A DNA stretch of 64,000 nt, taken from assembly GCA_947494335.1 (NCBI GenBank), contig CANLUT010000002.1:705904-769903 (forward strand), in the 5' to 3' direction. Source of the DNA: Oligoflexales bacterium. Lineage in GTDB: Bacteria > Bdellovibrionota_B > Oligoflexia > Oligoflexales > RGVZ01. Of this stretch, positions 1 to 64,000 are shown in pieces. The translations under genes and the position numbers were made by a program. The notes beneath the pieces are model-generated. The model searched no databases. It saw only the letters and a list, made by a program, of their open reading frames with translations, and was not told the origin of the DNA. The first letter of the stretch is position 1; every line of letters begins with the position of its first letter.

Positions 1-57
1 ATTGTGCCTATCTTCAAAGAAAAGCTACCTGAAGTAAAAGACGTCGTTCTGGGTTAA
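1..57 (+). CDS. 3' end of an unidentified protein (partial)
   Basis: The window opens inside an open frame that ends in TAA at 55-57. The last 18 residues read IVPIFKEKLPEVKDVVLG. This is too short to assign a family. The frame is believable because a strong rho-independent terminator begins 28 bases after the stop, as expected at the end of a transcription unit. The 5' part lies outside the window. Confidence 0.6.
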   Translation: MVPIFKEKLPEVKDVVLG

Positions 58-84
58 CGTACAGCTTCTAAATCAAACAGTGAT

Positions 85-130
85 GTCCGCTAATAGGAAA
101 AATTTTCCTAGTTAAGCGGACCTTTTTTTT
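85..130 (+). terminator. Rho-independent terminator after the first gene
   Basis: The arms gtccgct (85-91) and agcggac (115-121) pair perfectly. Between them a second palindrome, taggaaaaattttccta, extends the stem. A run of eight or nine T follows at 122-130. Seen directly; it separates the partial upstream gene from the secreted protein that follows. Confidence 0.9.
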
Positions 131-168
131 ATCCGATCAGGATTCTGTTGGGGAAAGAAGGAGGATCC

Positions 169-651
169 ATGAATAGGTTGCCAAATTATGTCTTGGCTCT
201 TGCAGGCTTTTTTACGCTTACAAATTTGTCGATGGCGCAATCCTCCAGTTATGGTCCAGGTAAATCGCTTCCCATGCCAGGAATGAAAAGTAAATATACT
301 TATCCGCAGCCTCCAAAACGGCAGGCGACAGGTCCAGAGCGTTTTGTTCCGGCATTCGAGATTCCAGAAAAACCGGAAAAATACATTTGGAAACTCAAAG
401 CAAATCCTTTAGCAACTTCAAACGGAAGTCAGGATATCCCAGTGGTTTATTTTGGAACAACTGAGAGACCCAGTGCCGTCGGTAGTGCTCGTGCGGGAGA
501 GGAAATTACGCTCGAAGAATTTCGAGTCGTCGGTCGGCGAAACTTTTATAAATTTAATTGGAATGGAGCTCCCGACAGCAAGGTTGTTGTCGGAAGCCAG
601 CCTGAGTATTTCGTCGACGGAATGTATATCGAGTTCGCTGGCAAGAAGTAA
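169..651 (+). CDS. Small secreted protein of unknown function
   Basis: The protein has about 160 residues. It starts with a clear Sec signal peptide (MNRLPNYVLALAGFFTLTNL, predicted cleavage after SMA). The ATG at 169 is chosen because aaggagg lies just upstream at 157-163; a TTG at 148 in the same frame would sit before this ribosome site. After the signal comes a Pro/Lys-rich stretch (roughly residues 25-65). A compact C-terminal part (VVYFGTTERP, EITLEEFRVVGRRNFYKFNW) looks like beta strands. No cysteines or catalytic motif stand out. It is probably periplasmic or surface-associated; I do not recognise a family. The gene stands alone between a terminator and a convergent gene. Confidence 0.75.
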   Translation: MNRLPNYVLALAGFFTLTNLSMAQSSSYGPGKSLPMPGMKSKYTYPQPPKRQATGPERFVPAFEIPEKPEKYIWKLKANPLATSNGSQDIPVVYFGTTERPSAVGSARAGEEITLEEFRVVGRRNFYKFNWNGAPDSKVVVGSQPEYFVDGMYIEFAGKK

Positions 652-656
652 TTTGA

Positions 657-1583
657 TCAGAAATAAGTAGCCATTCCCAATCCAAGAGCTAAATTTGTTC
701 CCGAGACAGTTGCCACAAGTTCTGTCCCGTTTTCGTCATTTTTGTCGTCACCACTAAAGGTGAGATCAAAATTAAGAAATGGTTTTAGAGCCACGTGCCC
801 TCCCATGAAGAACTTTCCACCCAGCTCGATTCCAGCCGATAATCCGGTTTGTGATGCCTTTGATTCGTCGGAGCCATCTGTTTTGGTTGTGGATGCGACC
901 GATAGACTGTAGAAACTAAGTCCTGCATAGGGAACGAACGTGTCTTGGTGAATGTTGCCTAAATTAAGTGAGAACGCTGCCCCAAACCCAATGGCTGTCG
1001 TTAACTTGGTCTGTGAAATACTACTGCTTAATTGCTCTTTAGTTGAGTTGTTCTTGTACTTCATCAATGGTCCAAGCTCTATTTTCCCCAAGATAAAAAG
1101 ATACTTTAAATCGAGATTAATTTCTGTTTCCGTGTCCTTCAGGGATTTGTCTGAGTACTTCCGCGTTTTCGCATGTGATGAATACGTTAATCCTATGTCT
1201 GCATTCGCATAGTAGGGTTTTCCGCTTTCTTGTGCTCCATGTCCGGCTCCGAGCTCGGCAGTTGATTCATCACTTGATGACTTTTTCTTCTTCCTTTTCT
1301 TTTTTGTTTTCTTCTTGGGTTTCTCTGCATCATCTGCCGGAGTTTCTTCGCTCGGAGTCACTGTTGTCGCGTCCGTAGCTTTCTCGCTTTCATCGGTCTG
1401 GGCAAAGCGAATCAGCGGACTATCGCCACTATCGTTGTTTTCAGAATCATCCTCGTCATCAAGAGCACTTTCAAAATACTCCTGGATCAAGTCATAATTT
1501 TGCTGATCAATTGCAGCCTCGTTATCAGCTAAAGCCAAGGCTGACATAAAACTAAGCAAGCAAATAAGAAACCTAACGCTCAT
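657..1583 (-). CDS. Probable outer-membrane beta-barrel protein with Lys-rich linker
   Basis: A signal peptide (MSVRFLICLLSFMSALALA) is followed by an acidic segment rich in Asp/Glu/Ser, then a run of lysines (KKKTKKKRKKKK), then about 180 residues of alternating hydrophobic/polar strands rich in Gly, Ser and Thr. The protein ends in Phe (MATYF), the usual last residue of an outer-membrane barrel. The start at 1583 is preferred over 1604 because aggag lies a few bases upstream on the minus strand. The acidic/basic low-complexity N-terminal half may sit in the periplasm. Family not recognised; barrel assignment is from pattern only. It follows rsmA in the same direction, about 40 bases downstream. 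Confidence 0.7.
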   Translation of the reverse strand: MSVRFLICLLSFMSALALADNEAAIDQQNYDLIQEYFESALDDEDDSENNDSGDSPLIRFAQTDESEKATDATTVTPSEETPADDAEKPKKKTKKKRKKKKSSSDESTAELGAGHGAQESGKPYYANADIGLTYSSHAKTRKYSDKSLKDTETEINLDLKYLFILGKIELGPLMKYKNNSTKEQLSSSISQTKLTTAIGFGAAFSLNLGNIHQDTFVPYAGLSFYSLSVASTTKTDGSDESKASQTGLSAGIELGGKFFMGGHVALKPFLNFDLTFSGDDKNDENGTELVATVSGTNLALGLGMATYF

Positions 1584-1625
1584 GATGCGCTCTCCTGTAA
1601 GCAAAGATGTGGCGTGTTAAGTTTA

Positions 1626-2474
1626 TCAGATTTTATCAGCAAATAGAAATGCAGCGAGAGTGACGAAATCGTCAGGCGTCAATGTCTCAGCTCTTCGATT
1701 GAGATCAATCGGGCAGTCTTCGTCTGGACGACCTCGCATGAACGGCCGCACAGCATTCCTCAGCTTCTTTCTGCGCTGCGTGAAAGCGATGCGACAAATC
1801 GTCTCCGTATATTGTAGGAGTTTTCCTTGGCCTGGCTCATCCGAACGTGGACGAAGTGTGATCACGGCGCTGTCAACTTTTGGGACCGGAGTAAAACAGG
1901 TCTTCTCCACCCGAAAGTTGAAGTCACAGTGTGAGCGAAGCTGGCAGTAAACACTCAAGCTTCCGTAATCTTTATTATCTGGCGGCGCAACGACTCTTTG
2001 CGCAAACTCTAGTTGGACCATAAAGATGGCGCCGTTTAACGACTTGAGGTGAGGCAGAAGCCACATCAATATGGGGGTTGAAATATTGTAGGGAATGTTC
2101 CCAACCACCCCGACAGGTGTTTTCCCGCTGCTTGAAATCCAAGCTCCGAGATCGAATTGTAAAATATCTTCATTGATCACATCCGTATTTGGGAGACTGC
2201 CACTTCTAATTAAATCGTTGATACGTGCGGCAAAGCGATCGTCCTTTTCAATGGCGGTGACAGTGATCCCTGCTTTTGAAAGTGCAGTCGTCAAAATTCC
2301 ATTTCCCGGACCAATTTCCAGTACTTTCTTTATTCCTAGGTCTTGAGCCTGTTCAACGACTCGATTAACGGGCCAATCAGTGTTCAAAAACACTTGCCCA
2401 AGGCTCTTTTTTTGAAAGATTTTTTGCGAGGAGCTGTGGGCATCTTGACTTAAATCGCCATAACCACGACGCAT
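1626..2474 (-). CDS. rsmA: 16S rRNA dimethyladenosine transferase RsmA (KsgA)
   Basis: RsmA dimethylates two adjacent adenines near the 3' end of 16S rRNA, using S-adenosylmethionine, late in small-subunit assembly. The 282-residue protein has the family order: SLGQVFL at 24-30, SAM motif I EIGPGNG at 53-59, the acidic ribose-binding residue in AIEKD (about 76), and catalytic motif IV GNIPYN at 125-130. A C-terminal helical domain contains FTPVPKVDSAV and FTQRRKKLRN. Length is normal. The ATG is preceded by gaggagcaaact, and the start lies 10 bases after the tsaD stop, so the two are probably co-transcribed. Confidence 0.95.
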   Translation of the reverse strand: MRRGYGDLSQDAHSSSQKIFQKKSLGQVFLNTDWPVNRVVEQAQDLGIKKVLEIGPGNGILTTALSKAGITVTAIEKDDRFAARINDLIRSGSLPNTDVINEDILQFDLGAWISSSGKTPVGVVGNIPYNISTPILMWLLPHLKSLNGAIFMVQLEFAQRVVAPPDNKDYGSLSVYCQLRSHCDFNFRVEKTCFTPVPKVDSAVITLRPRSDEPGQGKLLQYTETICRIAFTQRRKKLRNAVRPFMRGRPDEDCPIDLNRRAETLTPDDFVTLAAFLFADKI

Positions 2475-2484
2475 AGTTTGCTCC

Positions 2485-3516
2485 TCAGTAACTCAGATCT
2501 TTGGCAAGATAACGCTCGAATGGATATCTTGAGAATACATCCCAGTCGACTCCCGAGTCATCGCTGGTAACTTGCTGTTGGTAGTATGCCATGGCGGCTA
2601 TCATTGCGCCATTGTCAGAGCAATAATTTAACGATGGGAACCAGACAGGAATCTTGAACGCTGCACTCATCATGGAACGAAAACGACTGTTAGCCGCAAC
2701 TCCTCCCGCCACGATGATACTGCGCGCAGCAGGTCTTAAATTCATGGCTGAACTCAGTTTGCGAACGATCTGGCCTAATGCTTCTTCTTGAAACGAGTAA
2801 GCAATGTCAGCTTTTGTCGTGTCTGTTTGGCTTGAGCGATTCACCGCATGAGACACAGCGGTTTTCAGGCCAGAGTATGAAAAGGTCAGTAAACTTTTTC
2901 GTTCTACCATCCGAGGCATCTGCAGCTTGCCTGGTGACCCTTGTTTGGCAAGGGCTTCAACGTGCGGTCCACCTGGGTACGGAAGACCCAGCATTTTACC
3001 GACTTTATCGAATGACTCGCCGCATGCGTCATCCATCGTGTGAGCTAAAAGCTCGAAGTGCGTTGCATGTTTCATATAGTAAAGATTGGTGTGACCGCCG
3101 CTCACAACCAAAGAGAGTGTTGGAAATATATTCTCAAGAGGTTCATCAATCCCAAGCAGAGCCCCTGAAACGTGGGCATGGACATGATTGACAGGTATCA
3201 ACGGCTTGCCAAGAGCTTGAGATAAGCCCTTAGCAAAAGCTGCTCCCACGAGTAAGCACCCTACAAGTCCAGGTCCCTGACTGACCGCAATTGCGTCAAT
3301 GCTGCTGGCCGAAACTCCCGATTCGTCGATTAGCTGATCGTACATTTTGTTGAGTGCCGTAAGATGCTCGCGAGCCGCGATTTCTGGAATTACGCCACCC
3401 CACTTTGCATGCACAGCGGCCTGGGAGGCGATCAAAGATGCAACGACGTGACGGCCGTCTCGTACCAGCGCAAGTGCTGTTTCGTCACAACTTGATTCGA
3501 CCCCGAGTAGTAACAT
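2485..3516 (-). CDS. tsaD: tRNA N6-adenosine threonylcarbamoyltransferase TsaD
   Basis: TsaD transfers the threonylcarbamoyl group to A37 of ANN-decoding tRNAs, working with TsaB, TsaE and a Sua5/YrdC protein. The 343-residue protein begins with the family signature GVESSCDET. It carries the metal-binding HVHAH at 111-115, the ATPase-fold motif VSGGHTNL near 138-145, and AGGVAANS near 270. All are intact. tsaD and rsmA are often neighbours. The YciO-like gene at 10.75 kb is a paralogue of the Sua5 partner, not obviously the partner itself. Confidence 0.96.
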   Translation of the reverse strand: MLLLGVESSCDETALALVRDGRHVVASLIASQAAVHAKWGGVIPEIAAREHLTALNKMYDQLIDESGVSASSIDAIAVSQGPGLVGCLLVGAAFAKGLSQALGKPLIPVNHVHAHVSGALLGIDEPLENIFPTLSLVVSGGHTNLYYMKHATHFELLAHTMDDACGESFDKVGKMLGLPYPGGPHVEALAKQGSPGKLQMPRMVERKSLLTFSYSGLKTAVSHAVNRSSQTDTTKADIAYSFQEEALGQIVRKLSSAMNLRPAARSIIVAGGVAANSRFRSMMSAAFKIPVWFPSLNYCSDNGAMIAAMAYYQQQVTSDDSGVDWDVFSRYPFERYLAKDLSY

Positions 3517-3543
3517 GGATGGCCCTGCCCGCTTGTCGGGCTA

Positions 3544-4371
3544 CTATTTCTTTGCCTTCAGTGCTTTTTTTGCCTTCTCACCTTCGGCTGTTCCAGCGTA
3601 CTTGGTGGCTACCTCTTCATAGAACAATTGCGAGGTATCTTTATCACCCATGGCTTTGAATGCATCACCTAGCCGTAGTTTTGCAACAGCAAGTTGCTTT
3701 TCTCCGGGTTTAAGTTCTACCAGTTCGTTAAATTGAAGAGCAGCCTCTTTCGGGCGCTGCAGCTTCATCAAGCTCTCACCGTACATCATGAGAGTTTGCT
3801 CTCGCTCACGACCTTTCGTCTTTTTTAAGACATTGGGAGCATCCTCAGCAACCTCTTTGAAATGCTTGCGGTCGTATGCAGTCTTTAAACTTTCAAAATC
3901 CGCTGACTTTGACCCTTGAGGTTTCTTGTCAGCGGTTTTCTTGGATGAGGGTGCGCCCTTTTCTGATGACTGAAGTAGCTCTTTCTGCTGGCTTTCTACG
4001 GTCTCCAGTCTGGATTTGATTTCGGCAAGTTGGGCTGCGATGGACCCTTCTTGAGGCGCTTCTTGTCCTGGCATTTGGCCGGTTTGGACGCCAACTTTGA
4101 GAGCATCAATGTCACCCTTCATGCGCTTGACTTCGATTCCGATTCGCTCAACGTCAGATGAGGTTGACGCGATGGTTCGGTTGTTGACCTCGCCTACTTT
4201 CTGATCAGTTGATTTTGACTGATTAATAGAAGACTCAAGTTCAAGGACCTTGGTTTGAAGGCGATAAATGTCATCGTCCATTTGGCGCTTTTGCTGTGGG
4301 GTGACACAACTAGCGATTAATGCTCCGATAAGAAGACTGTTAAGGGTTAAATGAAGTGCAACATTTCTCAT
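3544..4371 (-). CDS. CpoB/YbgF-like lipoprotein with coiled coil and TPRs
   Basis: The N-terminus ends in a lipobox (ALIASC, lipid-modified Cys about residue 22). Next is a long heptad-rich region (about residues 28-120) with helices such as DIYRLQTKVLELESSI, then a Lys/Ser-rich linker, then three TPR-like helix pairs ending KKALKAKK. This is the architecture of CpoB/YbgF, which coordinates peptidoglycan synthesis with outer-membrane constriction via Tol-Pal. A true CpoB is usually not lipid-anchored and sits beside tol-pal; neither applies here, so it may be a paralogue. Start: aaggag precedes adjacent TTG (4374) and ATG (4371) codons; ATG is preferred. It lies upstream of tsaD in the same direction. 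Confidence 0.7.
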   Translation of the reverse strand: MRNVALHLTLNSLLIGALIASCVTPQQKRQMDDDIYRLQTKVLELESSINQSKSTDQKVGEVNNRTIASTSSDVERIGIEVKRMKGDIDALKVGVQTGQMPGQEAPQEGSIAAQLAEIKSRLETVESQQKELLQSSEKGAPSSKKTADKKPQGSKSADFESLKTAYDRKHFKEVAEDAPNVLKKTKGREREQTLMMYGESLMKLQRPKEAALQFNELVELKPGEKQLAVAKLRLGDAFKAMGDKDTSQLFYEEVATKYAGTAEGEKAKKALKAKK

Positions 4372-4494
4372 CAAATGAGTACTCCTTGAGGGTTTAATTC
4401 CGAGTCGTAATACTCTTGGAAACCAGCCACTATGTTGCCATGGCTAGTGCTGAAAATCTAGTTTTTTGAGGGGTTTACGATTTACAAGTCGCCT

Positions 4495-4893
4495 CTAGGC
4501 GACGTGTTGCCCGCCGACTTTAACATTATGAAGTCTACGACGAAGGTTAGAGAGGAGTCGGAAATAATGATTAGAATCCCTTGTCCAGCTTAAAGCATAG
4601 GCAGAATGAATCTTCTCGTTGATCGCTACTAACCTCATATTCTCTTTTGTGGCAAGCAGGCCATTCATTTTGGATTCAAATGTTTGCAGCTCAATCTTCC
4701 AAGGGGTGCTGGAAGGTGCTGCTTCCGCTTTATTTATGCTGGTTTCTCCGCTATCCTGAGCCGCCTGAGGTGTGTCAGGGTTTTGCGGTAAGGGCGCCGT
4801 GACAACCGAGTCACTGGAAGCAGTTTCACTCAAGTGAGGCGTGTCCGAATTCTCGTTAGAGTTTTGATCTACGGTTTTATTTTGCTCTTCCAT
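4495..4893 (-). CDS. Small hypothetical protein with acidic disordered N-terminus
   Basis: A 132-residue protein. The first 70 or so residues are Asn/Asp/Ser/Pro/Gln-rich and look disordered. The rest (WKIELQTFESKMNGLLATKE onward) looks helical and basic, ending in RRRLHNVKVGGQ. There is no signal peptide, so it is probably cytoplasmic. The start has tgaggt 8-10 bases upstream on the minus strand. I do not recognise a family. The stop codon lies in a small perfect hairpin (4488-4503) with no strong U-run. Confidence 0.6.
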   Translation of the reverse strand: MEEQNKTVDQNSNENSDTPHLSETASSDSVVTAPLPQNPDTPQAAQDSGETSINKAEAAPSSTPWKIELQTFESKMNGLLATKENMRLVAINEKIHSAYALSWTRDSNHYFRLLSNLRRRLHNVKVGGQHVA

Positions 4894-5038
4894 GTGAAAG
4901 ACCTCACATCAATGTTTCGCGACACTCGTTGTATTGAGGTGGGATCGGCAAATTCTTGAAATCTATGAGTGTATCCGGCCTTAAAGCGCAAAATGGCGCA
5001 CTGTATTCGACCGTGTGAATAATGAAAGAAATACAAAA

Positions 5039-6688
5039 ATGAATCTAGAAAATCATGAATTTAACTCTGATGCAGCTGATATCGAGGACGTCAATATACC
5101 CTCGCCTGCGATTACTGAAATAGCGTCGCCAGTGGCTACTTTTGATGAGGCAGGAGTCTCAGAGGATGTTGCAACTGCTGTGCGAAAAATCGGCTGGACG
5201 GCTCCCACCCCTGTCCAAGGCATGTGCCTTCCCTTGACGACTAAAGGCAGGGACGTCGCTGGCTTTGCGCAGACAGGAACTGGAAAAACCGGGGTATTCG
5301 TTATCACGGTAGCAGAAAGGTTGCATAAAGATTCCCCGCCAGAACGCAAGCGCCAAGACGTTGCAGTTCCGGAAGTTGTGGTTTTAACGCCGACTCGTGA
5401 ACTTACCATGCAGATTGACGATGACGCCAAGCGTGTATTGTCTTTGCTGAATATTAAGTCGGTACCAGTTTTTGGTGGTGTCGACGTTGAAAAACAAGCA
5501 GCTGCGTTCAAAGATGGTCCGCGCATGATTGTGGCAACGCCAGGACGCCTGAAAGACTTTTACCAAAGAAAGATGGTCGATCTCACTCAAGTCAAGATTT
5601 TCATCTGCGATGAAGCAGATCGAATGTTCGATATGGGATTTATCGATGATGTGGAGTTCTTTCTTGATAAGATCCCAGAGGAGTCCCAGAAGCTCCTGTT
5701 TTCAGCAACGACAAATGATAATGTCAAAGAACTCGCCTTTGAATACCTGAATCATCCTGCTTATATATCTGTGAATCCGGAGACAATTACTCCCGAAGCT
5801 ATTGAGCAGCATGCGATTATTTGTGATTCATCTAACAAATTACGAGTCATGCTAGGGCTTCTTAAGGAACACAATCCCGTTTGTGCCATTATCTTTACGA
5901 ACACAAAAATGACGGCTGAGTGGCTACACTATAAGCTGAGCGGGAATGGAATTGATGTGGACTTGATCACGGGTGATCTGCCTCAGAAAAAACGCATTCA
6001 GCTGATTCAGCGAATTAAAGAAGGCAAGGTACGAGCACTCATTGCCACAGATGTTGCGAGTCGAGGTCTTCATATCAGCAAGGTCAGTCACGTCTATAAT
6101 TTCGATGTCCCTGATGATCCAGCCAACTATGTGCATCGAATTGGTCGTACGGCTAGAGCTGGCGCCAAGGGAAGCTCATACACACTTGTTTGTGAAGACT
6201 ATGGGGAAAATATTCGGGCGATCCAGGAGATGCTTGGGAGTCAAGTTCACCTCAAGGGGGAGTGGTTTGATCCCGCTTTTCTTGAGATCAAAGACATTGC
6301 AGGTAATCCCTATGCCGCCGGTGGTGCGCTTTATCGTGAACCTAAGGAGCGAGAGGGTCGCAAAGGCGCGTTTTCCCGGGATGAACGAGGTCCCAGGGGA
6401 CGACGCGGTGAAAAGGACCATGATCACAAACCCGAGGAGCGATTGCACGGCAAGGCGAAGCACGGTGATAAAGACCGGTCACAGTTGCGCAAGGACGGTG
6501 ATAAATTTCAACCAAAAGCTCGCACTCACGAGACTACGGCTCCTCATCGCAGAGGTGCTGCTACAGGAAGCAAAATTGGACACGCACCCGACAATAAACC
6601 CGTCGTATACCGCGCCGAGGGTACTCCGATCGGAGTCATTGGTTGGGTCGTGAAGATTTTTAAGGCCCTTTTTGGTTTGCGCCAATGA
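5039..6688 (+). CDS. DEAD-box ATP-dependent RNA helicase
   Basis: The protein unwinds short RNA duplexes in ribosome assembly or mRNA turnover. It carries the full DEAD-box set: Q motif (APTPVQ), Walker A AQTGTGKT near 77-84, PTRELTMQI, TPGRL, DEAD near 191-194, SAT, and HRIGRTARAG. The order and core length match the RhlE/RhlB/CsdA type; the subtype cannot be fixed by eye. After about residue 420 comes a 120-residue Arg/Lys/Glu/His-rich tail, common for RNA binding, ending in an amphipathic VIGWVVKIFKALFGL. Start: an in-frame GTG at 5015 is possible, but the ATG at 5039 is preferred; neither has a strong ribosome site. Confidence 0.93.
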   Translation: MNLENHEFNSDAADIEDVNIPSPAITEIASPVATFDEAGVSEDVATAVRKIGWTAPTPVQGMCLPLTTKGRDVAGFAQTGTGKTGVFVITVAERLHKDSPPERKRQDVAVPEVVVLTPTRELTMQIDDDAKRVLSLLNIKSVPVFGGVDVEKQAAAFKDGPRMIVATPGRLKDFYQRKMVDLTQVKIFICDEADRMFDMGFIDDVEFFLDKIPEESQKLLFSATTNDNVKELAFEYLNHPAYISVNPETITPEAIEQHAIICDSSNKLRVMLGLLKEHNPVCAIIFTNTKMTAEWLHYKLSGNGIDVDLITGDLPQKKRIQLIQRIKEGKVRALIATDVASRGLHISKVSHVYNFDVPDDPANYVHRIGRTARAGAKGSSYTLVCEDYGENIRAIQEMLGSQVHLKGEWFDPAFLEIKDIAGNPYAAGGALYREPKEREGRKGAFSRDERGPRGRRGEKDHDHKPEERLHGKAKHGDKDRSQLRKDGDKFQPKARTHETTAPHRRGAATGSKIGHAPDNKPVVYRAEGTPIGVIGWVVKIFKALFGLRQ

Positions 6689-6761
6689 GCTGTTTGACAG
6701 CTGAGGGTGGCGAATATAGAATTTTACCGTTGCCGGTAACAACAGTTGTTGAGGATAGCTC

Positions 6762-7034
6762 ATGTCGCAGGTTGTGGTCACAGATGATAGCTTGAAGCAA
6801 CGTCGCTTGCGCTCTGGTGAGCAGGAGAGGCAAATTGACCGCGAGGGTCAATTCAAGAAGTGGTTGAAGTCGGATATCACTGGTTTCGATCCTATTGCCG
6901 CTCTTGTGGGGTTAGCCGTTCTTCCTGTAGTTGCTGTATGGTATCTCATCGGCTTTCTGATAAAATTTTCTATCTACATCGGCATTGGGTTTAGCCGATT
7001 GCTGGGATCGCTGTTGAGTTCCTGGTCAAAGTAA
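6762..7034 (+). CDS. Small membrane protein of unknown function
   Basis: Ninety residues: a charged N-terminal half (LKQRRLRSGEQERQIDREGQ) followed by one or two membrane spans (PIAALVGLAVLPVVAVWYLI and a second hydrophobic stretch to about residue 82). The ATG has gagga 8 bases upstream. It is probably an inner-membrane protein with its N-terminus inside. No family recognised. It lies 73 bases after the helicase in the same direction. Confidence 0.6.
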   Translation: MSQVVVTDDSLKQRRLRSGEQERQIDREGQFKKWLKSDITGFDPIAALVGLAVLPVVAVWYLIGFLIKFSIYIGIGFSRLLGSLLSSWSK

Positions 7035-7215
7035 GTTTTTAGGCGATTTTTCCTGCCTCCTGCGCAAAGTGAATTTTGCTACTGGGGGCTTTTCTCTATA
7101 CACCAACGCAAGTTTCGATAATGACGAACGGATTTTTGCCTCACATACAGCGGCACGTGTATTGCTTTGCCTCCCTCTGTGCACTTGTGATTTTTTTGCA
7201 CGAGGAGGTTTTAAG

Positions 7216-7653
7216 ATGGCAACAACAGTCATTCAGACGAGTGTCGCTGGAGTGCTAGATAGACCAAGGCTCTCGCTCGTTCAAAGCTACTTTGTTCGGC
7301 GTTCCCATCCTGCTTCATTATTTGTTGAAGCTGCGGGTGCTTCATGGATTATCTATTTTTTCTGGAATCATTTGTGGGTTGAGTCGTTGTTGGTTCTGCT
7401 TTTTTCGAGAGTTATTGCTAATTTTATTGCATTTCGTGCTAACCCTGAAGTCCTAGCGCAGTCCAGCGTGGGTCGCATTGCACTGCTACATGCACAGCCA
7501 ATTAACATGTTGATTCAGCTCGTAGGTCTAGTTGGTTTTTTTTATGGATTGTGGACGCATGAGGTGAAAGTCATCCTCATGGGCATATCCATTGTTATGC
7601 TGGGCCATCTTGTGGGATGGCACCGCGTGGATCGACATTTTGAGCTGAGCTAA
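7216..7653 (+). CDS. Hypothetical polytopic membrane protein
   Basis: The true start is the ATG at 7216, right after a strong ribosome site (cgaggagg at 7201-7208). The open frame runs back to 7069, but that part has no ribosome site and unlikely composition. The 145-residue product has three hydrophobic spans (ASWIIYFFWNHLWVESLLVL, MLIQLVGLVGFFYGLW, VILMGISIVMLGHLVGW) and basic N- and C-terminal tails. No family recognised. The stop is 2 bases from the stop of the convergent YtfJ-like gene. Confidence 0.65.
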   Translation: MATTVIQTSVAGVLDRPRLSLVQSYFVRRSHPASLFVEAAGASWIIYFFWNHLWVESLLVLLFSRVIANFIAFRANPEVLAQSSVGRIALLHAQPINMLIQLVGLVGFFYGLWTHEVKVILMGISIVMLGHLVGWHRVDRHFELS

Positions 7654-7655
7654 TC

Positions 7656-8189
7656 TTACAGGTTTGCGCGGATCAATTTCATGAGCTCAGAGATTTCCTC
7701 TGGATTCATTTTGCCTTTTCTTGCAAAAAGCATCTTCCCACTCTTGTCAAAAATGACAATATTGACTGAGTCATCCTGAAGGTCCCAAGCCTTGACCATC
7801 GTTTTGCGCATATCGCGTACGTAGGTTGTGCGCGGAAATTTTTCCTGCTTTTGTTTCAGCATGCTGTTGATCATGCTATTCGGGTACCAAGCAGCGGCCA
7901 TATTGATAATGGCAATACTGTTGTGCTTTTCAAAGGGGAACTTCTCTTGCTCGTATGCTTGCTCAAGAGGCTCGTTTAACTTTTTTTCTTCCGGATCAAT
8001 GTAGAAAACGCTGATGACTTTACCCAATTTAGCAATTTCTTCGGAAGACCACGGTTCGCCTGATACGCGACCGCCAAGGTCGCCCTCAAGTTTGACTTCT
8101 GGAGCGGACTGACCGACCGTAAGGGGTAGTGCCATGGCAAGATTTCCGCAGAGAAAAACTAGGATCGCAAGAAAATAACGCGCATTCAT
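7656..8189 (-). CDS. YtfJ-like periplasmic thioredoxin-fold protein
   Basis: A 177-residue protein with a signal peptide (MNARYFLAILVFLCGNLAMA). The mature part resembles the YtfJ family: an early VGQSAPEV segment, GKVISVFYID, then TTYVRDMRKTMVKAWDLQDDS and the ending VIFDKSGKMLFARKGKMNPEEISELMKLI, which closely parallels the YtfJ C-terminus. The fold is thioredoxin-like, but there is no CxxC, so ordinary disulphide chemistry is not expected. The role of the family is unknown. Family call is from remembered sequence similarity. Confidence 0.75.
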   Translation of the reverse strand: MNARYFLAILVFLCGNLAMALPLTVGQSAPEVKLEGDLGGRVSGEPWSSEEIAKLGKVISVFYIDPEEKKLNEPLEQAYEQEKFPFEKHNSIAIINMAAAWYPNSMINSMLKQKQEKFPRTTYVRDMRKTMVKAWDLQDDSVNIVIFDKSGKMLFARKGKMNPEEISELMKLIRANL

Positions 8190-8271
8190 GGGGTTAGCCT
8201 CGCAAAAGGATTTGTACTTGTTAGGAGTCTAACGTATATCGAGATCCTCGACAAAGATTTTGAGGTTTTAT

Positions 8272-8532
8272 ATGTCTGATATCCTTACGTCGCGCTTGAA
8301 AAATTTCGGAAAAAAAATCGCAGCTGTTGCATTCATTGTTTTGATCTTGATAGGGAACCTTTGGCTGATCTACAGATTTACTGGAGGCACATTTCCTCAA
8401 TGGTCGGTCATGGTGTTTGGTGGAGCTGTCGTCGCTGCATTTGCAGGGGGATTATTGATGATACCTGCTGCCATTTGGCCTGCTGAAATCAAAGATGAAA
8501 CTGACGATATTTCGGATAATGACAAAATTTGA
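8272..8532 (+). CDS. Small two-span membrane protein
   Basis: The ATG at 8272 follows gagg with good spacing, so it is chosen over the upstream TTG at 8260. The 86-residue product has two membrane spans (IAAVAFIVLILIGNLWLIYR and MVFGGAVVAAFAGGLLMIP) and an acidic tail (EIKDETDDISDNDKI). No family recognised. It may be co-transcribed with the DHH phosphoesterase about 100 bases downstream. Confidence 0.6.
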   Translation: MSDILTSRLKNFGKKIAAVAFIVLILIGNLWLIYRFTGGTFPQWSVMVFGGAVVAAFAGGLLMIPAAIWPAEIKDETDDISDNDKI

Positions 8533-8628
8533 AAGCTAATGGCGTTTTTCTGCCCACCGATAAACTCTGTGAGGTCGGGTAGAATTTTATTAGGGATTCA
8601 ATGTGGTCCTTAAAAAGGAAGTATAGAT

Positions 8629-9891
8629 TTGAAAAAATCAAAAGGTGACAAAGAAAAAGCCATGGCACCATCAATCAAAGCTGCGACAGCTTTGAGCGAT
8701 TTCTCACGAGGCTCCCTCGACTCTTCTCAGTTGGCTGCACAGCAGCGTGCCGCCATTCAAGCGGCAGCTTCAGGCTCTTCGGTAGGTCGACGGGCAGGTG
8801 ACCCCGGCCTTCAGTTGATTCCTGCGCGTCGTGTTCATCACGCATTGGAAAAGGCGCGGGGAAAAAGTTTGTTAATTTGCATCAAAGGCTATCCAGACCC
8901 TGATAACATCGCAGCATCTCTTTGCTTGCAGTGGCTAGCTAGGCACCATGACATCAGAACTAAAATTCTTCATTTTGAAGAAATTTCTCATTATGAGAAC
9001 CGTGCTCTCGTTAAGAAATTAGATATCGAAATTGAGCAATATGATCCGTCAATGGACCTTTCTAGTTGGGATTATTTTGCGGTGAATGACTCGCAAAACT
9101 GTGAACTACCGATAAAGCTACCGGCAGAGTGTCGATTGCTCGTGTTTGTCGATCATCATAAAAGCTTAGGAACTGTTTCAGGCGAGTTCGTGGATATTCG
9201 AGAGGATAGTGGCTCAACGTCCGCAGTTTACGCAGAGTATTTGATCGATGGACCAACAAAGTTTGATGGTTCGTCCAACGAGCAGACTAAAATTGCTACT
9301 GCTATGATGCACGGTATCAGAAGTGATACTGATAATTTTGCAAATGCCACTCCGATGGATTATCGCGCCAGTGAGTTTCTGGCGAAGCATATGGACAAGG
9401 ATTTACTGAACCTCATTTCGAGACAGTCGATTCCGGCAAAAACAATGGATCTCACGCAGATCGCATTACAGCGTAAGGACATTAAGGGTACCTTCATGTT
9501 CGCTGGCGTTGGCTACGTTCGAGAGGAAGATCGCGATGGTATTGGCCAATGTGCGGACTATCTGCTTCATCGCGAGGGGATCGACACCGTTATTGTTTAC
9601 GGCGTTGTAGGCAATGAATGGATTGATGGCTCACTGCGAACACGCTCACATACACTTGATCCAGATCGATGGATCAAAGATGTATTTGGGCAAGATAAAA
9701 ATGGACAGTTTTACGGAGGTGGGCGCAAAGACAAGGGTGGTTTTCAGATCCCACTCGGTGTCTTTGCCAATGTCTCTGACAAAGAGTTACTGTGGATTTT
9801 GATCAAGAAGACTATTGACGAACTCTTCTATGACAAAATTGGAGTTGACGGTAAGCCTAGTCACGACGAAATTCAGTCAGGTAAAGTCTGA
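8629..9891 (+). CDS. DHH/DHHA1 family phosphoesterase (NrnA/RecJ-like)
   Basis: DHH phosphoesterases use two metal ions to hydrolyse short oligonucleotides, cyclic dinucleotides or DNA ends. Visible motifs: motif I GYPDPDN (Asp 90 and 92), motif II VNDSQ (Asp 154), motif III DHH at 175-177, RSDTDNF, and the DHHA1 glycine motif GGGRKDKGG. The 420-residue length suits an NrnA-like protein with an extra 75-residue, Ala/Ser-rich, probably disordered N-terminus. Start is TTG at 8629 with aaggaa 8 bases upstream; an ATG at 8662 is the alternative. Substrate is open: nanoRNA, pAp or c-di-nucleotide breakdown are all family roles. Confidence 0.88.
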   Translation: MKKSKGDKEKAMAPSIKAATALSDFSRGSLDSSQLAAQQRAAIQAAASGSSVGRRAGDPGLQLIPARRVHHALEKARGKSLLICIKGYPDPDNIAASLCLQWLARHHDIRTKILHFEEISHYENRALVKKLDIEIEQYDPSMDLSSWDYFAVNDSQNCELPIKLPAECRLLVFVDHHKSLGTVSGEFVDIREDSGSTSAVYAEYLIDGPTKFDGSSNEQTKIATAMMHGIRSDTDNFANATPMDYRASEFLAKHMDKDLLNLISRQSIPAKTMDLTQIALQRKDIKGTFMFAGVGYVREEDRDGIGQCADYLLHREGIDTVIVYGVVGNEWIDGSLRTRSHTLDPDRWIKDVFGQDKNGQFYGGGRKDKGGFQIPLGVFANVSDKELLWILIKKTIDELFYDKIGVDGKPSHDEIQSGKV

Positions 9892-9896
9892 TTCCA

Positions 9897-10295
9897 TCAG
9901 TCAACGTTGATGTGACCACCAACGTGCGCCGGATGTAGCTGACAACTAAATTTTATTTTCTCCTTCTTGCTCGGAGTGAAGGATACCACCTGAGTGGCTT
10001 TGCCTCCGACGACAATGTTTTCAGCAAGTCCAGGCAAATTAAAACCATGGGGCTCTGGAAGAGTATTCACAAGCTCAAGTTCAACTTTTTGTCCTGCCTT
10101 AACGTTGATTTCAGAGGGGAGCCAGGTTTTTTTACCGTCAACCAGCTTGTTGGTAACAGTTACTTTTTGAACTTCCGCCCTATCGGTCTGACTGCTCGCA
10201 GCCGCTGGTTTTGCTGTTTTAGTATCTGCCAACGCACTGCCTGATAAAAACGCACACGCTGCGATTGTGAAGACCAATTTGCTTAATTTTTTCAT
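9897..10295 (-). CDS. Secreted cupredoxin, nitrosocyanin-like metal site
   Basis: A signal peptide (MKKLSKLVFTIAACAFLSGS, cut after ALA) leads to a single cupredoxin domain of about 105 residues. Candidate copper ligands are His83 (EPHGF) and the C-terminal cluster Cys118, His121, His124, His128 in CQLHPAHVGGH. The CxxHP spacing and the EPHGF position resemble nitrosocyanin, where CQLHP also occurs and a Glu holds the place of His83 here. No Met follows the Cys/His pair as in blue copper proteins. It could be an electron carrier or copper-handling protein in the periplasm. Domain is clear, metal site is inference. Confidence 0.8.
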   Translation of the reverse strand: MKKLSKLVFTIAACAFLSGSALADTKTAKPAAASSQTDRAEVQKVTVTNKLVDGKKTWLPSEINVKAGQKVELELVNTLPEPHGFNLPGLAENIVVGGKATQVVSFTPSKKEKIKFSCQLHPAHVGGHINVD

Positions 10296-10360
10296 CTGAT
10301 CAGATCCTTTGTTTGTAAGGTTTCGGAAATTTTAGCCAAAAAACTCATCAGTCCCAAGTT

Positions 10361-10684
10361 TTATTTGGCTTCCGTCTCTTGCAAAATCCATTTTATGTAA
10401 GCATCGGATCCGCCCTCGACGGCAATATTTAAAATGCAGGGTGTTTCATAAGAGTGCAGCTCTTTAATTCGTCTTGTAACACTGGCCGTCAGTGAATGAC
10501 GGGTTTTGATGATCAAAACACTCTCTTCCGATGACTCAATCTTGTTATTCCAGCGATAAAGACTGTGCATGCCAGGCAAGATGTTAACGCAGGCGGCTAG
10601 GCTGGATTCAATGACTGCTCGTCCAATCGCCCTAGCCTCTTGTGTGTCCTTGCATGTTACGTAGAGCAGTTTAATATCGTCCAT
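10361..10684 (-). CDS. cutA: Divalent-cation tolerance protein CutA
   Basis: A 107-residue protein of the CutA1 family, a trimeric ferredoxin-like fold linked to copper tolerance. Diagnostic stretches are LYVTCKDTQEARAIGRAVIE, AACVNILPGMHSLYRWNNKI, ESSEESVLIIKTR and the ending PCILNIAVEGGSDAYIKWI. Length is normal. It lies about 65 bases downstream of the cupredoxin in the same direction; two metal-linked genes together may be coincidence. The upstream gap of 66 bases is shared with the divergent yciO. Confidence 0.92.
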   Translation of the reverse strand: MDDIKLLYVTCKDTQEARAIGRAVIESSLAACVNILPGMHSLYRWNNKIESSEESVLIIKTRHSLTASVTRRIKELHSYETPCILNIAVEGGSDAYIKWILQETEAK

Positions 10685-10750
10685 GAATTGGTTTCTTCCT
10701 TTCGGGGATTTTGCCGAATATACTAGTCATGTTGGTATTCGGAGACTTAT

Positions 10751-11392
10751 TTGGCAAGTCATCTTTACACATGGATAAACCCAGTTCGCGAGTCTCATAT
10801 CGAGCAGATTTGCGCGGTACTCAGAGATGATGGAGTTGTAGCTCTTGGGCTTGACGTGGCGTGGGCGTTTGTGTGTGATGCTGCCAGCAGTAAGGCTTTG
10901 GACAGAATTCATCGGTTAAAGCCAGAGCATCCTAAAAGTCGTCCTTTTAGTTTAATTTGCAGCTCCATTTCCATGGCGTCGCGTGTCTGTGCGATTGATG
11001 ATAGTGCTTACCGTTGGCTGAAGAAATCGCTTCCGGGACCATACACCGTGATTCTTGACCGTCACGCAAGTCTGCCTCGGCAAATCCATGACAAGCGACG
11101 CGAGGTGGGACTTAGAATCCCAGATGATCCCCTGGTGTGGGCTATCGTTGAGAGGCTGGGTCACCCATTAGCCGCCTCAACCATCCCGGTGGCACAGGGT
11201 GAATTCGGAAATGGTCATCCCGGGTTTGGGACCGAGGTTATGGACTCATGGGGGCATGCCATCGATTTGGTGGTCGATCTCGGGGATGAAAGTCCTAGGC
11301 AAGAGACTACAATCATTGACTTAAAAGGTGGTGTTCCGGAGCTCGTTCGTCTTGGTGCCGGAGACCCTAGTTCATTTGGGATTTCTTCTTAG
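10751..11392 (+). CDS. YciO-like protein of the Sua5/YciO/YrdC family
   Basis: The 213-residue protein matches YciO more than Sua5/TsaC: it has the KxR-type nucleotide region SRPFSLICSSIS, the LPGPYTVILDRH segment, EVGLRIPDDP, and the ending TTIIDLKGGVPELVRLGAGD. TsaC/Sua5 make threonylcarbamoyl-AMP for tRNA t6A; the physiological role of YciO is not settled. Start: TTG at 10751 with ggaga at 10741-10745. An ATG 20 bases downstream is out of frame. The gene opens a rightward operon that continues with the RuBisCO-like protein. Confidence 0.85.
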   Translation: MASHLYTWINPVRESHIEQICAVLRDDGVVALGLDVAWAFVCDAASSKALDRIHRLKPEHPKSRPFSLICSSISMASRVCAIDDSAYRWLKKSLPGPYTVILDRHASLPRQIHDKRREVGLRIPDDPLVWAIVERLGHPLAASTIPVAQGEFGNGHPGFGTEVMDSWGHAIDLVVDLGDESPRQETTIIDLKGGVPELVRLGAGDPSSFGISS

Positions 11393-11462
11393 GTCAGCTC
11401 AGGGGTTGACCTTCCCCAAGTCTCGTCATATCAGAGGGTTTCATTGCATTGAGGGACTCCTG

Positions 11463-12617
11463 ATGGTCGACAGTATTCTATTTCCAGCAAAGAACGAGCT
11501 CGAACCGCTCAGTCATCGCGTCGGCGGTTTGGTTAAGGCTTGTTACTCATTCCCGGCTGAGGATGAGGCCGCTGCACGCAAGATGTCCATTCAAATAGCC
11601 ACCGGTCAAACAATCGGCTTTTTGCCAGATGACTTGCCGATATATGAGCTTCACGTTGGCCGGGTTGTAAACATTGAAATGTTGGGTGATCGTGGTCGTG
11701 CGACTATCGTGTTTCCAGCGCAGCTATTTGGAAACGATATTTCCGGAATGCTGACCGTATTATTTGGCAAAATCTCTTTTGCTCCTGGTCTTAGATTAGA
11801 ATCAGTGGAGGCTGACAGCAACTTCTTGAGGTTACTCAAGGGCCCGAGGCACGGGCTGTCTGGTATTCGCACCATCGTTGGGAAACAGCATTCAAAAAAG
11901 CCACTCTTAATGGCCATCTTAAAACCTGGTCTGGGTCCATCTGACGACAAGATTGCTGAGCAGTTCGGGAAATTGGTTCAAGCAGGCACAGACTTGGTCA
12001 AAGACGATGAAACTCGCATCGATCTGACGTTGGATCAAGCCTTGGTGCGACTCGAAAAAGTACTATCTTCCGGCAAGGGCAAAGGTATCTACGTCACCCA
12101 CTTGTCCGGTCCTGCCTTTGAATTGAAGCAGCGCGCTCTTAAGCTACAGTCAGCTGGTGCACAGGCTTTTTTATTTTGCCCGTACACCTATGGATTATCG
12201 ATACTGCAGGCATTGTGCTCGGATCCGGAAATTAAGGTGCCGTTATTTGCCCATCCAGCTTTTACTGGCATCATGAGTCATGGGTCTAGTGCAGTTAGCC
12301 CGTCGGTTTTGCTCGGAACATTGATGCGTTGGAGTGGTTGTGACGCTGTCTTGTTTCCAAGTCCTTATGGTTCAATTTCTCTACCCAAATCTGAAGCTAT
12401 TCAGGTCCATGAGAGTCTCGTTCGTCCCGAGGGCCAATTGAAAGTCGTTGCATCGGTACCGTCGGCTGGCATTATGCCTGAATTCGTTTCGCGTATTCGC
12501 GAGGATTTTGGCGGCGATGTTGTTGTGAATGCGGGAACTGGGATGGCGCGCACAGGTTCTGGTGTTGAGGAGGGCGCACAAGCCTTCCAACGCGAAATAG
12601 ATATTCATTTCTCTTAG
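11463..12617 (+). CDS. RuBisCO-like protein (form IV, MtnW/enolase-type)
   Basis: A 384-residue protein of the RuBisCO large-subunit superfamily. Seen: the active-site Lys in AILKPGLGPS (Lys154), the carbamylated-Lys/metal motif KDDE at 180-183, HPAF at 264-267 replacing the HRA of true RuBisCO, a loop-6 region (VPSAGIMPE) without the catalytic Lys, and a phosphate-binding NAGTG at 356-360. Form IV proteins do not fix CO2; known ones act as 2,3-diketo-5-methylthiopentyl-1-phosphate enolase, as a methylthioribulose-1-phosphate isomerase, or on phosphorylated branched acid sugars. An MtnB-like aldolase 11 bases downstream favours methionine salvage. ATG at 11463 has gaggga upstream; earlier in-frame codons overlap yciO. 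Confidence 0.9.
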   Translation: MVDSILFPAKNELEPLSHRVGGLVKACYSFPAEDEAAARKMSIQIATGQTIGFLPDDLPIYELHVGRVVNIEMLGDRGRATIVFPAQLFGNDISGMLTVLFGKISFAPGLRLESVEADSNFLRLLKGPRHGLSGIRTIVGKQHSKKPLLMAILKPGLGPSDDKIAEQFGKLVQAGTDLVKDDETRIDLTLDQALVRLEKVLSSGKGKGIYVTHLSGPAFELKQRALKLQSAGAQAFLFCPYTYGLSILQALCSDPEIKVPLFAHPAFTGIMSHGSSAVSPSVLLGTLMRWSGCDAVLFPSPYGSISLPKSEAIQVHESLVRPEGQLKVVASVPSAGIMPEFVSRIREDFGGDVVVNAGTGMARTGSGVEEGAQAFQREIDIHFS

Positions 12618-12628
12618 GAATTTAAAAG

Positions 12629-13252
12629 ATGTCAGCTGGCGTTAATCCATTTCCTGTCCCGTCACCACTTGAAAAGGTCCTGCTGAAGGAGTTGGTCAGT
12701 GTTGCTGCGCGCTGCTATGAGCGTGGATGGTCCTGGGGTACAGCTGGTAACTTCAGCATTCGCGGTAAAGGCTCACTTATCTGGCAAAGCGCAACTGGTC
12801 TGTGCAAGGGAGAGCTGAATCCTGATTTGTTTATAGCTGTGGACTTGGCGGTAGAAAAAGCTGTTGAACCATGGACTCAGAAACCATCAGCTGAGATGCC
12901 GGTTCACGCAGGGATATACAAGTCTGTTCCAGAAGCGCGCTGTGTGGTGCACACTCACCCTCCGCAGGCCGTTAGAGCCAGTCGAGGTAAGCAGTCATTG
13001 ATCTTTAAAGATGAGGAGATGGCGAAAGCCCTTGGTCTTCGCAGTCACACAGATACGCTATCCATCCCAATTCTTCCAAACGGCACTCCAGAGCAGATGC
13101 TGAATTATTCCGCAAAAGTTAAGGATGGTCTTGGCGCAGTTGCTAAGGTTCTTATTTTGGAGGGTCACGGTGTTTGGGCTTGGGGGAAAACACCCTTGGA
13201 AGCTCTCGCTTATTTGGAGGCTCTTGAGTTCCTATGCACTCCGAAACCGTAA
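12629..13252 (+). CDS. mtnB: Class II aldolase, probable methylthioribulose-1-phosphate dehydratase (MtnB-like)
   Basis: A 207-residue zinc enzyme of the class II aldolase/adducin family. Zinc ligands are visible as HTH in CVVHTHPP (about residues 109-111) and the later His in LEGHGVWAWGKTPLEAL. The acid catalyst region KPSAEMPVHAGIYK, SWGTAGNFSIR near the start and SATGLCKGEL all follow MtnB rather than fuculose aldolase. MtnB dehydrates methylthioribulose-1-phosphate to the diketo compound that MtnW enolises, so the two adjacent genes fit consecutive steps. Other class II aldolase substrates remain possible. The last 19 bases overlap lipB. Confidence 0.87.
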   Translation: MSAGVNPFPVPSPLEKVLLKELVSVAARCYERGWSWGTAGNFSIRGKGSLIWQSATGLCKGELNPDLFIAVDLAVEKAVEPWTQKPSAEMPVHAGIYKSVPEARCVVHTHPPQAVRASRGKQSLIFKDEEMAKALGLRSHTDTLSIPILPNGTPEQMLNYSAKVKDGLGAVAKVLILEGHGVWAWGKTPLEALAYLEALEFLCTPKP

Positions 13253-13926
13253 ATCCGATAATGAACGCGTTTAACGTGGTTGACCTTGGGGTCATGCGTT
13301 ACGGCGATGCGCTTATTCATCAGGAGCGAGCTCATGCAGATGTGATGAGTCAGCCGTCTCGTCATGTCATCTTTTGCGTCGAGCATGAGCCCGTTTTAAC
13401 AATGGGAAAAAACTCTGACGCCTCAAATCTGCTGTTTCCTCGTGATTTTTATATCCGACAAGGTGTCGAAATTTTCGATACAGAACGTGGCGGACAGGTT
13501 ACAGCGCATATGCCGGGACAGATGGTGATCTATCCAATATTAAATATGGCTGAGCTTAAGCTTTCGATTCGAGACTATGTCAATATTTTAGAGGAGTCGG
13601 TCATCCAAACTCTGGCGCATTTTGGGCTCCGCGCTCATCGTGATCAAGAGCATCCCGGCGTGTGGATTGAACACGAAAAAATATGTGCCCTTGGCGTTCG
13701 AGTGCGGTCTCGTGTGTCGATGCACGGTCTGGCTTTGAATGTTAGTAATGATCTTTCTCTCTTTGGTAAGATTATACCCTGCGGCATCAAATTCCGTGGT
13801 GTTACCAGTATCGAGAGACAACTTGGATCCAAAGTGGATATGTCAGTGGTTAAAGGCCAATTAATTGACCACATCACATCGCGCCTAGTCCGCGCCGATA
13901 TCTCCACTGTCCGTCGATTTAATTAA
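13234..13926 (+). CDS. lipB: Octanoyltransferase LipB
   Basis: LipB moves octanoyl groups from acyl carrier protein to lipoyl domains, the first step of protein lipoylation. The 230-residue protein carries HEPVLTMGK, RGGQVTAHMPGQ (RGGQ at 85-88), the catalytic Lys149 in EHEKICALGVR, and catalytic Cys183 in IIPCGI, plus MHGLALNV. All are intact. Start at 13234 has ggagg about 12 bases upstream inside mtnB; an ATG at 13261 is an alternative. The 3' end overlaps the convergent response-regulator gene by 42 bases. No lipA is seen in the window. Confidence 0.95.
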   Translation: MHSETVNPIMNAFNVVDLGVMRYGDALIHQERAHADVMSQPSRHVIFCVEHEPVLTMGKNSDASNLLFPRDFYIRQGVEIFDTERGGQVTAHMPGQMVIYPILNMAELKLSIRDYVNILEESVIQTLAHFGLRAHRDQEHPGVWIEHEKICALGVRVRSRVSMHGLALNVSNDLSLFGKIIPCGIKFRGVTSIERQLGSKVDMSVVKGQLIDHITSRLVRADISTVRRFN

Positions 13927-15342
13927 TAGGTGAAGCTCTTTACGAGAGATAAGATTCAGATTTACAATTTGTTCAATCTTTGACGCCATCGTGGACTTCG
14001 GAATTCCTGCGGCTTTGGCTACAGCCCGCATCGACATGGTGCCGTTTTTTTGAAATTCAGCGCGTATGATTTCAATAAGAAGGCGCGCAGAGAGCGCGTC
14101 AAAGCTTGGTCGCTGCTCTTCGCTCCACCTGACTGTGATAGTTTGGTTGTCAGCAGGCTTGTCGTCAGTTGGCTTGCATCTGTCTGACATTCGTTGCCAA
14201 ATGTTTGAAGGTATGGAGCTTGGGGTCAAGATCCCGTCAGACGAGTGTTCAGTCATCGCTCTTAAACAATTTCTTAGCTCGCGAACATTGCCGTTCACCC
14301 AATCATAGGACTTTAAGGCTTCCAGAACGAGTGGCGCGAGAGAATACGGCCCACCTCTCATACTACCGCAAAAAAATTGTACCAACTCGGTAATTTCTTC
14401 TTTACGGGCGCGCAGCGGCGGCAATTGGATCTGCGTTTCACAAAGTCTCTGCCAAAGGTCTTTCCGAAATTTTCCCTTCTCAACAAGAATGCTGAGTGCC
14501 TCATTTGTAGCTGAAATAACTCTAAACGACAGTTTCAGTTCTTGATTCGCTCCGACTCTTCTAATCGTCTGATTTTCAATGGCACGCAGAAGTCCCGCCT
14601 GTGCTTCGAGCGTCAGCGTCGCGACCTCATCGAGGAAAATCCAACCACCATTGGCAGATTCGAGGAGTCCTTTTTTGTCTGAATTGGCCCCGGTAAAGGC
14701 GCCCTTGGTATGACCAAAAAGTTCACTTTGAATCAATGTGGGCGGAATGGTCGCACAGTTGACTTTTATAAAGGGAGTGTCTTTTGGGCTGTGAAATTGA
14801 AATAATTCAACGACGACCTCTTTGCCTGTGCCGCTTTCTCCCTCGATGTAGATGCAGTTGATCGCCGACTGAATTAGCTGCGGTATACGTTTTTCGATGG
14901 ATTTCATGGTGGATCCAGCGATATCTCCGCTTATTTTTGACTTCGTTAACTTTATTTTCCGTAGATTTATGGCGAACTCAATACGCCTTAACGTACTGGC
15001 GCTGTCCCAATCTTTGGTAATAAAGTCGTCGGCGCCAGAGGCAAGACTCTCTCTTACAAAATTCAAATTTTTCGAAGCCGAACACATGAGTATCGCTGAC
15101 TCCGGACAGAGATTGCGACAGATTTTCGCGATCTCGATACCGTTTTTGTCGCCTTCTGACAAGCTCACATCAAGTACAAAAACATCGATATTATTATCAT
15201 TCTTCAGCTTGGCAAACATGGACTCAGAGTTTTGAAATTGAATCAAATGAATGTCCAACGTCGAATTTTCTTTTGAGAGGATCTTGGAAAATCGCTCAAG
15301 CGTCAGGAGGTCGTCATCTAAATGCACGATATTAATTCTCAT
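13885..15342 (-). CDS. NtrC-family sigma-54-dependent response regulator
   Basis: The protein has a receiver domain (acidic DDD at 9-11, phosphoacceptor Asp58 in VLDVS, Lys110), then a sigma-54 AAA+ domain: Walker A GESGTGKE at 168-175, the sigma-54-contacting GAFTGA at 214-219, and Walker B GGWIFLDE. Near 440-465 is a C-terminal helix-turn-helix (MRAVAKAAGIPKSTMASKIE). At 485 residues it is full length and looks active, so it should turn on sigma-54 promoters after phosphorylation. It starts with ATGA overlapping the stop of the 96-residue H-box protein upstream. The HTH resembles the Fis-type only loosely. No sigma-54 target promoter is recognised nearby. Confidence 0.93.
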   Translation of the reverse strand: MRINIVHLDDDLLTLERFSKILSKENSTLDIHLIQFQNSESMFAKLKNDNNIDVFVLDVSLSEGDKNGIEIAKICRNLCPESAILMCSASKNLNFVRESLASGADDFITKDWDSASTLRRIEFAINLRKIKLTKSKISGDIAGSTMKSIEKRIPQLIQSAINCIYIEGESGTGKEVVVELFQFHSPKDTPFIKVNCATIPPTLIQSELFGHTKGAFTGANSDKKGLLESANGGWIFLDEVATLTLEAQAGLLRAIENQTIRRVGANQELKLSFRVISATNEALSILVEKGKFRKDLWQRLCETQIQLPPLRARKEEITELVQFFCGSMRGGPYSLAPLVLEALKSYDWVNGNVRELRNCLRAMTEHSSDGILTPSSIPSNIWQRMSDRCKPTDDKPADNQTITVRWSEEQRPSFDALSARLLIEIIRAEFQKNGTMSMRAVAKAAGIPKSTMASKIEQIVNLNLISRKELHLLIKSTDSGDIGAD

Positions 15343-15629
15343 GACGATTCTCGCTGGTTGTGATGTTGCATGAGAGCTTCTATGAACTTTTCTGCAATTA
15401 GTTTGAGAGTCAACTCGTGCTTTTGCAGTTGAGCAATTTTTCTAGTCGTATCTTGGCTTTTAGGACCGGTGTTTTCCTCGGATAAGGATTCAATCATCAT
15501 GGCGTAAGAGAGAAGCGCAGCCTTAATGTCATGTGTCACTTGCGATTTTAGATCCTCGTTAATGGAGCGTGAAATTTTAATTCTAAGTTCAATCGACTCC
15601 AGTGTGATCAGTGTGCTTACTTTTGACAT
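15339..15629 (-). CDS. Stand-alone histidine-kinase-type H-box helical protein, no ATPase domain
   Basis: A 96-residue all-helical protein. Helix 1 carries SQVTHDIKAALLSYAMM, which resembles the H-box of HisKA domains (candidate phospho-His33; the usual Pro after HDIK is Ala). A second helix, KIAQLQKHELTLKLIAEKFI, matches the second helix of a DHp hairpin. There is no N, G1 or G2 box, so it cannot bind ATP by itself. The gene overlaps the NtrC-type regulator by four bases, so translation is coupled. Inference: phosphotransfer intermediate, phosphatase partner or adaptor for that regulator. It may instead be a fortuitous helical match. Confidence 0.6.
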   Translation of the reverse strand: MSKVSTLITLESIELRIKISRSINEDLKSQVTHDIKAALLSYAMMIESLSEENTGPKSQDTTRKIAQLQKHELTLKLIAEKFIEALMQHHNQRESS

Positions 15630-15824
15630 AGTTCTCGTAGTCCTAATTTATCTGCGCTGTGGAACCTTATCGGCGCAAGGCCCCTGAACTTGAGGGGAGT
15701 TAATGTCCTGTAATGGCCTGTAATTAATGCGAATAGCGATAAAACGTTGTTTTTAAGTTGAGCAGTGGTTAGTATCCAGCGGCCACCGCAAGATCGGAAT
15801 TTTCGTTGTCTTTTGAGGCTTAGG

Positions 15825-16148
15825 ATGTCCCAGTCAAACTCCACAAATCAGACCCCTGCTGCAGCGGCCTCACCTCAGCCAGAGTTCGAAGTTCTGATGG
15901 TTCCCTCAGCTTTGCAGGGGCTTCGACCGTGCTGTCGCGATACCGTTCGCAGCCACGTCACTCATAATCCGATGATGGTTTGTCCAGATTGCAAGATCAT
16001 GATCAAGTGTTTTTCGGACGAGAAATCCTTCAATAATTATCTGACTTTTTGTAGAACCAGAGGGCGCCGCGTGAAAACGGTCGTTGAATCTGGCTTTTTT
16101 TTCGCAATGTATAACACGTACCCTATGTCGATTGGGTCCGGCGGCTAA
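15825..16148 (+). CDS. Small cysteine-rich protein, probable zinc binding
   Basis: The ATG at 15825 has tgagg 9-10 bases upstream and gives 107 residues. The first 20 residues are Ser/Thr/Ala/Pro-rich. Then come CC (36-37), CPDC (53-56), Cys62 and Cys76, a spacing that suggests a zinc ribbon. His44 and His47 add possible ligands. No signal peptide, so likely cytoplasmic. The C-terminus is Gly-rich. Family not recognised. It ends 10 bases before the convergent ctpA gene. Confidence 0.6.
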   Translation: MSQSNSTNQTPAAAASPQPEFEVLMVPSALQGLRPCCRDTVRSHVTHNPMMVCPDCKIMIKCFSDEKSFNNYLTFCRTRGRRVKTVVESGFFFAMYNTYPMSIGSGG

Positions 16149-16157
16149 TCTATAAAT

Positions 16158-17492
16158 TTATTGACGGTCATGCATGTTCCTTCTTTGGAACATGGCATAG
16201 CTTTTCAGGTAAGTGAATCCCGTCGTGAGCTGGACGTCTTTCTGCATTGTTTCGGGCCAGTTCTTAATTGCTTTAGTGATGCCTTGATTTGTAGCCAGAT
16301 CGCTAAGGTCAGCACTTTCAATGTGCCCTTTCAAGTCAGATTCTTTCTTCGCTTCGCCAGACTCGCGCTCAACCGAGTTTTTATCTGAAACTATAATATC
16401 AGGTCGAATACCTCTGGCCTGAATACTGCGATCTTTGGGCGTGTAGTATCGAGCGACGGTTAGCTTAAGGCCACTGCCATCTGGTAGTGAAAGAAGTGTC
16501 TGCACACTACCCTTGCCAAATGAGGTTGTTCCAACAAGAAGAGCGCGTTCGTGATCTTGAAGGGCTCCCGCCACAATTTCCGAAGCTGAAGCGGATCCTC
16601 CGTTGATAAGGACGACAACTGGGAAGGTCGCAAGTGTACCTCTCTTGCGTGCGAACTCACGCTCAACCTTATCCTTGTCACGACCGACGGTGCTCACTAT
16701 GATCCCACTTTCGATGAATATGTCAGCTACGGCAACCGCCTGATCCAACAATCCACCTGGATTATCTCGCAGGTCAAGGATCATGCCTTTAATTTGTGAA
16801 GGATTATTCTTCTGAATCATCGCCTCGAGTTCATCAGCGGTCTTCTCTTGGAAGCTCGATATTCTCGCATAGAGCGTCGTATCTTCTAGCATCATCCCGC
16901 GAACTGATTTCACTTTGACGATTTCTCTCACTAATTTGAATTTTAAAGGCTCGTTTATTCCTTTACGAATTATAGTTAGTTTCATGACGCTGCCCGGGCT
17001 TCCGCGCATGCGATCAACGGCATCGTTGGTCTTTATTTTTCCGACTGCTTGATCGTCAATTTCAATAATTTCGTCGCCGGCCTTAACCCCAGCGCGGTGC
17101 GCCGGTGTGTCTTCTATTGGACTGACAACTATAATTTTACCCCGCTCCTGGCTTACGATAATGCCGACGCCGCCAAATTTTCCTTGGGTTTCTGTGGTGA
17201 TTTGCTCAAACGCTTTGGCCGGCATAAGCATCGTGTGTGGGTCCAAGTGGTCAACGATACCCTTCAGCGCGTGCTGGACCATGTCGTTTTCTTTAACTTT
17301 ATCAGGATCCACATACATGGTTTCCAGGTAGAAGAGTCCACGCGCTAAGGTCTCCAGATTTTTGTAGCGCGCCGTCGTTTGGTCTGCGTCTGCAGCAGGA
17401 TCTTTCTTTGGAGACGCGAGTGCCAGATTTTGGAGGACTGATGAGCAAACTAGGGCAGAAAGCAGCAATGGGCGAAGGAGCATGAGACTCAA
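16158..17492 (-). CDS. ctpA: C-terminal processing peptidase CtpA (S41 family)
   Basis: A periplasmic serine protease that trims or degrades proteins from their C-termini. Order: signal peptide (about 1-27), helical segment, PDZ domain (GKFGGVGIIVS to about 190), then the S41 core. The nucleophile region NGGSASASE is at 297-305 and the general-base Lys at 327 (SFGKGSVQT). All are intact. The 444-residue length is typical. The C-terminal 60 residues are charged and less conserved. Start: TTG at 17492 directly follows the upstream stop, with aaagg before it; an ATG at 17483 is possible. It is co-transcribed with the TPR lipoprotein, a common pairing with adaptor TPR proteins such as NlpI, though the partner here is not shown to be one. 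Confidence 0.93.
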   Translation of the reverse strand: MSLMLLRPLLLSALVCSSVLQNLALASPKKDPAADADQTTARYKNLETLARGLFYLETMYVDPDKVKENDMVQHALKGIVDHLDPHTMLMPAKAFEQITTETQGKFGGVGIIVSQERGKIIVVSPIEDTPAHRAGVKAGDEIIEIDDQAVGKIKTNDAVDRMRGSPGSVMKLTIIRKGINEPLKFKLVREIVKVKSVRGMMLEDTTLYARISSFQEKTADELEAMIQKNNPSQIKGMILDLRDNPGGLLDQAVAVADIFIESGIIVSTVGRDKDKVEREFARKRGTLATFPVVVLINGGSASASEIVAGALQDHERALLVGTTSFGKGSVQTLLSLPDGSGLKLTVARYYTPKDRSIQARGIRPDIIVSDKNSVERESGEAKKESDLKGHIESADLSDLATNQGITKAIKNWPETMQKDVQLTTGFTYLKSYAMFQRRNMHDRQ

Positions 17493-17493
17493 A

Positions 17494-18327
17494 TTACCTT
17501 TCAGTGGTTTTTAGGACTTGATTTGCGTGATTGGTTGCCGTTTTTGTCAATTCGTTATTGAGTGATTGCTCCAAGTCCGCAGCCATTTTTGACTCCGCCG
17601 GATTCAGTCCCTCGAGTCGACGATAATCTTTAACTAGTCCCAACGCAGTTCTTAGGTCGCCCCGTTCTTTGTAATATTTAGAGAGATGCGCAGTCGCCTC
17701 AAAACAACCCGGACAGGCTGATCGGGCCATGTCCCAGTGGTCCTTTGCCTCATTAAATTTTTTCTTTTCTTCCATCATGGCGGCAAGTCTTGCACGACTT
17801 AGATAGAAAGTAGGATTTTCCACGAGAGCTTGTCTGTATGCTTTTTCAGCAGCCACAAGTTTGCTTTTGCGTTCTGCTAGTAGTCCGAGGTTGTGATAGA
17901 GGCGCTCTTTGTGACGGTAGGGAGGTTTCTCGTTGAGTGAGAGCCCTTTGACGATTATTTTTTGCGCAGATTCAAGCTGGTTGTTCTCCATATACGCGGA
18001 AGAAAGATTCAGAGCATGTTCTGCTTTTGCGTCAAGTTTCCAAGCCTTCTCGAGGTTCTCCACCGCTTTCTTCGGGTTTTTCAGTGCTAATTGAGCTAGG
18101 CCCATCAGAGTTAGGGCCGACGTATTTTTAGGTTCTCGCTCGATAACGGCGCGCAGTTCATACATAGCTTTGTCTGGCCGACCGCTCTCCAAAAAGGCCG
18201 CTGCAACCGATAAATCTGTTTCGGAGTCCGGCTTGAGGGTCTTGTCCTGACTGTTTTTCACAGTTTGACACCCAGCGGTCGCCAGTATTAGACTGAATGC
18301 GAGGGTAAAAGTCCTAACTTTTGTCAT
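17494..18327 (-). CDS. TPR lipoprotein (PilF/PilW-like or protease adaptor)
   Basis: The signal ends in a lipobox (LATAGC, Cys about residue 20). About seven TPR helix pairs follow from residue 40 to 250. This is the shape of PilF/PilW, which helps assemble the type IV pilus secretin, and of NlpI, which delivers substrates to a CtpA/Prc protease. Its stop lies one base before the ctpA start, which supports a link with CtpA; no pilus genes are nearby. Start ATG at 18327 has aagga 9 bases upstream. A RodZ-like gene reads away on the other side, 93 bases off. Confidence 0.75.
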   Translation of the reverse strand: MTKVRTFTLAFSLILATAGCQTVKNSQDKTLKPDSETDLSVAAAFLESGRPDKAMYELRAVIEREPKNTSALTLMGLAQLALKNPKKAVENLEKAWKLDAKAEHALNLSSAYMENNQLESAQKIIVKGLSLNEKPPYRHKERLYHNLGLLAERKSKLVAAEKAYRQALVENPTFYLSRARLAAMMEEKKKFNEAKDHWDMARSACPGCFEATAHLSKYYKERGDLRTALGLVKDYRRLEGLNPAESKMAADLEQSLNNELTKTATNHANQVLKTTER

Positions 18328-18420
18328 TGGTCATGGTCCTTTTTGTGAACTGGCTGTGTTCAATCGTCAAGTGTATCACAATCGGCACACGATGAGATCT
18401 TAAACTGGGAGTAGAAATTA

Positions 18421-19572
18421 ATGACGAACGTCTCCCCCAACGAGGGCTTGGCTGCGGTACCATCGAACCAGGAGTCGGCTAGACTCAGGCTTGCAGAGTG
18501 GTTGCGTCAGGCTCGTGAACGCTCTGGAATTTCAATAGATGCTGTCTCCCAAGAGACAAGAATTAGTAAAAACTATATTTTAAGCTTAGAATCCGGAAAC
18601 TTAGATGGTCTTCCAGGTAAGGTTTTCGGTCGGGGATTCATCAAGAACATTACTCGACTACTTCGAACCGATACCGTTGAGGGTCTGCGGCTCTATGATG
18701 CTTGCTGGGACAGTCTCGTCATAACTCCTACGTCCGAGAATTCTGCCGCCGAAGAAAAGCCGGCTGAGATTGTGGCTTCTACGCTGAAAGCAGCCGTCCC
18801 GAAGGCGCGCCGTGTAGAGCCTGAATCATCACCGGCAGCGTTTGTGCAGAAGATGCCATCGAAGCGGAGAGCAATCGATTCAAAAATTTCTCTAGAGATG
18901 CCGGCGTGGATTGTGCACACAATTGTCAGCCCCCAGATTCGACTATGGGTGCTGACAGGGATTGCGACCGTCTTTGTGGGCTTAGTTTTTGGTCGATGGG
19001 CGGCCGGCACATTGCATAAAAACAGGCTTGTTGCGAAGTCGCAAGAAGTGTCAATGGTCACAGCCAAAACTCAGATTGATGAGCGTTCGAACGTTGATGC
19101 GCCGCTTTCAGAGACAGAAAAATATGCTGGAAAACCTGCTGCTCCGTTGATTGCCAACAAGGAGCAGTCTGTTTCGGCCATGGCTAACCCACCCACTACG
19201 AACTCCGATTCGGCGCCTGCAACGGCTGAAAACCGTGGGATAGCAGCGGCGCCTCACGCTTTGGATACTGAAGACAATCCTCTTTTGATTCCATCGACGT
19301 CAGCCGCAGCATTTGAGCAGGTCATTGAGTTGAAAGTATCTGGCGATGTCGATGTAAAAATCACGATGGATGGTAAAAAGCTTGAGCAAAGTAAGTTTGC
19401 TCCTAACTCATATCGATTTACATTTAATGATCGAGCTGATCTTCACCTCGGTGATGCTAGCTTGGTTGATGTCATTTACAACGGAAAGTCATTGGGATCC
19501 CTCGGCAGTAAGGGGCGCCGCAGACGCATTGTTCTTCAGGCAAAAGCTTCCCTGGATGACTTTCCCCAGTAA
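18421..19572 (+). CDS. RodZ-like protein: HTH, membrane span, RodZ C-terminal domain
   Basis: The 383-residue protein begins with a Cro/RodZ-type helix-turn-helix (WLRQARERSGISIDAVSQET, KNYILSLESGNLDGLPG). A single membrane span follows near 180 (VLTGIATVFVGLVFGRW), then a Ser/Ala/Pro-rich linker and the RodZ C-terminal beta domain from about 300 (IELKVSGDVDVKITMDGKKL). RodZ ties MreB to the cell-wall machinery and sets rod shape. ATG at 18421 has gggag upstream. A hairpin at 19608-19637 may end its transcript. Confidence 0.85.
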   Translation: MTNVSPNEGLAAVPSNQESARLRLAEWLRQARERSGISIDAVSQETRISKNYILSLESGNLDGLPGKVFGRGFIKNITRLLRTDTVEGLRLYDACWDSLVITPTSENSAAEEKPAEIVASTLKAAVPKARRVEPESSPAAFVQKMPSKRRAIDSKISLEMPAWIVHTIVSPQIRLWVLTGIATVFVGLVFGRWAAGTLHKNRLVAKSQEVSMVTAKTQIDERSNVDAPLSETEKYAGKPAAPLIANKEQSVSAMANPPTTNSDSAPATAENRGIAAAPHALDTEDNPLLIPSTSAAAFEQVIELKVSGDVDVKITMDGKKLEQSKFAPNSYRFTFNDRADLHLGDASLVDVIYNGKSLGSLGSKGRRRRIVLQAKASLDDFPQ

Positions 19573-19607
19573 TTTCGGGCATTTGATCTGTGCAGAAGAT
19601 GCCTCCC

Positions 19608-19637
19608 TAGCCCACCGGCCAGGGGGGCTAAAGTTTT
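19608..19637 (+). terminator. Possible terminator of the rodZ-like gene
   Basis: tagccc (19608-19613) pairs with gggcta (19625-19630), and aagtttt follows. The U-run is short. The same arm can instead pair with 19773-19782 in the structured RNA, so this may be one of two alternative folds. Confidence 0.4.
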
Positions 19638-19845
19638 AAAGAACACCGCCGAAGATTGAAAGGTAAGTCGTGAGACTTGCGCAGATATCCAGATGGGATG
19701 GGTCAAGCGCCGCGAGCGTCGGGACCCTTACGGAGATGGAGGAAGTTGAACACGGAGTTCACTTCAAGAGTGTGGGCCTAGGATGGGCCGGATTGCCAGG
19801 AGGGCAGTTTATAGTCTTCTCACCTATCGGATCTCTCGTCTATCC

Positions 19846-19876
19846 AATCACCCGCGAAATGCGGGTGATTTTTTTT
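19846..19876 (+). terminator. Rho-independent terminator before panC
   Basis: aatcacccgc (19846-19855) pairs perfectly with gcgggtgatt (19861-19870) around a GAAAT loop, followed by eight T in total. It lies 84 bases before panC, so it either ends the structured RNA upstream or acts as an attenuator of panC. Confidence 0.9.
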
Positions 19877-19959
19877 GTCTATTCTATTGAATAATCAAGG
19901 AAATTTGCCATCATAGCTAGAGTGCTCAGAAGCAATCAAGCGTTCCAAGGGGGATTTGG

Positions 19960-20811
19960 GTGGCAGTTGATACAGTCCTGACTATTGCTGAGATCAGATC
20001 GGTCGTAGCCAAATGGCGACAAGCCGGTGAAAAAGTCGCTTTTGTTCCTACGATGGGTGCCTTGCATGATGGCCATCTGTCACTCGTATTGCAGGCCAGG
20101 GCTGAGGGCGCACGGGTGGTTGTCAGTATATTCGTGAACCCGCTGCAGTTCGGACCAAGTGAAGATTTTGCGCGTTATCCACGTACATTGAAGGACGATG
20201 TTGAAAAGTTGCAGACGGTGGGCGCAGACGTTGTTTTTGCTCCTGCAGCAGCGGAAATTTATCCGGTGGCATTTCAAACGTCCGTCATCAACAAAAAGAT
20301 GTCAGAAGGACTGTGTGGTAAATTTAGACCTGGTCATTTTGAGGGGGTTTTGACGGTCGTTCTGAAGCTACTGAACATCGTAGCCCCAGACATGGCTTTG
20401 TTTGGAAAAAAAGACTATCAGCAGTGGCGTCTGATTGAGCGGATGGCCAAGGACTTGGAGATTCCAATTGAAATTCTTGGTTGCGACACCATCCGAGAAA
20501 AAGATGGGCTCGCCATGAGTAGTCGAAATCGCTACATGAGTGCTGAAGAACGCGAAGAGTCTGCGCTCATATACAAAGGTTTGAGTTCAGCAAAAGCCGC
20601 ATGGGAGCGTGGCGAGAGATCTTTGGATAAATTAACAGCTCTGTTTAAGGATTCAATATCCCAGTGTCCACGGATGAAAATTCAGTACGCCGAAATTGTG
20701 GATCGTTTCAGCTTAGAGCCCGCAGGCGCAACGGTTGCTGAGAAGAGTTTGGTCATGATTATTGCGGTTTTATTTGGTGATGTTCGCTTGATTGATAATC
20801 TAGAGTTTTGA
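19960..20811 (+). CDS. panC: Pantothenate synthetase PanC
   Basis: PanC joins pantoate and beta-alanine with ATP to make pantothenate, the precursor of coenzyme A. The 283-residue protein has the HIGH-type motif PTMGALHDGHLSLV, FVNPLQFGPSEDFARYPR, GKKDYQQW and the KMSKS-like MSSRNRYMS. All are intact and the length is normal. Start is GTG at 19960 behind aagggggat. It begins a rightward run with plsB 12 bases downstream; no panB or panD is in the window. Confidence 0.96.
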   Translation: MAVDTVLTIAEIRSVVAKWRQAGEKVAFVPTMGALHDGHLSLVLQARAEGARVVVSIFVNPLQFGPSEDFARYPRTLKDDVEKLQTVGADVVFAPAAAEIYPVAFQTSVINKKMSEGLCGKFRPGHFEGVLTVVLKLLNIVAPDMALFGKKDYQQWRLIERMAKDLEIPIEILGCDTIREKDGLAMSSRNRYMSAEEREESALIYKGLSSAKAAWERGERSLDKLTALFKDSISQCPRMKIQYAEIVDRFSLEPAGATVAEKSLVMIIAVLFGDVRLIDNLEF

Positions 20812-20823
20812 GGTTAGAGGCGG

Positions 20824-23289
20824 ATGTCAACTGGTCAGTCTAGGCTTACATGGTTCGGATGGCTCAGGTCCTTCCTTGAAGGTTGGGTGCGAGCCAAGCT
20901 TGTGCCTGAGGACAATATTTTAGGCGAGCTCAAAATCGATCCCGACCGACCAATTTGTTACGTCCTCAAATCCAATACTATTTTTGATTTTCTGGTGCTG
21001 GATATTTTTTGCGAAAAAAAAGGACTACCACGTCCGCTCGCAAGCGTTGATGACTTAAGGGAAGGAAAGGGAGCTGCCAGCATTTATCTGAGTCACGTGG
21101 GAATTCTTCGCACGTACGGGGCCTATAGGAATGAACCGCCATCACCTTTTTTTAAGCTATTAAGACGGGCTCAAATCGAGGACGCTTTCGACGTCCAGAT
21201 GGTGCCGGTTAGTATATTCTGGGGGCGTGCGGCTAATCGCAGTGAGCCGAGTGTATTTAAACTATTTTTTCCTGATGATGATCGGGCCGGTTTTATTCAG
21301 AAACTGCTGATAGTTTTGGCTCAGGGTAAATCTGTGGCTGTTAATTTTGCGAAGCCTATTTTACTGCGCGAGCAAATCTCGTCCTCAATGGGCGTTGAAC
21401 AAACCGCTCGTAAACTCACGAGGGTTGTGCGCGTGCATTTTCAGACCCTGAGAACTGCGGTTCTTGGTCCGGGTTTGATTAGTCGCAATCGAATCATAGA
21501 GACTTTGATTCGAGGCAAGGCGTTGCGATCTGCAGTTGAAGATGAGTGTCGAAAAAAGAATATTCCGCGAGTAAAAGCGGAGAGACTTGCTAAGGAGTAT
21601 ATTTCCGAAATTGCTGCTGAAGTATCTCCTGAGGTCATCAGCGGCGCCTCCGTCCTTCTAAAGCGACTTTGGAACAAGATTTATAATGGCGTGCAGATTC
21701 AGCGAATTGATCGTGTCCGCAGTTTACCCGCGAATGCTGAAGTGGTTTATGTACCCTGTCACCGGTCGCACATGGACTATCTTCTGATCAATTATGTTTT
21801 GTACGATCAGCATATTTTAACGCCTCATGTTGCAGCTGGTATCAATCTAAACTTCTGGCCGGTAGGAAGCTTTTTGCGCCGATTGGGGGCTTTTTATATT
21901 CGCCGGACGTTTAACAACAATCGGCTTTATTCAGTTTCATTTAGTGAGTACGTGGCTTTTCTCCTGCAAAAGGGTTTTCCTCTTCAATTTTTTCTTGAGG
22001 GCGGCCGAAGTCGAACAGGTAAGTTGCTCCAACCGAAAACCGGGATGGTCGCCATGGTTGTCAGTAGTTTTTTGCGTAATCATGACCGGCCAATTTATTT
22101 TGTTCCAGTATATTTTTACTATGATCGTGTTGTTGAAGTACGAACCTATCGTAAAGAGTTGGCAGGAACAAAGAAGAAGGCCGAGAGTGTTGGGCAGCTG
22201 GCAAAGGGTGTTAAATCATTATGGTCATCCTATGGCGATGTTTTCATTTCGTTTGCCGAACCACTTGAATTGGGCGCTTATTTGGAGCGCATGCAGCCCG
22301 GCTGGAGTGAGCAGAGGTACGATGTTGATTCGAAACCGTCGTGGCTAACTCCTGTAGTTCAAAGTTTGGCACAAGATATCATGGTTCGGATTAATGAGTC
22401 GGCTGTGGTCGGATCCGTAGCCATTGTTTCACTTATACTTCTTGCGACAAGGCAGCGCGCTCTTCCCGAAGAGGAGTTGATGAATCACATCGACACATTC
22501 AGAAATATTTTTAAGATCATGCCTTACGCTACTGATACCCTGATGCCGGAAGCGCCAGCTAAGACGATCGTTCAACATGCGGTTGACTACGGAAAGCTTG
22601 TACGCTTTAGCGGACCTGGTGGCGATGTCATTCATGCTGTCGAGCCTCAGGCTAGTTATATTATGTACTATCGAAATAACATCGTGCATCTGTTTGCAAT
22701 GCCCTCAGTCGTCGCGTATTTTTTGCAGCACAATGACTCCATCAATGAGTCTGTAGTCATCAATGGGGTTAAAATGTTTTACCCCATTCTCGAAAAAGAA
22801 TTTTTCCTTAGATGGGATCAATCCGATATCGAGCAGGTTGTAAAGGGCTATATCAACGCCATGGTTGACCTGAAGTTATTGAACCGGGTCAATGATACGT
22901 ACCTGCGAAGGCCGGAAATGACATCCCCGGAATTTAATATTTTACGCACGTTAGGTTTGGTTCTGGGCGCCTCTCTAGAGAGGTTTGCGCTTGCAGCGCA
23001 GCTTTTATGTCAGTATGGATCAGAGTCTTTTGGTGTTGAAGACTTTCAAAACCAATGCGTACAGATGGCTCAGCGCGTTAGTCTTCTGACAGGATCTTCT
23101 GATTTGGAGCTTCCGAGTGGTCAGGTTTTCGGCGCGATATTGGAGCAGCTTGGTGAGCATGGCATGATTGAACGTGTGAATGACAAGTCTTGGAGACTCA
23201 CTGATAAGTTTTCTGAAAGTTACGAAGTGTCGTCAGCGTTGCTGAGTCTCGATATTCGTCAAAATTTATCTAGAGTGAAAGGTATTTGA
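20824..23289 (+). CDS. plsB: Glycerol-3-phosphate acyltransferase PlsB
   Basis: PlsB acylates glycerol-3-phosphate at position 1, the first step in phospholipid synthesis, at the inner membrane. The 821-residue length fits the large PlsB type rather than PlsY. Acyltransferase blocks are seen in order: HRSHMD at 313-318, GAFYIRRTF near 355-362, EGGRSR at 392-397 and FVPVYFYYD. The C-terminal 350 residues are helical, as in the family. Start ATG lies 12 bases after panC with gagg upstream. The stop is one base before the rsgA TTG. Confidence 0.93.
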   Translation: MSTGQSRLTWFGWLRSFLEGWVRAKLVPEDNILGELKIDPDRPICYVLKSNTIFDFLVLDIFCEKKGLPRPLASVDDLREGKGAASIYLSHVGILRTYGAYRNEPPSPFFKLLRRAQIEDAFDVQMVPVSIFWGRAANRSEPSVFKLFFPDDDRAGFIQKLLIVLAQGKSVAVNFAKPILLREQISSSMGVEQTARKLTRVVRVHFQTLRTAVLGPGLISRNRIIETLIRGKALRSAVEDECRKKNIPRVKAERLAKEYISEIAAEVSPEVISGASVLLKRLWNKIYNGVQIQRIDRVRSLPANAEVVYVPCHRSHMDYLLINYVLYDQHILTPHVAAGINLNFWPVGSFLRRLGAFYIRRTFNNNRLYSVSFSEYVAFLLQKGFPLQFFLEGGRSRTGKLLQPKTGMVAMVVSSFLRNHDRPIYFVPVYFYYDRVVEVRTYRKELAGTKKKAESVGQLAKGVKSLWSSYGDVFISFAEPLELGAYLERMQPGWSEQRYDVDSKPSWLTPVVQSLAQDIMVRINESAVVGSVAIVSLILLATRQRALPEEELMNHIDTFRNIFKIMPYATDTLMPEAPAKTIVQHAVDYGKLVRFSGPGGDVIHAVEPQASYIMYYRNNIVHLFAMPSVVAYFLQHNDSINESVVINGVKMFYPILEKEFFLRWDQSDIEQVVKGYINAMVDLKLLNRVNDTYLRRPEMTSPEFNILRTLGLVLGASLERFALAAQLLCQYGSESFGVEDFQNQCVQMAQRVSLLTGSSDLELPSGQVFGAILEQLGEHGMIERVNDKSWRLTDKFSESYEVSSALLSLDIRQNLSRVKGI

Positions 23290-23290
23290 T

Positions 23291-24508
23291 TTGCGTCGCA
23301 AAGGCGGAAATTGGCGAAAATTTGAGGATGACGACGAGGCTTTTGATCGCGTGTCCAAAATGAAGCCTCGCGAGAAAAAAACTTCAAAAGCAGCGCAGTT
23401 GGAAGAAGAGTTCGAAGTTCAGGAATCCAAATGGCCTGAAAAATTTGCTGACGGTTTTGCTGCACGCGTGGTCGAGGTGCATAAGCGTTATGCCTTTGTA
23501 TCCCCAGAGCCAGAAGAAGGTCAGATCAAAACGAGAGATGTATGGCTAGCGACCATTGCTCGTAAGTTCCTGCAAGCCAAACGAGAACAGAGAAATTTTA
23601 TTGTTGTCGGTGATAGAGTTTATTGTACGCGGACAACTGAGGATCACGCCGGTCTCGTTACCGATTTGCCCCAATGTGTCATTCAGCTCCTGTCCCCAAG
23701 AAAAAATATCATTAAGCGGGTCGATCCCCATCGGCGTGGGATGGATCACGTTTTGGCGAGTAATGTCGACCAGCTATTGATTGTCGCCAGTTATGTCGGG
23801 CCGACTGTGAAATGGGGGCTAATTGATAGGTATTTGGTCTTGGCTGAATTACAAGGCATTCGCCCGATCATCGTGTTGAACAAAAGAGATTTATTGCAGG
23901 ACGAGAAAGACGATTTTCGCGCGAGCTGCGACGAAAATGTTAATAATTACAGAAGTTTGGGATACCAGGTCTTCAGTGTTCAGGCGAACGCGGCCTCTGC
24001 TCGGAAAAATATCGACATTCAGGAACTTAAAATGCTGCTTAAGGGCCGGGTGTCCATGCTTTCAGGGCATTCCGGTGTTGGTAAAAGCTCGTTGGTGAAT
24101 CTGTTCGAGCCAGAGTTGGTACAAGCTGTGGAAAAAAACGAGGATATTTTCTATAAAGGTCGACATACAACGTCCTATGCCAGCTTTATCAAGCTTGGGA
24201 CGGGTGGGTATGTGATTGACACTCCGGGTATCCGAAGCTTCGTTCTGCAGGAGCTTTCTCATCGTGAGCTTGCGTTTGGTTTTGTGGAGATGCGGGATTT
24301 TACATCTCGCTGCAAGTTTCAGGGGTGTCGTCATTTAGATGAACCAGGTTGCGCTGTGCGTCAAGCCGTTGAAGACGGCTCTATTTCATCGAGACGTTAT
24401 CATTCTTATCGGGGAATTTTGCAGGGTACAACCGGGCGTGAAGGGCGCATAAGAGATTTGGACGTGGATCTGGGTTTGGACTTGGACTTGGAAGAACAAG
24501 ACACATAA
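23291..24508 (+). CDS. rsgA: Ribosome small-subunit GTPase RsgA
   Basis: RsgA is a circularly permuted GTPase that checks late maturation of the 30S subunit. Seen: an OB-fold region after a charged N-terminal extension of about 60 residues, then G4 NKRDL before G1 SGHSGVGKSS (about 258-266), G3 DTPG, and the zinc finger CKFQGCRHLDEPGC. The permuted order is diagnostic. The C-terminus is odd: RDLDVDLGLDLDLEEQD, an Asp/Leu alternation. Start is TTG at 23291 with aaagg upstream; overlap with plsB is avoided by one base. Confidence 0.94.
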   Translation: MRRKGGNWRKFEDDDEAFDRVSKMKPREKKTSKAAQLEEEFEVQESKWPEKFADGFAARVVEVHKRYAFVSPEPEEGQIKTRDVWLATIARKFLQAKREQRNFIVVGDRVYCTRTTEDHAGLVTDLPQCVIQLLSPRKNIIKRVDPHRRGMDHVLASNVDQLLIVASYVGPTVKWGLIDRYLVLAELQGIRPIIVLNKRDLLQDEKDDFRASCDENVNNYRSLGYQVFSVQANAASARKNIDIQELKMLLKGRVSMLSGHSGVGKSSLVNLFEPELVQAVEKNEDIFYKGRHTTSYASFIKLGTGGYVIDTPGIRSFVLQELSHRELAFGFVEMRDFTSRCKFQGCRHLDEPGCAVRQAVEDGSISSRRYHSYRGILQGTTGREGRIRDLDVDLGLDLDLEEQDT

Positions 24509-24518
24509 GGAATGAGTC

Positions 24519-25679
24519 ATGGCATATGATTATAGCGAATCTGAAGAACTGAAAATGCTGCGCGATTCTGTTAGTCATTTTGCAAGAACAGAGATTGCGC
24601 CGCTTGCCAAAGAACTTGATGAAAAAGAGCAGTTCAGTATTTCGTTGACCCAGAAGATGGGTGAACTCGGCCTATTTGGAACCGTTGTTCCACAAAAATA
24701 TGGTGGGCAGGGCATGGACTATTTGTCCTATATCGCCGTTGTCGAGGAGCTCGCTAAGGTAGACGGAAGCCAAGCTGCAACAATTGCAGCCCACAATAGT
24801 CTCGGAGCTGCTCCCATTTACTATTACGGTAATGAGGAACAAAAAAAGAAATTTCTCCCGGATCTTTGTACCGGCAAGGGGCTATGGGGTTTTGGACTTA
24901 CAGAGCCGGAGGCTGGTAGTGATGCCCAAGCCAGCCGCACTACGGCGGTTTGGAATGAGACGAAAAAGTGCTGGGTGATTAATGGTAGTAAGATTTGGAT
25001 TACAAATAGTGCGAGCGAACTGACAAAAGGTATCACCGTGCAGGCCGTGACGGGACGTCGTTCCGATGGTCGAGCTGAGCTAAGCTGCTTTCTAGTTGAC
25101 GCTAATGCGAAAGGTCTTACGCGCCGAGCCATGAAAGATAAAATGATGTGGCGCGCGAGTAATACGGGAGAGCTCTATTTCGATAATGTTGAGGTGCCAG
25201 AGTCTCTTGTCTTGGGTCAGATTGGTCAGGGCTTCAAGATCATGATGGAGACGCTGGACAACGGTCGACTCTCTATTGCTGCCATGGGACTTGGGCTAGC
25301 AAAAGGGGCTCTCGAAATGACTGTGAAGTACGCTAATGAGCGAAAAACATTTGGTCAGTCCATCTCCAAGCACCAAGCGGTAGCATTCAAGTTGGCAGAA
25401 ATGGCGATGCGAGTGGAAGCTGCAGAGGGGCTTCTATACAAAGCCTGTTGGCAAAAGCAAACAGATCGGCCATTTGGCAAGGTGGCTGCGATGGCTAAGC
25501 TTTATTGCTCGGAGGTTGCCGAGTATTGTGCCCGTGAAGGGCAGCAGACATTCGGAGGCTACGGGCTCATGAAAGAATACCCCATTGAGCGTCACTACCG
25601 GGACGCTGCTTTACTTAGAATTGGTGAAGGAACGAGCGAAATTCAGCGATTGGTTATCAGTCGGCACATTGGTTGTTAA
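24519..25679 (+). CDS. Acyl-CoA dehydrogenase
   Basis: A flavoenzyme that introduces the alpha-beta double bond in acyl-CoAs and passes electrons to ETF. The 386-residue protein has GLTEPEAGSDA, the FAD-side IWITNS, FDNVEVPES, and the C-terminal IGEGTSEIQR with the catalytic Glu near 370. Full length for a short- or branched-chain enzyme; chain length cannot be told by eye. It follows rsgA by 10 bases. No ETF or other beta-oxidation gene is nearby, so the exact pathway is open. Confidence 0.93.
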   Translation: MAYDYSESEELKMLRDSVSHFARTEIAPLAKELDEKEQFSISLTQKMGELGLFGTVVPQKYGGQGMDYLSYIAVVEELAKVDGSQAATIAAHNSLGAAPIYYYGNEEQKKKFLPDLCTGKGLWGFGLTEPEAGSDAQASRTTAVWNETKKCWVINGSKIWITNSASELTKGITVQAVTGRRSDGRAELSCFLVDANAKGLTRRAMKDKMMWRASNTGELYFDNVEVPESLVLGQIGQGFKIMMETLDNGRLSIAAMGLGLAKGALEMTVKYANERKTFGQSISKHQAVAFKLAEMAMRVEAAEGLLYKACWQKQTDRPFGKVAAMAKLYCSEVAEYCAREGQQTFGGYGLMKEYPIERHYRDAALLRIGEGTSEIQRLVISRHIGC

Positions 25680-25680
25680 A

Positions 25681-26649
25681 ATGTCGATGTTTTCACGCCA
25701 CGTTCTCATAACGAGCCTGGTGCTCCTGTCGTCGTGTTTTACGGTCGACGGTCCACCCGGTTTTAGTGAGCGTGTATTGACCCTGGCATCTGTTGACCTG
25801 TTTAGCCAACAGGAAACTCCCCGAACGGGGAAATCCTGGAGTGGAGATTGGCAGTTTCGTCGCGATCGTCTTGAGTTAATTGATGCGACTCTCAGGGATC
25901 AGCGGCCTGATATTTTGATCATGCAAAACGCGATGCGAAGGGCGGGAAGCGTTTCTGAATCAGATGAGATGATTTTGAAATCTGGGGCCCTTAATCGATA
26001 CGATTGGCGGGATGTGAAGCTTGAGTCAATGAATGAATCAGGTGAAGAAAGATTGCTGGCGGTCGCAGTTTCGAAGCCTCTGAGGCACATGAATATTCCA
26101 GAGGGTGTTAAGAACTACAGCCAATTTGGTGTCGATGGCCATATGGTTTTTTACCCGATCGAAGCTGAGGGCGGTACGATTCTTGTGGTGGATGTATTGA
26201 TGCCCTCAAGAATTGACCAGTCTGGTCTATGGTACTCGTTGCTTGAGGAAAAAATCAGGGCTGCTGCCAAGGATGTGAATAGTTGTATTGAGCGTGTCGT
26301 TTTAGCTGGGTATTTACCGTTTGAGCAGGAGTCCCGCCGTTTCAAAGATTTTTTATCTGGTCTTGGAATTAAGGATACAGGCACTGGATTTTGTCAGAGC
26401 GCAGAACGATGTCAAACTGCAAGTCCAGAAAATGGTATTTTCTTAATGACCCGAGGGGACGAAAGTCCATCGCAAATGGATAGAATTATGACTCACAGAC
26501 ATGCACTAGTTTTGAGTGCTGGTGCAAATTTCAATCGCGTCATGGACACATCCGAATATAAAGAATCCTACGGTTTGTCGCGAGTGTGGCCGTCTCAGCG
26601 CTATGGATGGATTGCTCGCGTCCGTCTTCCGCTGTGTCCTTCGCGCTAA
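25681..26649 (+). CDS. Lipoprotein with divergent endonuclease/exonuclease/phosphatase-like fold
   Basis: The protein starts one base after the acyl-CoA dehydrogenase stop and has a lipobox (LVLLSSC, Cys about residue 17). The layout recalls the EEP superfamily (DNase I-like): RPDILIMQNA where active enzymes have PDILxLQE, VLAGYLPFE where they have xxGDFN, and a late SQMDRIMTHR resembling the DxI/H region. The catalytic Glu, the Asp-Asn pair and probably the final His are missing or changed. So it is a candidate inactive relative in the envelope. Fold assignment is tentative. Confidence 0.55.
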   Translation: MSMFSRHVLITSLVLLSSCFTVDGPPGFSERVLTLASVDLFSQQETPRTGKSWSGDWQFRRDRLELIDATLRDQRPDILIMQNAMRRAGSVSESDEMILKSGALNRYDWRDVKLESMNESGEERLLAVAVSKPLRHMNIPEGVKNYSQFGVDGHMVFYPIEAEGGTILVVDVLMPSRIDQSGLWYSLLEEKIRAAAKDVNSCIERVVLAGYLPFEQESRRFKDFLSGLGIKDTGTGFCQSAERCQTASPENGIFLMTRGDESPSQMDRIMTHRHALVLSAGANFNRVMDTSEYKESYGLSRVWPSQRYGWIARVRLPLCPSR

Positions 26650-26653
26650 ACAC

Positions 26654-27295
26654 TTACTGAATTGTGAAAAGAGCTGACGCTGAAATCTCCACGCCCTGCT
26701 TGCGGCTTGTCGATAGAGAACGCCAGCGATTGACTCCAAAAATCATTGCGGTATTTTTTGACGATTTCCAGATAGCGGCCATGCTAATTGCCGCTCCATT
26801 ATCAATTGCCCGAGTTTGATCTCTTTCATAGGGGAGCATAATTCTTCGGACCGGAACAAAATACTGGAGTCTAGCTCCTGCAGCAAAATACCACGGATGA
26901 TAGAGTCTGACCAATCTCAACGTCTCTTGCGACAGTGCGAAATTAGGTGAGCTTTTTAATTGCAGATCATGTAGCTGTTTGAATGATCCTGATATCGCAA
27001 GTGTCCAGTTATCCTTGTAGAAAAATCGATATTCAGCGCCCCATGAGAGGCCTCCACTCGTATACTCGCTCTGCCCATAGCTATACGGGTGATTTTGATT
27101 TAACAAGATTCCAAAATAAGACGACGGAAATAATATTGGTGTGCTCTCGCTCATTTGTTCAGAGCTGATCTCAGCACACAATCCCGTGGTCTCAAGCAGG
27201 AGTCCTGTGAGACAATAAAGCACTGCGATCAAGACGGGAGTTTTAATCCTGAATTGAAAGTTACAAGAGGTGATTTTGGACGCTCTCATGGTCAT
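26654..27295 (-). CDS. Probable secreted or outer-membrane protein, unknown family
   Basis: About 210 residues. A basic N-terminus is followed by a hydrophobic stretch (VLIAVLYCLTGLLLETTGLC), probably a signal peptide. The rest is rich in aromatic strands (SYFGILLNQNHPYSYGQSEY, WGAEYRFFYKDNWTLAIS, LYHPWYFAAGARLQYFV), typical of an outer-membrane barrel, and the ending SASALFTIQ also looks like a strand. Start is uncertain: ATGs at 27295 and 27289, with another at 27316. The 5' end overlaps the start of the divergent O-antigen-ligase-like gene. Confidence 0.6.
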   Translation of the reverse strand: MTMRASKITSCNFQFRIKTPVLIAVLYCLTGLLLETTGLCAEISSEQMSESTPILFPSSYFGILLNQNHPYSYGQSEYTSGGLSWGAEYRFFYKDNWTLAISGSFKQLHDLQLKSSPNFALSQETLRLVRLYHPWYFAAGARLQYFVPVRRIMLPYERDQTRAIDNGAAISMAAIWKSSKNTAMIFGVNRWRSLSTSRKQGVEISASALFTIQ

Positions 27296-28565
27296 ATTAC
27301 TTAGTTTATCGGCCATCGCGCTGTTTGTGCCAGTCTTTTCTGGTTATGTCCTCGGTTTAGTCATGATTTTAATCGCAATAGTGACTTGGAGGTCTGGTCA
27401 ATTCAACAAACAGAACTCACAGTTTATGAGATTCTTCGAGGCGTTGCTACCGGTGTCACGGAGTGCTGTAATTTTCTGGTTGAGTCTGGTTCTGGCTTCG
27501 ATCGGAGCAGCGCTGATCTCTGATAGCTTTGATCTGCGAGAGGCGCGGCGTAGTCTTGGTAATTTTTTTGTGAAGTATATTCTCCTTTGGTTTGCATATC
27601 TTTCCTTTTGGTGGCGCTTGGGTGGATCAGATCGACACTGGTCCGTGTTTTCATTTGCGTATGCAATCGTATCTTTCATCAACGCGTCTTACTGTCTAAT
27701 GCAACGCCAACTAGGCATCGATTGGGCGCATGGTTTTGGAGCAATGCTAGGAGAAAATCGACTTGCATATGGTGTGTACCGAGTGAGTGGCTTTATGGGG
27801 CATCCCTTGAGTCTTGCATACTGCCAGATCCTGGCTTTGATTGGTGCTGTACACTTTATTCAGCGATCAACCTCCAACTGGGTAAAATTTTCATGGTCGA
27901 TTTCCGCTATATGTTCTTTTTTCGTGTTGTTCATCTCTGGTTCAAGGGGACCTCAGGTTATCGCGCTCGCAGGTGTTCTACTTATGATTCCGGTGGATTT
28001 GTGGCGGAAACGTGGCGTACTCATTTCACTGTCTATGTTGATTTTCCTGATCCTGGGCATAAGTTTTGGGGTTTTTGAGCGATTTTTTGAGCTTTTTAAA
28101 TCTGGTTTTGGAGGCGACATGAGGCTTGCTCACTGGACAGTCCACTGGCGAGTTTTCGTGGATCATGTCTGGTTTGGTCTTGGCTCAGGCACTCCGAAGT
28201 CGGCAATTTCAACCTATTATTCTGCGATACAAGCGAATGATAACATTAAGTTAGCCCACAATGCCTTCTTGCAGTGCGCAGCTGATTTTGGGCTTTTGGG
28301 GTTGTCGGGATTAATTATCTGGCTGACCGCCTGGATCAGGGTCGCAACGCGGATGTCAGGCGCAAAGAGAGTGCTCATTGTTTTGTTTGTTTTGTCCGCT
28401 TTAGGTGGCCTCACACAAAACAATTTACAGGAAAGTGCTTATGTTTTGGGTTTGACGACTTGGACGATGATAATTACGTCAATTGAGGTTGGGACTCGTG
28501 AACGCTCCATCCGTACAGTCGAAAATCAAAATCACCTCGCAAGAGAAGATCTCGCGACTAATTAA
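27270..28565 (+). CDS. O-antigen ligase / Wzy-like polytopic membrane protein
   Basis: A 431-residue protein with about ten membrane spans and a periplasmic loop before the last spans. The region SGSRGPQVIALAG and the loop with HWRVFVDHVWFGLGSG and AHNAFLQCAADFGLLGLSGL match the Wzy_C/WaaL family, which ligates O-antigen to lipid A-core or polymerises it. Key Arg/His residues of the loop are present in kind. Start uncertain: GTG 27270 or a later TTG/ATG near 27276-27288; gaggtgat lies there but is badly spaced. Next gene overlaps its end. Confidence 0.8.
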   Translation: MILDALMVILLSLSAIALFVPVFSGYVLGLVMILIAIVTWRSGQFNKQNSQFMRFFEALLPVSRSAVIFWLSLVLASIGAALISDSFDLREARRSLGNFFVKYILLWFAYLSFWWRLGGSDRHWSVFSFAYAIVSFINASYCLMQRQLGIDWAHGFGAMLGENRLAYGVYRVSGFMGHPLSLAYCQILALIGAVHFIQRSTSNWVKFSWSISAICSFFVLFISGSRGPQVIALAGVLLMIPVDLWRKRGVLISLSMLIFLILGISFGVFERFFELFKSGFGGDMRLAHWTVHWRVFVDHVWFGLGSGTPKSAISTYYSAIQANDNIKLAHNAFLQCAADFGLLGLSGLIIWLTAWIRVATRMSGAKRVLIVLFVLSALGGLTQNNLQESAYVLGLTTWTMIITSIEVGTRERSIRTVENQNHLAREDLATN

Positions 28566-29292
28566 CATTGTTTCGCAGTCTGGTTTACCCCTGATCATCC
28601 GTTCCGTTGATGCTCCAGGAGTTGCTCTTAGGGCGAGAGCGTTGGCAACACCAGACGGAGACAAATTCTCTGGATTTAAAGTTGGTAACATTAGTGATCG
28701 AGGAATGAGTCACCTGATGCAGTTCGGTACTCGTCCATTTATGATTGAATTCATTTTGAAATCAGAAAAGGTCCAATTTCAATCCAATTTGGAAATTATC
28801 AACCGTCAATTTTGTATTTTTTCGCTACCAAACTTTATCGAGAGTTTGGAACGACGACGAAATGCCCGCTATCCGGTGGGTGATAGTCTAAAAGCGTTCC
28901 TATCATTTAAAAGATTAGAGACAGACCCGCTTGATCTTGCAAGTCAGCCTGCTTTTGACTCTGCTTGGGCGATGGCGTCGATGGTTCCTGTCTCTGATAT
29001 CAGCTTAGGCGGCTTAGGCTTGCAGTTTAGATTTCCAGTTCTTAAAAAAATTATTGATTCCGCAAAGCCTATTGAGTCGACCTCGTTGTGGTTGCCCATG
29101 ATGGCAAGTAGTGATGTTGACGTTTCGATTCGTTGGAGTCGTCCCGTTTCGGAATCAGTGCGAGATGAAGACGGAGTGTCGCGCGTAGTCAAGAGCGTGA
29201 GACTAGGTATCCAGTTTCTGAATCCTTCGGAGTTGCAGTTACATAATATTCAAATCTTTATTCAGCGCTTAAGTCAGGCAGACGCTATTTAA
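28498..29292 (+). CDS. YcgR-like PilZ-domain protein
   Basis: A 264-residue two-part protein. The N-terminal 110 residues look like a YcgR-N-type beta domain; then comes a PilZ domain with the c-di-GMP motifs RRNAR (Arg120 and Arg124) and DISLGG (167-172). The spacing of about 45 residues between motifs and the C-terminal VKSVRLGIQFLN segment fit PilZ. YcgR-type proteins respond to c-di-GMP and often act on motility or exopolysaccharide. The GTG at 28498 is chosen because gagg is 9 bases upstream. It overlaps the O-antigen-ligase-like gene by 68 bases. Confidence 0.85.
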   Translation: MNAPSVQSKIKITSQEKISRLINIVSQSGLPLIIRSVDAPGVALRARALATPDGDKFSGFKVGNISDRGMSHLMQFGTRPFMIEFILKSEKVQFQSNLEIINRQFCIFSLPNFIESLERRRNARYPVGDSLKAFLSFKRLETDPLDLASQPAFDSAWAMASMVPVSDISLGGLGLQFRFPVLKKIIDSAKPIESTSLWLPMMASSDVDVSIRWSRPVSESVRDEDGVSRVVKSVRLGIQFLNPSELQLHNIQIFIQRLSQADAI

Positions 29293-29305
29293 CAAGGGGG
29301 ACGAT

Positions 29306-30172
29306 ATGAATTGCTTCTATGTCGTTTTGATCATGCTCGTAACAGGTTCGATTTACAGCTGTTCTGGTGAGTCGCCAAAAGCGTTAGAAGAGCCTGTGGC
29401 AAAAAATTCTGAGGCATCAGTTGCTGTCTCCGCTGATGTGCCGATGGAAGCCCAGAAGGCGAAGGATGCACTAAAGGTCAACGATGAAGTCTTCTTGCAG
29501 CAGGCGCGTCTTATGAGTCGTATGAGTGAAATTGAGGATGAATTAAAACGTCAACGTGAAAAAATCAGACTTCTTGAGCAAGGACTTTTAACCGGTATTG
29601 CTCCCGATGGTTTGAAAAAAAGTAGTCACGATAATGGTCAGAAATTGAAAACGGAAAAATCAGCTCAACTTGACGATGTGGAAGAGCAGCTCTTGTCTTC
29701 ACCTGTGATCGATGAGGTGAAGCTAAAGGGGGCCGAGTCACATTCGGCGGACTCTAAAACTGGTGACTCTAGTTCGGACGTGAATCGCTCGCTGCTCAAT
29801 GACAAATTCAGATTGGTACAGGATCTTTACCAAGCTAGTCGGTTTGGCGTCGCGATTTCAGAGCTTGCTACGATCACCCGCCAATTTGGTGAGAATGCAG
29901 GGGAAGGAAAGATACGAGTCTGGCTTGGCAAGTCCTACGCCAGACTGCGCGAGTTTTCTACGGCTCGTGTGGAGCTAGAGGCATATTTGAAAGGATGGCC
30001 TTCGGGGTCAGACGTAGCAGAAGTTCGTCTTGAACTTGCAAAGGTCTATGTCAGTCTCGGACTTAAAGAGAGGGCGAGAGGTGAACTTCGTCAAGTCATG
30101 AAAGATTTCCCGGGACAGGAGTCGTCTGATATTGCCTCGGCAGAATTTAGCAAAATGCAGGGTGGTCTTTGA
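29306..30172 (+). CDS. Coiled-coil/TPR lipoprotein
   Basis: A lipobox (SIYSC, Cys about 19) is followed by a charged coiled coil (LMSRMSEIEDELKRQREKIRL), a linker, and a C-terminal TPR-like part (LVQDLYQASRFGVAISELA, YVSLGLKERARGELRQVMKDF). The design resembles CpoB/YbgF with a lipid anchor, like the protein at 3.5-4.4 kb. It probably sits on the inner side of the outer membrane. It overlaps the LysM gene by one base, so the two are likely translated together. Confidence 0.75.
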   Translation: MNCFYVVLIMLVTGSIYSCSGESPKALEEPVAKNSEASVAVSADVPMEAQKAKDALKVNDEVFLQQARLMSRMSEIEDELKRQREKIRLLEQGLLTGIAPDGLKKSSHDNGQKLKTEKSAQLDDVEEQLLSSPVIDEVKLKGAESHSADSKTGDSSSDVNRSLLNDKFRLVQDLYQASRFGVAISELATITRQFGENAGEGKIRVWLGKSYARLREFSTARVELEAYLKGWPSGSDVAEVRLELAKVYVSLGLKERARGELRQVMKDFPGQESSDIASAEFSKMQGGL

Positions 30173-31767
30173 TGAGGACTCATAAAATTAGAAGTCTTTG
30201 TATCCTGGTGGCAGCTATGTACTGGTGTCAAGTAGCATCAGCTCAAGAAGATGATTTTTCACTGGGCGATGAGTCTTTAAATGGAAACTCACCTAGCGCA
30301 CCGATCAACAATCTTGGAGATTCATCTGATCTGTTTGGTGATGTACCGGTTGAGACGCCGCCTGAGAATAATAAAACTACGGGGATCCCGGTAAGCGGCG
30401 GGCAGTCTGCAGATCCTTCAGGAATAAATCAACCAGCAGTATCGCCACCTCCATCCGGGTTGGGTCTCCAATCGCCATCGACGCAGCCGAGTTCGGGAAG
30501 TAGTGAGTTGTCTCCAGTATCAACTGGACTTACCGATCCTCTTGCAACACCCACAGCAAATGAGCAGAATGCGCCACTTCTTGGAGACGGAAGCCTCGCT
30601 CCGGTCAAATTGGAGCAGGCGGTGACCCCAAATGATTTTGGTGGTGTTCCTCCGCTTCCCGGCACTCGCCGTGAGATGGCCCCAGGTGAAGCGCCAGAGT
30701 TTTACAGCGTCGAAGAGGGTGACACTATGTTTGACGTTTGTAGTCAATTGATCGACGACGGCAACTATTGGCCGAAGCTATGGTCTTTGAATCCTGACGT
30801 TAGAAACCCGCACTTCATATATCCAGGCGCAAAATTGGCTTTTTATTCTGGTGATCAGGAGAATCCTCCGTATCTTGAAGTTGTAACCGAAGATGAAGTG
30901 ATTCCAGTCGAAAAGGGGCCAGTCAAGGAAGTCGAACTCGTCAGTGAGGTCGTTGCCGAGGTTGGCAAACCAGGGGCAAGCGAAGAGGCTGTAACGGCTC
31001 TTGTCTATGACGCACCGGTACCCGTTGTTGGTCCAAGTGAAATTGGATCTGAGAGTGACTCTCTAGATGGTTTTATTTTTGCAGGGAGAACCTACTCTTC
31101 AAAAACCATTCATTACTCGATCCCAGCTTTCTACTTTGAAGAGGAACGCTCGGCACTTGGAAGAATTGTCAGCGGTGTTTCTGGCGAGAACATGCGTGGT
31201 GATACCGATAAAATTGTGGTCGAGCCCGAGGAAAATCTTGGTATCGGAACGTATACCGTATTGCGACCACGTGGTCCGGTGTATAGCCGTGCGACAGGGA
31301 ATAAAATTGGATATCGCTATGATTTTTCGGGAAACGTCAAGATCACCAAGCAAAGCCGAAGTGGCCTATTTGAGGCTGATGTTTTTGGGGCACGTGGTGG
31401 CGTGGCTTACGGTGATATTGTGGTTGAGTTTCTAGCGACAAAGAGATCTCTACCAGAACAAATGGTTGTTGGTCAGATTAATACTGCAAATTCAAGTGTG
31501 ATTGGATTTGAAGAAGCTTACAAACAAGTAGGAGCAATGGGGGACTTTGTGTTCCTTGAAAAGGAAGGTTTGTCCGTTGGTGCCAGTTATGCAATTTATC
31601 GTAAGGACAACTCCAGAGACATTCGACACATTCGTAATAAGGATTTATCAGGCGACGGATTTGGGGTCGCAGTGGTGAAAGTCCTGGAAATAAATGGACA
31701 AGGCGCCTTAGGCTACATTGTGAGTAGTAACTCGGAAACGCGAGTCGGCGACACATTAGCGCCGTAA
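30172..31767 (+). CDS. LysM-domain envelope protein
   Basis: The 531-residue protein has a signal peptide (about 1-25), a 110-residue Pro/Ser/Asn/Gly-rich, probably disordered segment, and one LysM domain (FYSVEEGDTMFDVCSQLIDD, WPKLWSLNPDVRNPHFIYPGA). LysM usually binds peptidoglycan. After it come about 300 residues of beta-rich sequence of unknown type (ATGNKIGYRYDFSGNVKIT). With the preceding TPR lipoprotein, O-antigen-ligase-like and PilZ genes it forms an envelope cluster. Start: ATG overlaps the upstream TGA, with agggtgg upstream. Confidence 0.85.
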   Translation: MRTHKIRSLCILVAAMYWCQVASAQEDDFSLGDESLNGNSPSAPINNLGDSSDLFGDVPVETPPENNKTTGIPVSGGQSADPSGINQPAVSPPPSGLGLQSPSTQPSSGSSELSPVSTGLTDPLATPTANEQNAPLLGDGSLAPVKLEQAVTPNDFGGVPPLPGTRREMAPGEAPEFYSVEEGDTMFDVCSQLIDDGNYWPKLWSLNPDVRNPHFIYPGAKLAFYSGDQENPPYLEVVTEDEVIPVEKGPVKEVELVSEVVAEVGKPGASEEAVTALVYDAPVPVVGPSEIGSESDSLDGFIFAGRTYSSKTIHYSIPAFYFEEERSALGRIVSGVSGENMRGDTDKIVVEPEENLGIGTYTVLRPRGPVYSRATGNKIGYRYDFSGNVKITKQSRSGLFEADVFGARGGVAYGDIVVEFLATKRSLPEQMVVGQINTANSSVIGFEEAYKQVGAMGDFVFLEKEGLSVGASYAIYRKDNSRDIRHIRNKDLSGDGFGVAVVKVLEINGQGALGYIVSSNSETRVGDTLAP

Positions 31768-31835
31768 GAATTTAAATTTCGTGAGTGCTTAATTGTGCGA
31801 GTCTTCCTTCGAATAAATTTCGCAGGAGGTCTCCC

Positions 31836-32894
31836 ATGTTTTCTCAGCTTTTAGTTGCCATCACACACGTTATAACCCAAGTAACCGGCAAGTGGCTTGA
31901 GGTTCCAAAATTTTTAGATTCTGAACTTGAAATTGAACGCATTAAGACGATTGTATGTAAATCTCAAGTAGACGGGCTATCCTCTCTGACGGTCGATGAT
32001 TGGCTATTTTTACTTGAGGGAGAGCTTTCAAAAGAGCGTCCTAGACTTCCCTGGTTAAGAGGATTTGTCAGTGCTGGACAGCTTGATTTGCGCGCCGTTG
32101 CACAGGTCGCGTCCCGCCATTTTTGTGCGGTGCGAGAATATGGTGCCTCGGTCATTTTTATTGATTCAGATGGATATCCAGAGCGTCTCCGCCAAATTGC
32201 ACGTCCCCCACTTATGCTGACTGTTTTAGGTGATTCGCGGATCTTAACCCTCCGTCACATTGCTGTCATTGGATCCCGTAAAGCTAGTTACGATTCTCTG
32301 CGAATGTCAGTTGACGTCGGTCGATCTCTCGCGTCAATCGACATCGGGGTTGTAAGTGGAGGAGCTATCGGTTGTGATATCGCCGTACATGAGGGAATGC
32401 TGACAAGTGATCAAGCTCAAGTTAGGGCGATTGTCGTGTTGGCTGGAGGTTTATGTAGTTTTTTTCCACGATGTAACTCCGGTGCCTTTACTAATATATT
32501 GGAACGGGGCGGTGCCATCATATCTGAGCGGTTGTGGTATCAAGGTGTACGACCGAAAGACTTCCCAGCTAGAAATCGTATCGTCAGTGGAATGAGCGAT
32601 GCCGTAGCAGTGATGGCCGCAGCAAAACGCTCAGGTTCCTTGATCACAGCCCATGAGGCACTTGAGCAGGGGCGTGACGTTTACGTTTACCTCCCCATGG
32701 ATCATCAGTGGGATGTCCGCTATGATGGATCGATGAATTTAATAGCAGATGGAGCGATTTGGTTTTCTGAACCCACTGAATTAATTGAACAGTTATATAG
32801 TGGTGCTGAATTATTTTGCAGGGATTGGCCACTGATAAGCGATGCTTGCCAAGTTCGACCGACACTTGGTACCTTTGAAAGAGAGCAACTTTAA
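31836..32894 (+). CDS. dprA: DNA-processing protein DprA
   Basis: DprA binds incoming single-stranded DNA and loads RecA in natural transformation. The Rossmann-like core shows IAVIGSRKASY, VSGGAIGCDIAVHEG, VVLAGGLCSFFP, GGAIISER, FPARNRIVSGMSDAVAVM and RSGSLITAHEALEQGRDVYV. The 352-residue length is normal. The ATG at 31836 sits behind aggaggt; the longer frame back to 31785 is not needed. The final wing domain is short. DprA next to an smg-like gene is a common arrangement. Confidence 0.93.
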   Translation: MFSQLLVAITHVITQVTGKWLEVPKFLDSELEIERIKTIVCKSQVDGLSSLTVDDWLFLLEGELSKERPRLPWLRGFVSAGQLDLRAVAQVASRHFCAVREYGASVIFIDSDGYPERLRQIARPPLMLTVLGDSRILTLRHIAVIGSRKASYDSLRMSVDVGRSLASIDIGVVSGGAIGCDIAVHEGMLTSDQAQVRAIVVLAGGLCSFFPRCNSGAFTNILERGGAIISERLWYQGVRPKDFPARNRIVSGMSDAVAVMAAAKRSGSLITAHEALEQGRDVYVYLPMDHQWDVRYDGSMNLIADGAIWFSEPTELIEQLYSGAELFCRDWPLISDACQVRPTLGTFEREQL

Positions 32895-32924
32895 TTAAAT
32901 TATTATCAGACGTCAGGGGATGCC

Positions 32925-33419
32925 ATGAACGCTTCGAACGCATTTGAAAAAATTCGCCCCGTTGTCGAAGCCATGGCAGATTTAATGTGTTGCCACGGGT
33001 TCTCACCCGAGGAAGAAGGACTCATTCGTAGTCACCTTTTGGCTCGCGGATTTGAACTAGACCTAATTCGTCAGGCCGAAGATTGGTGTGAAAAGTCGCA
33101 GTCTTCAGGTTCCGTAGTTGATCTTTTGAGCATGTTTGTTCCTAGTGCCACAGGCACCAGAGTTTCTAACCCTCTTGAGCGAATAGCAGTTTCTGACCAT
33201 ATGCTCTCAGCGGTAGAACAGTGCCGTGACCGTGGAATTATCTCGGTGGACATGGCCGAAAGACTGTTGGAAGGTTCTCGAGCATTGGATACCAGAGATT
33301 GGGACGATGATGATGTGCTAGCATTTTTTGTCGATGCCTGCGCTCAAAATATATCTCCAGAGGCTCAAACTAAGCTAGAACGTGCCTTAACCGGCAACTT
33401 CAAAGATTACTACTGCTAA
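32925..33419 (+). CDS. Smg (DUF494)-like protein
   Basis: A 164-residue, mostly helical, acidic protein. The N-terminal part contains EEEGLIRSHLLARGFELDLI; the middle EQCRDRGIISVDMAERLLEGSRALD recalls the Smg motif in which a fixed block is followed by a helix before a rise in acidic residues. Smg is often found right after dprA, and this position supports the call. Function of Smg is not known. Alternative: an unrelated helical protein. Confidence 0.55.
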   Translation: MNASNAFEKIRPVVEAMADLMCCHGFSPEEEGLIRSHLLARGFELDLIRQAEDWCEKSQSSGSVVDLLSMFVPSATGTRVSNPLERIAVSDHMLSAVEQCRDRGIISVDMAERLLEGSRALDTRDWDDDDVLAFFVDACAQNISPEAQTKLERALTGNFKDYYC

Positions 33420-33490
33420 ATCTCGCTCGTTAGGCTGCACAATCAAGTCTCCATACTGTCTGATCAAGTAAATCAGGGAGCGCGTGGGAT

Positions 33491-34402
33491 ATGTTTAAAC
33501 TGATAAACCAACAAAAGTCCTCGGGAGCCTCTTTCGGGGGTCAGGAGCATGGTCGACTAGATGTTTACCTGATGGAGCTTCAATCCTATTTATTGGATGA
33601 ATCGCTGTCGGAGATTTATCTTCATAGCTGCCCTCAGGGGAGACTGGAAAGCGACGGCGTTTCTATTGGGGCAATCAATATTTTTTGGCCAGTCGATAAG
33701 GTTGCGGATCTGATTGCTGAGCTATCTTGGGAGTGTCGGGTTCGGATTGACCCGTATCGGCCTTATGGTGGCGGTGTCATTCCCGCTCAGACTTGGCGAT
33801 GGCATGCTGTTATTGCGCCCATGGCCTCTGATGGGCCGATGGTCATCTTTCGTCGGCAGAGATTTGAGACACTAAACCTTGATGCATTTCAATTTGATCA
33901 GGTGACGCCTTCCGAGCTCAATGACGCGATAAATCGTCAGATATCGTTAGTTATTTTTGGCGCAACTGGATCTGGCAAAACAAGCTTTTTAACATCAATG
34001 CTCAAGTCCTATTTTCCAGAGGTTCGTATCGGAATCGCAGAGTCCGTGGAAGAAATACCTCTTTTATCAAAATATTGGTTTCGCATTTTGGAGATATCCC
34101 CCGACTCGTCAGGTCGAGGAGGGGTGCCAATGTCGAAAGTACTCTCTGAAATGATGAGGTTATCGCCAAAGCTTTTAGTGGTTGGCGAATTGCGAGGAGA
34201 CGAGTGCAGGGCTTTTGCTGACATAGCCAGAACCGGTCACGGTGGCGTGATAACAACGCTTCATGCCGGCAACTTTGATGATGCACGCAATAGGCTTGTA
34301 ACTCTGGCTGGTATGAATTTGACGTACTTTCCCAAGCTTTGCGGGGTGCATATTCAAAAACTACCACAAGGTTTCACGGTGCGTTCACAAATGCTCAATT
34401 AG
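33491..34402 (+). CDS. CpaF/VirB11-family secretion ATPase (solitary)
   Basis: A 303-residue ATPase of the type II/IV secretion family. The Walker A is GATGSGKTS near 157-165. Later come ELRGDECRAFADIARTGHGGVITTLHAGN, the Walker B/His-box region of VirB11/CpaF proteins. The N-terminal domain (LDVYLMELQSYLLDESLSEIYLH) resembles the CpaF N-terminal domain. No tad, pil or vir partner genes are near, so the partner system is unknown. It ends inside the convergent ruvB by 8 bases. Confidence 0.85.
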   Translation: MFKLINQQKSSGASFGGQEHGRLDVYLMELQSYLLDESLSEIYLHSCPQGRLESDGVSIGAINIFWPVDKVADLIAELSWECRVRIDPYRPYGGGVIPAQTWRWHAVIAPMASDGPMVIFRRQRFETLNLDAFQFDQVTPSELNDAINRQISLVIFGATGSGKTSFLTSMLKSYFPEVRIGIAESVEEIPLLSKYWFRILEISPDSSGRGGVPMSKVLSEMMRLSPKLLVVGELRGDECRAFADIARTGHGGVITTLHAGNFDDARNRLVTLAGMNLTYFPKLCGVHIQKLPQGFTVRSQMLN

Positions 34403-35423
34403 TTGAGCGAAGATAAGCAATAGCGCTATTTGTCAGAACGCGGCCTCTTGGTGTGCGTGCGATGTAGCCTCGATAAACCAAATATGGCTCATAAACATCC
34501 TCCAAGGTGTCCCGATCTTCATTCAAAGTCACTGCAAGCGTGTCAATACCAACGGGTCCGCCCTCATACTGCTCCTGCATGATTTGAAGAATTCGTCGAT
34601 CCACCCTGTCCAGGCCCGCGGAGTCAATCCCTTGCCGGGTTAAAGCCAAATCAGCGACTTTTCTATCAATCTCGACGAGTCCTTCCATGTCTGCAAAATC
34701 GGCTACGCGACGCAATAAACGATTTGCAAGTCGGGGAGTCCCGCGACTGCGTGTGGCGATCTCATGGGAAGCCTCATCAGAAAGTTGGAAGCCGAGAATT
34801 TTCGCTGACCGGAACAGAATTTGTTTAAGGGCGTTTGCGTCATAAAATTCTAAACGCTCCTGAATCCCAAATCGTCCAAGTAATGGTCTCGATAGCAATG
34901 AAAGCCTCGTCGTTGCGCCAACAAGTGTAAATGGCGCGACGTCCATCCGTACGCTGCGTGCCGAGGCTCCTTGGCCAATGATGATGTCGATAGCAAAGTC
35001 TTCCATCGCGCTATATAGAACTTCCTCCACCTTGATGGAGAGTCTATGAATTTCGTCAATAAACACGAGGGTACCTGGTTCGATTCCAGTCAGTATTCCA
35101 GCGAGGTCTCCAGGTTTATCGATCGCTGGTCCACTCGTGGCGATAAACGGAACACAGAGCTCATTGGCAATGATATTGGCAAGGGTGGTTTTCCCAAGGC
35201 CTGGCGCTCCATGTAAAATCACGTGATCCAAAGGTCGCTCACGTTTACGAGAAGCACCGACGTACACTTCGAGATTTTTTTTGACGTCTTCTTGTCCTGG
35301 ATAATCTTTAAACGAGCCTGGGCGAATGGACGGCTGTTTTTCTTGTAATTGCTGATCTTCAATCAACTCTTGTGCGATTGAAAGACGTTCTATTTTCACA
35401 TTTTTTGAGTTGCTGGAATCCAT
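34395..35423 (-). CDS. ruvB: Holliday junction branch-migration helicase RuvB
   Basis: RuvB is the ring motor that drives branch migration with RuvA. The 342-residue protein carries HVILHGAPGLGKTTLANIIA (Walker A), DEIHRL (Walker B), GATTRLSLLSRPL (sensor) and the winged-helix end (GIDTLAVTLNEDRDTLEDVYEP). All are intact. Start ATG has aagga upstream and lies 10 bases after ruvA. Confidence 0.97.
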   Translation of the reverse strand: MDSSNSKNVKIERLSIAQELIEDQQLQEKQPSIRPGSFKDYPGQEDVKKNLEVYVGASRKRERPLDHVILHGAPGLGKTTLANIIANELCVPFIATSGPAIDKPGDLAGILTGIEPGTLVFIDEIHRLSIKVEEVLYSAMEDFAIDIIIGQGASARSVRMDVAPFTLVGATTRLSLLSRPLLGRFGIQERLEFYDANALKQILFRSAKILGFQLSDEASHEIATRSRGTPRLANRLLRRVADFADMEGLVEIDRKVADLALTRQGIDSAGLDRVDRRILQIMQEQYEGGPVGIDTLAVTLNEDRDTLEDVYEPYLVYRGYIARTPRGRVLTNSAIAYLRSTN

Positions 35424-35433
35424 TTAACAGTCC

Positions 35434-36120
35434 TTAGGAAATGCTTGCGCGAAGAGATCTAAGCGCACTTTTCAGTAAGCCCTGGAACTCAGGTTGAGTG
35501 TCTGCTTCGGGATTTCGCATTATCTCGTGGATGATTGGATTAATTTCTTTTTCTTTATATCCAAGATTCTCAAGAGCACTGCGGACATCCCCAAGTAAAG
35601 CATCAAGTTTTTCTCCATCGTCCTCTAGTCCGTCAATCGAAGCCATGGATGCAGCTGACCTGCTTTTTTGATTTTTATTTGGAGAACTTGCACCGCCCAT
35701 GGGGTTCACAAAACTTTGTTTTTCCATTTTGGGACGAAGTTCGAGGATTAGTTTCTCAGCTGTTCTACGCCCTATTCCCGGGACTGACTCCAGAAGGCCT
35801 ACTTTGTTGTTGAGAACTGTTTGACGAAGTGATCTGGCGTCAAGGGTGGAAAGGATGGCCAATGCTATTTTCGGCCCAATTCCAGATACAGATCGCAACA
35901 TGAGAAACGCCTGCTTGTCATCAAAGTTTAAGAACCCGAAAAGGCGCAGGCTATCCTCTCTGACATATGTATCTATCCAAAGTTGAACCGGTCCTCCTGG
36001 TGGGGGCATGTCACAGATTGCGCTCAGAGGCATCTCAACACCGTAGCCAACGCCGTTTACGTCGACGATCACAGAATGCGGTAATCTGGAGAGAACTTTA
36101 CCCGAGAGATACTCAATCAT
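35434..36120 (-). CDS. ruvA: Holliday junction DNA-binding protein RuvA
   Basis: RuvA binds four-way junctions and recruits RuvB. The N-terminal OB domain (MIEYLSGKVLSRLPH) is followed by two helix-hairpin-helix motifs (SGIGPKIALAIL, PGIGRRTAEKLILEL) and the C-terminal RuvB-contact domain (ALLGDVRSALENLGYKEKEI). The 228-residue protein is slightly long because of a Ser/Asn/Lys linker near 145-165. Start: the ATG at 36120 has aggag 8 bases upstream; an in-frame GTG at 36129 overlaps that ribosome site. Confidence 0.96.
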   Translation of the reverse strand: MIEYLSGKVLSRLPHSVIVDVNGVGYGVEMPLSAICDMPPPGGPVQLWIDTYVREDSLRLFGFLNFDDKQAFLMLRSVSGIGPKIALAILSTLDARSLRQTVLNNKVGLLESVPGIGRRTAEKLILELRPKMEKQSFVNPMGGASSPNKNQKSRSAASMASIDGLEDDGEKLDALLGDVRSALENLGYKEKEINPIIHEIMRNPEADTQPEFQGLLKSALRSLRASIS

Positions 36121-36679
36121 GATTTTCACTCCTGTCCTTCATCGGTCCAATGCGTTTGGTGATATCTGATTTAAGCGCAGCAACTTTAGCGCCTAGAGCC
36201 TCTTTTTCGGTGGCGTCCATCTCCAGGTTGGCAATGGCAGATGAAATCTGTTCAAGTTTTGTAAGGTCTTCCTGGCTTACCCGAATTAACTGTTCACTCA
36301 TTTCATTAAGGTGTCTGCCAATCATTTGTAATTCATCGCTATCCCTTAAGCGGACTTGAGCACTCCACTGCCCTGCTCCAATTTGTCTTATGGTGCGAAT
36401 CATTCCATACATTGGTCCAGCGATACGGTGGGTCAAAAATATTCCAAAAATTAGCTGTACGATCATATTGATCACGACTGCTAAAATAACTCCGACAACG
36501 ATTGGCCAGGGCAGAAAGTAAATAGATGTCAGTATTTTGAATTGAAAAAGTGGATAGATAATCAATACGGCCATGATCATTGAGGCAATCATGCTGGCGG
36601 CAAGACCAGCACCAGCGATGCGGAATTGAAAATCTCGATTGATGAGAATGAGCTTCTTTTTTACTGGTCGAGTGATCAT
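36113..36679 (-). CDS. HAMP-domain membrane protein without output domain
   Basis: Two membrane spans (about residues 20-43 and 53-78) are followed by a HAMP-like signalling segment (HRIAGPMYGMIRTIRQIGAG, LRDSDELQMIGRHLNEMSEQL) and a coiled coil. There is no kinase, cyclase or receptor domain after HAMP. The start is unsure: ATG at 36679 or TTG at 36727; neither has a clear ribosome site. The stop overlaps ruvA by 8 bases. It probably signals by coupling to another protein or shapes the membrane; role unknown. Confidence 0.75.
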   Translation of the reverse strand: MITRPVKKKLILINRDFQFRIAGAGLAASMIASMIMAVLIIYPLFQFKILTSIYFLPWPIVVGVILAVVINMIVQLIFGIFLTHRIAGPMYGMIRTIRQIGAGQWSAQVRLRDSDELQMIGRHLNEMSEQLIRVSQEDLTKLEQISSAIANLEMDATEKEALGAKVAALKSDITKRIGPMKDRSENHD

Positions 36680-36740
36680 ATGCAAAGTATAGCCATTTGA
36701 GCCGATAGTCCCAAGCGCAAAGGACAATCAGATTTGATCG

Positions 36741-36772
36741 AAAAAAAAGAGAGTCCCAACTATGGGACTCTC
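36741..36772 (-). terminator. Terminator of the rimP-metK operon
   Basis: On the minus strand, gagagtccc / gggactctc form a perfect 9-bp stem around a 6-base loop, followed by eight U (AAAAAAAA at 36741-36748 of the + strand). It sits right after metK and closes the leftward translation-factor operon. Confidence 0.93.
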
Positions 36773-36800
36773 ACTTGTTCTCTAGTAAAGAAGCTTTAAA

Positions 36801-37970
36801 TCACTTCAAAGCGGCCTTGATTGCCTCAACTTTATCCATTCGCTCCCACGGGAACTCATCACGACCAAAATGACCATAGGCGGCGGTCGGACGATAGATT
36901 GGACGCAGCAGGTCAAAGGTTTCAACGATTCCGCGGGGTTTGCAGTTGAATACTTTACGAGCGGCTTCGGCTAACTGCGCTGGCGAATATTTGCTGGTCC
37001 CGTAGGCGTCAACAAAGATTGAAACTGGCTCAGCAACGCCAATGGCGTAAGCAAGCTGCACCAGACATTTCTCAGCGATTCCAGCAGCGACCATGTTCTT
37101 GGCGATGTAGCGTGCCATGTAGGCCGCCGAGCGATCAACTTTGGTCGGGTCTTTACCAGAGAATGCGCCACCGCCGTGAGCTCCATGCCCACCGTAAGTG
37201 TCAACAATGATCTTTCTTCCGGTCAATCCACAATCTCCTTGAGGACCACCAATAACAAATCGTCCCGTTGGGTTGATGTAATACTTAGTGTCTTTCAGAA
37301 GTTCAGCAGGGATAGTTTTTTTAATGCAGTTTTCGATCACGTACTCTTCAAGTTTTTTGTGAGGTACATCAGGACCGTGTTGCGTGGAGATAACAACGGT
37401 CTCAATACGAGATAGTTTTCCTGCCTTGTATTCTGCTGTTACTTGGCTTTTGGCATCAGGACGAAGAAAGTTTACATCTTTTGCGCGGCGCAGTTGACTC
37501 AGTCGCTTCAAAAGCTGGTGGGAGTAGCTAATCGTTGCAGGCATGAACTCCTTGGTTTCATTACAAGCAAAACCAAACATCATGCCTTGATCACCGGCAC
37601 CTTGCTCTTTGTGCAGTCCTTCACCTTCCGTTACACCCATAGCGATATCGGGTGATTGCTCCTCAATGGCACAGACAACACCGCAGCTCTTTGCATCAAA
37701 GCCAAGGTCGCCGTCTGTGTAGCCAATGTCAGCAATTACTTCACGAGCAATCTTCGCATAGTCTACGCGAGCTTTTGTCGTGATTTCTCCAGCGATGACA
37801 ACGAGTCCCGTCTTCACCAAGGTCTCACAGGCAACACGGCTATATTTGTCTTGAGCAAGCAGCGCATCAAGTACGCCGTCAGAAACTTGATCGGCAACTT
37901 TATCTGGATGACCTTCGCTGACGGATTCAGATGTGAACAAGTAATCGGAGTGATTCATGCTAGACGACAT
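36801..37970 (-). CDS. metK: S-adenosylmethionine synthetase MetK
   Basis: MetK makes S-adenosylmethionine from methionine and ATP. The 389-residue protein shows [23 protein letters not shown] near the start, [18 protein letters not shown] (the methionine/ATP site), [23 protein letters not shown] and the ending [20 protein letters not shown]. All are complete. It starts adjacent to the truB stop, with gagaggt upstream. Its operon position after truB is unusual but the coupling is clear. SAM by-products feed methionine salvage, to which the RuBisCO-like pair may belong. Confidence 0.97.
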
Positions 37971-38918
37971 TTAAAGACCTCTCTTCATATGCAATTTCAT
38001 ACGACCATTCTCAATCGGGATGGCCTCGACAATTCCAATACACCGACCATTTGATGACTTGGCAAGGACTTCGTTCCTGCTGCTGGAGCCTGGTTCGGCC
38101 TTGAAACTAGCCGCATCAAGAACGACACATTGCCCATCGACGATCCGTTGGAGCGCCAACATATCACTGGATATCCAAGTCGGCAAACCAATAGATAACT
38201 GATCCATCGGGATCACCAAGGAATCCAAAGTCGCGTTGAGGTCGTTGATCTGTTCAAGGGTGACACAGGATTCTAACGAAAAACCAGCACTTATTGTGCG
38301 CGTAAGCCGAGTTACATGCCCTCCTGTATTTAGTGCTGTGGCCATGTCAGTCGCCAGCACCCGAACGTAAGTTCCCTTGCTGCATTCGACGGTGAGACCA
38401 ATTCTCGGCAAGTCGAAGTACTCAAGTTTCAGGTCATAAATAATGACATCGCGCTTTAGTTCTGACAGAGGCAAGTCCTCTGCGCTTTTTCCCGCCCTTG
38501 CATACTTGTAGAGCTCCTTACCTTGATACTTAACGGCCGAATACGCTGGAGGCGTTTGACTCAGCGGCCCCTTAAATTTTTCAATAATTTTAGACATTTC
38601 TTGGAGGTTGACGTGTTGCCATGGGTGCTCTTTGAGCGTTGTTCCGGAAGCATCCATAGTGTCAGTTGAGCGTCCCAAGGTGACTTCAAAAGAGTAGGCC
38701 TTCGGTAAATCAAGTAAGTAGTCTTGAAGCTTGGTGCCACGTCCCACTAGTACCGCCAGGACGCCATCAGCATCCGGGTCCAAGGTTCCGACGTGTCCAA
38801 GCTTGATTTTGCCAAAACGTTTGGTGATAACCCGGCTGACGTCTTTAGACGTGATCCCGGCAGGTTTACGTACCGGAATTAGTCCAGAAATATCATTTAC
38901 ATTTATTTGCGAGCTCAT
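37971..38918 (-). CDS. truB: tRNA pseudouridine-55 synthase TruB
   Basis: TruB makes pseudouridine 55 in the T-loop of tRNAs. The catalytic Asp lies in GHVGTLDPDADGVL near residue 50; further blocks are YSAVKYQGKELYKYARAG and GTYVRVLATDMATAL. The 315-residue length and the position between rbfA and metK are normal for this operon. Start ATG at 38918. Confidence 0.96.
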   Translation of the reverse strand: MSSQINVNDISGLIPVRKPAGITSKDVSRVITKRFGKIKLGHVGTLDPDADGVLAVLVGRGTKLQDYLLDLPKAYSFEVTLGRSTDTMDASGTTLKEHPWQHVNLQEMSKIIEKFKGPLSQTPPAYSAVKYQGKELYKYARAGKSAEDLPLSELKRDVIIYDLKLEYFDLPRIGLTVECSKGTYVRVLATDMATALNTGGHVTRLTRTISAGFSLESCVTLEQINDLNATLDSLVIPMDQLSIGLPTWISSDMLALQRIVDGQCVVLDAASFKAEPGSSSRNEVLAKSSNGRCIGIVEAIPIENGRMKLHMKRGL

Positions 38919-38939
38919 GAGGCGAACCGCCTAGGTCAG

Positions 38940-39293
38940 TCAGTTCTCGTTTTTCTCTTTGCGGATTAAATCCAGCATCGCATCAACCGAAGCGCCTCTT
39001 TCAACCGAGGTGTCAAAAAAGAATCGTAACTCTGGAACGCGCCGAACATCCAAAGCTTTGGCTAGCTTTGATCTAAAGACACCAGCAGCTCGATCCAGAG
39101 CCTTTCTCGTATCATCTTTGGTTGCTTCATCAAGCACCCTGAACTGGACGGAGGCAAGTTGGAGATCGGGGCTGAGCTTTACAGCGGTGATTGTGACAAA
39201 CTGCAGGCGAGGGTCATTAAGCTGCCCGCCTGTCAGGCAAGAGGCAATAACGTCTCTGATTTCGTCACCCATTCTTTCCTTGCGAAGACCCAT
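38940..39293 (-). CDS. rbfA: Ribosome-binding factor A
   Basis: RbfA binds the 30S subunit and aids 16S rRNA processing, especially in the cold. A 117-residue KH-like protein: MGLRKERMGDEIRDVIASCL, LSPDLQLASVQFRVL and RRVPELRFFFDTSVERGASVD. Start has aaagga 7 bases upstream. It lies between infB and truB as in most bacteria. Confidence 0.94.
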   Translation of the reverse strand: MGLRKERMGDEIRDVIASCLTGGQLNDPRLQFVTITAVKLSPDLQLASVQFRVLDEATKDDTRKALDRAAGVFRSKLAKALDVRRVPELRFFFDTSVERGASVDAMLDLIRKEKNEN

Positions 39294-39319
39294 ACCCGAT
39301 CCTTTACTTCACTTCACCC

Positions 39320-42079
39320 TTATAGAGTTGGAGCCGTTTCTTGAAGTTCGTACGCTTCAATCACGTCGCCGACTCGAATGTCAGCATACCCATCGATGCC
39401 AATACCGCATTCATACCCTTGGGCAACTTCACGGACGTCATCTTTAAAGCGACGAAGTGATGAAATTTTTCCATTGTAAATAACAACGCTGTCCCTAATG
39501 AGACGCAGCTTCGATTGACGAGTGATTTTACCATCCAGTACAGCTGATCCGGCGATCGTTCCAATTTTTGGTACGTTGATTGTCTGACGGACTTCAGCGT
39601 GACCCAGAATGTTCTCGGTAACAATGGGAGGAAGTTTACCTGCCATGATCGCTTTAACAGCGTCGACCAACTCGTAAATAATCGAGAAGTAGCGGATGAC
39701 AACCCCATTTTTGTCCGCAATATCGTCAAGGCCACGAGCTGCTCGAACATTGAATCCAACAAGTACGGCGCCGGTGGTCATTGCCAGAGTCAAATCACTT
39801 TCGGAAATCCCCCCCACTGCGCGGTGCACAATGCGGTTAGAAACTTTGTCACTGGACAATTTAGAAACGGCCTCACACACGGCCTCAAGAGATCCTTGAA
39901 CGTCTGCTTTAACAATGACCGCAAGCTCTGGGCGATCACTTGTTTGAACTTTCGCAAGGAGATCGGCAAGGCTAGCAGCGCTTGATTTGCCGACGTGTTT
40001 TTTACGTTCCTGCTCATCGCGAATACTTACAACTTCTCGTGCGGTGCGTTCGTCGGCTACCATGTTGACGCGGTCTCCAGCGCCCGGAACCCCTCCTAAG
40101 CCGACAACTTCGACCGGCGTTGATGGACCTGCAGAAGTGATTTTTTCTCCGCGGTGATCGATCATCGCCCTAACTCGGCCAAACTCTCTACCCGCAACCA
40201 CGTACTGACCAACTTCAAGTGTACCAGTCTGAACCATAATCGTCGCAACCGGACCGCGACCTTTATCAAGATGGGCTTCCACGACAGCGCCAGTTGCTGG
40301 GCCGCTGTGGTTAGCTTTAAGGTCCAAAACCTCGGATTGTAGAAGAATGGCGTCTAGTAGTTCATCGATACCAATCTTTTGAAGAGCAGATGTTTTTACG
40401 AATTGGTTGTCTCCGCCCCACTCCTCGGATTGGATTCCGTGTTCGGCTAGCTGACTGAAAAGTCGATCAAGGTTGGTAGACGGTTTGTCGATTTTATTGA
40501 CGGCGACAATGATGGGCACACCAGCAGCCTTGGCGTGGTTGATCGCTTCGACTGTTTGCGGCATGACACCGTCGTCGGCAGCGACAACCAGAACAACGAT
40601 GTCGGTTAAACTTGCGCCGCGAGAACGCATGGCCGAGAATGCCTCGTGGCCAGGCGTGTCGAGAAAGGCGATCTTCTTTTTGTTGTAGTCGACAGTATAG
40701 GCGCCAATGTGTTGGGTAATGCCACCAGCTTCACCAGCCGCAACTTTTGCCGATCGGATGGCATCCAATAGGGATGTTTTTCCGTGGTCAACGTGTCCCA
40801 TGATTGTCACAATAGGCGGACGCTCTTCGGTGCCACCAACAGTGCCAGTTGAGATGACCTGCGATAGTACATCTTCGGCAGTCTTCTCTTTGTTTTTCAG
40901 CTCAAATCCGTACTCACTGGCAATCAAAGTAGCTGTGTCGACATCCAACTCTTGGTTCATGGTAACCATCAGTCCCATGCCCATCAGTTTCTTGATAACA
41001 TCTCCGCCTTTGACAGAAAGCTGTCGCCCGAGTTCTGCGACCGTAATGGAGCCTTCCATTTCCACGACCCTATATTGAGCACGCGGCGTCGTGATTTGAG
41101 TTTTTTTCAGATCTTTCCTGCGTTTGTGGTCTCGCCTGTTGCGCTGCGCTGCTGGCGTGAAGACGCGAGACTGAACCTCTTCTGGAGATTCTTCAACGGT
41201 CTCTTCTGACTCATCGAATTGGCTCAATAGCGTGCGCATGTTAAGGCTAGCGCGTTTTTGTTTAGTAAACTTCGCAGCAGTTTTCGCGGCCTGCTCTTCG
41301 TCTTCCTGGAAGGTCTCAGTACGTCCGCGATCGCGACGTCCGCCCCATTCATCCCCAGGTATTGGTACATCTGGCACTGCGCTTGGAGCCCCACCAAAAC
41401 CTTGGCCGCGGGCAGCAGTTTCCTGCTCTCCGCGTGATCTTGAAGACAGGAGGCCCATGCCGCTGACGCGAACGCCTCGGTTATCCTCTCTGCGAACCGT
41501 GCGATTTCCTTGAGCAGCTTCAGCAGCCTCTTGTTCTTTGCGCTTCTGCGCTTCAATCTCTTCAGGTGATGCCCGACGGACGATGGTTGCACCGCCACTC
41601 GATAAGGGTCTTGCAACACGCTTTGGAGCTTCTTCTGGAGCGGCGCGCTCAACAACAGTTTCAGTTTTTGCGGGAGCTGGCTTGGGTGGCTGAGGTGTCT
41701 CTACAACTGGCTCGCTTGGAGCTGGTGCCGCTATCGCTACCGGCGCCTTTGCCACAACTGGAGCGGGGGTCTCGGGTTTTTCTTCAACCGGAGGCGGCGT
41801 CACTGGAGCCTCAGCTTCCACCGGCTTCTCCGGCGCAGCTTCCGCTGCAGGCGCAGATGAAGCACGGCGGCGGATAACGACGGTCTTAGGCGCAGCCGAG
41901 GGCGCTTCAGCAGCAGCCGCTACACCTTTAACCGCATTCTTTAGCTTAACAGATTCCTCATCACTCAAAGTGTTTTGGGCAGTCGTAATATCAATACCCA
42001 AGGCCTTCCCTTTGGATTGAAGAACTTTCCACTCAACACCAAGTTCTTTTGCAAGTTCATGGACTCTCTTTTTTGACAT
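39320..42079 (-). CDS. infB: Translation initiation factor IF-2
   Basis: IF-2 places initiator tRNA on the small subunit. The 919-residue protein has an N-terminal SAP-like helix ([17 protein letters not shown]), a long Ala/Pro/Glu/Lys-rich linker (about 55-320), then the GTPase domain: G1 [12 protein letters not shown] near 427-438, G3 DTPGHEAF, G4 NKIDKP, and the OB/C-terminal domains ending [12 protein letters not shown]. All are intact. Low-complexity linker length varies in this family. ATG has aaagga upstream. Confidence 0.97.
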
Positions 42080-42181
42080 TCGTCATTTGTCCTTTTCAAT
42101 TCGATTTCGATGGTCCCGGTTTTCGTTAGGATATTGCCCAACAATACTTGACTCGTTCTAGCTTGAACGCTGTCTTTAGAC

Positions 42182-43762
42182 TTAGCGCTGCAAGTAACGG
42201 TCGGCAGCAAGCTGTACAGTGCGCGCAACTCCTATCGATAACCCAGATTTGGATGCTACCTCTTCCGCGGCATCCGCGACGAGATCTCCAATGGTTCCGT
42301 ATCCAGCATCCGCAAGTGCATGAGCCGTTGCTTCACCGACGCCGTCAAGCTCGAGGAACAGGCTAATTCGTTCATTTCGGGCGTTATCATAGCTTGAGCT
42401 AGTACGTTCAACTTCTTGGCGTGTTGGCTCTGCACTTGAATTCGCCATGAAGTCATCGTGATCGCCCGTAGATTCTGAGGGTTTAGATCCCGCAGCATTG
42501 ATTCCTTTAGCAAGCATTTCTTTTGCAGCCTCGACAACGGCGCTAGCATCCTGTTCATCCATATTCAATAGACGAACAAAGGTTCTCGGACTCATTTCAG
42601 AAACTTCTTTTACAGTTTTGATGCCTTCATTCACGAGGATTTCCGCGCGCATCATGCCGACACCTGTAATGGACGCAATAAGCTCTTTAGAGCCAACCAA
42701 TTCTTGTGAGAGTCTTGCTTCGCTCTTAATATCGAGGCGCCAACCGGTAAGCTGCGCAGCCAGACGAACATTTTGCCCACGTTTACCAATAGCAAGAGAC
42801 AGCTGATCGTCTGCGACGATGACTTCCATGCTGTGGTTGTCTTCATCGACAATGACTTTCGTAACTACGGCAGGGTGAAGGGCGTTGCAAACAAAACGCG
42901 CCGGGTCAGCATCCCAAGGAACAATGTCGATTTTTTCTCCGCCAAGTTCCTGGCGAACTGCCTCGACTCTGGCGCCCTTCATACCAACGCAAGCACCGAC
43001 TGGGTCAACGGCACTGTCGCGCGAATGCACTGCGATTTTTGTCCTGAATCCAGGATCGCGGGCGGCACTTTCGATTGTGACGATACCATCGTAAACTTCT
43101 GTCACATTTTGCTCAAACAAGCGGATAACAAATCCTGAGTGAGCACGGCTCATGACCACTTGAGGGCCTCTTGATGAGCGCTTAACTTCAAGTACGTAGC
43201 CTTGGATACGGTCTTTAATTTTGTATTTTTCAGTCGGGATTTGTTCACGGTAAGGAATGATGGCTTCCGTCCTACCCAAATCTACAACGATATCGCTACG
43301 CTCAAAACGGCGGACAGTTCCCGATAGAATTTCCCCGACGCGATCTTTGAATTCATCATAAACTTGGAGGCGTTCAGCATCGCGTACCTTCTGTACGATG
43401 ATCTGCTTAGCAGACTGTGCAGCAATACGTCCAAATGCTGCTTTGTCCAGCTTTACCCCAATGGAGTCACCAATTTGGGCTTCAGGATCAAGTTTTGCAG
43501 CCTCGCCTGTTGAAATTTCAACGTCAGTATCCTGAACGGCTTCAACGACAGTTCGGAACTGGAATAGTTCAATTTCATCCGTGTCGGCATTGTAGTGAGC
43601 TTCCAAGTCGGCGGTCGGACCGTGGCTTCGGCGCGCTGCATGAATAACTGCTTGCTCAAGCGCATCAATAATGACGGACTTATCGACGTTTTTCTCACGG
43701 CTTACCGCAGTGATCACCGCTTTGAGTGCGCCTTCGACTTCATTTTGTTCCATTGTACTCAT
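42182..43762 (-). CDS. nusA: Transcription termination/antitermination factor NusA
   Basis: NusA binds RNA polymerase and nascent RNA to modulate pausing, termination and antitermination. The N-terminal domain, S1 domain (LSGTVRRFERSDIVVDLGR), and two KH domains (VGACVGMKGARVEAVRQELG, SLAIGKRGQNVRLAAQLTG) are followed by helix-hairpin-helix repeats at the C-terminus (ITGVGMMRAEILVNEG, LDGVGEATAHALADAG). The ATG at 43762 has ggaagg upstream; the frame opens earlier at 43792 without a better site. It is 43 bases after rimP. Confidence 0.96.
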   Translation of the reverse strand: MSTMEQNEVEGALKAVITAVSREKNVDKSVIIDALEQAVIHAARRSHGPTADLEAHYNADTDEIELFQFRTVVEAVQDTDVEISTGEAAKLDPEAQIGDSIGVKLDKAAFGRIAAQSAKQIIVQKVRDAERLQVYDEFKDRVGEILSGTVRRFERSDIVVDLGRTEAIIPYREQIPTEKYKIKDRIQGYVLEVKRSSRGPQVVMSRAHSGFVIRLFEQNVTEVYDGIVTIESAARDPGFRTKIAVHSRDSAVDPVGACVGMKGARVEAVRQELGGEKIDIVPWDADPARFVCNALHPAVVTKVIVDEDNHSMEVIVADDQLSLAIGKRGQNVRLAAQLTGWRLDIKSEARLSQELVGSKELIASITGVGMMRAEILVNEGIKTVKEVSEMSPRTFVRLLNMDEQDASAVVEAAKEMLAKGINAAGSKPSESTGDHDDFMANSSAEPTRQEVERTSSSYDNARNERISLFLELDGVGEATAHALADAGYGTIGDLVADAAEEVASKSGLSIGVARTVQLAADRYLQR

Positions 43763-43804
43763 CTTCCAATCCTTCCTTTTTAAAAAAGTCACGGTTGTGA
43801 ATCT

Positions 43805-44293
43805 TTACGCGAGTTGATCTTGGATCTTGTCCCAGTCAACGACCTTCGTTGCCTTTAAAACCAGATGCCAAGGAAACGTCCATGCTCCCTCAGCAGTCTT
43901 CATCGATATTGTTTCACCATTGATTTCCACAATGGTTCCTACGCCCTTGCGACGGTTACTAAATTTTTCAGTGAGCTTCACATCAATCTGACAGCCTTCC
44001 GCCTGAGCGGCTCGAAAGTGTTCAAGCGTGCGGATGGGGCGTTCAATGCCAGGTGAGCTAATTTCTAAGTTAAATTCCGTTGGGATCAATTCATCCAACT
44101 CAGGGCTTTCGATCAGTCGATGGGACACATTGGCGCACGTATCAAGGTCAACGCCCTTCTCATGATCAATATAGAGTCGGAGCGTTCGCGCTTGGGCTTC
44201 CCATTCAGCGTCAATGCAAATAAAACCGTCGACGGTCAGCAAGCCTGTGACCAAATCAGCGATTTCATGAAGTTTTGCGCGCTCTAAAAACAA
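43805..44293 (-). CDS. rimP: Ribosome maturation factor RimP
   Basis: RimP aids assembly of the 30S subunit 3' domain. The 162-residue protein has the typical LYIDHEKGVDLDTCANVSHRL, NLEISSPGIERPIRTLEHF and an Sm-like C-terminal domain (KGVGTIVEINGETISMKTAE). Start is TTG at 44293 with gga a few bases upstream on the minus strand. It is the first gene of the rimP-nusA-infB-rbfA-truB-metK operon; its long upstream stretch may hold a leader. Confidence 0.93.
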   Translation of the reverse strand: MFLERAKLHEIADLVTGLLTVDGFICIDAEWEAQARTLRLYIDHEKGVDLDTCANVSHRLIESPELDELIPTEFNLEISSPGIERPIRTLEHFRAAQAEGCQIDVKLTEKFSNRRKGVGTIVEINGETISMKTAEGAWTFPWHLVLKATKVVDWDKIQDQLA

Positions 44294-44678
44294 TTAAAAT
44301 TCCGATCCTATGCCACTTTGTAAAATTAAAAAAACAGCACCCCACATCCGGCCCTTCATGACACCAAAGCTGGTGACTAGAGGTGGAAGTGTCTGGAGCA
44401 GCAGATTTTGCGATTAAAAAAGACGCAGAAGATGCCAGCTGTTTAGGCCAGACGGTTCAGAAGTTTGCGGCCTGTGATGCCACGAACCCCGCCGGTCTCG
44501 ATCGTTCGAGAGTTGGGGTTTTAGCACGCCAAAGCTCTAAAAAGCAATAGTTTCATTAGATTAAATTTATGAAATTCCTGCCGGCTCAGCTGGCTGCCTG
44601 GGGTTGCTAGAATATAGGTGTAACGCTAACCCTTATTTTTCCGGTGTTCTTACCGGGACCTAACTTAAAGGTTAATAT
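44294..44678. other. 385-base gap between rimP and the PilZ gene, possible rimP leader
   Basis: No gene is seen here. On the minus strand (toward rimP) it holds a hairpin, aacccc/ggggtt at 44485-44520 with an inner tctcga/tcgaga stem, and an imperfect palindrome (gccggctcagctggc near 44580-44595). A minus-strand T-run (TTTTTTT, near 44329-44335) follows a GC-rich stretch and could form a weak terminator. This may be a regulated leader of the rimP-nusA operon; I can give no known RNA family. The PilZ promoter must also lie here. Confidence 0.4.
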
Positions 44679-45446
44679 ATGGGAATTTTTGACTTTTTGT
44701 TCTCCAAAACCTCGTCGCAGAGCACAGCATCAAAACATGGAGATGTGTATGCGCATCAGCGCTACCATGCTCGCTACGTGATCAATAACAGAGATCTTTG
44801 TGTCATGGAGCACCCAAAGCACGGTCTATTCCGGGTGGTGGATCTCTCCCATCATGGATGCCTGATTGAGCCGATGAGTCAGTCCAGTTTGGAGTCGGTA
44901 AGCACCCCTTTCTTCATGAATTTGAGACTTTGCGGATCTTCCACAAGAGTGGAGGCAGCCGAATGTCAACGCCGGCGTCATGGGTGGGCTTTAGTCTTCA
45001 GGCACGCTCAAGAGGCGTCCATTGCCGACTTAGGTCGGTTGATTGAGCCTCTGCGGATAGGCTGCTCATCTGTGGTGTTGGATACGGACTTTGAACGAGA
45101 CGGCATTTTTGCGAAACTTCGCCGCCGTTTCATTGGGGATGGACCGTTTGAGGTTGTCTTTGAGAAAAATGAGCATGATGAACCTTCATTTGTCATGGTC
45201 ACCTTGCGACATGGTACTGGCGATGGCTGTGTGATTTGGAATAAGGGAACGGTTATGACCAAAAAATCTCCAGACACAGAGGGGGCCTTCATGCCTCGAA
45301 CTGAGCATGTGGATGAAGAGTTGGTATGGGCCTGCGCATCCGCTTGCCTGGGTATGAAGTTTCTTGAGGGAGCAATTGCAGCAAAATTACTAACTGACTG
45401 GTTATCGGCGCAGTCTTCCGTTCTGCCTTTGGCGAAGTCCAGTTAA
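44679..45446 (+). CDS. PilZ-domain protein
   Basis: A 255-residue cytoplasmic protein with an N-terminal PilZ-like domain: RYHAR (28-32) and DLSHHG (55-60) are the two c-di-GMP-binding motifs. The C-terminal 130 residues (IAKLRRRFIGDG, EELVWACASACLGMKFLEG) are of unknown type. The ATG at 44679 has aaagg upstream. It ends at a bidirectional terminator, so it is a single-gene unit. c-di-GMP binding is predicted from motifs only. Confidence 0.8.
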   Translation: MGIFDFLFSKTSSQSTASKHGDVYAHQRYHARYVINNRDLCVMEHPKHGLFRVVDLSHHGCLIEPMSQSSLESVSTPFFMNLRLCGSSTRVEAAECQRRRHGWALVFRHAQEASIADLGRLIEPLRIGCSSVVLDTDFERDGIFAKLRRRFIGDGPFEVVFEKNEHDEPSFVMVTLRHGTGDGCVIWNKGTVMTKKSPDTEGAFMPRTEHVDEELVWACASACLGMKFLEGAIAAKLLTDWLSAQSSVLPLAKSS

Positions 45447-45455
45447 TGACGTAAA

Positions 45456-45490
45456 AAAACCCCCAAGTCATGTGCTGACTTGGGGGTTTT
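45456..45490. terminator. Bidirectional rho-independent terminator
   Basis: aaaacccccaagtca (45456-45470) pairs with tgacttgggggtttt (45476-45490) around a 5-base loop. Both strands have a U-run (TTTT on the plus side, AAAA on the other), so it can end both the PilZ gene and the convergent protease gene. Confidence 0.92.
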
Positions 45491-45500
45491 CTGTTTTCGG

Positions 45501-47516
45501 TTATTTCTTTGGAACGCAGGCATCGCCGCTTGCGCACAGGAGTTTATCTGCATCCGCATTTGCAGATACCTTATGCCACCAGATGACAAAGTCACGTATC
45601 GAATAGACTGGGGTGTAAGATTGCTCTTCACGTTTATTACGCGTAGCAACGATCAGTTCCCCAACTCTGCCTTCACTTGCAGCAAATGAATTGCCAGGCT
45701 TAAGAATTCGCACACCCTTACTGACCATTGGCTGAAAGCTATCGGGATTGAGTTTGAAGCCCCCAACCATTTCATTGTTATTGATCGCCTCGATATTATT
45801 GCGATCTACAACCAGTTTTGATCCACGAATGATGGCATGACCATTGATAATCGCATGGCCATTGATGATTGCGTGGCCATTGATGATCGCATGACCGTTC
45901 ATAAGCCAGTATGCACTTGCCTGAGGTGATCTATCTTTTGACTTCAATGTTTCATCTGCAAAGCCAAAGACTTCTTGGAACGCCCATTCGCCGTTAAGAG
46001 GTGCAAAACGCTTTGGGCTTCCGAATCGTCCGTAGGTGCACTCGTTTTGATTACGAATCAGACGCAACACGCGGTCAAATGGATTGAACGTCAGAGAGCA
46101 TCCGCTAGATTGGGACAGCCACTCTGTGGAAACATCTCGCAAGTTGGTCAAGTCAATAGCAACCAGAGAGTTTGTATCATTTGGACGCTCCATTGCCAGC
46201 CCAACAACCTCGCCGCTTGAATTGACAACCGGTCCACCGGATAGTCCCGCTTCTGCGAGATTAATACTTGTATCAATCGCTTGAAGTTTGAATTTGATAA
46301 GTGGCCCAAAGTTGGATGTATCATCCGTTGGCCAACCATCGGGAGGCAAGTAACCACGTCGATGAACGATGGAGCCCTTTCCTGATACTGGGTATCCGAA
46401 CACGTCAAACGCGACGGAATATTCCATCTTTCTAGCGATGGTTAGCCCCATCAAATCGGACTCATTTAAGACTCCCTGAGCTAGAATTTCTTGCTCACCA
46501 TCATGAGTCAGTGCCAGGAGTGCCAAGTCACTTTCCATGTTGGTGACCAAAAGTCGCGCCGCTCGCGTTGCCAGTTTGCCCCCAACTAACAGGTCGTAGG
46601 TATCACCATCGTCGAAGGCTAACTCAGCTTCATCAAGCATGTGGTGAATCTGACCGCGTTGTGAAGTTCCATAGCTGATGGGAAACAAGTGAGCTGCGGT
46701 CAAAATAAACTTCGTTGTTGCTGGAAGTGCTTTAAGTTGGGCGGCGGCCTCCGCACCGAATATCGGCATCACAAGGTCGGAGTTCGCAACAAAAAAGCCA
46801 GATCCCAGAGAGAAGTTTCCTTCTAATGTAATTTGTACTGTTGAGCGCATAACGAGATTTCTATGGACTGCAGCCAAGGCTGGAAAGCTTGCAGTTACGC
46901 TACCCGCTGCATCTAATCGCGAGGCATGAATAGCCAGCGGACTTGGAATGGAGTCAAACAGAGGCTTCGGATAATGCTGCGCTTTCATCTCAGGTAGGAT
47001 CACCCAAAACACACCGTTCTGGTGTGCGAATTGTTGACCTGCGACAGCAACACTTACGCTTAGGCCAACAGTGCCGCTTGGAGTGTGCGGTGAAATTCGC
47101 AAGTCGAGAACGCAGCGATATCCAGCAGCTGATTTCTCAAGGTCACAAGTAGCGGCCGTGACGGAGGCATAACGCCCCGACAGACTACCATCAGATTTTT
47201 GATCCACAGTATTTTCAGTCGTCTCTGGCCAAGAACCGTGAAGCGATGTTGTTAGCGAATCACTAGTCACTGGTTGCGAGTAGTACTGTTCAATCCGGAG
47301 CGTGCGCCACTCAGCAGAGGGACGCAGAACCGCGGGAACTCCAGGCGGGTAGACAAAACGCTCGCTGGGGTTGTCTGTAACCTGCCACATGACCGAGCTG
47401 AGCAAGCTCTGTTTTGAGCTGCCGAGGGCGTGCTGAGCAAAAGATGAAAACGACGCCGCTGCTAGAATGATAGAAAGCAGCAGACCTTCCTTGGATGACA
47501 TACGCATGAATCTCAT
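45501..47516 (-). CDS. Secreted trypsin-like serine protease with NGHAII repeats
   Basis: A signal peptide (SSKEGLLLSIILAAASFSS) leads into about 220 residues of unknown type, then a chymotrypsin-like protease domain with a visible catalytic triad: His276 (TAAHLFP), Asp330 (ESDLALL) and Ser426 (LSGGPVV). Near residues 540-563 is a fourfold exact hexapeptide, NGHAII, then a region ending NAD-ADKLLCASGDACVPKK (two Cys near the end). ATG at 47516 has aaagga upstream. The 671-residue length exceeds a bare S1 domain. It is divergent from a TPR/winged-helix regulator. Substrate unknown. Confidence 0.82.
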   Translation of the reverse strand: MRFMRMSSKEGLLLSIILAAASFSSFAQHALGSSKQSLLSSVMWQVTDNPSERFVYPPGVPAVLRPSAEWRTLRIEQYYSQPVTSDSLTTSLHGSWPETTENTVDQKSDGSLSGRYASVTAATCDLEKSAAGYRCVLDLRISPHTPSGTVGLSVSVAVAGQQFAHQNGVFWVILPEMKAQHYPKPLFDSIPSPLAIHASRLDAAGSVTASFPALAAVHRNLVMRSTVQITLEGNFSLGSGFFVANSDLVMPIFGAEAAAQLKALPATTKFILTAAHLFPISYGTSQRGQIHHMLDEAELAFDDGDTYDLLVGGKLATRAARLLVTNMESDLALLALTHDGEQEILAQGVLNESDLMGLTIARKMEYSVAFDVFGYPVSGKGSIVHRRGYLPPDGWPTDDTSNFGPLIKFKLQAIDTSINLAEAGLSGGPVVNSSGEVVGLAMERPNDTNSLVAIDLTNLRDVSTEWLSQSSGCSLTFNPFDRVLRLIRNQNECTYGRFGSPKRFAPLNGEWAFQEVFGFADETLKSKDRSPQASAYWLMNGHAIINGHAIINGHAIINGHAIIRGSKLVVDRNNIEAINNNEMVGGFKLNPDSFQPMVSKGVRILKPGNSFAASEGRVGELIVATRNKREEQSYTPVYSIRDFVIWWHKVSANADADKLLCASGDACVPKK
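45830..45901 (-). repeat. Four 18-base tandem repeats coding NGHAII
   Basis: Four units of 18 bases (45830-45847, 45848-45865, 45866-45883, 45884-45901) encode NGHAII each time. The units differ mainly at third codon positions, so they are not a fresh slippage but have diverged with the peptide kept. The frame is part of the protease gene. The pattern (Ile, then Ala four residues on) loosely fits a hexapeptide beta-helix. Confidence 0.9.
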
Positions 47517-47747
47517 TCGGACAGATCCTTTATCCTTTTGATGATCTAGGCGAAACACTAAATAAACGTGAATTCCGATAATTTATGGCTATATTTATAG
47601 CCCCTTTAAAATAAAAAGCGCAACAAATTAAGCAGCGGGCAAATATGGAGGAAAATCCTTTCTTTTTTTTGATGAATTTTCGTTCACATCTCGGTTTTGT
47701 AGGTATATAAATTGTCGGAAATTCCCGAGTCTTGAAACGAGAGGACC

Positions 47748-49937
47748 ATGACTACCGAGCGCGTTGAACTAGCACTCAAACTTGCCAAAGACTGCCATAC
47801 AAAAGTCCAATGGGATGAATTTCTTGCGAAATTTAGCGATCTGCTGTCCTCAGCTCCGAACCCTAGACTCGTTACCGACGTATTTAAACGCCTAGAGGCA
47901 GACCCTCAATCACTACATTATAGTCCTCAGCTTTGGGGGGCTTTGCTGCAGGGGGCGATGGCCTGCTGGAACACGGAAACCGGCGCAGTCGTAGCAGAGT
48001 TTTCCAAGAAACTGACATCGCCCGTGGTCAGTATCCCGGCTGCCCAAGTTCTGCTTGAGGCCGGAAAGCCGGCCATTAGCCGCGAATTCGCTCAACGCGC
48101 TCTACGCCATGTTGGTTTGACTGATCTTGAGCGTATCCAGCTTGAACTGATTGTGGCCTCCAGCTTTGCTGAGGAGGGCAAAACTGATCATGCAGTGAGG
48201 GTTTTGAATAAGGTTGCCCCGATGGTTCGCAGTGCCGCGATGACTCAGCGCGAGCGTGCTGATTTCGTGGTGCGGTTAGGTCGACTTCATTATTTTATGG
48301 GCCGTTATCCGGCTGCTGCTGTTGCATTCGAAGAAGCATCTCCTCTCCTTTTGGAGCTTCAAGATTGGGAGGGTGCAGCACGCGCTCTATTCAATGCTGG
48401 TGCTTGTATTCAAAACAGTGGATGCGACAGTAACGAAGGTGCTGTCACAATGGTTGAGCGTTGTCGTAAATTGAGTGTTGAGCATAATCTTGCCGGTCCA
48501 CTCTCTCACTGTGAGGCTTTTTACGGCGTTGAGGCATTTAATACCGGAAATTTCATGGCCGCTCGTGAGCATTTTCGCCGCGCTCTCACTGTTCTTCCTG
48601 CGAGTGACAAAACATTTAGACGACTGCATATCGTTTCGTTTCTAAGTCTCACCTACTTTGCTCTAGGTCGTTACAGTCTTGGAATTAAGTTTGGTCGTCA
48701 AACTCTTGAACTCGCTGCCGAAGATGCAAGCGAACGCTTTAAGACCAGATATCAATCGCTCGAGGCAGAGATTTTATGGGAAGAGGGTAAAATTCCTGAA
48801 AGTATGGACGTGCTGAAAGCCTCCGCTCATCAGCTATCTCTTCACGGTGTAAGAAATCTTGAGGAAATATCGACGTTGACTCGTTACCAGGTGCAGCTCG
48901 CTATATTGGGTGAGACAACAACCGAAAAATTCAAAATCGAAGAATCGTTAAAGCGCAATCAGTCGACCTGGCTTGAATACCTGTATTCATGTGCATTACA
49001 AAAATGTTCTCTGGATTATTTTGATGAAAGTATGGCACTGCTGACTGATTGCCTCGAAAAGGCAAAAGCGGCGGGGTCGTTGCAGTATCATGCGCTCATT
49101 CTTTTGGCCATGATCAGGCTTTATTTGCAAAAACATGACCTCAGAAAAGTACAGGAACTTTTGCCTTCGCTTGAAGCGGCTGTCAGTCGCTTGGGCGATA
49201 CGCCGATCAGGGCTAAGCTTCAATTTGTTTATGCTGCTTTGGCCTATCAATCAGGCGATTTTGATCGAACGATAAAGTTACTGCATGCCGTGGAGAAAAT
49301 GACAGCCGTTAGCTGGCCAGACCGATTTGCGGCCCACTCTTGTCTTGCAACGGTTCGTGGAGAGAGTCCGCGTTTTCAGTTTAGATGGCAAGAACAAATT
49401 GTATCCCGCTTCGTTCGTAGCTACTTCGCTCCAACAATTAAAATGCTAGATAATCGCTCCTTCGTCGTGTCCGATCATTACGTTATCTCTCTTGAAAAAC
49501 ACCCTGCCATGGCGGATCTTGTTCAGTACCTGTCAGAGCGTGGTTCAGACGGAGCCACTCTGGCTGAAATTCAAACGGATGTTTGGAAGGAGAGTACCAA
49601 TGCTCAGGGGTGGCAGCAGAAGATCAGGAATGCAGTCATGCGAGTTCGGGACCACTTTCCTCAAACCATTGCCCCTATTCTTATTCATCATGACACGCTG
49701 AGATTTTTCGGCGAGGCTATCAGAGTTTTGAGAGATCACGATGATGGGATGGCAATTGAGCAAAGGGTTCACATGATGCTTCGCGAAGGGGCGCTTTCAA
49801 GTCAGCAGATTGCCGAAAAGATCGATGTATCCCTCGCGACTGCCAAGCGCCTTCTTAAGAAAATGTCTGACGATCAGTTGATTAAGGCGGAGAAGCATGG
49901 GCGTCATGTTATATACGCTAATTCAAGCTTGAACTGA
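47748..49937 (+). CDS. TPR-rich regulator with two C-terminal winged-helix domains
   Basis: A 729-residue, cytoplasmic protein. Residues to about 550 are helical TPR-like repeats (YFALGRYSLGIKFGRQTLEL, LHYFMGRYPAAAVAFEEAS). From about 570 a first winged-helix-like domain (VQYLSERGSDGATLAEIQTDVW) is followed by a second of ArsR/MarR-like type (GALSSQQIAEKIDVSLATAKRLLKKMSDDQLIKAEKHGRHVIYAN). It is probably a DNA-binding regulator that senses a partner via its TPRs. ATG has gaggacc upstream. The divergent protease gene 231 bases away is its best candidate target. Confidence 0.78.
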   Translation: MTTERVELALKLAKDCHTKVQWDEFLAKFSDLLSSAPNPRLVTDVFKRLEADPQSLHYSPQLWGALLQGAMACWNTETGAVVAEFSKKLTSPVVSIPAAQVLLEAGKPAISREFAQRALRHVGLTDLERIQLELIVASSFAEEGKTDHAVRVLNKVAPMVRSAAMTQRERADFVVRLGRLHYFMGRYPAAAVAFEEASPLLLELQDWEGAARALFNAGACIQNSGCDSNEGAVTMVERCRKLSVEHNLAGPLSHCEAFYGVEAFNTGNFMAAREHFRRALTVLPASDKTFRRLHIVSFLSLTYFALGRYSLGIKFGRQTLELAAEDASERFKTRYQSLEAEILWEEGKIPESMDVLKASAHQLSLHGVRNLEEISTLTRYQVQLAILGETTTEKFKIEESLKRNQSTWLEYLYSCALQKCSLDYFDESMALLTDCLEKAKAAGSLQYHALILLAMIRLYLQKHDLRKVQELLPSLEAAVSRLGDTPIRAKLQFVYAALAYQSGDFDRTIKLLHAVEKMTAVSWPDRFAAHSCLATVRGESPRFQFRWQEQIVSRFVRSYFAPTIKMLDNRSFVVSDHYVISLEKHPAMADLVQYLSERGSDGATLAEIQTDVWKESTNAQGWQQKIRNAVMRVRDHFPQTIAPILIHHDTLRFFGEAIRVLRDHDDGMAIEQRVHMMLREGALSSQQIAEKIDVSLATAKRLLKKMSDDQLIKAEKHGRHVIYANSSLN

Positions 49938-49973
49938 CGTTCAATAGCCTTAAAGCCTAAATTAGAGAAATTA

Positions 49974-50050
49974 TGGGGTGGCTGATGGGACTTGAACCCA
50001 CGTATGTCGGAATCACAATCCGATGCGTTTACCACTTCGCCACAGCCACC
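49974..50050 (-). tRNA. tRNA-His (anticodon GTG)
   Basis: On the minus strand the acceptor stem runs from GGTGGCTG to CAGCCACC, followed by an encoded CCA. The anticodon stem is TCGGA/TCCGA around the loop TTGTGAT, so the anticodon is GTG (His). The T arm carries GGTTCAAGTCC. The extra 5' G pairs with a C discriminator, as required of tRNA-His for its synthetase. 77 nt, all arms intact. Confidence 0.95.
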
Positions 50051-50133
50051 GTAGCGCTGGAAGGCTGCTAAATCTACAGGTTTGCCAGCAGTAGTCAACA
50101 GGATTCTTGGCTGCCAAGATTAAGGGTAAGTCT

Positions 50134-52905
50134 CTATCTTGCCAAGAGTTTTCCATCTTCGATCCGGAATTCGAGATGCTTTTCGTCGCTCCAAAGAAGG
50201 CCGTTTGTCGATACCGCTAGCGTTAGTTTGAATTCCCCTCCGCTGGCAATGGCCTCTTCGGAGATGACATTGGCAATCACGCTTTGTGGCCCAGAAAGTT
50301 TAACAATGAAGTTGTTACGGTCGGCAATCGGTGTATTCAGTTCGTTTGTCACGGGTATCTCAACAACATCTTCGATTAACTTCAGCTTCGCCAGCTGGAC
50401 GCGTCCGGCCTGCTCAAGTCTTACATAAACTCTGATATTTTGCGACGACGATAAGCGGGATACCGAGGTTTTGGTTACCAGAACGGGCGTCAGTGAGGTG
50501 GCCTCGCGTAGCTTCGGAGACCTTGCTACTGGTTCTTTATAAAGTGAGATCTTTTTGACGCGAGGTTTGATGCCAAAAAACGTGAGATTGGCCGGATCGA
50601 ACTTGCTCTCAACATCCTTAGTTGAATCGTAACGAGCAGGGGGCGGGAAAGGCTTTTCTCCGCGGAAACGGCGGCCATTAAGCTGAGCAAATTTTTTCCG
50701 CACGTCCTCTGGAGCGTTGCCCTTGGATTGAGTCTCAAGCTCCACCTGTCGTGGAACTTGTTTAAGATCAGACACCGCTAGCAAGGCCTCAACTCGCTCT
50801 AACGGATACTCGGTAGCAAAAAAACGTCGCAAGGCGATTTGTTTTTCCTCTGGTGTTGTGGATTTCTCAAAGTCTTTTAACGCAGCAACAGCGTCTTCAA
50901 TTTCATTGACGGCATCAGCTGTATGCCAGCGCAAGTCAAGTAGCCTCAGGGGCATAAGGAGAAGACCGCTGCTACGGTATAGATTGCGGCGCCAAAGGGA
51001 TCGTTCCCATGATAGACATGTTTCTTCATCTGTAATTTTGAATGAAGAGCAAAAGGCTAACCAAAGTACTTGTCGCGGAAGTGATGCGACGGTTTGAATT
51101 TGTGCGTGGGTCAGACGCACACTTGCATAACCCTCGAAACGACCGAGATGTGTAGGAGTCACGTGAAGAAGATGGTCTCGACTCATGTCAGTTTGAAAAA
51201 CGGCCGCACGTCTACGCTCAGCAAGAAGATCGGGTTCACGCGTTGCAAATTGAGGTAAGCCCGTCATTTCAAGTTTTGTAAATCGTGACAAATCTGACAA
51301 ATAGTCGGCTAGCTCTTCGGTCTCTACAAACTTATCTGTTATCGCAAGACTAAAGCCAACATCGACTGTGTTGTCTTCGGCAGTGAATTCAAACCTGCTT
51401 TTGAGTTCGTTGTTATCGGTTTCTTTTTCAACAACTTTACGAACTTTCAACTCAGCTTGGAGAGTTATGTTTTGCTCACTACGCCCGGTCAGCATGTTCC
51501 ATCTGGCTACGTCGTGATCTTCTTTTGCCTCTAAGATATGAAAGCGACCCGTATTATCCGTGATCTCGATCTCTGCATCGGAATGCATTCTCTTTGTTTT
51601 TTTGTTGATAATGAACGCGCTATGTCCTGTACCAAATCCTCTGTCGAAACGTTTTTCATTCTTGTCATGGAAAAATTTAACGCCAGTGTCAAAACCATCT
51701 TCCTTTGCCCGTAATGCAGATATTTGTGCGGCCGCAAAATTCCCATGAACGGCCTCAATGAAGGCAGTCTTGGCTTCGTCATTGCGTAAATTAAAGGCGT
51801 AAACGCGTGAAAATATGTCGCTCACACCTTCTTCGTAGGCAAAATCAATTGGGAAGACGTGGGCGGGCATGCCGCGCCAGAGAGGGATGGTTTTGGATAG
51901 CAAATAATATGTTTTTCCAAGCTTACTCTCGAAACGGTGTCCGAGCCTGCTGGTGTCAGAGACCCCAACCCAAACCGTTGTAGCGTCTTTCTTCAGAATA
52001 TTGACTCGATACTCTCCTGTCCTGAAAACGGTGTAGGGTAGCTTCATGTCCAATGCGGTCGGTCCGGTCATCATTTGGTCTTTTAGCCCATGAATACCAT
52101 CTGCAATCTCTGCTCCGATGTTGATGCCGCCGCTGATGGCGTAACTTTTAATGGTTCCAATATCCATAGATTCGACCGCAGGAATTGAAAGAGGGAAGTT
52201 GAATGGAGCTTCGAGCCTCTTTAAAGGATCGTATAATTCATTTGCATTAAAAGATGGTGGCAAAATGGCTTCAAGTAAAGGCAGAGCTCCAAACCAGTTG
52301 TTGATAGCTGTTCGCCACCACGGTAAGTTTTTGTTGTCAAGAACACGCATGGGATCGGTGCGCAGATAAATGTCATAGACATCTGTTGACTGATTGGCTC
52401 CCAGATTGATCGGAATCCCGTTGTATCTATAAAGCTCACGATTATACTCGGGACCTAAACCAAAACGATCAACAATAACATAAGCTCCGCTTCGCGCTGA
52501 GAATACATCGCGAGTAAATCCTAGGGTCATATTTGCAGTGTCCGTTAAAGGCCACTTAAGTTTGTTATCCATCAGATTATAAAAGATGGACTCCATCAAT
52601 GTTTCTATCGATTGGTTGATAGCATCAGCGCCGCTTGAAATTCCTGATGCGAATATTGGATTTTTAAATAATCTCTCAATCGGTCGTCCTGAAGCCTGAT
52701 CTGGATCATCAGGGGTTTCGTCGTCATACTCGATAACTGTGCTGGTAGTTTCTGTTGGCGCAGCCTGCTTTGCGGGGACAGTCTTTACCAGTGGGTTCTT
52801 GCTGGCTGCCTTGGGAGCTCCCTGGCTCTCGAATGTCCCAAAGACGGTGGTTGCCATCAGTGTAACTATGCCAATTAAAAATAGAGTTTTCTTAGCCGAG
52901 CTCAT
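50134..52905 (-). CDS. Large secreted protein of unknown function
   Basis: The 923-residue protein has a signal-like N-terminus (MSSAKKTLFLIGIVTLMATT) and a Pro/Thr-rich segment to about 80. The rest mixes beta-rich stretches (GFSLAITDKFVETEELADYL) with a helical region (about 640-720). The end is Lys/Glu-rich. No known catalytic motif is seen. It overlaps the upstream OMP gene by four bases (ATGA), so the two are made together. It might be exported or anchored by that OMP; this is only inference. tRNA-His lies just after it. Confidence 0.65.
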   Translation of the reverse strand: MSSAKKTLFLIGIVTLMATTVFGTFESQGAPKAASKNPLVKTVPAKQAAPTETTSTVIEYDDETPDDPDQASGRPIERLFKNPIFASGISSGADAINQSIETLMESIFYNLMDNKLKWPLTDTANMTLGFTRDVFSARSGAYVIVDRFGLGPEYNRELYRYNGIPINLGANQSTDVYDIYLRTDPMRVLDNKNLPWWRTAINNWFGALPLLEAILPPSFNANELYDPLKRLEAPFNFPLSIPAVESMDIGTIKSYAISGGINIGAEIADGIHGLKDQMMTGPTALDMKLPYTVFRTGEYRVNILKKDATTVWVGVSDTSRLGHRFESKLGKTYYLLSKTIPLWRGMPAHVFPIDFAYEEGVSDIFSRVYAFNLRNDEAKTAFIEAVHGNFAAAQISALRAKEDGFDTGVKFFHDKNEKRFDRGFGTGHSAFIINKKTKRMHSDAEIEITDNTGRFHILEAKEDHDVARWNMLTGRSEQNITLQAELKVRKVVEKETDNNELKSRFEFTAEDNTVDVGFSLAITDKFVETEELADYLSDLSRFTKLEMTGLPQFATREPDLLAERRRAAVFQTDMSRDHLLHVTPTHLGRFEGYASVRLTHAQIQTVASLPRQVLWLAFCSSFKITDEETCLSWERSLWRRNLYRSSGLLLMPLRLLDLRWHTADAVNEIEDAVAALKDFEKSTTPEEKQIALRRFFATEYPLERVEALLAVSDLKQVPRQVELETQSKGNAPEDVRKKFAQLNGRRFRGEKPFPPPARYDSTKDVESKFDPANLTFFGIKPRVKKISLYKEPVARSPKLREATSLTPVLVTKTSVSRLSSSQNIRVYVRLEQAGRVQLAKLKLIEDVVEIPVTNELNTPIADRNNFIVKLSGPQSVIANVISEEAIASGGEFKLTLAVSTNGLLWSDEKHLEFRIEDGKLLAR

Positions 52906-53918
52906 AACTCGACCCCGCTACTGGCTGCTACGTACCAATGACTGCGCTTTGGAATATCTTCGTGCTTGGCAAAACCAACTTCAAATTCGAGTTTTAAAAG
53001 CTCCGCTGGACGATAAATGACGCCAACACCGCCAACCCGAATCTGCCTGAAGAAGTCGTCATACTGGAATCTAATTTGGTTTTTATCCTGCTCGCGACTT
53101 AGGTGTGATATCCGAATATTCTGCTTGAATTCGTCTGGATCGTAAGGAAAGCGAGAAAAAGTTCTTGTCACCTCGATAGAGGTCTGTTCCCCTCGCCCGT
53201 TTATATTAATGAGTCCAATCGAAACGGCGCGATTTAGAAGACCGTCGCTATATCCTCCGACAACGATGCGCGTTCCTTCAAGGGCCGCGACATCATACAT
53301 GAGTCGACCAGATGCAAAGAGCCTCTGCTTGTCTGAGAGGCGGTTATCAGGCAGACGTCCGTAGGTGGCATTGATCGTCCAATCAAGTTGGTTATCGTAT
53401 ACATAACTGACGTAATCAACCTTTGGCGCTTCAAACAGATCTAAACCCCAAGCGTAAAAAATTTCTTTGCGTAGCTGATGATCAATTCTGAACAGAGGTT
53501 TCCCGCGTCCAAAACTAAGTCTGTGCCTTGAAAGCGCGTTGTTTCCCAATTGAATGTGCCAACTGTCGCGCTTGGTGTCTTTGAGGGTGGTATTTTGGGT
53601 GTCCCGATCGATGTAGATTCGCGAGTGACCACGCAGGTGTGCGGAAAGCCATGGCGTCAAAAAAAGGGTTAGGTTTCCATCTGCATTATAAAGTCTATCC
53701 GGTTGGCGCTGATCGGCCCGTTTTGACTTGTGAACAAACCAAGCTTCAGCGGATCCATTGGCGCAGAGATTCAGAAGGCCTGGAGATGACAACGCTGGGT
53801 CCGCAGAACTTTTACAATCACCACGATGCAACCACTGCCCGTTGGCAATTTCAGTGCTGAGCAGACCGAGCAGAAGGGTCAAAAATATGCGCAATTGGCG
53901 TTTTAGTCTCACGTCCAA
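52902..53918 (-). CDS. Probable outer-membrane beta-barrel protein
   Basis: A signal peptide (about 1-28, ending near ANGQ) leads to about 300 residues of alternating strands with many Arg/Tyr/Asp (HIQLGNNALSRHRLSFGRG, VGGYSDGLLNRAVSIGLIN, GVGVIYRPAELLKLEFEVG). Two early Cys (residues about 35 and 52) could pair. The strand pattern suggests an outer-membrane barrel of 12-16 strands; the C-terminus (ASSGVEL) is not a typical Phe ending. Start TTG at 53918 is weakly supported. First gene of a two-gene unit with the 923-residue secreted protein. Confidence 0.6.
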   Translation of the reverse strand: MDVRLKRQLRIFLTLLLGLLSTEIANGQWLHRGDCKSSADPALSSPGLLNLCANGSAEAWFVHKSKRADQRQPDRLYNADGNLTLFLTPWLSAHLRGHSRIYIDRDTQNTTLKDTKRDSWHIQLGNNALSRHRLSFGRGKPLFRIDHQLRKEIFYAWGLDLFEAPKVDYVSYVYDNQLDWTINATYGRLPDNRLSDKQRLFASGRLMYDVAALEGTRIVVGGYSDGLLNRAVSIGLININGRGEQTSIEVTRTFSRFPYDPDEFKQNIRISHLSREQDKNQIRFQYDDFFRQIRVGGVGVIYRPAELLKLEFEVGFAKHEDIPKRSHWYVAASSGVEL

Positions 53919-53984
53919 CCCAAGTAATTACAGAAAATGATGATACTGTTGTACCAAATGCTGTAATTTTCGTCAGGATAATTT

Positions 53985-54974
53985 TTATTTGACTGGACGA
54001 GCCAGGCACTCAATCAGTGCTTTAAAGGACTCAGTTGAAACATCGCTCTTTAGCAGCTTGGTTTTGATGAAGTCCAATGCTTCAAAGCGTGTGCGCTTGT
54101 TTTGGTAGCTGCGCGACGAGGTCAGGGCGTCATAGATATCGGCGAGGGCGGCAATCTGCACCTCTTGCAAGAGGGAATCTTCGGTCAGGGCATCCGGATA
54201 ACCGCTTCCATTGAGTCGTTCATGATGGTGGAGCACAATTTCCCGACTTACATGGTTTAGAACAGTATTTTCAATTTTCTTTAAGCCCTCGATGGGATGA
54301 CTTTTCATCTTCTCCCATTCGTGTTGCAGTAATGGTCCTGATTTATTGATGATGGTAATTGGTACAGCTGACTTACCAACGTCATGAAAAATGGCGCCCA
54401 AGGCAATGTTACGGAGATCGTCTCTTCGGCTAAGTCCCATTTGCGCGGCGATAGCCGTCGCGTAAGCGGAGACACGGACGCTGTGGAGATAAGTATACAT
54501 GTCATGATTCGCCAATCCCGTTATTGAAGAGATACACCCGCGATCTTCTTCAATACAGTCAACGATACTGTCGGCAAGTTCCTCGGCCTTTCTAGAGACG
54601 GATTCTGTGATCTCCCCCTCGTAAAGATATCGAGTGAATGCTGCTCCAATATCTTGAATGGATTGAAGCCGTTCATGGGGGGCGAGTTGCTTAGAAACCG
54701 TCGGAAGCTGTGACATCTTTTCGTAGAGAATGGCTATCTCATGGTCTTCGCTTTTCATCCAAAAAAACAAATGACCCTGGTTGATTAGGCTTTCAAGTTC
54801 TGCCTTACTCCACTTATAACCTTTGCCGCTGTAAAGGATTAGATGAGACTTCACGTCTAAAAAAAGGTCGAAATCGGTAACGGAGTTATCAATCAGCCGC
54901 TCGATTGAAAAACGGGTGAATTGCGTTGAGTTAACAAAAGATGGGATTGACACGCTGCTGACAGACTGGCTCAT
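53985..54974 (-). CDS. HD-GYP domain protein (probable c-di-GMP phosphodiesterase)
   Basis: A 329-residue cytoplasmic protein. The N-terminal 130 residues are of unknown sensory type. The HD-GYP domain follows with His-Asp at 197-198 (IFHDVGK), HHHERLNGSGYP at 249-260, and the ending ALADIYDALTSSRSYQNK; the family signatures are intact. HD-GYP proteins hydrolyse c-di-GMP or are inactive binders. Start at 54974 has gaggg upstream. Together with the PilZ proteins in this window it is part of a c-di-GMP network. Confidence 0.9.
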   Translation of the reverse strand: MSQSVSSVSIPSFVNSTQFTRFSIERLIDNSVTDFDLFLDVKSHLILYSGKGYKWSKAELESLINQGHLFFWMKSEDHEIAILYEKMSQLPTVSKQLAPHERLQSIQDIGAAFTRYLYEGEITESVSRKAEELADSIVDCIEEDRGCISSITGLANHDMYTYLHSVRVSAYATAIAAQMGLSRRDDLRNIALGAIFHDVGKSAVPITIINKSGPLLQHEWEKMKSHPIEGLKKIENTVLNHVSREIVLHHHERLNGSGYPDALTEDSLLQEVQIAALADIYDALTSSRSYQNKRTRFEALDFIKTKLLKSDVSTESFKALIECLARPVK

Positions 54975-55062
54975 TTTTTGTAGTCCCTCTCAAGGGTTAC
55001 ATCGACAGTCGGCAGAATTGAATTGAGTAATTTTATATAACAGACTGAAATCAATAGACTTT

Positions 55063-55398
55063 CTAAAGAGACCCATCACCATCAAGGTCATCTGGGGAGT
55101 AAGTGTCTTGAAACGAGATATCAACCTCGCAGTCGCGCTCCCCCGTGGACCGGGCCTGACATGATAATCGCACGTCCCCATCGGTCGACAGATTCATTCG
55201 CTTCAGGAGCGCAGATTCATTTGGCTGCATTGGGCTAAAAGCATTTTGGTCAGAGACCTTCACCGCGCAAGTTCCACATCGTGCAGAAGCGCAACCAAAC
55301 CTGATTGCAACTTGATGCTTCCTTGCAGTCACAAGAATCTTTGTATCCTTGGCCGCGTCCGCGGAGATATTCGAGGGTTTAAATTTAATTTGTGCCAT
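55063..55398 (-). CDS. 2Fe-2S ferredoxin
   Basis: A 111-residue plant-type ferredoxin. The cluster Cys are in FGCASARCGTC and a later Cys in RLSCQAR. The preceding TARKHQVAIRFG and the acidic C-terminus (DTYSPDDLDGDGS) fit an electron carrier. It overlaps the dapD stop by one base (taATG), so it is co-translated with DapD, which needs no electrons; the reason for the pairing is not clear. The redox partner is unknown. Confidence 0.88.
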   Translation of the reverse strand: MAQIKFKPSNISADAAKDTKILVTARKHQVAIRFGCASARCGTCAVKVSDQNAFSPMQPNESALLKRMNLSTDGDVRLSCQARSTGERDCEVDISFQDTYSPDDLDGDGSL

Positions 55399-56237
55399 TA
55401 CACCGAAACCGCAAATTCTCTGAGTGCCGAGTTCAAAGATGTTTTCAAGTCTGTAGAGGGCTTGCGTTCACCGATAATGTAAGCGCACTGCGTATGAATC
55501 TTACCGCCTCCCTGAGGAGCATCCTTTTCCAAAGTGCCAGGGACCACGACACAGCGTTCTGGTACATGGCCCTTGATGATACTTCTGTCTTTTCCGCGTA
55601 AATCGACAATCGGTGTTGATGATGTCAATGTAACGTTAGCGGCGAGAACCGCTTCTTTTCCGATGTGGACACCTTCCACGACGATGGCTCGTGATCCTAA
55701 AAATGCTCCGTCTTCAATAATCACTGGCGCGGCTTGTGCTGGTTCCAAGACGCCGCCAATCCCAACGCCTCCTGAAAGGTGAACGTCAGCTCCGACCTGC
55801 GCGCAGCTACCAACGGTGGCCCATGTGTCAACCATGGTGCGAGCTCCGACATAGGCCCCAATATTCACATAGGACGGCATCATGACGACGCCAGGTTCCA
55901 TGAATGTGCCAATGCGAGCCACTGCGGGGGGAACAACGCGAATGTTTAGATCCTTAAAATTTCGTTTAAGCGGGATCTTATCTCGGAACACAAACGGCCC
56001 AACTTCCATCTCCTTCATGTCGGTGATTCTAAAATACATCAAAATGGCCTGTTTCACCCATGAGTTGACCACCCATGTCCCATCGATTTTGTTTGCGACA
56101 CGAACTCGTCCTGTATCGAGAGCGTTGATGACGTCGATTACGGATTTTTGCTGGTCGTGCGCAGCGTTGCTATCTCCGGCATCGAGCTTTCTTTGAATCG
56201 CTTCAATATCTGATTTTAATTGTTCCAACTGGCTCAA
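55398..56237 (-). CDS. dapD: Tetrahydrodipicolinate N-succinyltransferase DapD
   Basis: DapD adds succinyl to tetrahydrodipicolinate in lysine/diaminopimelate synthesis. The 279-residue protein has the hexapeptide beta-helix repeats (NIGAYVGARTMVDTWATVGS, GGVGIGGVLEPAQAAPVIIE) and the DapD start (QLKSDIEAIQ). Start is TTG with ggagg 6 bases upstream. Next in the minus-strand series after the aminotransferase gene, in an operon of this pathway. Confidence 0.95.
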   Translation of the reverse strand: MSQLEQLKSDIEAIQRKLDAGDSNAAHDQQKSVIDVINALDTGRVRVANKIDGTWVVNSWVKQAILMYFRITDMKEMEVGPFVFRDKIPLKRNFKDLNIRVVPPAVARIGTFMEPGVVMMPSYVNIGAYVGARTMVDTWATVGSCAQVGADVHLSGGVGIGGVLEPAQAAPVIIEDGAFLGSRAIVVEGVHIGKEAVLAANVTLTSSTPIVDLRGKDRSIIKGHVPERCVVVPGTLEKDAPQGGGKIHTQCAYIIGERKPSTDLKTSLNSALREFAVSV

Positions 56238-56266
56238 TGTGTGCCTCCACAGTAATTAGTGTCAAT

Positions 56267-57469
56267 TTAAGAGTGTTTGGCTACGAATTTAGAAAGAATT
56301 TCCATGGCCTCAATCGTGGCTTGGTCATCGGGGACCATGGCTAATCTAAAATAACCTTTCATTCCCTCGCTCAACCAGGTGCTTGGGCTTGTGATAATGC
56401 CCTGCTCTGCAAGAGCTAAAATAAATTTCACATCATCACCAGAAAATGACTTTGGAATTCTGCACCAAAGATAGAAAGCAGCCTCGGGCATAGCGTCAAG
56501 GAGTCCCAGTTTCTGCAGATAAGGAGCAGCTAAATTGAGCCGGTGTGTGAATATTTTCCGGCGTTCTTCCACGTGCGTTTCATCTGACCAGGCGACCTGA
56601 GCGGCAGCTTGAATAAAGTCAGGAGATCCAACGCCGAAATTTGCCCTAGCTTGCAGAATGGCATTTATAATCCGAGAGTCGCCAGCAATCATCCCGCTGC
56701 GGTAGCCTGTAAGTCCGGAGCGTTTCGAAAGACTCATGAAGGTTAGCACTCGATCTGACGATTGTTGAAGCGGTGTCAAAGGGCGACGATCTTTGCGGGG
56801 ATCCTTGATGATATTGGTATCGAGACTGGTGTCATAGATGTCGACATAACAGTCATCAGACAGCAAAATCGTATTGGTTTTGTGACACCAGTCGATAACT
56901 TGCTGCCAGTAGTCAAAGCTTGCTGTGGCACCAGTGGGATTGTGTGGGTGATTGATCCATATTGCGGCTGTGGACTTTTGAATTTCTGTTGGGAGATTCC
57001 AAGGCTCAAGCCTAAAGTTTGTCTCTTTTGTGACGCGCACAGGATATGGGATTCCACCAGCATAAAGAGCCGACGCGCGGTACACAGGGTATCCAGGATC
57101 AGGATAGACCAGATGCTTTTTACCTTCGCGACCAATGAGGCATAGTCCAATATTGAAAATAGCTTCTTTGGTACCCTGAGCCGGAATAATCCCGATATCT
57201 GTGGATTTGTTGATGCCAAATCGACGGGTCAAATAGCCCCACTGAGCCTCGCGCAAACTCTCACTACCCTTGACGCTTGGGTACTGACTGATCTGTGGTA
57301 CAGCATTCAGCATCGCATCTCGGATGGGTGCCCAAGTTGGTATTTTGGGATCTCCAGTTCCGAAATCAAAGATAGGCTTCCCCGCTTTGGAGAGATTAGC
57401 TTTGATCTTTGCGAGTTCCTCCATGGGATAGGGGCGCATCGCTGAGGTCGTGCTGTTTACGAGTTCCAT
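56267..57469 (-). CDS. Class I aminotransferase, probable DapC-like
   Basis: A PLP enzyme of 400 residues. The Lys that binds PLP lies near 245 in LSKRSGLTGYRSG; further blocks are NHPHNPTGATAS, ILLSDDCYVDIY and the substrate Arg in GYFRLAMVPDD. The neighbour dapD suggests N-succinyl-LL-diaminopimelate aminotransferase. Other class I substrates (Asp, Tyr, kynurenine) remain possible; the next gene upstream in the series is tryptophan 2,3-dioxygenase. ATG has aagagga upstream. Confidence 0.85.
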   Translation of the reverse strand: MELVNSTTSAMRPYPMEELAKIKANLSKAGKPIFDFGTGDPKIPTWAPIRDAMLNAVPQISQYPSVKGSESLREAQWGYLTRRFGINKSTDIGIIPAQGTKEAIFNIGLCLIGREGKKHLVYPDPGYPVYRASALYAGGIPYPVRVTKETNFRLEPWNLPTEIQKSTAAIWINHPHNPTGATASFDYWQQVIDWCHKTNTILLSDDCYVDIYDTSLDTNIIKDPRKDRRPLTPLQQSSDRVLTFMSLSKRSGLTGYRSGMIAGDSRIINAILQARANFGVGSPDFIQAAAQVAWSDETHVEERRKIFTHRLNLAAPYLQKLGLLDAMPEAAFYLWCRIPKSFSGDDVKFILALAEQGIITSPSTWLSEGMKGYFRLAMVPDDQATIEAMEILSKFVAKHS

Positions 57470-57485
57470 GTCCGAGTCCTCTTAA

Positions 57486-58343
57486 TTATTTGCCGTAGGG
57501 TATTTCTGACCCCAAACGGCCACGTAAAGACCAAATTTCAGGGAAAAATCTCTTTTGAAGCGTGGATGCCAGGTATTTCACGCCACTGGATCCGCCCGTG
57601 CCTATGCGAGATCCGATCATTCTCTCGACCATTGCGACGTGGCGATAACGCCACAAAGTAAATTGTTGATCAAGGTCGCATAGGGCCTCAAGGAGAGTAT
57701 AGGCTTCATAATGAGCCGCGTGATTCTGGTAAATTGTTGTGAATACATCTTCGATCTCTTGGCTGGGTTTCCACTCTTCAGTTACGTCTCTGGACAGGAT
57801 TTCAGCCGGGATATTGTAGCCTTTGCGCGCAAGAAACCCGACAAGATGATCATAAAAGCATGGTGCGGCTAATGCTTTTTCCATGGCGAGTTTTCCATCT
57901 GGCATTGTTTGAAAGAACTTCAAGTAGACGCGGTCTTTCAATCCCATCCTGAATTCAAGAACACGGAACTGATGGCTCTGAAAGCCAGATGCTGGATTTA
58001 GACGCGAACGAAATAAATTAAAATCATTCGGTGTCATGGTCTCAAGAATGCTGACTTGTTGGGTCAGAATGTTCTGAATGGTTGTGATGCGTTTTAGAGT
58101 TTTTAATGCCGCAAAAGCGTTACCCTTTTGCAAATCATTCTCGGCAAGATTGAGTTCATGAAGGATTTGTTTAAACCAAAGCTCATAAGCTTGATGAATG
58201 ATGATGAATAACATCTCATCATGCTCGACAGGGCTTGAGAGAGGTTTTTGAAGAGACAAAAGTTCGTTAACTTTTAAGTAAGACGAGTAGGAGACCATGC
58301 CGCTTTGCGGAGTAATCATCCCCTCTTCCAGGTAACTTGACAT
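57486..58343 (-). CDS. kynA: Tryptophan 2,3-dioxygenase
   Basis: A haem enzyme that opens the indole ring of tryptophan to N-formylkynurenine. The 285-residue protein has SYSSYLKVNELLSLQKPLSS, the haem-side HDEMLFIIIHQAYELWFKQ, and LWRYRHVAMVERMIGSRIGTGGSSG with the proximal His. All are complete. The ATG at 58343 has ggag 8 bases upstream; the frame's GTG at 58352 overlaps it. No kynureninase or formamidase is in the window. The next gene downstream is the aminotransferase, 17 bases away. Confidence 0.95.
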   Translation of the reverse strand: MSSYLEEGMITPQSGMVSYSSYLKVNELLSLQKPLSSPVEHDEMLFIIIHQAYELWFKQILHELNLAENDLQKGNAFAALKTLKRITTIQNILTQQVSILETMTPNDFNLFRSRLNPASGFQSHQFRVLEFRMGLKDRVYLKFFQTMPDGKLAMEKALAAPCFYDHLVGFLARKGYNIPAEILSRDVTEEWKPSQEIEDVFTTIYQNHAAHYEAYTLLEALCDLDQQFTLWRYRHVAMVERMIGSRIGTGGSSGVKYLASTLQKRFFPEIWSLRGRLGSEIPYGK

Positions 58344-58452
58344 CAACTGCACTCCGGATGTGAATGTAGTGCCCTAAAACCTTGTATGAAGGCAAAGTCT
58401 AGCATCATTTTTAGGGGACAGGTAGAGGATTAATGGCTTAAAAATATGCGTT

Positions 58453-59889
58453 TTAGCGTGTAAGTACGACTAGCCATTCCAGTTTATCTGTTTGAGCAAA
58501 CATGTCGAAAGACTCGACCTGGCGGACCTTGTAGCCTGAAGCCGTCAAGGTTTTCAGATCTCTTGCGAGTGTTTCCACTTCGCAAGAGACATAAATAAAC
58601 TTGTTACATGATTGAGACCTTAAGACATGAACCATGTGACCTCTAGCGCCTTCGTGAAGTCCGCGTCTTGAAGGGTTCACGACGATAACCTTGGGGTTTT
58701 TTGCCCAGTCAGGCACCAATGTTTCACTCTCTTCGACCCGGGCGGCGATAAAGTTTGCAGTTTCAGAAAGGTTGTTTCTTTTGGCATTGCGCGTCGCATC
58801 GACGGTTGCTGCTTCCACTTCTTCAATACCGAGTGTTCGATAACCAGACCGAGCAAGCAACAAGGCCATCTGGCCCGTTCCTGTGTATAAATCCCATGCG
58901 GCCTCATCACGGCGTCCACGACCTGCGTGAATCTCTACGCGTCGGTAAAGGTTGTTAGCCTGCCATGGATTTACCTGAAAAAAGGCAAGCGGACTAATTT
59001 CAATGTCTAAGTCGCAGATACGCTCGCGTAATGCAGCTGAGCCTGCCAAAAGTGATGTTTCACTACCAAAAATCGCATTTCCGGGAGCGCTATTGATGTT
59101 CATGTGGGCGCTATTTATTTTGTGCCCCATTCTGCGTAAACGATTCACTAACTTAACCAGCTCATTTTTTTGCGGTCTGGCCATCACAAAAGTAAGCATA
59201 AGTTCACCGGTCAGGTGGGCAGCACGTGCCGCGACGTAGCGTAAGTCGCCATCGCCAGTGGATTCGTTCCATGGCGTCAAAGTTGTATTTTCAATTTCTG
59301 GGTGAATGCTTCGCAGTAAATTCGTTAATGGCCTGGTGTGGACAGGGCAGTCTCGCAAGTCGACGCCTACTTTGTGAGTGCCTGGCTCAAATAATCCGAT
59401 GGCAAACTTCTGTGTGAGCCCGTCGCGAGCAGCAGCGAGTTTCTGCGCTTCACTCGCCGGTCTAACGGCAAGCTTGAAGTAAGATCTGTATCCGAGCGGC
59501 GTGGGGCTTGGAAGAGGGTCTAAGATCTGCGCGTTATCTACAACTCCTGCCTGGCGAAGGACGTTAATACCCGCTTCAAATTTCGCACGCAGTGATTCAC
59601 CGTAGTTTGTATTCACATAAAGACATGATCCGCACTGGGATTTGATTGCGCAATGATTTGCAGACTCAGTTGCAGCATCAATGACGTGTCCTCGATGAAG
59701 CTTGCCCGCAAATCCTGCTTTGCGCATGATTTTCGAGCTTGGCACGATGGCGGGCTTACTAGCGGGGCTGTTTTTTGAGTTTTTATGGTTTCTGTCTGGA
59801 CGTGGTTTACTCATAGGTTGACCGCCACCTTGGTTGGTGGTCTTGGGGCGTTGTGAAGACGGACGACGTGTGTGCGTGCGCTGATTCAT
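58453..59889 (-). CDS. RNA m5U methyltransferase (RlmD/TrmA-like)
   Basis: The 478-residue protein resembles RlmD/RumA: an N-terminal basic region, then CAIKSQCGSCLY with Cys residues as in the 4Fe-4S cluster of RlmD, a SAM-binding GTGQMALLLARSGY, the IEEVEAATVDATRN acidic residue, and the catalytic Cys in FIYVSCEVETLARD. These enzymes methylate uridine in 23S rRNA or tRNA. The first 50 residues are Arg/Pro-rich and may be disordered. Target RNA cannot be told from here. Confidence 0.9.
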   Translation of the reverse strand: MNQRTHTRRPSSQRPKTTNQGGGQPMSKPRPDRNHKNSKNSPASKPAIVPSSKIMRKAGFAGKLHRGHVIDAATESANHCAIKSQCGSCLYVNTNYGESLRAKFEAGINVLRQAGVVDNAQILDPLPSPTPLGYRSYFKLAVRPASEAQKLAAARDGLTQKFAIGLFEPGTHKVGVDLRDCPVHTRPLTNLLRSIHPEIENTTLTPWNESTGDGDLRYVAARAAHLTGELMLTFVMARPQKNELVKLVNRLRRMGHKINSAHMNINSAPGNAIFGSETSLLAGSAALRERICDLDIEISPLAFFQVNPWQANNLYRRVEIHAGRGRRDEAAWDLYTGTGQMALLLARSGYRTLGIEEVEAATVDATRNAKRNNLSETANFIAARVEESETLVPDWAKNPKVIVVNPSRRGLHEGARGHMVHVLRSQSCNKFIYVSCEVETLARDLKTLTASGYKVRQVESFDMFAQTDKLEWLVVLTR

Positions 59890-59922
59890 GCGTTGGCCTA
59901 CCTATGTGCAATGTCAAAGAAG

Positions 59923-61068
59923 TCAGTAAACCCAGTCAGTCGGGTCCTCTGGCAGAGGGCTTGTAGCACTTTTAAGGTTGCGACGGAAGACTTTTACGCC
60001 AAGTTTTTGCGTATACTTGCTCCAGGTCTTCCATTCCTCCCCCAAGGTGCGAACAAGATAAGGACTATTTGCACTCTTCGATCCCTTGGCGAACACATAG
60101 CCACCCAGCAGGTAAGTGGCTGCGTGGCGCAGAGTTTTGTAGTCGATTCCAGGCTTGGCAGCGTCTTTTGCTTCAAAGAACACAATCATATCGCCATATT
60201 GAAGTTCGCTCTTCCGAGGATCGATTTCATAGAAGGACAGATTGAGAATGCGCCAAAGCTCATCATAGTTAAGCATATCCTGATGATAGCCAGCCTCTCG
60301 GCGAACATTTACCAGACTGCTTGAAGCGAGTCGCGAACTCTGAAAACCAAGGGCTGCATGGAAGCAATTAGGTCCCCTGTAAATTGTGTGGGAGGCGATG
60401 CGCTTGCGCGCAAAGTTGGGGAGAAGGTCCTTGTCCATGCTGAGGGCTAGTCCTTCGTCAATCTTGGCTTCGATACGACGGAGGTCTTGATTAGATAAAA
60501 ATGGTGAAACTTGACTCAAAAACTTGGCGCGATCTTTGCGGTTTTGCCGCATCGTCCAAGAGTTAACGGTGACGTCATGATGAATTTTGCTGAATAGTTG
60601 ATCTACAGCTTCGGGTTCGAGTAGATCAAAAGCCTCTTTTGACACAGAGACAAGCCGTAACTTTGTTCCAGGGATTTCTTCGCCCTGGTCAAAGTTGTTT
60701 TTCAGATAATTTGCAATCGCTAGCTTGTGATTTGGTTTTGCAACGCGAGATGCCAGATCCATGAGTTTGTCTTCTTGCAGGTCCACAGTAAATTGCAGTG
60801 GTTCAATGCGTGAATCTGAGGATGACTTGCGAAGTCGGAGATCAATTTGGCGCTCAGGAATTTTAAGCACGTGATCTTTGACGGATAATGGAGGATTAAG
60901 TGAAGAATGAAATTCACTTAAATCATAGCTAAATTTAGGACGTTGAGTCTTTTCCGGTTTAACGGCAGCGTCTGCCGCAGTCGTGGAAAGCACAGCAATT
61001 GACAGCAAGCCAAATAGAGGCATCCGTCCCTTGAGATTTAGTTGTTTAACCGTGATGCTACGCATCAT
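59923..61068 (-). CDS. Secreted NlpC/P60-like (papain-fold) protein
   Basis: The signal peptide (LFGLLSIAVLSTTAADA) precedes 200 residues of unknown type, then a papain-fold domain in the last 130: candidate nucleophile Cys in GPNCFHAALGF, GDMIVFFEA and a His in LRHAATYLLGG, then SPYLVRTLGEEW. The Cys-His order fits NlpC/P60 or amidase families that cut peptidoglycan peptides, though the remaining acidic residue is unclear. Start ATG at 61068 or 61065 behind aggaga. Activity not shown. It stands 34 bases from the methyltransferase gene. Confidence 0.65.
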   Translation of the reverse strand: MMRSITVKQLNLKGRMPLFGLLSIAVLSTTAADAAVKPEKTQRPKFSYDLSEFHSSLNPPLSVKDHVLKIPERQIDLRLRKSSSDSRIEPLQFTVDLQEDKLMDLASRVAKPNHKLAIANYLKNNFDQGEEIPGTKLRLVSVSKEAFDLLEPEAVDQLFSKIHHDVTVNSWTMRQNRKDRAKFLSQVSPFLSNQDLRRIEAKIDEGLALSMDKDLLPNFARKRIASHTIYRGPNCFHAALGFQSSRLASSSLVNVRREAGYHQDMLNYDELWRILNLSFYEIDPRKSELQYGDMIVFFEAKDAAKPGIDYKTLRHAATYLLGGYVFAKGSKSANSPYLVRTLGEEWKTWSKYTQKLGVKVFRRNLKSATSPLPEDPTDWVY

Positions 61069-61269
61069 TCTCCTGCCATTTTAACGTTGTACGATGTTTG
61101 AATCGGCTGAATTTTATGAAACTTTAGGATGGCACGGCTTCTAAGTGCGGTGGGTAAAAGTTGCCGATTCCTGGATGCCCTATGGTGGCTGCTATAATTA
61201 GTCTAGTACCCGTTTGTCTTTCCTTGGGGACGTCTAACAAGGTGCAAAAAACCAGAGGAGAACCGTTTC

Positions 61270-62241
61270 ATGGCGATTTCTGTACATATAATTGACTCAT
61301 CAAAGCCTAGCCTTGTTATGACCAGCGAGGTCTTTAAAGATAAAATTCCGGGATCTACGGTGAGTTTCTCTCTCACTGCTAAAGACGGAGTGGCTTACCT
61401 TATGGCAAAGGAAGGCAAAGGTTTGCCTGATGCTTTGGTTGTTGATTTCAACCTGCCCGATGCTGATGGTGTCACTCTTATCAAGGAGCTGAGAAAGTTC
61501 TACCGTGGTCCGATTTTTATGACAGCCCATCCAGACAAAATCGTGGATCAAGCTGTTCAAGAAGAATTGTTTCACTACCATGATGCATGTTGTTGGATTC
61601 CGAAGCCTGTTCGTTTTGAGGTTTTGGAGAAGCGTATCGAGCAGTTTGTGGTTAATCGCCACCGTCTCGGTAAACGCTTTGATGTTGATTTTATGGCGCA
61701 CCTTGTTGGAAAGGGTGAAGGCAGAGGAAAACGCGCACCGAAATTCACTGGTCGAGCTCTGAATATCAGTATGGGTGGTCTTTGTGTGGCCTTCAATCAA
61801 CCCGCTAAATTGAAACGCGACGAAGAGTTTGTGGTGACGATGGGTGTTCCATCTGGTGTTATTGAAGGATCCTCACCAATATCTGTACTTAAGCCCCTAT
61901 TGGCTGAGCAAAAAGCTGCTGTTGCGGCTGAAGCGAAGGCGCTTAAAGTGGCAGCCAAAAGTATTGCGTCAAAAGTGCCAGCAAAAGGAAAGATGACTCC
62001 AGCGGCAAAGGCTAAGCTCGAGGCTCAACAACGCAAAGAAGCGGAACTTGCCGCTGAGAAACTTGCCGCCAGCGTCCAGTTATCTCAGTCGTTGAGCAAT
62101 CAGAAAATAGAAGAGTATAAGATCAGGGCTACTGTTGCATGGACAGCGGACGCCGGTAAGAAAATTGGTCTGCAATTTGCGAAAGTTCCGGACGCGCAGC
62201 GCCGTCAAATTGAGAGCTTCCTGAAAGGTCTGTGTGCATGA
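61270..62241 (+). CDS. REC-PilZ protein with a long Ala/Lys helical insertion
   Basis: A 323-residue protein. Residues 1-120 form a receiver domain (phosphoacceptor Asp59 in VVDFNLPDADG, Thr85, Lys112). From 130 a PilZ domain follows: RLGKR (132-136) and NISMGG (165-170) are the c-di-GMP motifs. Between the PilZ strands lies a long Ala/Lys-rich helix (about 205-282: KAAVAAEAKALKVAAKS), after which the last PilZ strands resume (RATVAWTADAGKKIGLQFAK). So the helix splits the PilZ barrel. ATG has agaggag upstream. It is translationally coupled to CheV by a four-base overlap. Confidence 0.88.
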   Translation: MAISVHIIDSSKPSLVMTSEVFKDKIPGSTVSFSLTAKDGVAYLMAKEGKGLPDALVVDFNLPDADGVTLIKELRKFYRGPIFMTAHPDKIVDQAVQEELFHYHDACCWIPKPVRFEVLEKRIEQFVVNRHRLGKRFDVDFMAHLVGKGEGRGKRAPKFTGRALNISMGGLCVAFNQPAKLKRDEEFVVTMGVPSGVIEGSSPISVLKPLLAEQKAAVAAEAKALKVAAKSIASKVPAKGKMTPAAKAKLEAQQRKEAELAAEKLAASVQLSQSLSNQKIEEYKIRATVAWTADAGKKIGLQFAKVPDAQRRQIESFLKGLCA

Positions 62242-63230
62242 CCCATGGGTCTCAGCAACTTGAGAACGCCAAGGAAAGCATTTTTGAACTGATCGAATTT
62301 AGATTGGATCGAAATGTTAATGGCCAAGTTATATCTGGTCGTTACGGAATCAATGTCGCAAAGGTGCGCGAAGTCGTTCGGATGCCGAAGATTAATCCGC
62401 TGACAAGTCGTATTGACGGTTTGGCGGGTGTTTTCGAACTACGAGGTGTGCCAATACCGGTCGTCCATTTGGCGAAATTTTTTGGCGATGAGCAGGCAAG
62501 TATATCAGAACATCAAAAAGTACTAGTGGCAGAGTTTGGTGTTAAGCGAGCTGGTTTTGTCGTTGACTCAGCTCACAGAATTCGACGAGTGAGATGGTCT
62601 GACGTTCTTCCGCCTGCTGCGGACGGTGGAAACTACATCTCCTCCATGACATTGGTGGAAAATAACGAATTTTTGTTCATCTTGGACTTTGAAACCATGA
62701 TTTCGGATTTGGAGTCCATGTCAAACAAGCGCACGCGACGCTCCGAGAGTCTCAATTTTCAGGCGGATTCAACAGTCACATCTAAGTCAGCAGATTCTCA
62801 AGCGCCGAATCGGTCCGGCGCACCACTTATTCTGCTAGTTGATGACTCGCCTATCATTCTTAAAAACACTATGATCAGTCTGCAACGCCACGGCTACAAT
62901 GTGGTGACTGCAAATAATGGGCAAGAAGCGTATGATGCTCTGAAAGTTTACGCTGTGAATAAAAATATCATGAATAATTTGGCTGCCATTGTGACGGATC
63001 TTGAGATGCCGAAAATGGACGGTTTTACATTAATAAAGAATATTCGTGAGATTGATGCGCTTGCGAATTTGCCGGTCATAATCCATTCGTCATTGTCGGG
63101 ACAGTCATCAAAGACGACCGGCTCGTCGATGGGTGCAAACAGGTATGTAGTCAAAAATGACATCAAAAACCTCATTAATGTCCTAGACGAAACTCTCGGG
63201 TGGAAATCCAATGTCAGCATCGGTGCGTGA
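62238..63230 (+). CDS. cheV: CheV-type chemotaxis protein (CheW + receiver)
   Basis: CheV couples chemoreceptors to CheA and carries its own receiver. The CheW-like part (RYGINVAKVREVVRMPKINP, VFELRGVPIPVVHL) is followed by a linker and a receiver domain (LLVDDSPIILKNTMIS, Asp in VTDLEMPKMDG, KN late) . ATG at 62238 overlaps the upstream TGA; aaagg lies 9 bases before. No cheA, cheY or flagellar gene is in the window. Confidence 0.92.
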   Translation: MTHGSQQLENAKESIFELIEFRLDRNVNGQVISGRYGINVAKVREVVRMPKINPLTSRIDGLAGVFELRGVPIPVVHLAKFFGDEQASISEHQKVLVAEFGVKRAGFVVDSAHRIRRVRWSDVLPPAADGGNYISSMTLVENNEFLFILDFETMISDLESMSNKRTRRSESLNFQADSTVTSKSADSQAPNRSGAPLILLVDDSPIILKNTMISLQRHGYNVVTANNGQEAYDALKVYAVNKNIMNNLAAIVTDLEMPKMDGFTLIKNIREIDALANLPVIIHSSLSGQSSKTTGSSMGANRYVVKNDIKNLINVLDETLGWKSNVSIGA

Positions 63231-63912
63231 TATGTTAGACGCGCAGGCGGGTCTTTCAACTCTCTTTGTGTCAGTCTTGTTGGCTCTGGCCTTTGCGGTG
63301 GGGCTAGGCGAGTTCTATTCATACATGGTCCAAGGATTACATGTTAAACCTTGGCAGGCTGGTTTACTGGCGCACATCGCCATCGGTATTTTGGTGTATC
63401 TGATTCGAAAGCCAGCTCGCGTGGGATTTCTTTTGCGCGGAACCCCTTTGGTAGCATGGCTTCCTGGGCCACTTATTTTGTTAGGCGCTTATGTATTATC
63501 GCTATGGGGTCGACAGCCAATGCAGGCTCCAGCCTACTCCCTGACCGGTTCATCAGAGGCAATTTATATCCTGGCGTCGTTAACACTGATCCCGTTAGCA
63601 GAGGAAATGGTGTTTCGAATGGGGCTCACGCCGTTTCTTTCGAGATTTGCCGGTGATCGTTGGGGGCCATGGTATTCGGCTATGGTTTTTAGTGTTGCCC
63701 ATACGCATCCGACATGGGACAGAGTTCTTGGTCTTAAAATTGGACTTCCAATTGGCCCTTTTATTTTGGCCATCTGTTGTGACATCATAGTGAGACGTTG
63801 GCGGAGAGTTTGGCCGGCGGCGTTGTTTCATTCTTGTTGTAACGCAACGGTTTACGTGTTTGCTTGGTTGAATCCATCTTGGGTGTCGAAACTTAACGGT
63901 TTGTATATGTAA
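63211..63912 (+). CDS. CPBP-family intramembrane metalloprotease
   Basis: A 233-residue protein with about seven membrane spans. The zinc-type active site is visible: EEMVFR (EExxxR motif, residues 131-136), AMVFSVAHTHPTWD and a late His in ALFHSCCNATVYV. These match the CAAX protease/bacteriocin-processing (CPBP) family. Substrate unknown. It overlaps cheV by 20 bases, so the REC-PilZ, CheV and this gene form one unit. Confidence 0.88.
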   Translation: MSASVRDMLDAQAGLSTLFVSVLLALAFAVGLGEFYSYMVQGLHVKPWQAGLLAHIAIGILVYLIRKPARVGFLLRGTPLVAWLPGPLILLGAYVLSLWGRQPMQAPAYSLTGSSEAIYILASLTLIPLAEEMVFRMGLTPFLSRFAGDRWGPWYSAMVFSVAHTHPTWDRVLGLKIGLPIGPFILAICCDIIVRRWRRVWPAALFHSCCNATVYVFAWLNPSWVSKLNGLYM

Positions 63913-63933
63913 GAGAGATTGTTACACGGAAAT

Positions 63934-64000
63934 ATGAGTGCACTGACTGATAAAGAACTAGCTGAAGAACGAGCCAAGCAGATGGCCAAGGTCGTTTGTA
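63934..64000 (+). CDS. 5' end of an unidentified protein (partial)
   Basis: An ATG at 63934 with cgga upstream opens a frame that reads MSALTDKELAEERAKQMAKV and continues past the window. The first residues look helical and charged. It may belong to the same unit as the CPBP protease (21 bases away). Nothing more can be said. Confidence 0.45.
   Translation, partial: MSALTDKELAEERAKQMAKVVC

Follow-up and report, generated by a model that had tools for sequence, protein, structure and literature searches.

A free-standing histidine-hairpin protein, probably a phosphotransferase, beside an NtrC-type regulator in Oligoflexales

Introduction

Histidine phosphotransferases of the DHp type are already known from Spo0B and ChpT, both of which carry a kinase-like second domain. 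In the sporulation relay of Bacillus subtilis, Spo0B serves as the H2 and forms a four-helix bundle from two helical hairpins, with the kinase-like domain at its C-terminus. ChpT, from the CckA-ChpT-CtrA pathway of Caulobacter, is a dimeric histidine phosphotransferase that connects a hybrid kinase to a DNA-binding regulator and does not autophosphorylate (PMC3433190; PMC9981736); its disordered N-terminus precedes a DHp hairpin (residues 20-83, turn at 51-58) that bears the acceptor His33 (PMC3433190). A phosphotransferase made of the DHp hairpin only was described nowhere in the literature that we searched, which does not prove that none has been reported. Here we analyze a locus in an Oligoflexales genome, within a stretch of 64,000 nucleotides (hereafter, the window), that encodes a 96-residue protein (the 96-mer) next to an NtrC-type regulator, and we compare it with these systems.

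Results

The 96-mer is encoded on the minus strand (15629..15339), begins with ATG, and contains QVTHDIKAALLSY, in which His33 (codon at 15531..15533, minus strand, as computed from the ORF) is the predicted phospho-acceptor. The first-pass annotation, which gave no strand, had seen VTHDIKAALL here and had remarked on the missing N/G box, and both observations hold: N/G box and ATP lid are absent, and neither Pfam nor NCBIfam assigns the protein to a family. Pfam finds no HATPase_c domain, as in a histidine kinase, in this ORF or in the next gene. The ORF is not a chance one, because a single relative is kept as a gene in each of 24 genomes. Its stop codon overlaps the start of the regulator gene by 4 nt (ATGA, 15339..15342, minus strand), which had been taken as translational coupling; the overlap is present and recurs in one relative (G002), the coupling is a reading of the overlap only, and in other relatives the two genes are 1-20 nt apart.

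The overlapping gene (13885..15342, minus strand) encodes a response regulator of 485 residues with Pfam matches to Response_reg (1e-12), Sigma54_activat (2e-54) and AAA_lid_14. Its receiver pocket is intact (Asp9/10/11, Asp58, Ser88, Lys110), with Asp58 as the predicted phospho-acceptor (D2), and a GAFTGA loop is present. The C-terminal HTH (MSMRAVAKAAGIPKSTMASKI) was read by eye, its sole Pfam support being a sub-threshold match to HTH_24. The regulator is thus of the NtrC type, by the acidic pocket and Asp58 of its receiver, the GAFTGA-bearing AAA+ domain, and the HTH read by eye, and the complete receiver-AAA+-HTH architecture claimed for it earlier stands on the same terms. A sigma-54 promoter pattern matched five times over the window (2.65 expected), none of these matches lying at the operon, and scans for sigma-70 promoters and terminators stayed at chance level.

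Beyond the small gene lies a 127-aa ORF (15765-16148, plus strand) with paired cysteines (RPCCRDTV...MVCPDCKIMIKCF) and no Pfam match; in G004 (L006) a homologue stands at the corresponding position next to the small gene, making it a conserved neighbor. On the other side (11328-13252, plus strand), a RuBisCO-like protein, whose best NCBIfam match, below cut-off, is to the MtnW-type 2,3-diketo-5-methylthiopentyl-1-phosphate enolase, is followed by a class II aldolase-family protein that is probably MtnB, the two genes forming a pair for methionine salvage. The relocated regulator of G004 adjoins an IF-2B-family gene resembling mtnA.

Used alone as a query, the 96-mer gave weak matches that, in other members of the genus, lie immediately upstream of the regulator's ortholog; at the loci of more distant relatives, a small gene was seen on one side of the regulator or the other. 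By profile search, 24 of the 58 genomes of the phylum that we searched carry the gene, each in exactly one copy, as do two further named MAGs (those of L099 and L100). Proteobacteria, Bdellovibrionaceae and Deltaproteobacteria are the labels of the MAGs that contain relatives. Family members measure about 75-145 aa, end after helix 2, and always lack a kinase domain, including a C-terminal kinase-like one of the Spo0B/ChpT type. The 21 aligned members are very diverse (10-28% identity to the 96-mer, mean column identity 27%), and His33 is nevertheless kept in all 21 and Asp34 in 20, the exception being the G053 relative with HQ for HD, whereas the next best columns reach 76%. Conservation of His33 was a test by which the earlier proposal of a DHp-type module could have failed, and the residue came through it unaltered. 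Pfam and NCBIfam scans of the 21 members gave scattered chance matches and no family (among them one weak match of a single member to a histidine kinase model, E 0.0099), HisKA (PF00512) matched none of them even at E<=1, and the plasmid collection held no match. A profile search of PDB sequences also returned chance matches and was set aside. The 96-mer belongs to a previously undescribed family of proteins.

AlphaFold predicted helices with low confidence from the single sequence (pLDDT 68) and, when given the 21 relatives, two helices at residues 25-52 and 59-95 (mean pLDDT 85.9, about 97 around His33, pTM 0.71), which places His33 and Asp34 on helix 1, where an H-box belongs. The protein had been called all-helical; the helical hairpin bears this out in part, with the first 24 residues non-helical in the better model. 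The prediction covered the monomer only, which is the expected hairpin, and a dimer of the 96-mer should form a four-helix bundle. A Foldseek comparison of the hairpin with the PDB returned generic helical hairpins only (E>0.7), the method being unable to distinguish between such hairpins. Aligned profile to profile with HisKA H-boxes, the family gave P=4e-4 over 51 columns with His on His, and the score of 22.3 was reached in none of 400 column shuffles (best 17.7); masking the His-Asp columns reduced the match to P=0.06, so the signal leans on that pair.

The first-pass annotation had suggested looking for the pair in related genomes, where it is indeed kept, in several gene orders and with the same regulator subfamily. 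The small gene occurs beside this regulator in at least four different arrangements: upstream in the window's genome (G000) and in G001, G002, G003 and G005, downstream in G014, G017, G025, G030 and L099, convergent in L100, and divergent in G053. It is present and unlinked to the regulator in G004, genus g2 and family f8, and in the latter two it has fixed neighbors: at L061-L072 it is transcribed divergently from a subtilase-like gene and comes shortly before gmk and a gene resembling spoT/relA. At L099, from a Bdellovibrionaceae MAG, a stand-alone receiver-like ORF of 109 aa (1967-2296, plus strand; no Pfam match) overlaps the end of the small His-Asp gene. Across 38 genomes, 20 have both genes, 15 have neither, two have the regulator only, and one has the small protein only (Fisher p=1.3e-7, uncorrected for shared descent). 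The two regulator-only genomes (G012 and G020) belong to a single family, f4: the G012 receiver is degenerate, with TKT for DDD and Arg for Lys110, and the G020 regulator, by inspection, lacks the DD motif at its N-terminus. Judged from sequence, such degeneration would be expected after a phosphate donor had been lost.

In two relatives (G001 and G003), the operon runs from small protein to regulator to a hybrid histidine kinase with a 7TM region (817 and 820 aa), in which Pfam detects HATPase_c and Response_reg and a second, C-terminal receiver is visible by eye. The order in G014 and G025 is regulator, small protein, hybrid kinase, and in G053 a similar hybrid kinase lies nearby, downstream; Pfam places an SBP_bac_5 domain at the N-terminus of the kinase in G025 and G053. 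The scans showed an Hpt domain in none of these kinases; they therefore need a separate H2, and the obvious candidate for it is the small protein. However, G010, a genome without the small protein, also has related double-receiver hybrid kinases, so this kinase type is not tied to it.

The best match to the relatives' kinases in the window's own genome is an orphan HisKA-HATPase-REC protein of 530 aa (about G000:C2:504230-505822), which matches their cores at E 2e-22 to 5e-38 and whose terminal receiver resembles that of the G001 kinase (34%, E 1.7e-8). On these similarities, it is the best candidate for the kinase in this genome, where a search for an SBP_bac_5-type kinase sensor found none. 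The 7TM homologues of the same genome were rejected as the kinase: their matches are confined to the 7TM region, and the single one that was scanned proved to be a SpoIIE phosphatase.

L126 (1457-3637, plus strand) encodes a 7TM protein with a SpoIIE phosphatase domain, and its membrane domain is common to the relay-linked kinases of G001 and G003 and to a cut-off 7TM ORF of G004; the same sensor appears to serve two different outputs. L130, L131 and L128 encode hybrid kinases 929-1097 aa in length. Two of these start with a peptide-binding SBP_bac_5 domain and apparently lack a signal peptide, which is unusual for a sensor. The small protein of G054 is encoded behind genes that resemble peptide ABC permeases.

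Discussion

We consider it likely that the 96-mer is a free-standing DHp-type histidine phosphotransferase, taking phosphate from a hybrid kinase encoded elsewhere in the genome and passing it through His33 to Asp58 of the adjacent regulator. This was among the options raised by the first-pass annotation, and it is favored by the invariance of His33, the conserved pairing with the regulator, and the hybrid kinases in the relatives' operons; for the family as a whole, passage of phosphate from a distant sensor kinase to the regulator via a bare histidine hairpin is the most likely function. In the relay that we infer, two 96-mers would assemble into a four-helix bundle that exposes His33 on helix 1, and a hybrid kinase encoded elsewhere (the orphan 530-aa protein being the best candidate) would autophosphorylate and shift the phosphate to its own C-terminal receiver. 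His33 would take the phosphate from that receiver and hand it to Asp58, and the phosphorylated regulator would activate sigma-54 promoters. The dimer, the phosphorylation of His33, the direction of transfer, the identity of the kinase in this genome, and the target promoters are all parts of this proposal. Several findings speak against it: Foldseek recovers generic hairpins only, the HisKA match fades when the His-Asp columns are masked, G010 has the kinase type without the small protein, the gene is separated from the regulator in family f8 and genus g2, and the G053 relative carries HQ.

A protein of this kind could also act in reverse, as a dedicated phosphatase or phosphate sink that drains Asp58 via His33 or close to it, with direct phosphorylation of the regulator left to an orthodox kinase. 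Bifunctional kinases do use their DHp hairpins to dephosphorylate their regulators, draining by back-transfer via an H2 protein to a receiver is known, and at one Desulfobacterales locus (L101) a homologous regulator stands, without the small protein, beside a kinase-like 7TM protein with the H-box THDIKKPF. However, HisKA-type phosphatase motifs have T or N at H+4, whereas 18 of the 21 relatives have A or G, which weakens the phosphatase module that had been suggested earlier; strict conservation of the histidine itself suits phosphotransfer better, and the operons carry hybrid kinases that need an H2. We therefore regard a draining role as unlikely.

It is less probable still that the 96-mer is a non-catalytic adaptor or dimerization partner of the receiver in which His and Asp are kept for structure or binding: such a role would suit a small protein that lacks an enzyme domain and is tightly linked to the regulator, and it is largely the His-Asp pair that makes the family profile resemble those of kinases, but these two residues are kept where little else is, and where the regulator occurs without the small protein, its receiver pocket has decayed. 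That the 96-mer is a canonical monomeric Hpt domain diverged beyond recognition seems very improbable, although it would do the same job in a hybrid-kinase relay, Hpt motifs also read H-x-[LI]-K-G, and hhalign to Hpt puts His on His (P=0.05). This alignment does not rise above shuffles (6 of 200 block shuffles were as good), two helices are predicted where an Hpt needs four or more, and none of the 21 members has a Pfam match to Hpt (PF01627).

The window's genome does contain a free canonical Hpt of 120 aa (L147; G000:C1:401337-401570, minus strand), directly downstream of another receiver-sigma-54 regulator. Its presence counts against the 96-mer as phosphotransferase, yet it also provides a parallel relay layout: in both cases, a sigma-54 receiver regulator is accompanied by a small free protein with the same predicted job, and the two proteins differ in fold and motif. 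With HisKA, the 96-mer shares the HD[ILV][RK] H-box followed by a helical hairpin and the weak in-register profile match; it differs in having no catalytic ATP-binding domain, no Pfam match, and Ala or Ser for the Pro of the H-box. The 96-mer also resembles ChpT, in which the hairpin has nearly the same limits as those predicted for the 96-mer and His33 likewise lies on helix 1. In contrast to ChpT, which has Pro38 at H+5, all 21 family members have Ala or Ser at this position; the output regulator of the 96-mer is of the NtrC type (sigma-54); and where ChpT has a C-terminal degenerate ATPase domain, the 96-mer has no second domain. The 96-mer would work like ChpT, yet without its second domain, and it likewise differs from Spo0B, with its kinase-like C-terminal domain, in ending with the hairpin.

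On balance, we lean towards seeing here a new family of free DHp hairpins that arose from a kinase when its entire catalytic domain was lost and that serve as the dedicated H2 of a relay from hybrid kinase to NtrC-type regulator, which would make them the smallest natural DHp phosphotransferases yet recognized. The dead kinase domain retained by the known DHp-type phosphotransferases has no fully settled role, in part because it may help to recognize the partner receiver. A natural family without this domain would, if confirmed, mean that a hairpin by itself is enough to serve two receiver partners in succession, and it would offer a 96-residue system for direct tests of specificity. It would also show that short H-box ORFs without a kinase domain can be genuine components of relays, overlooked by current family libraries.
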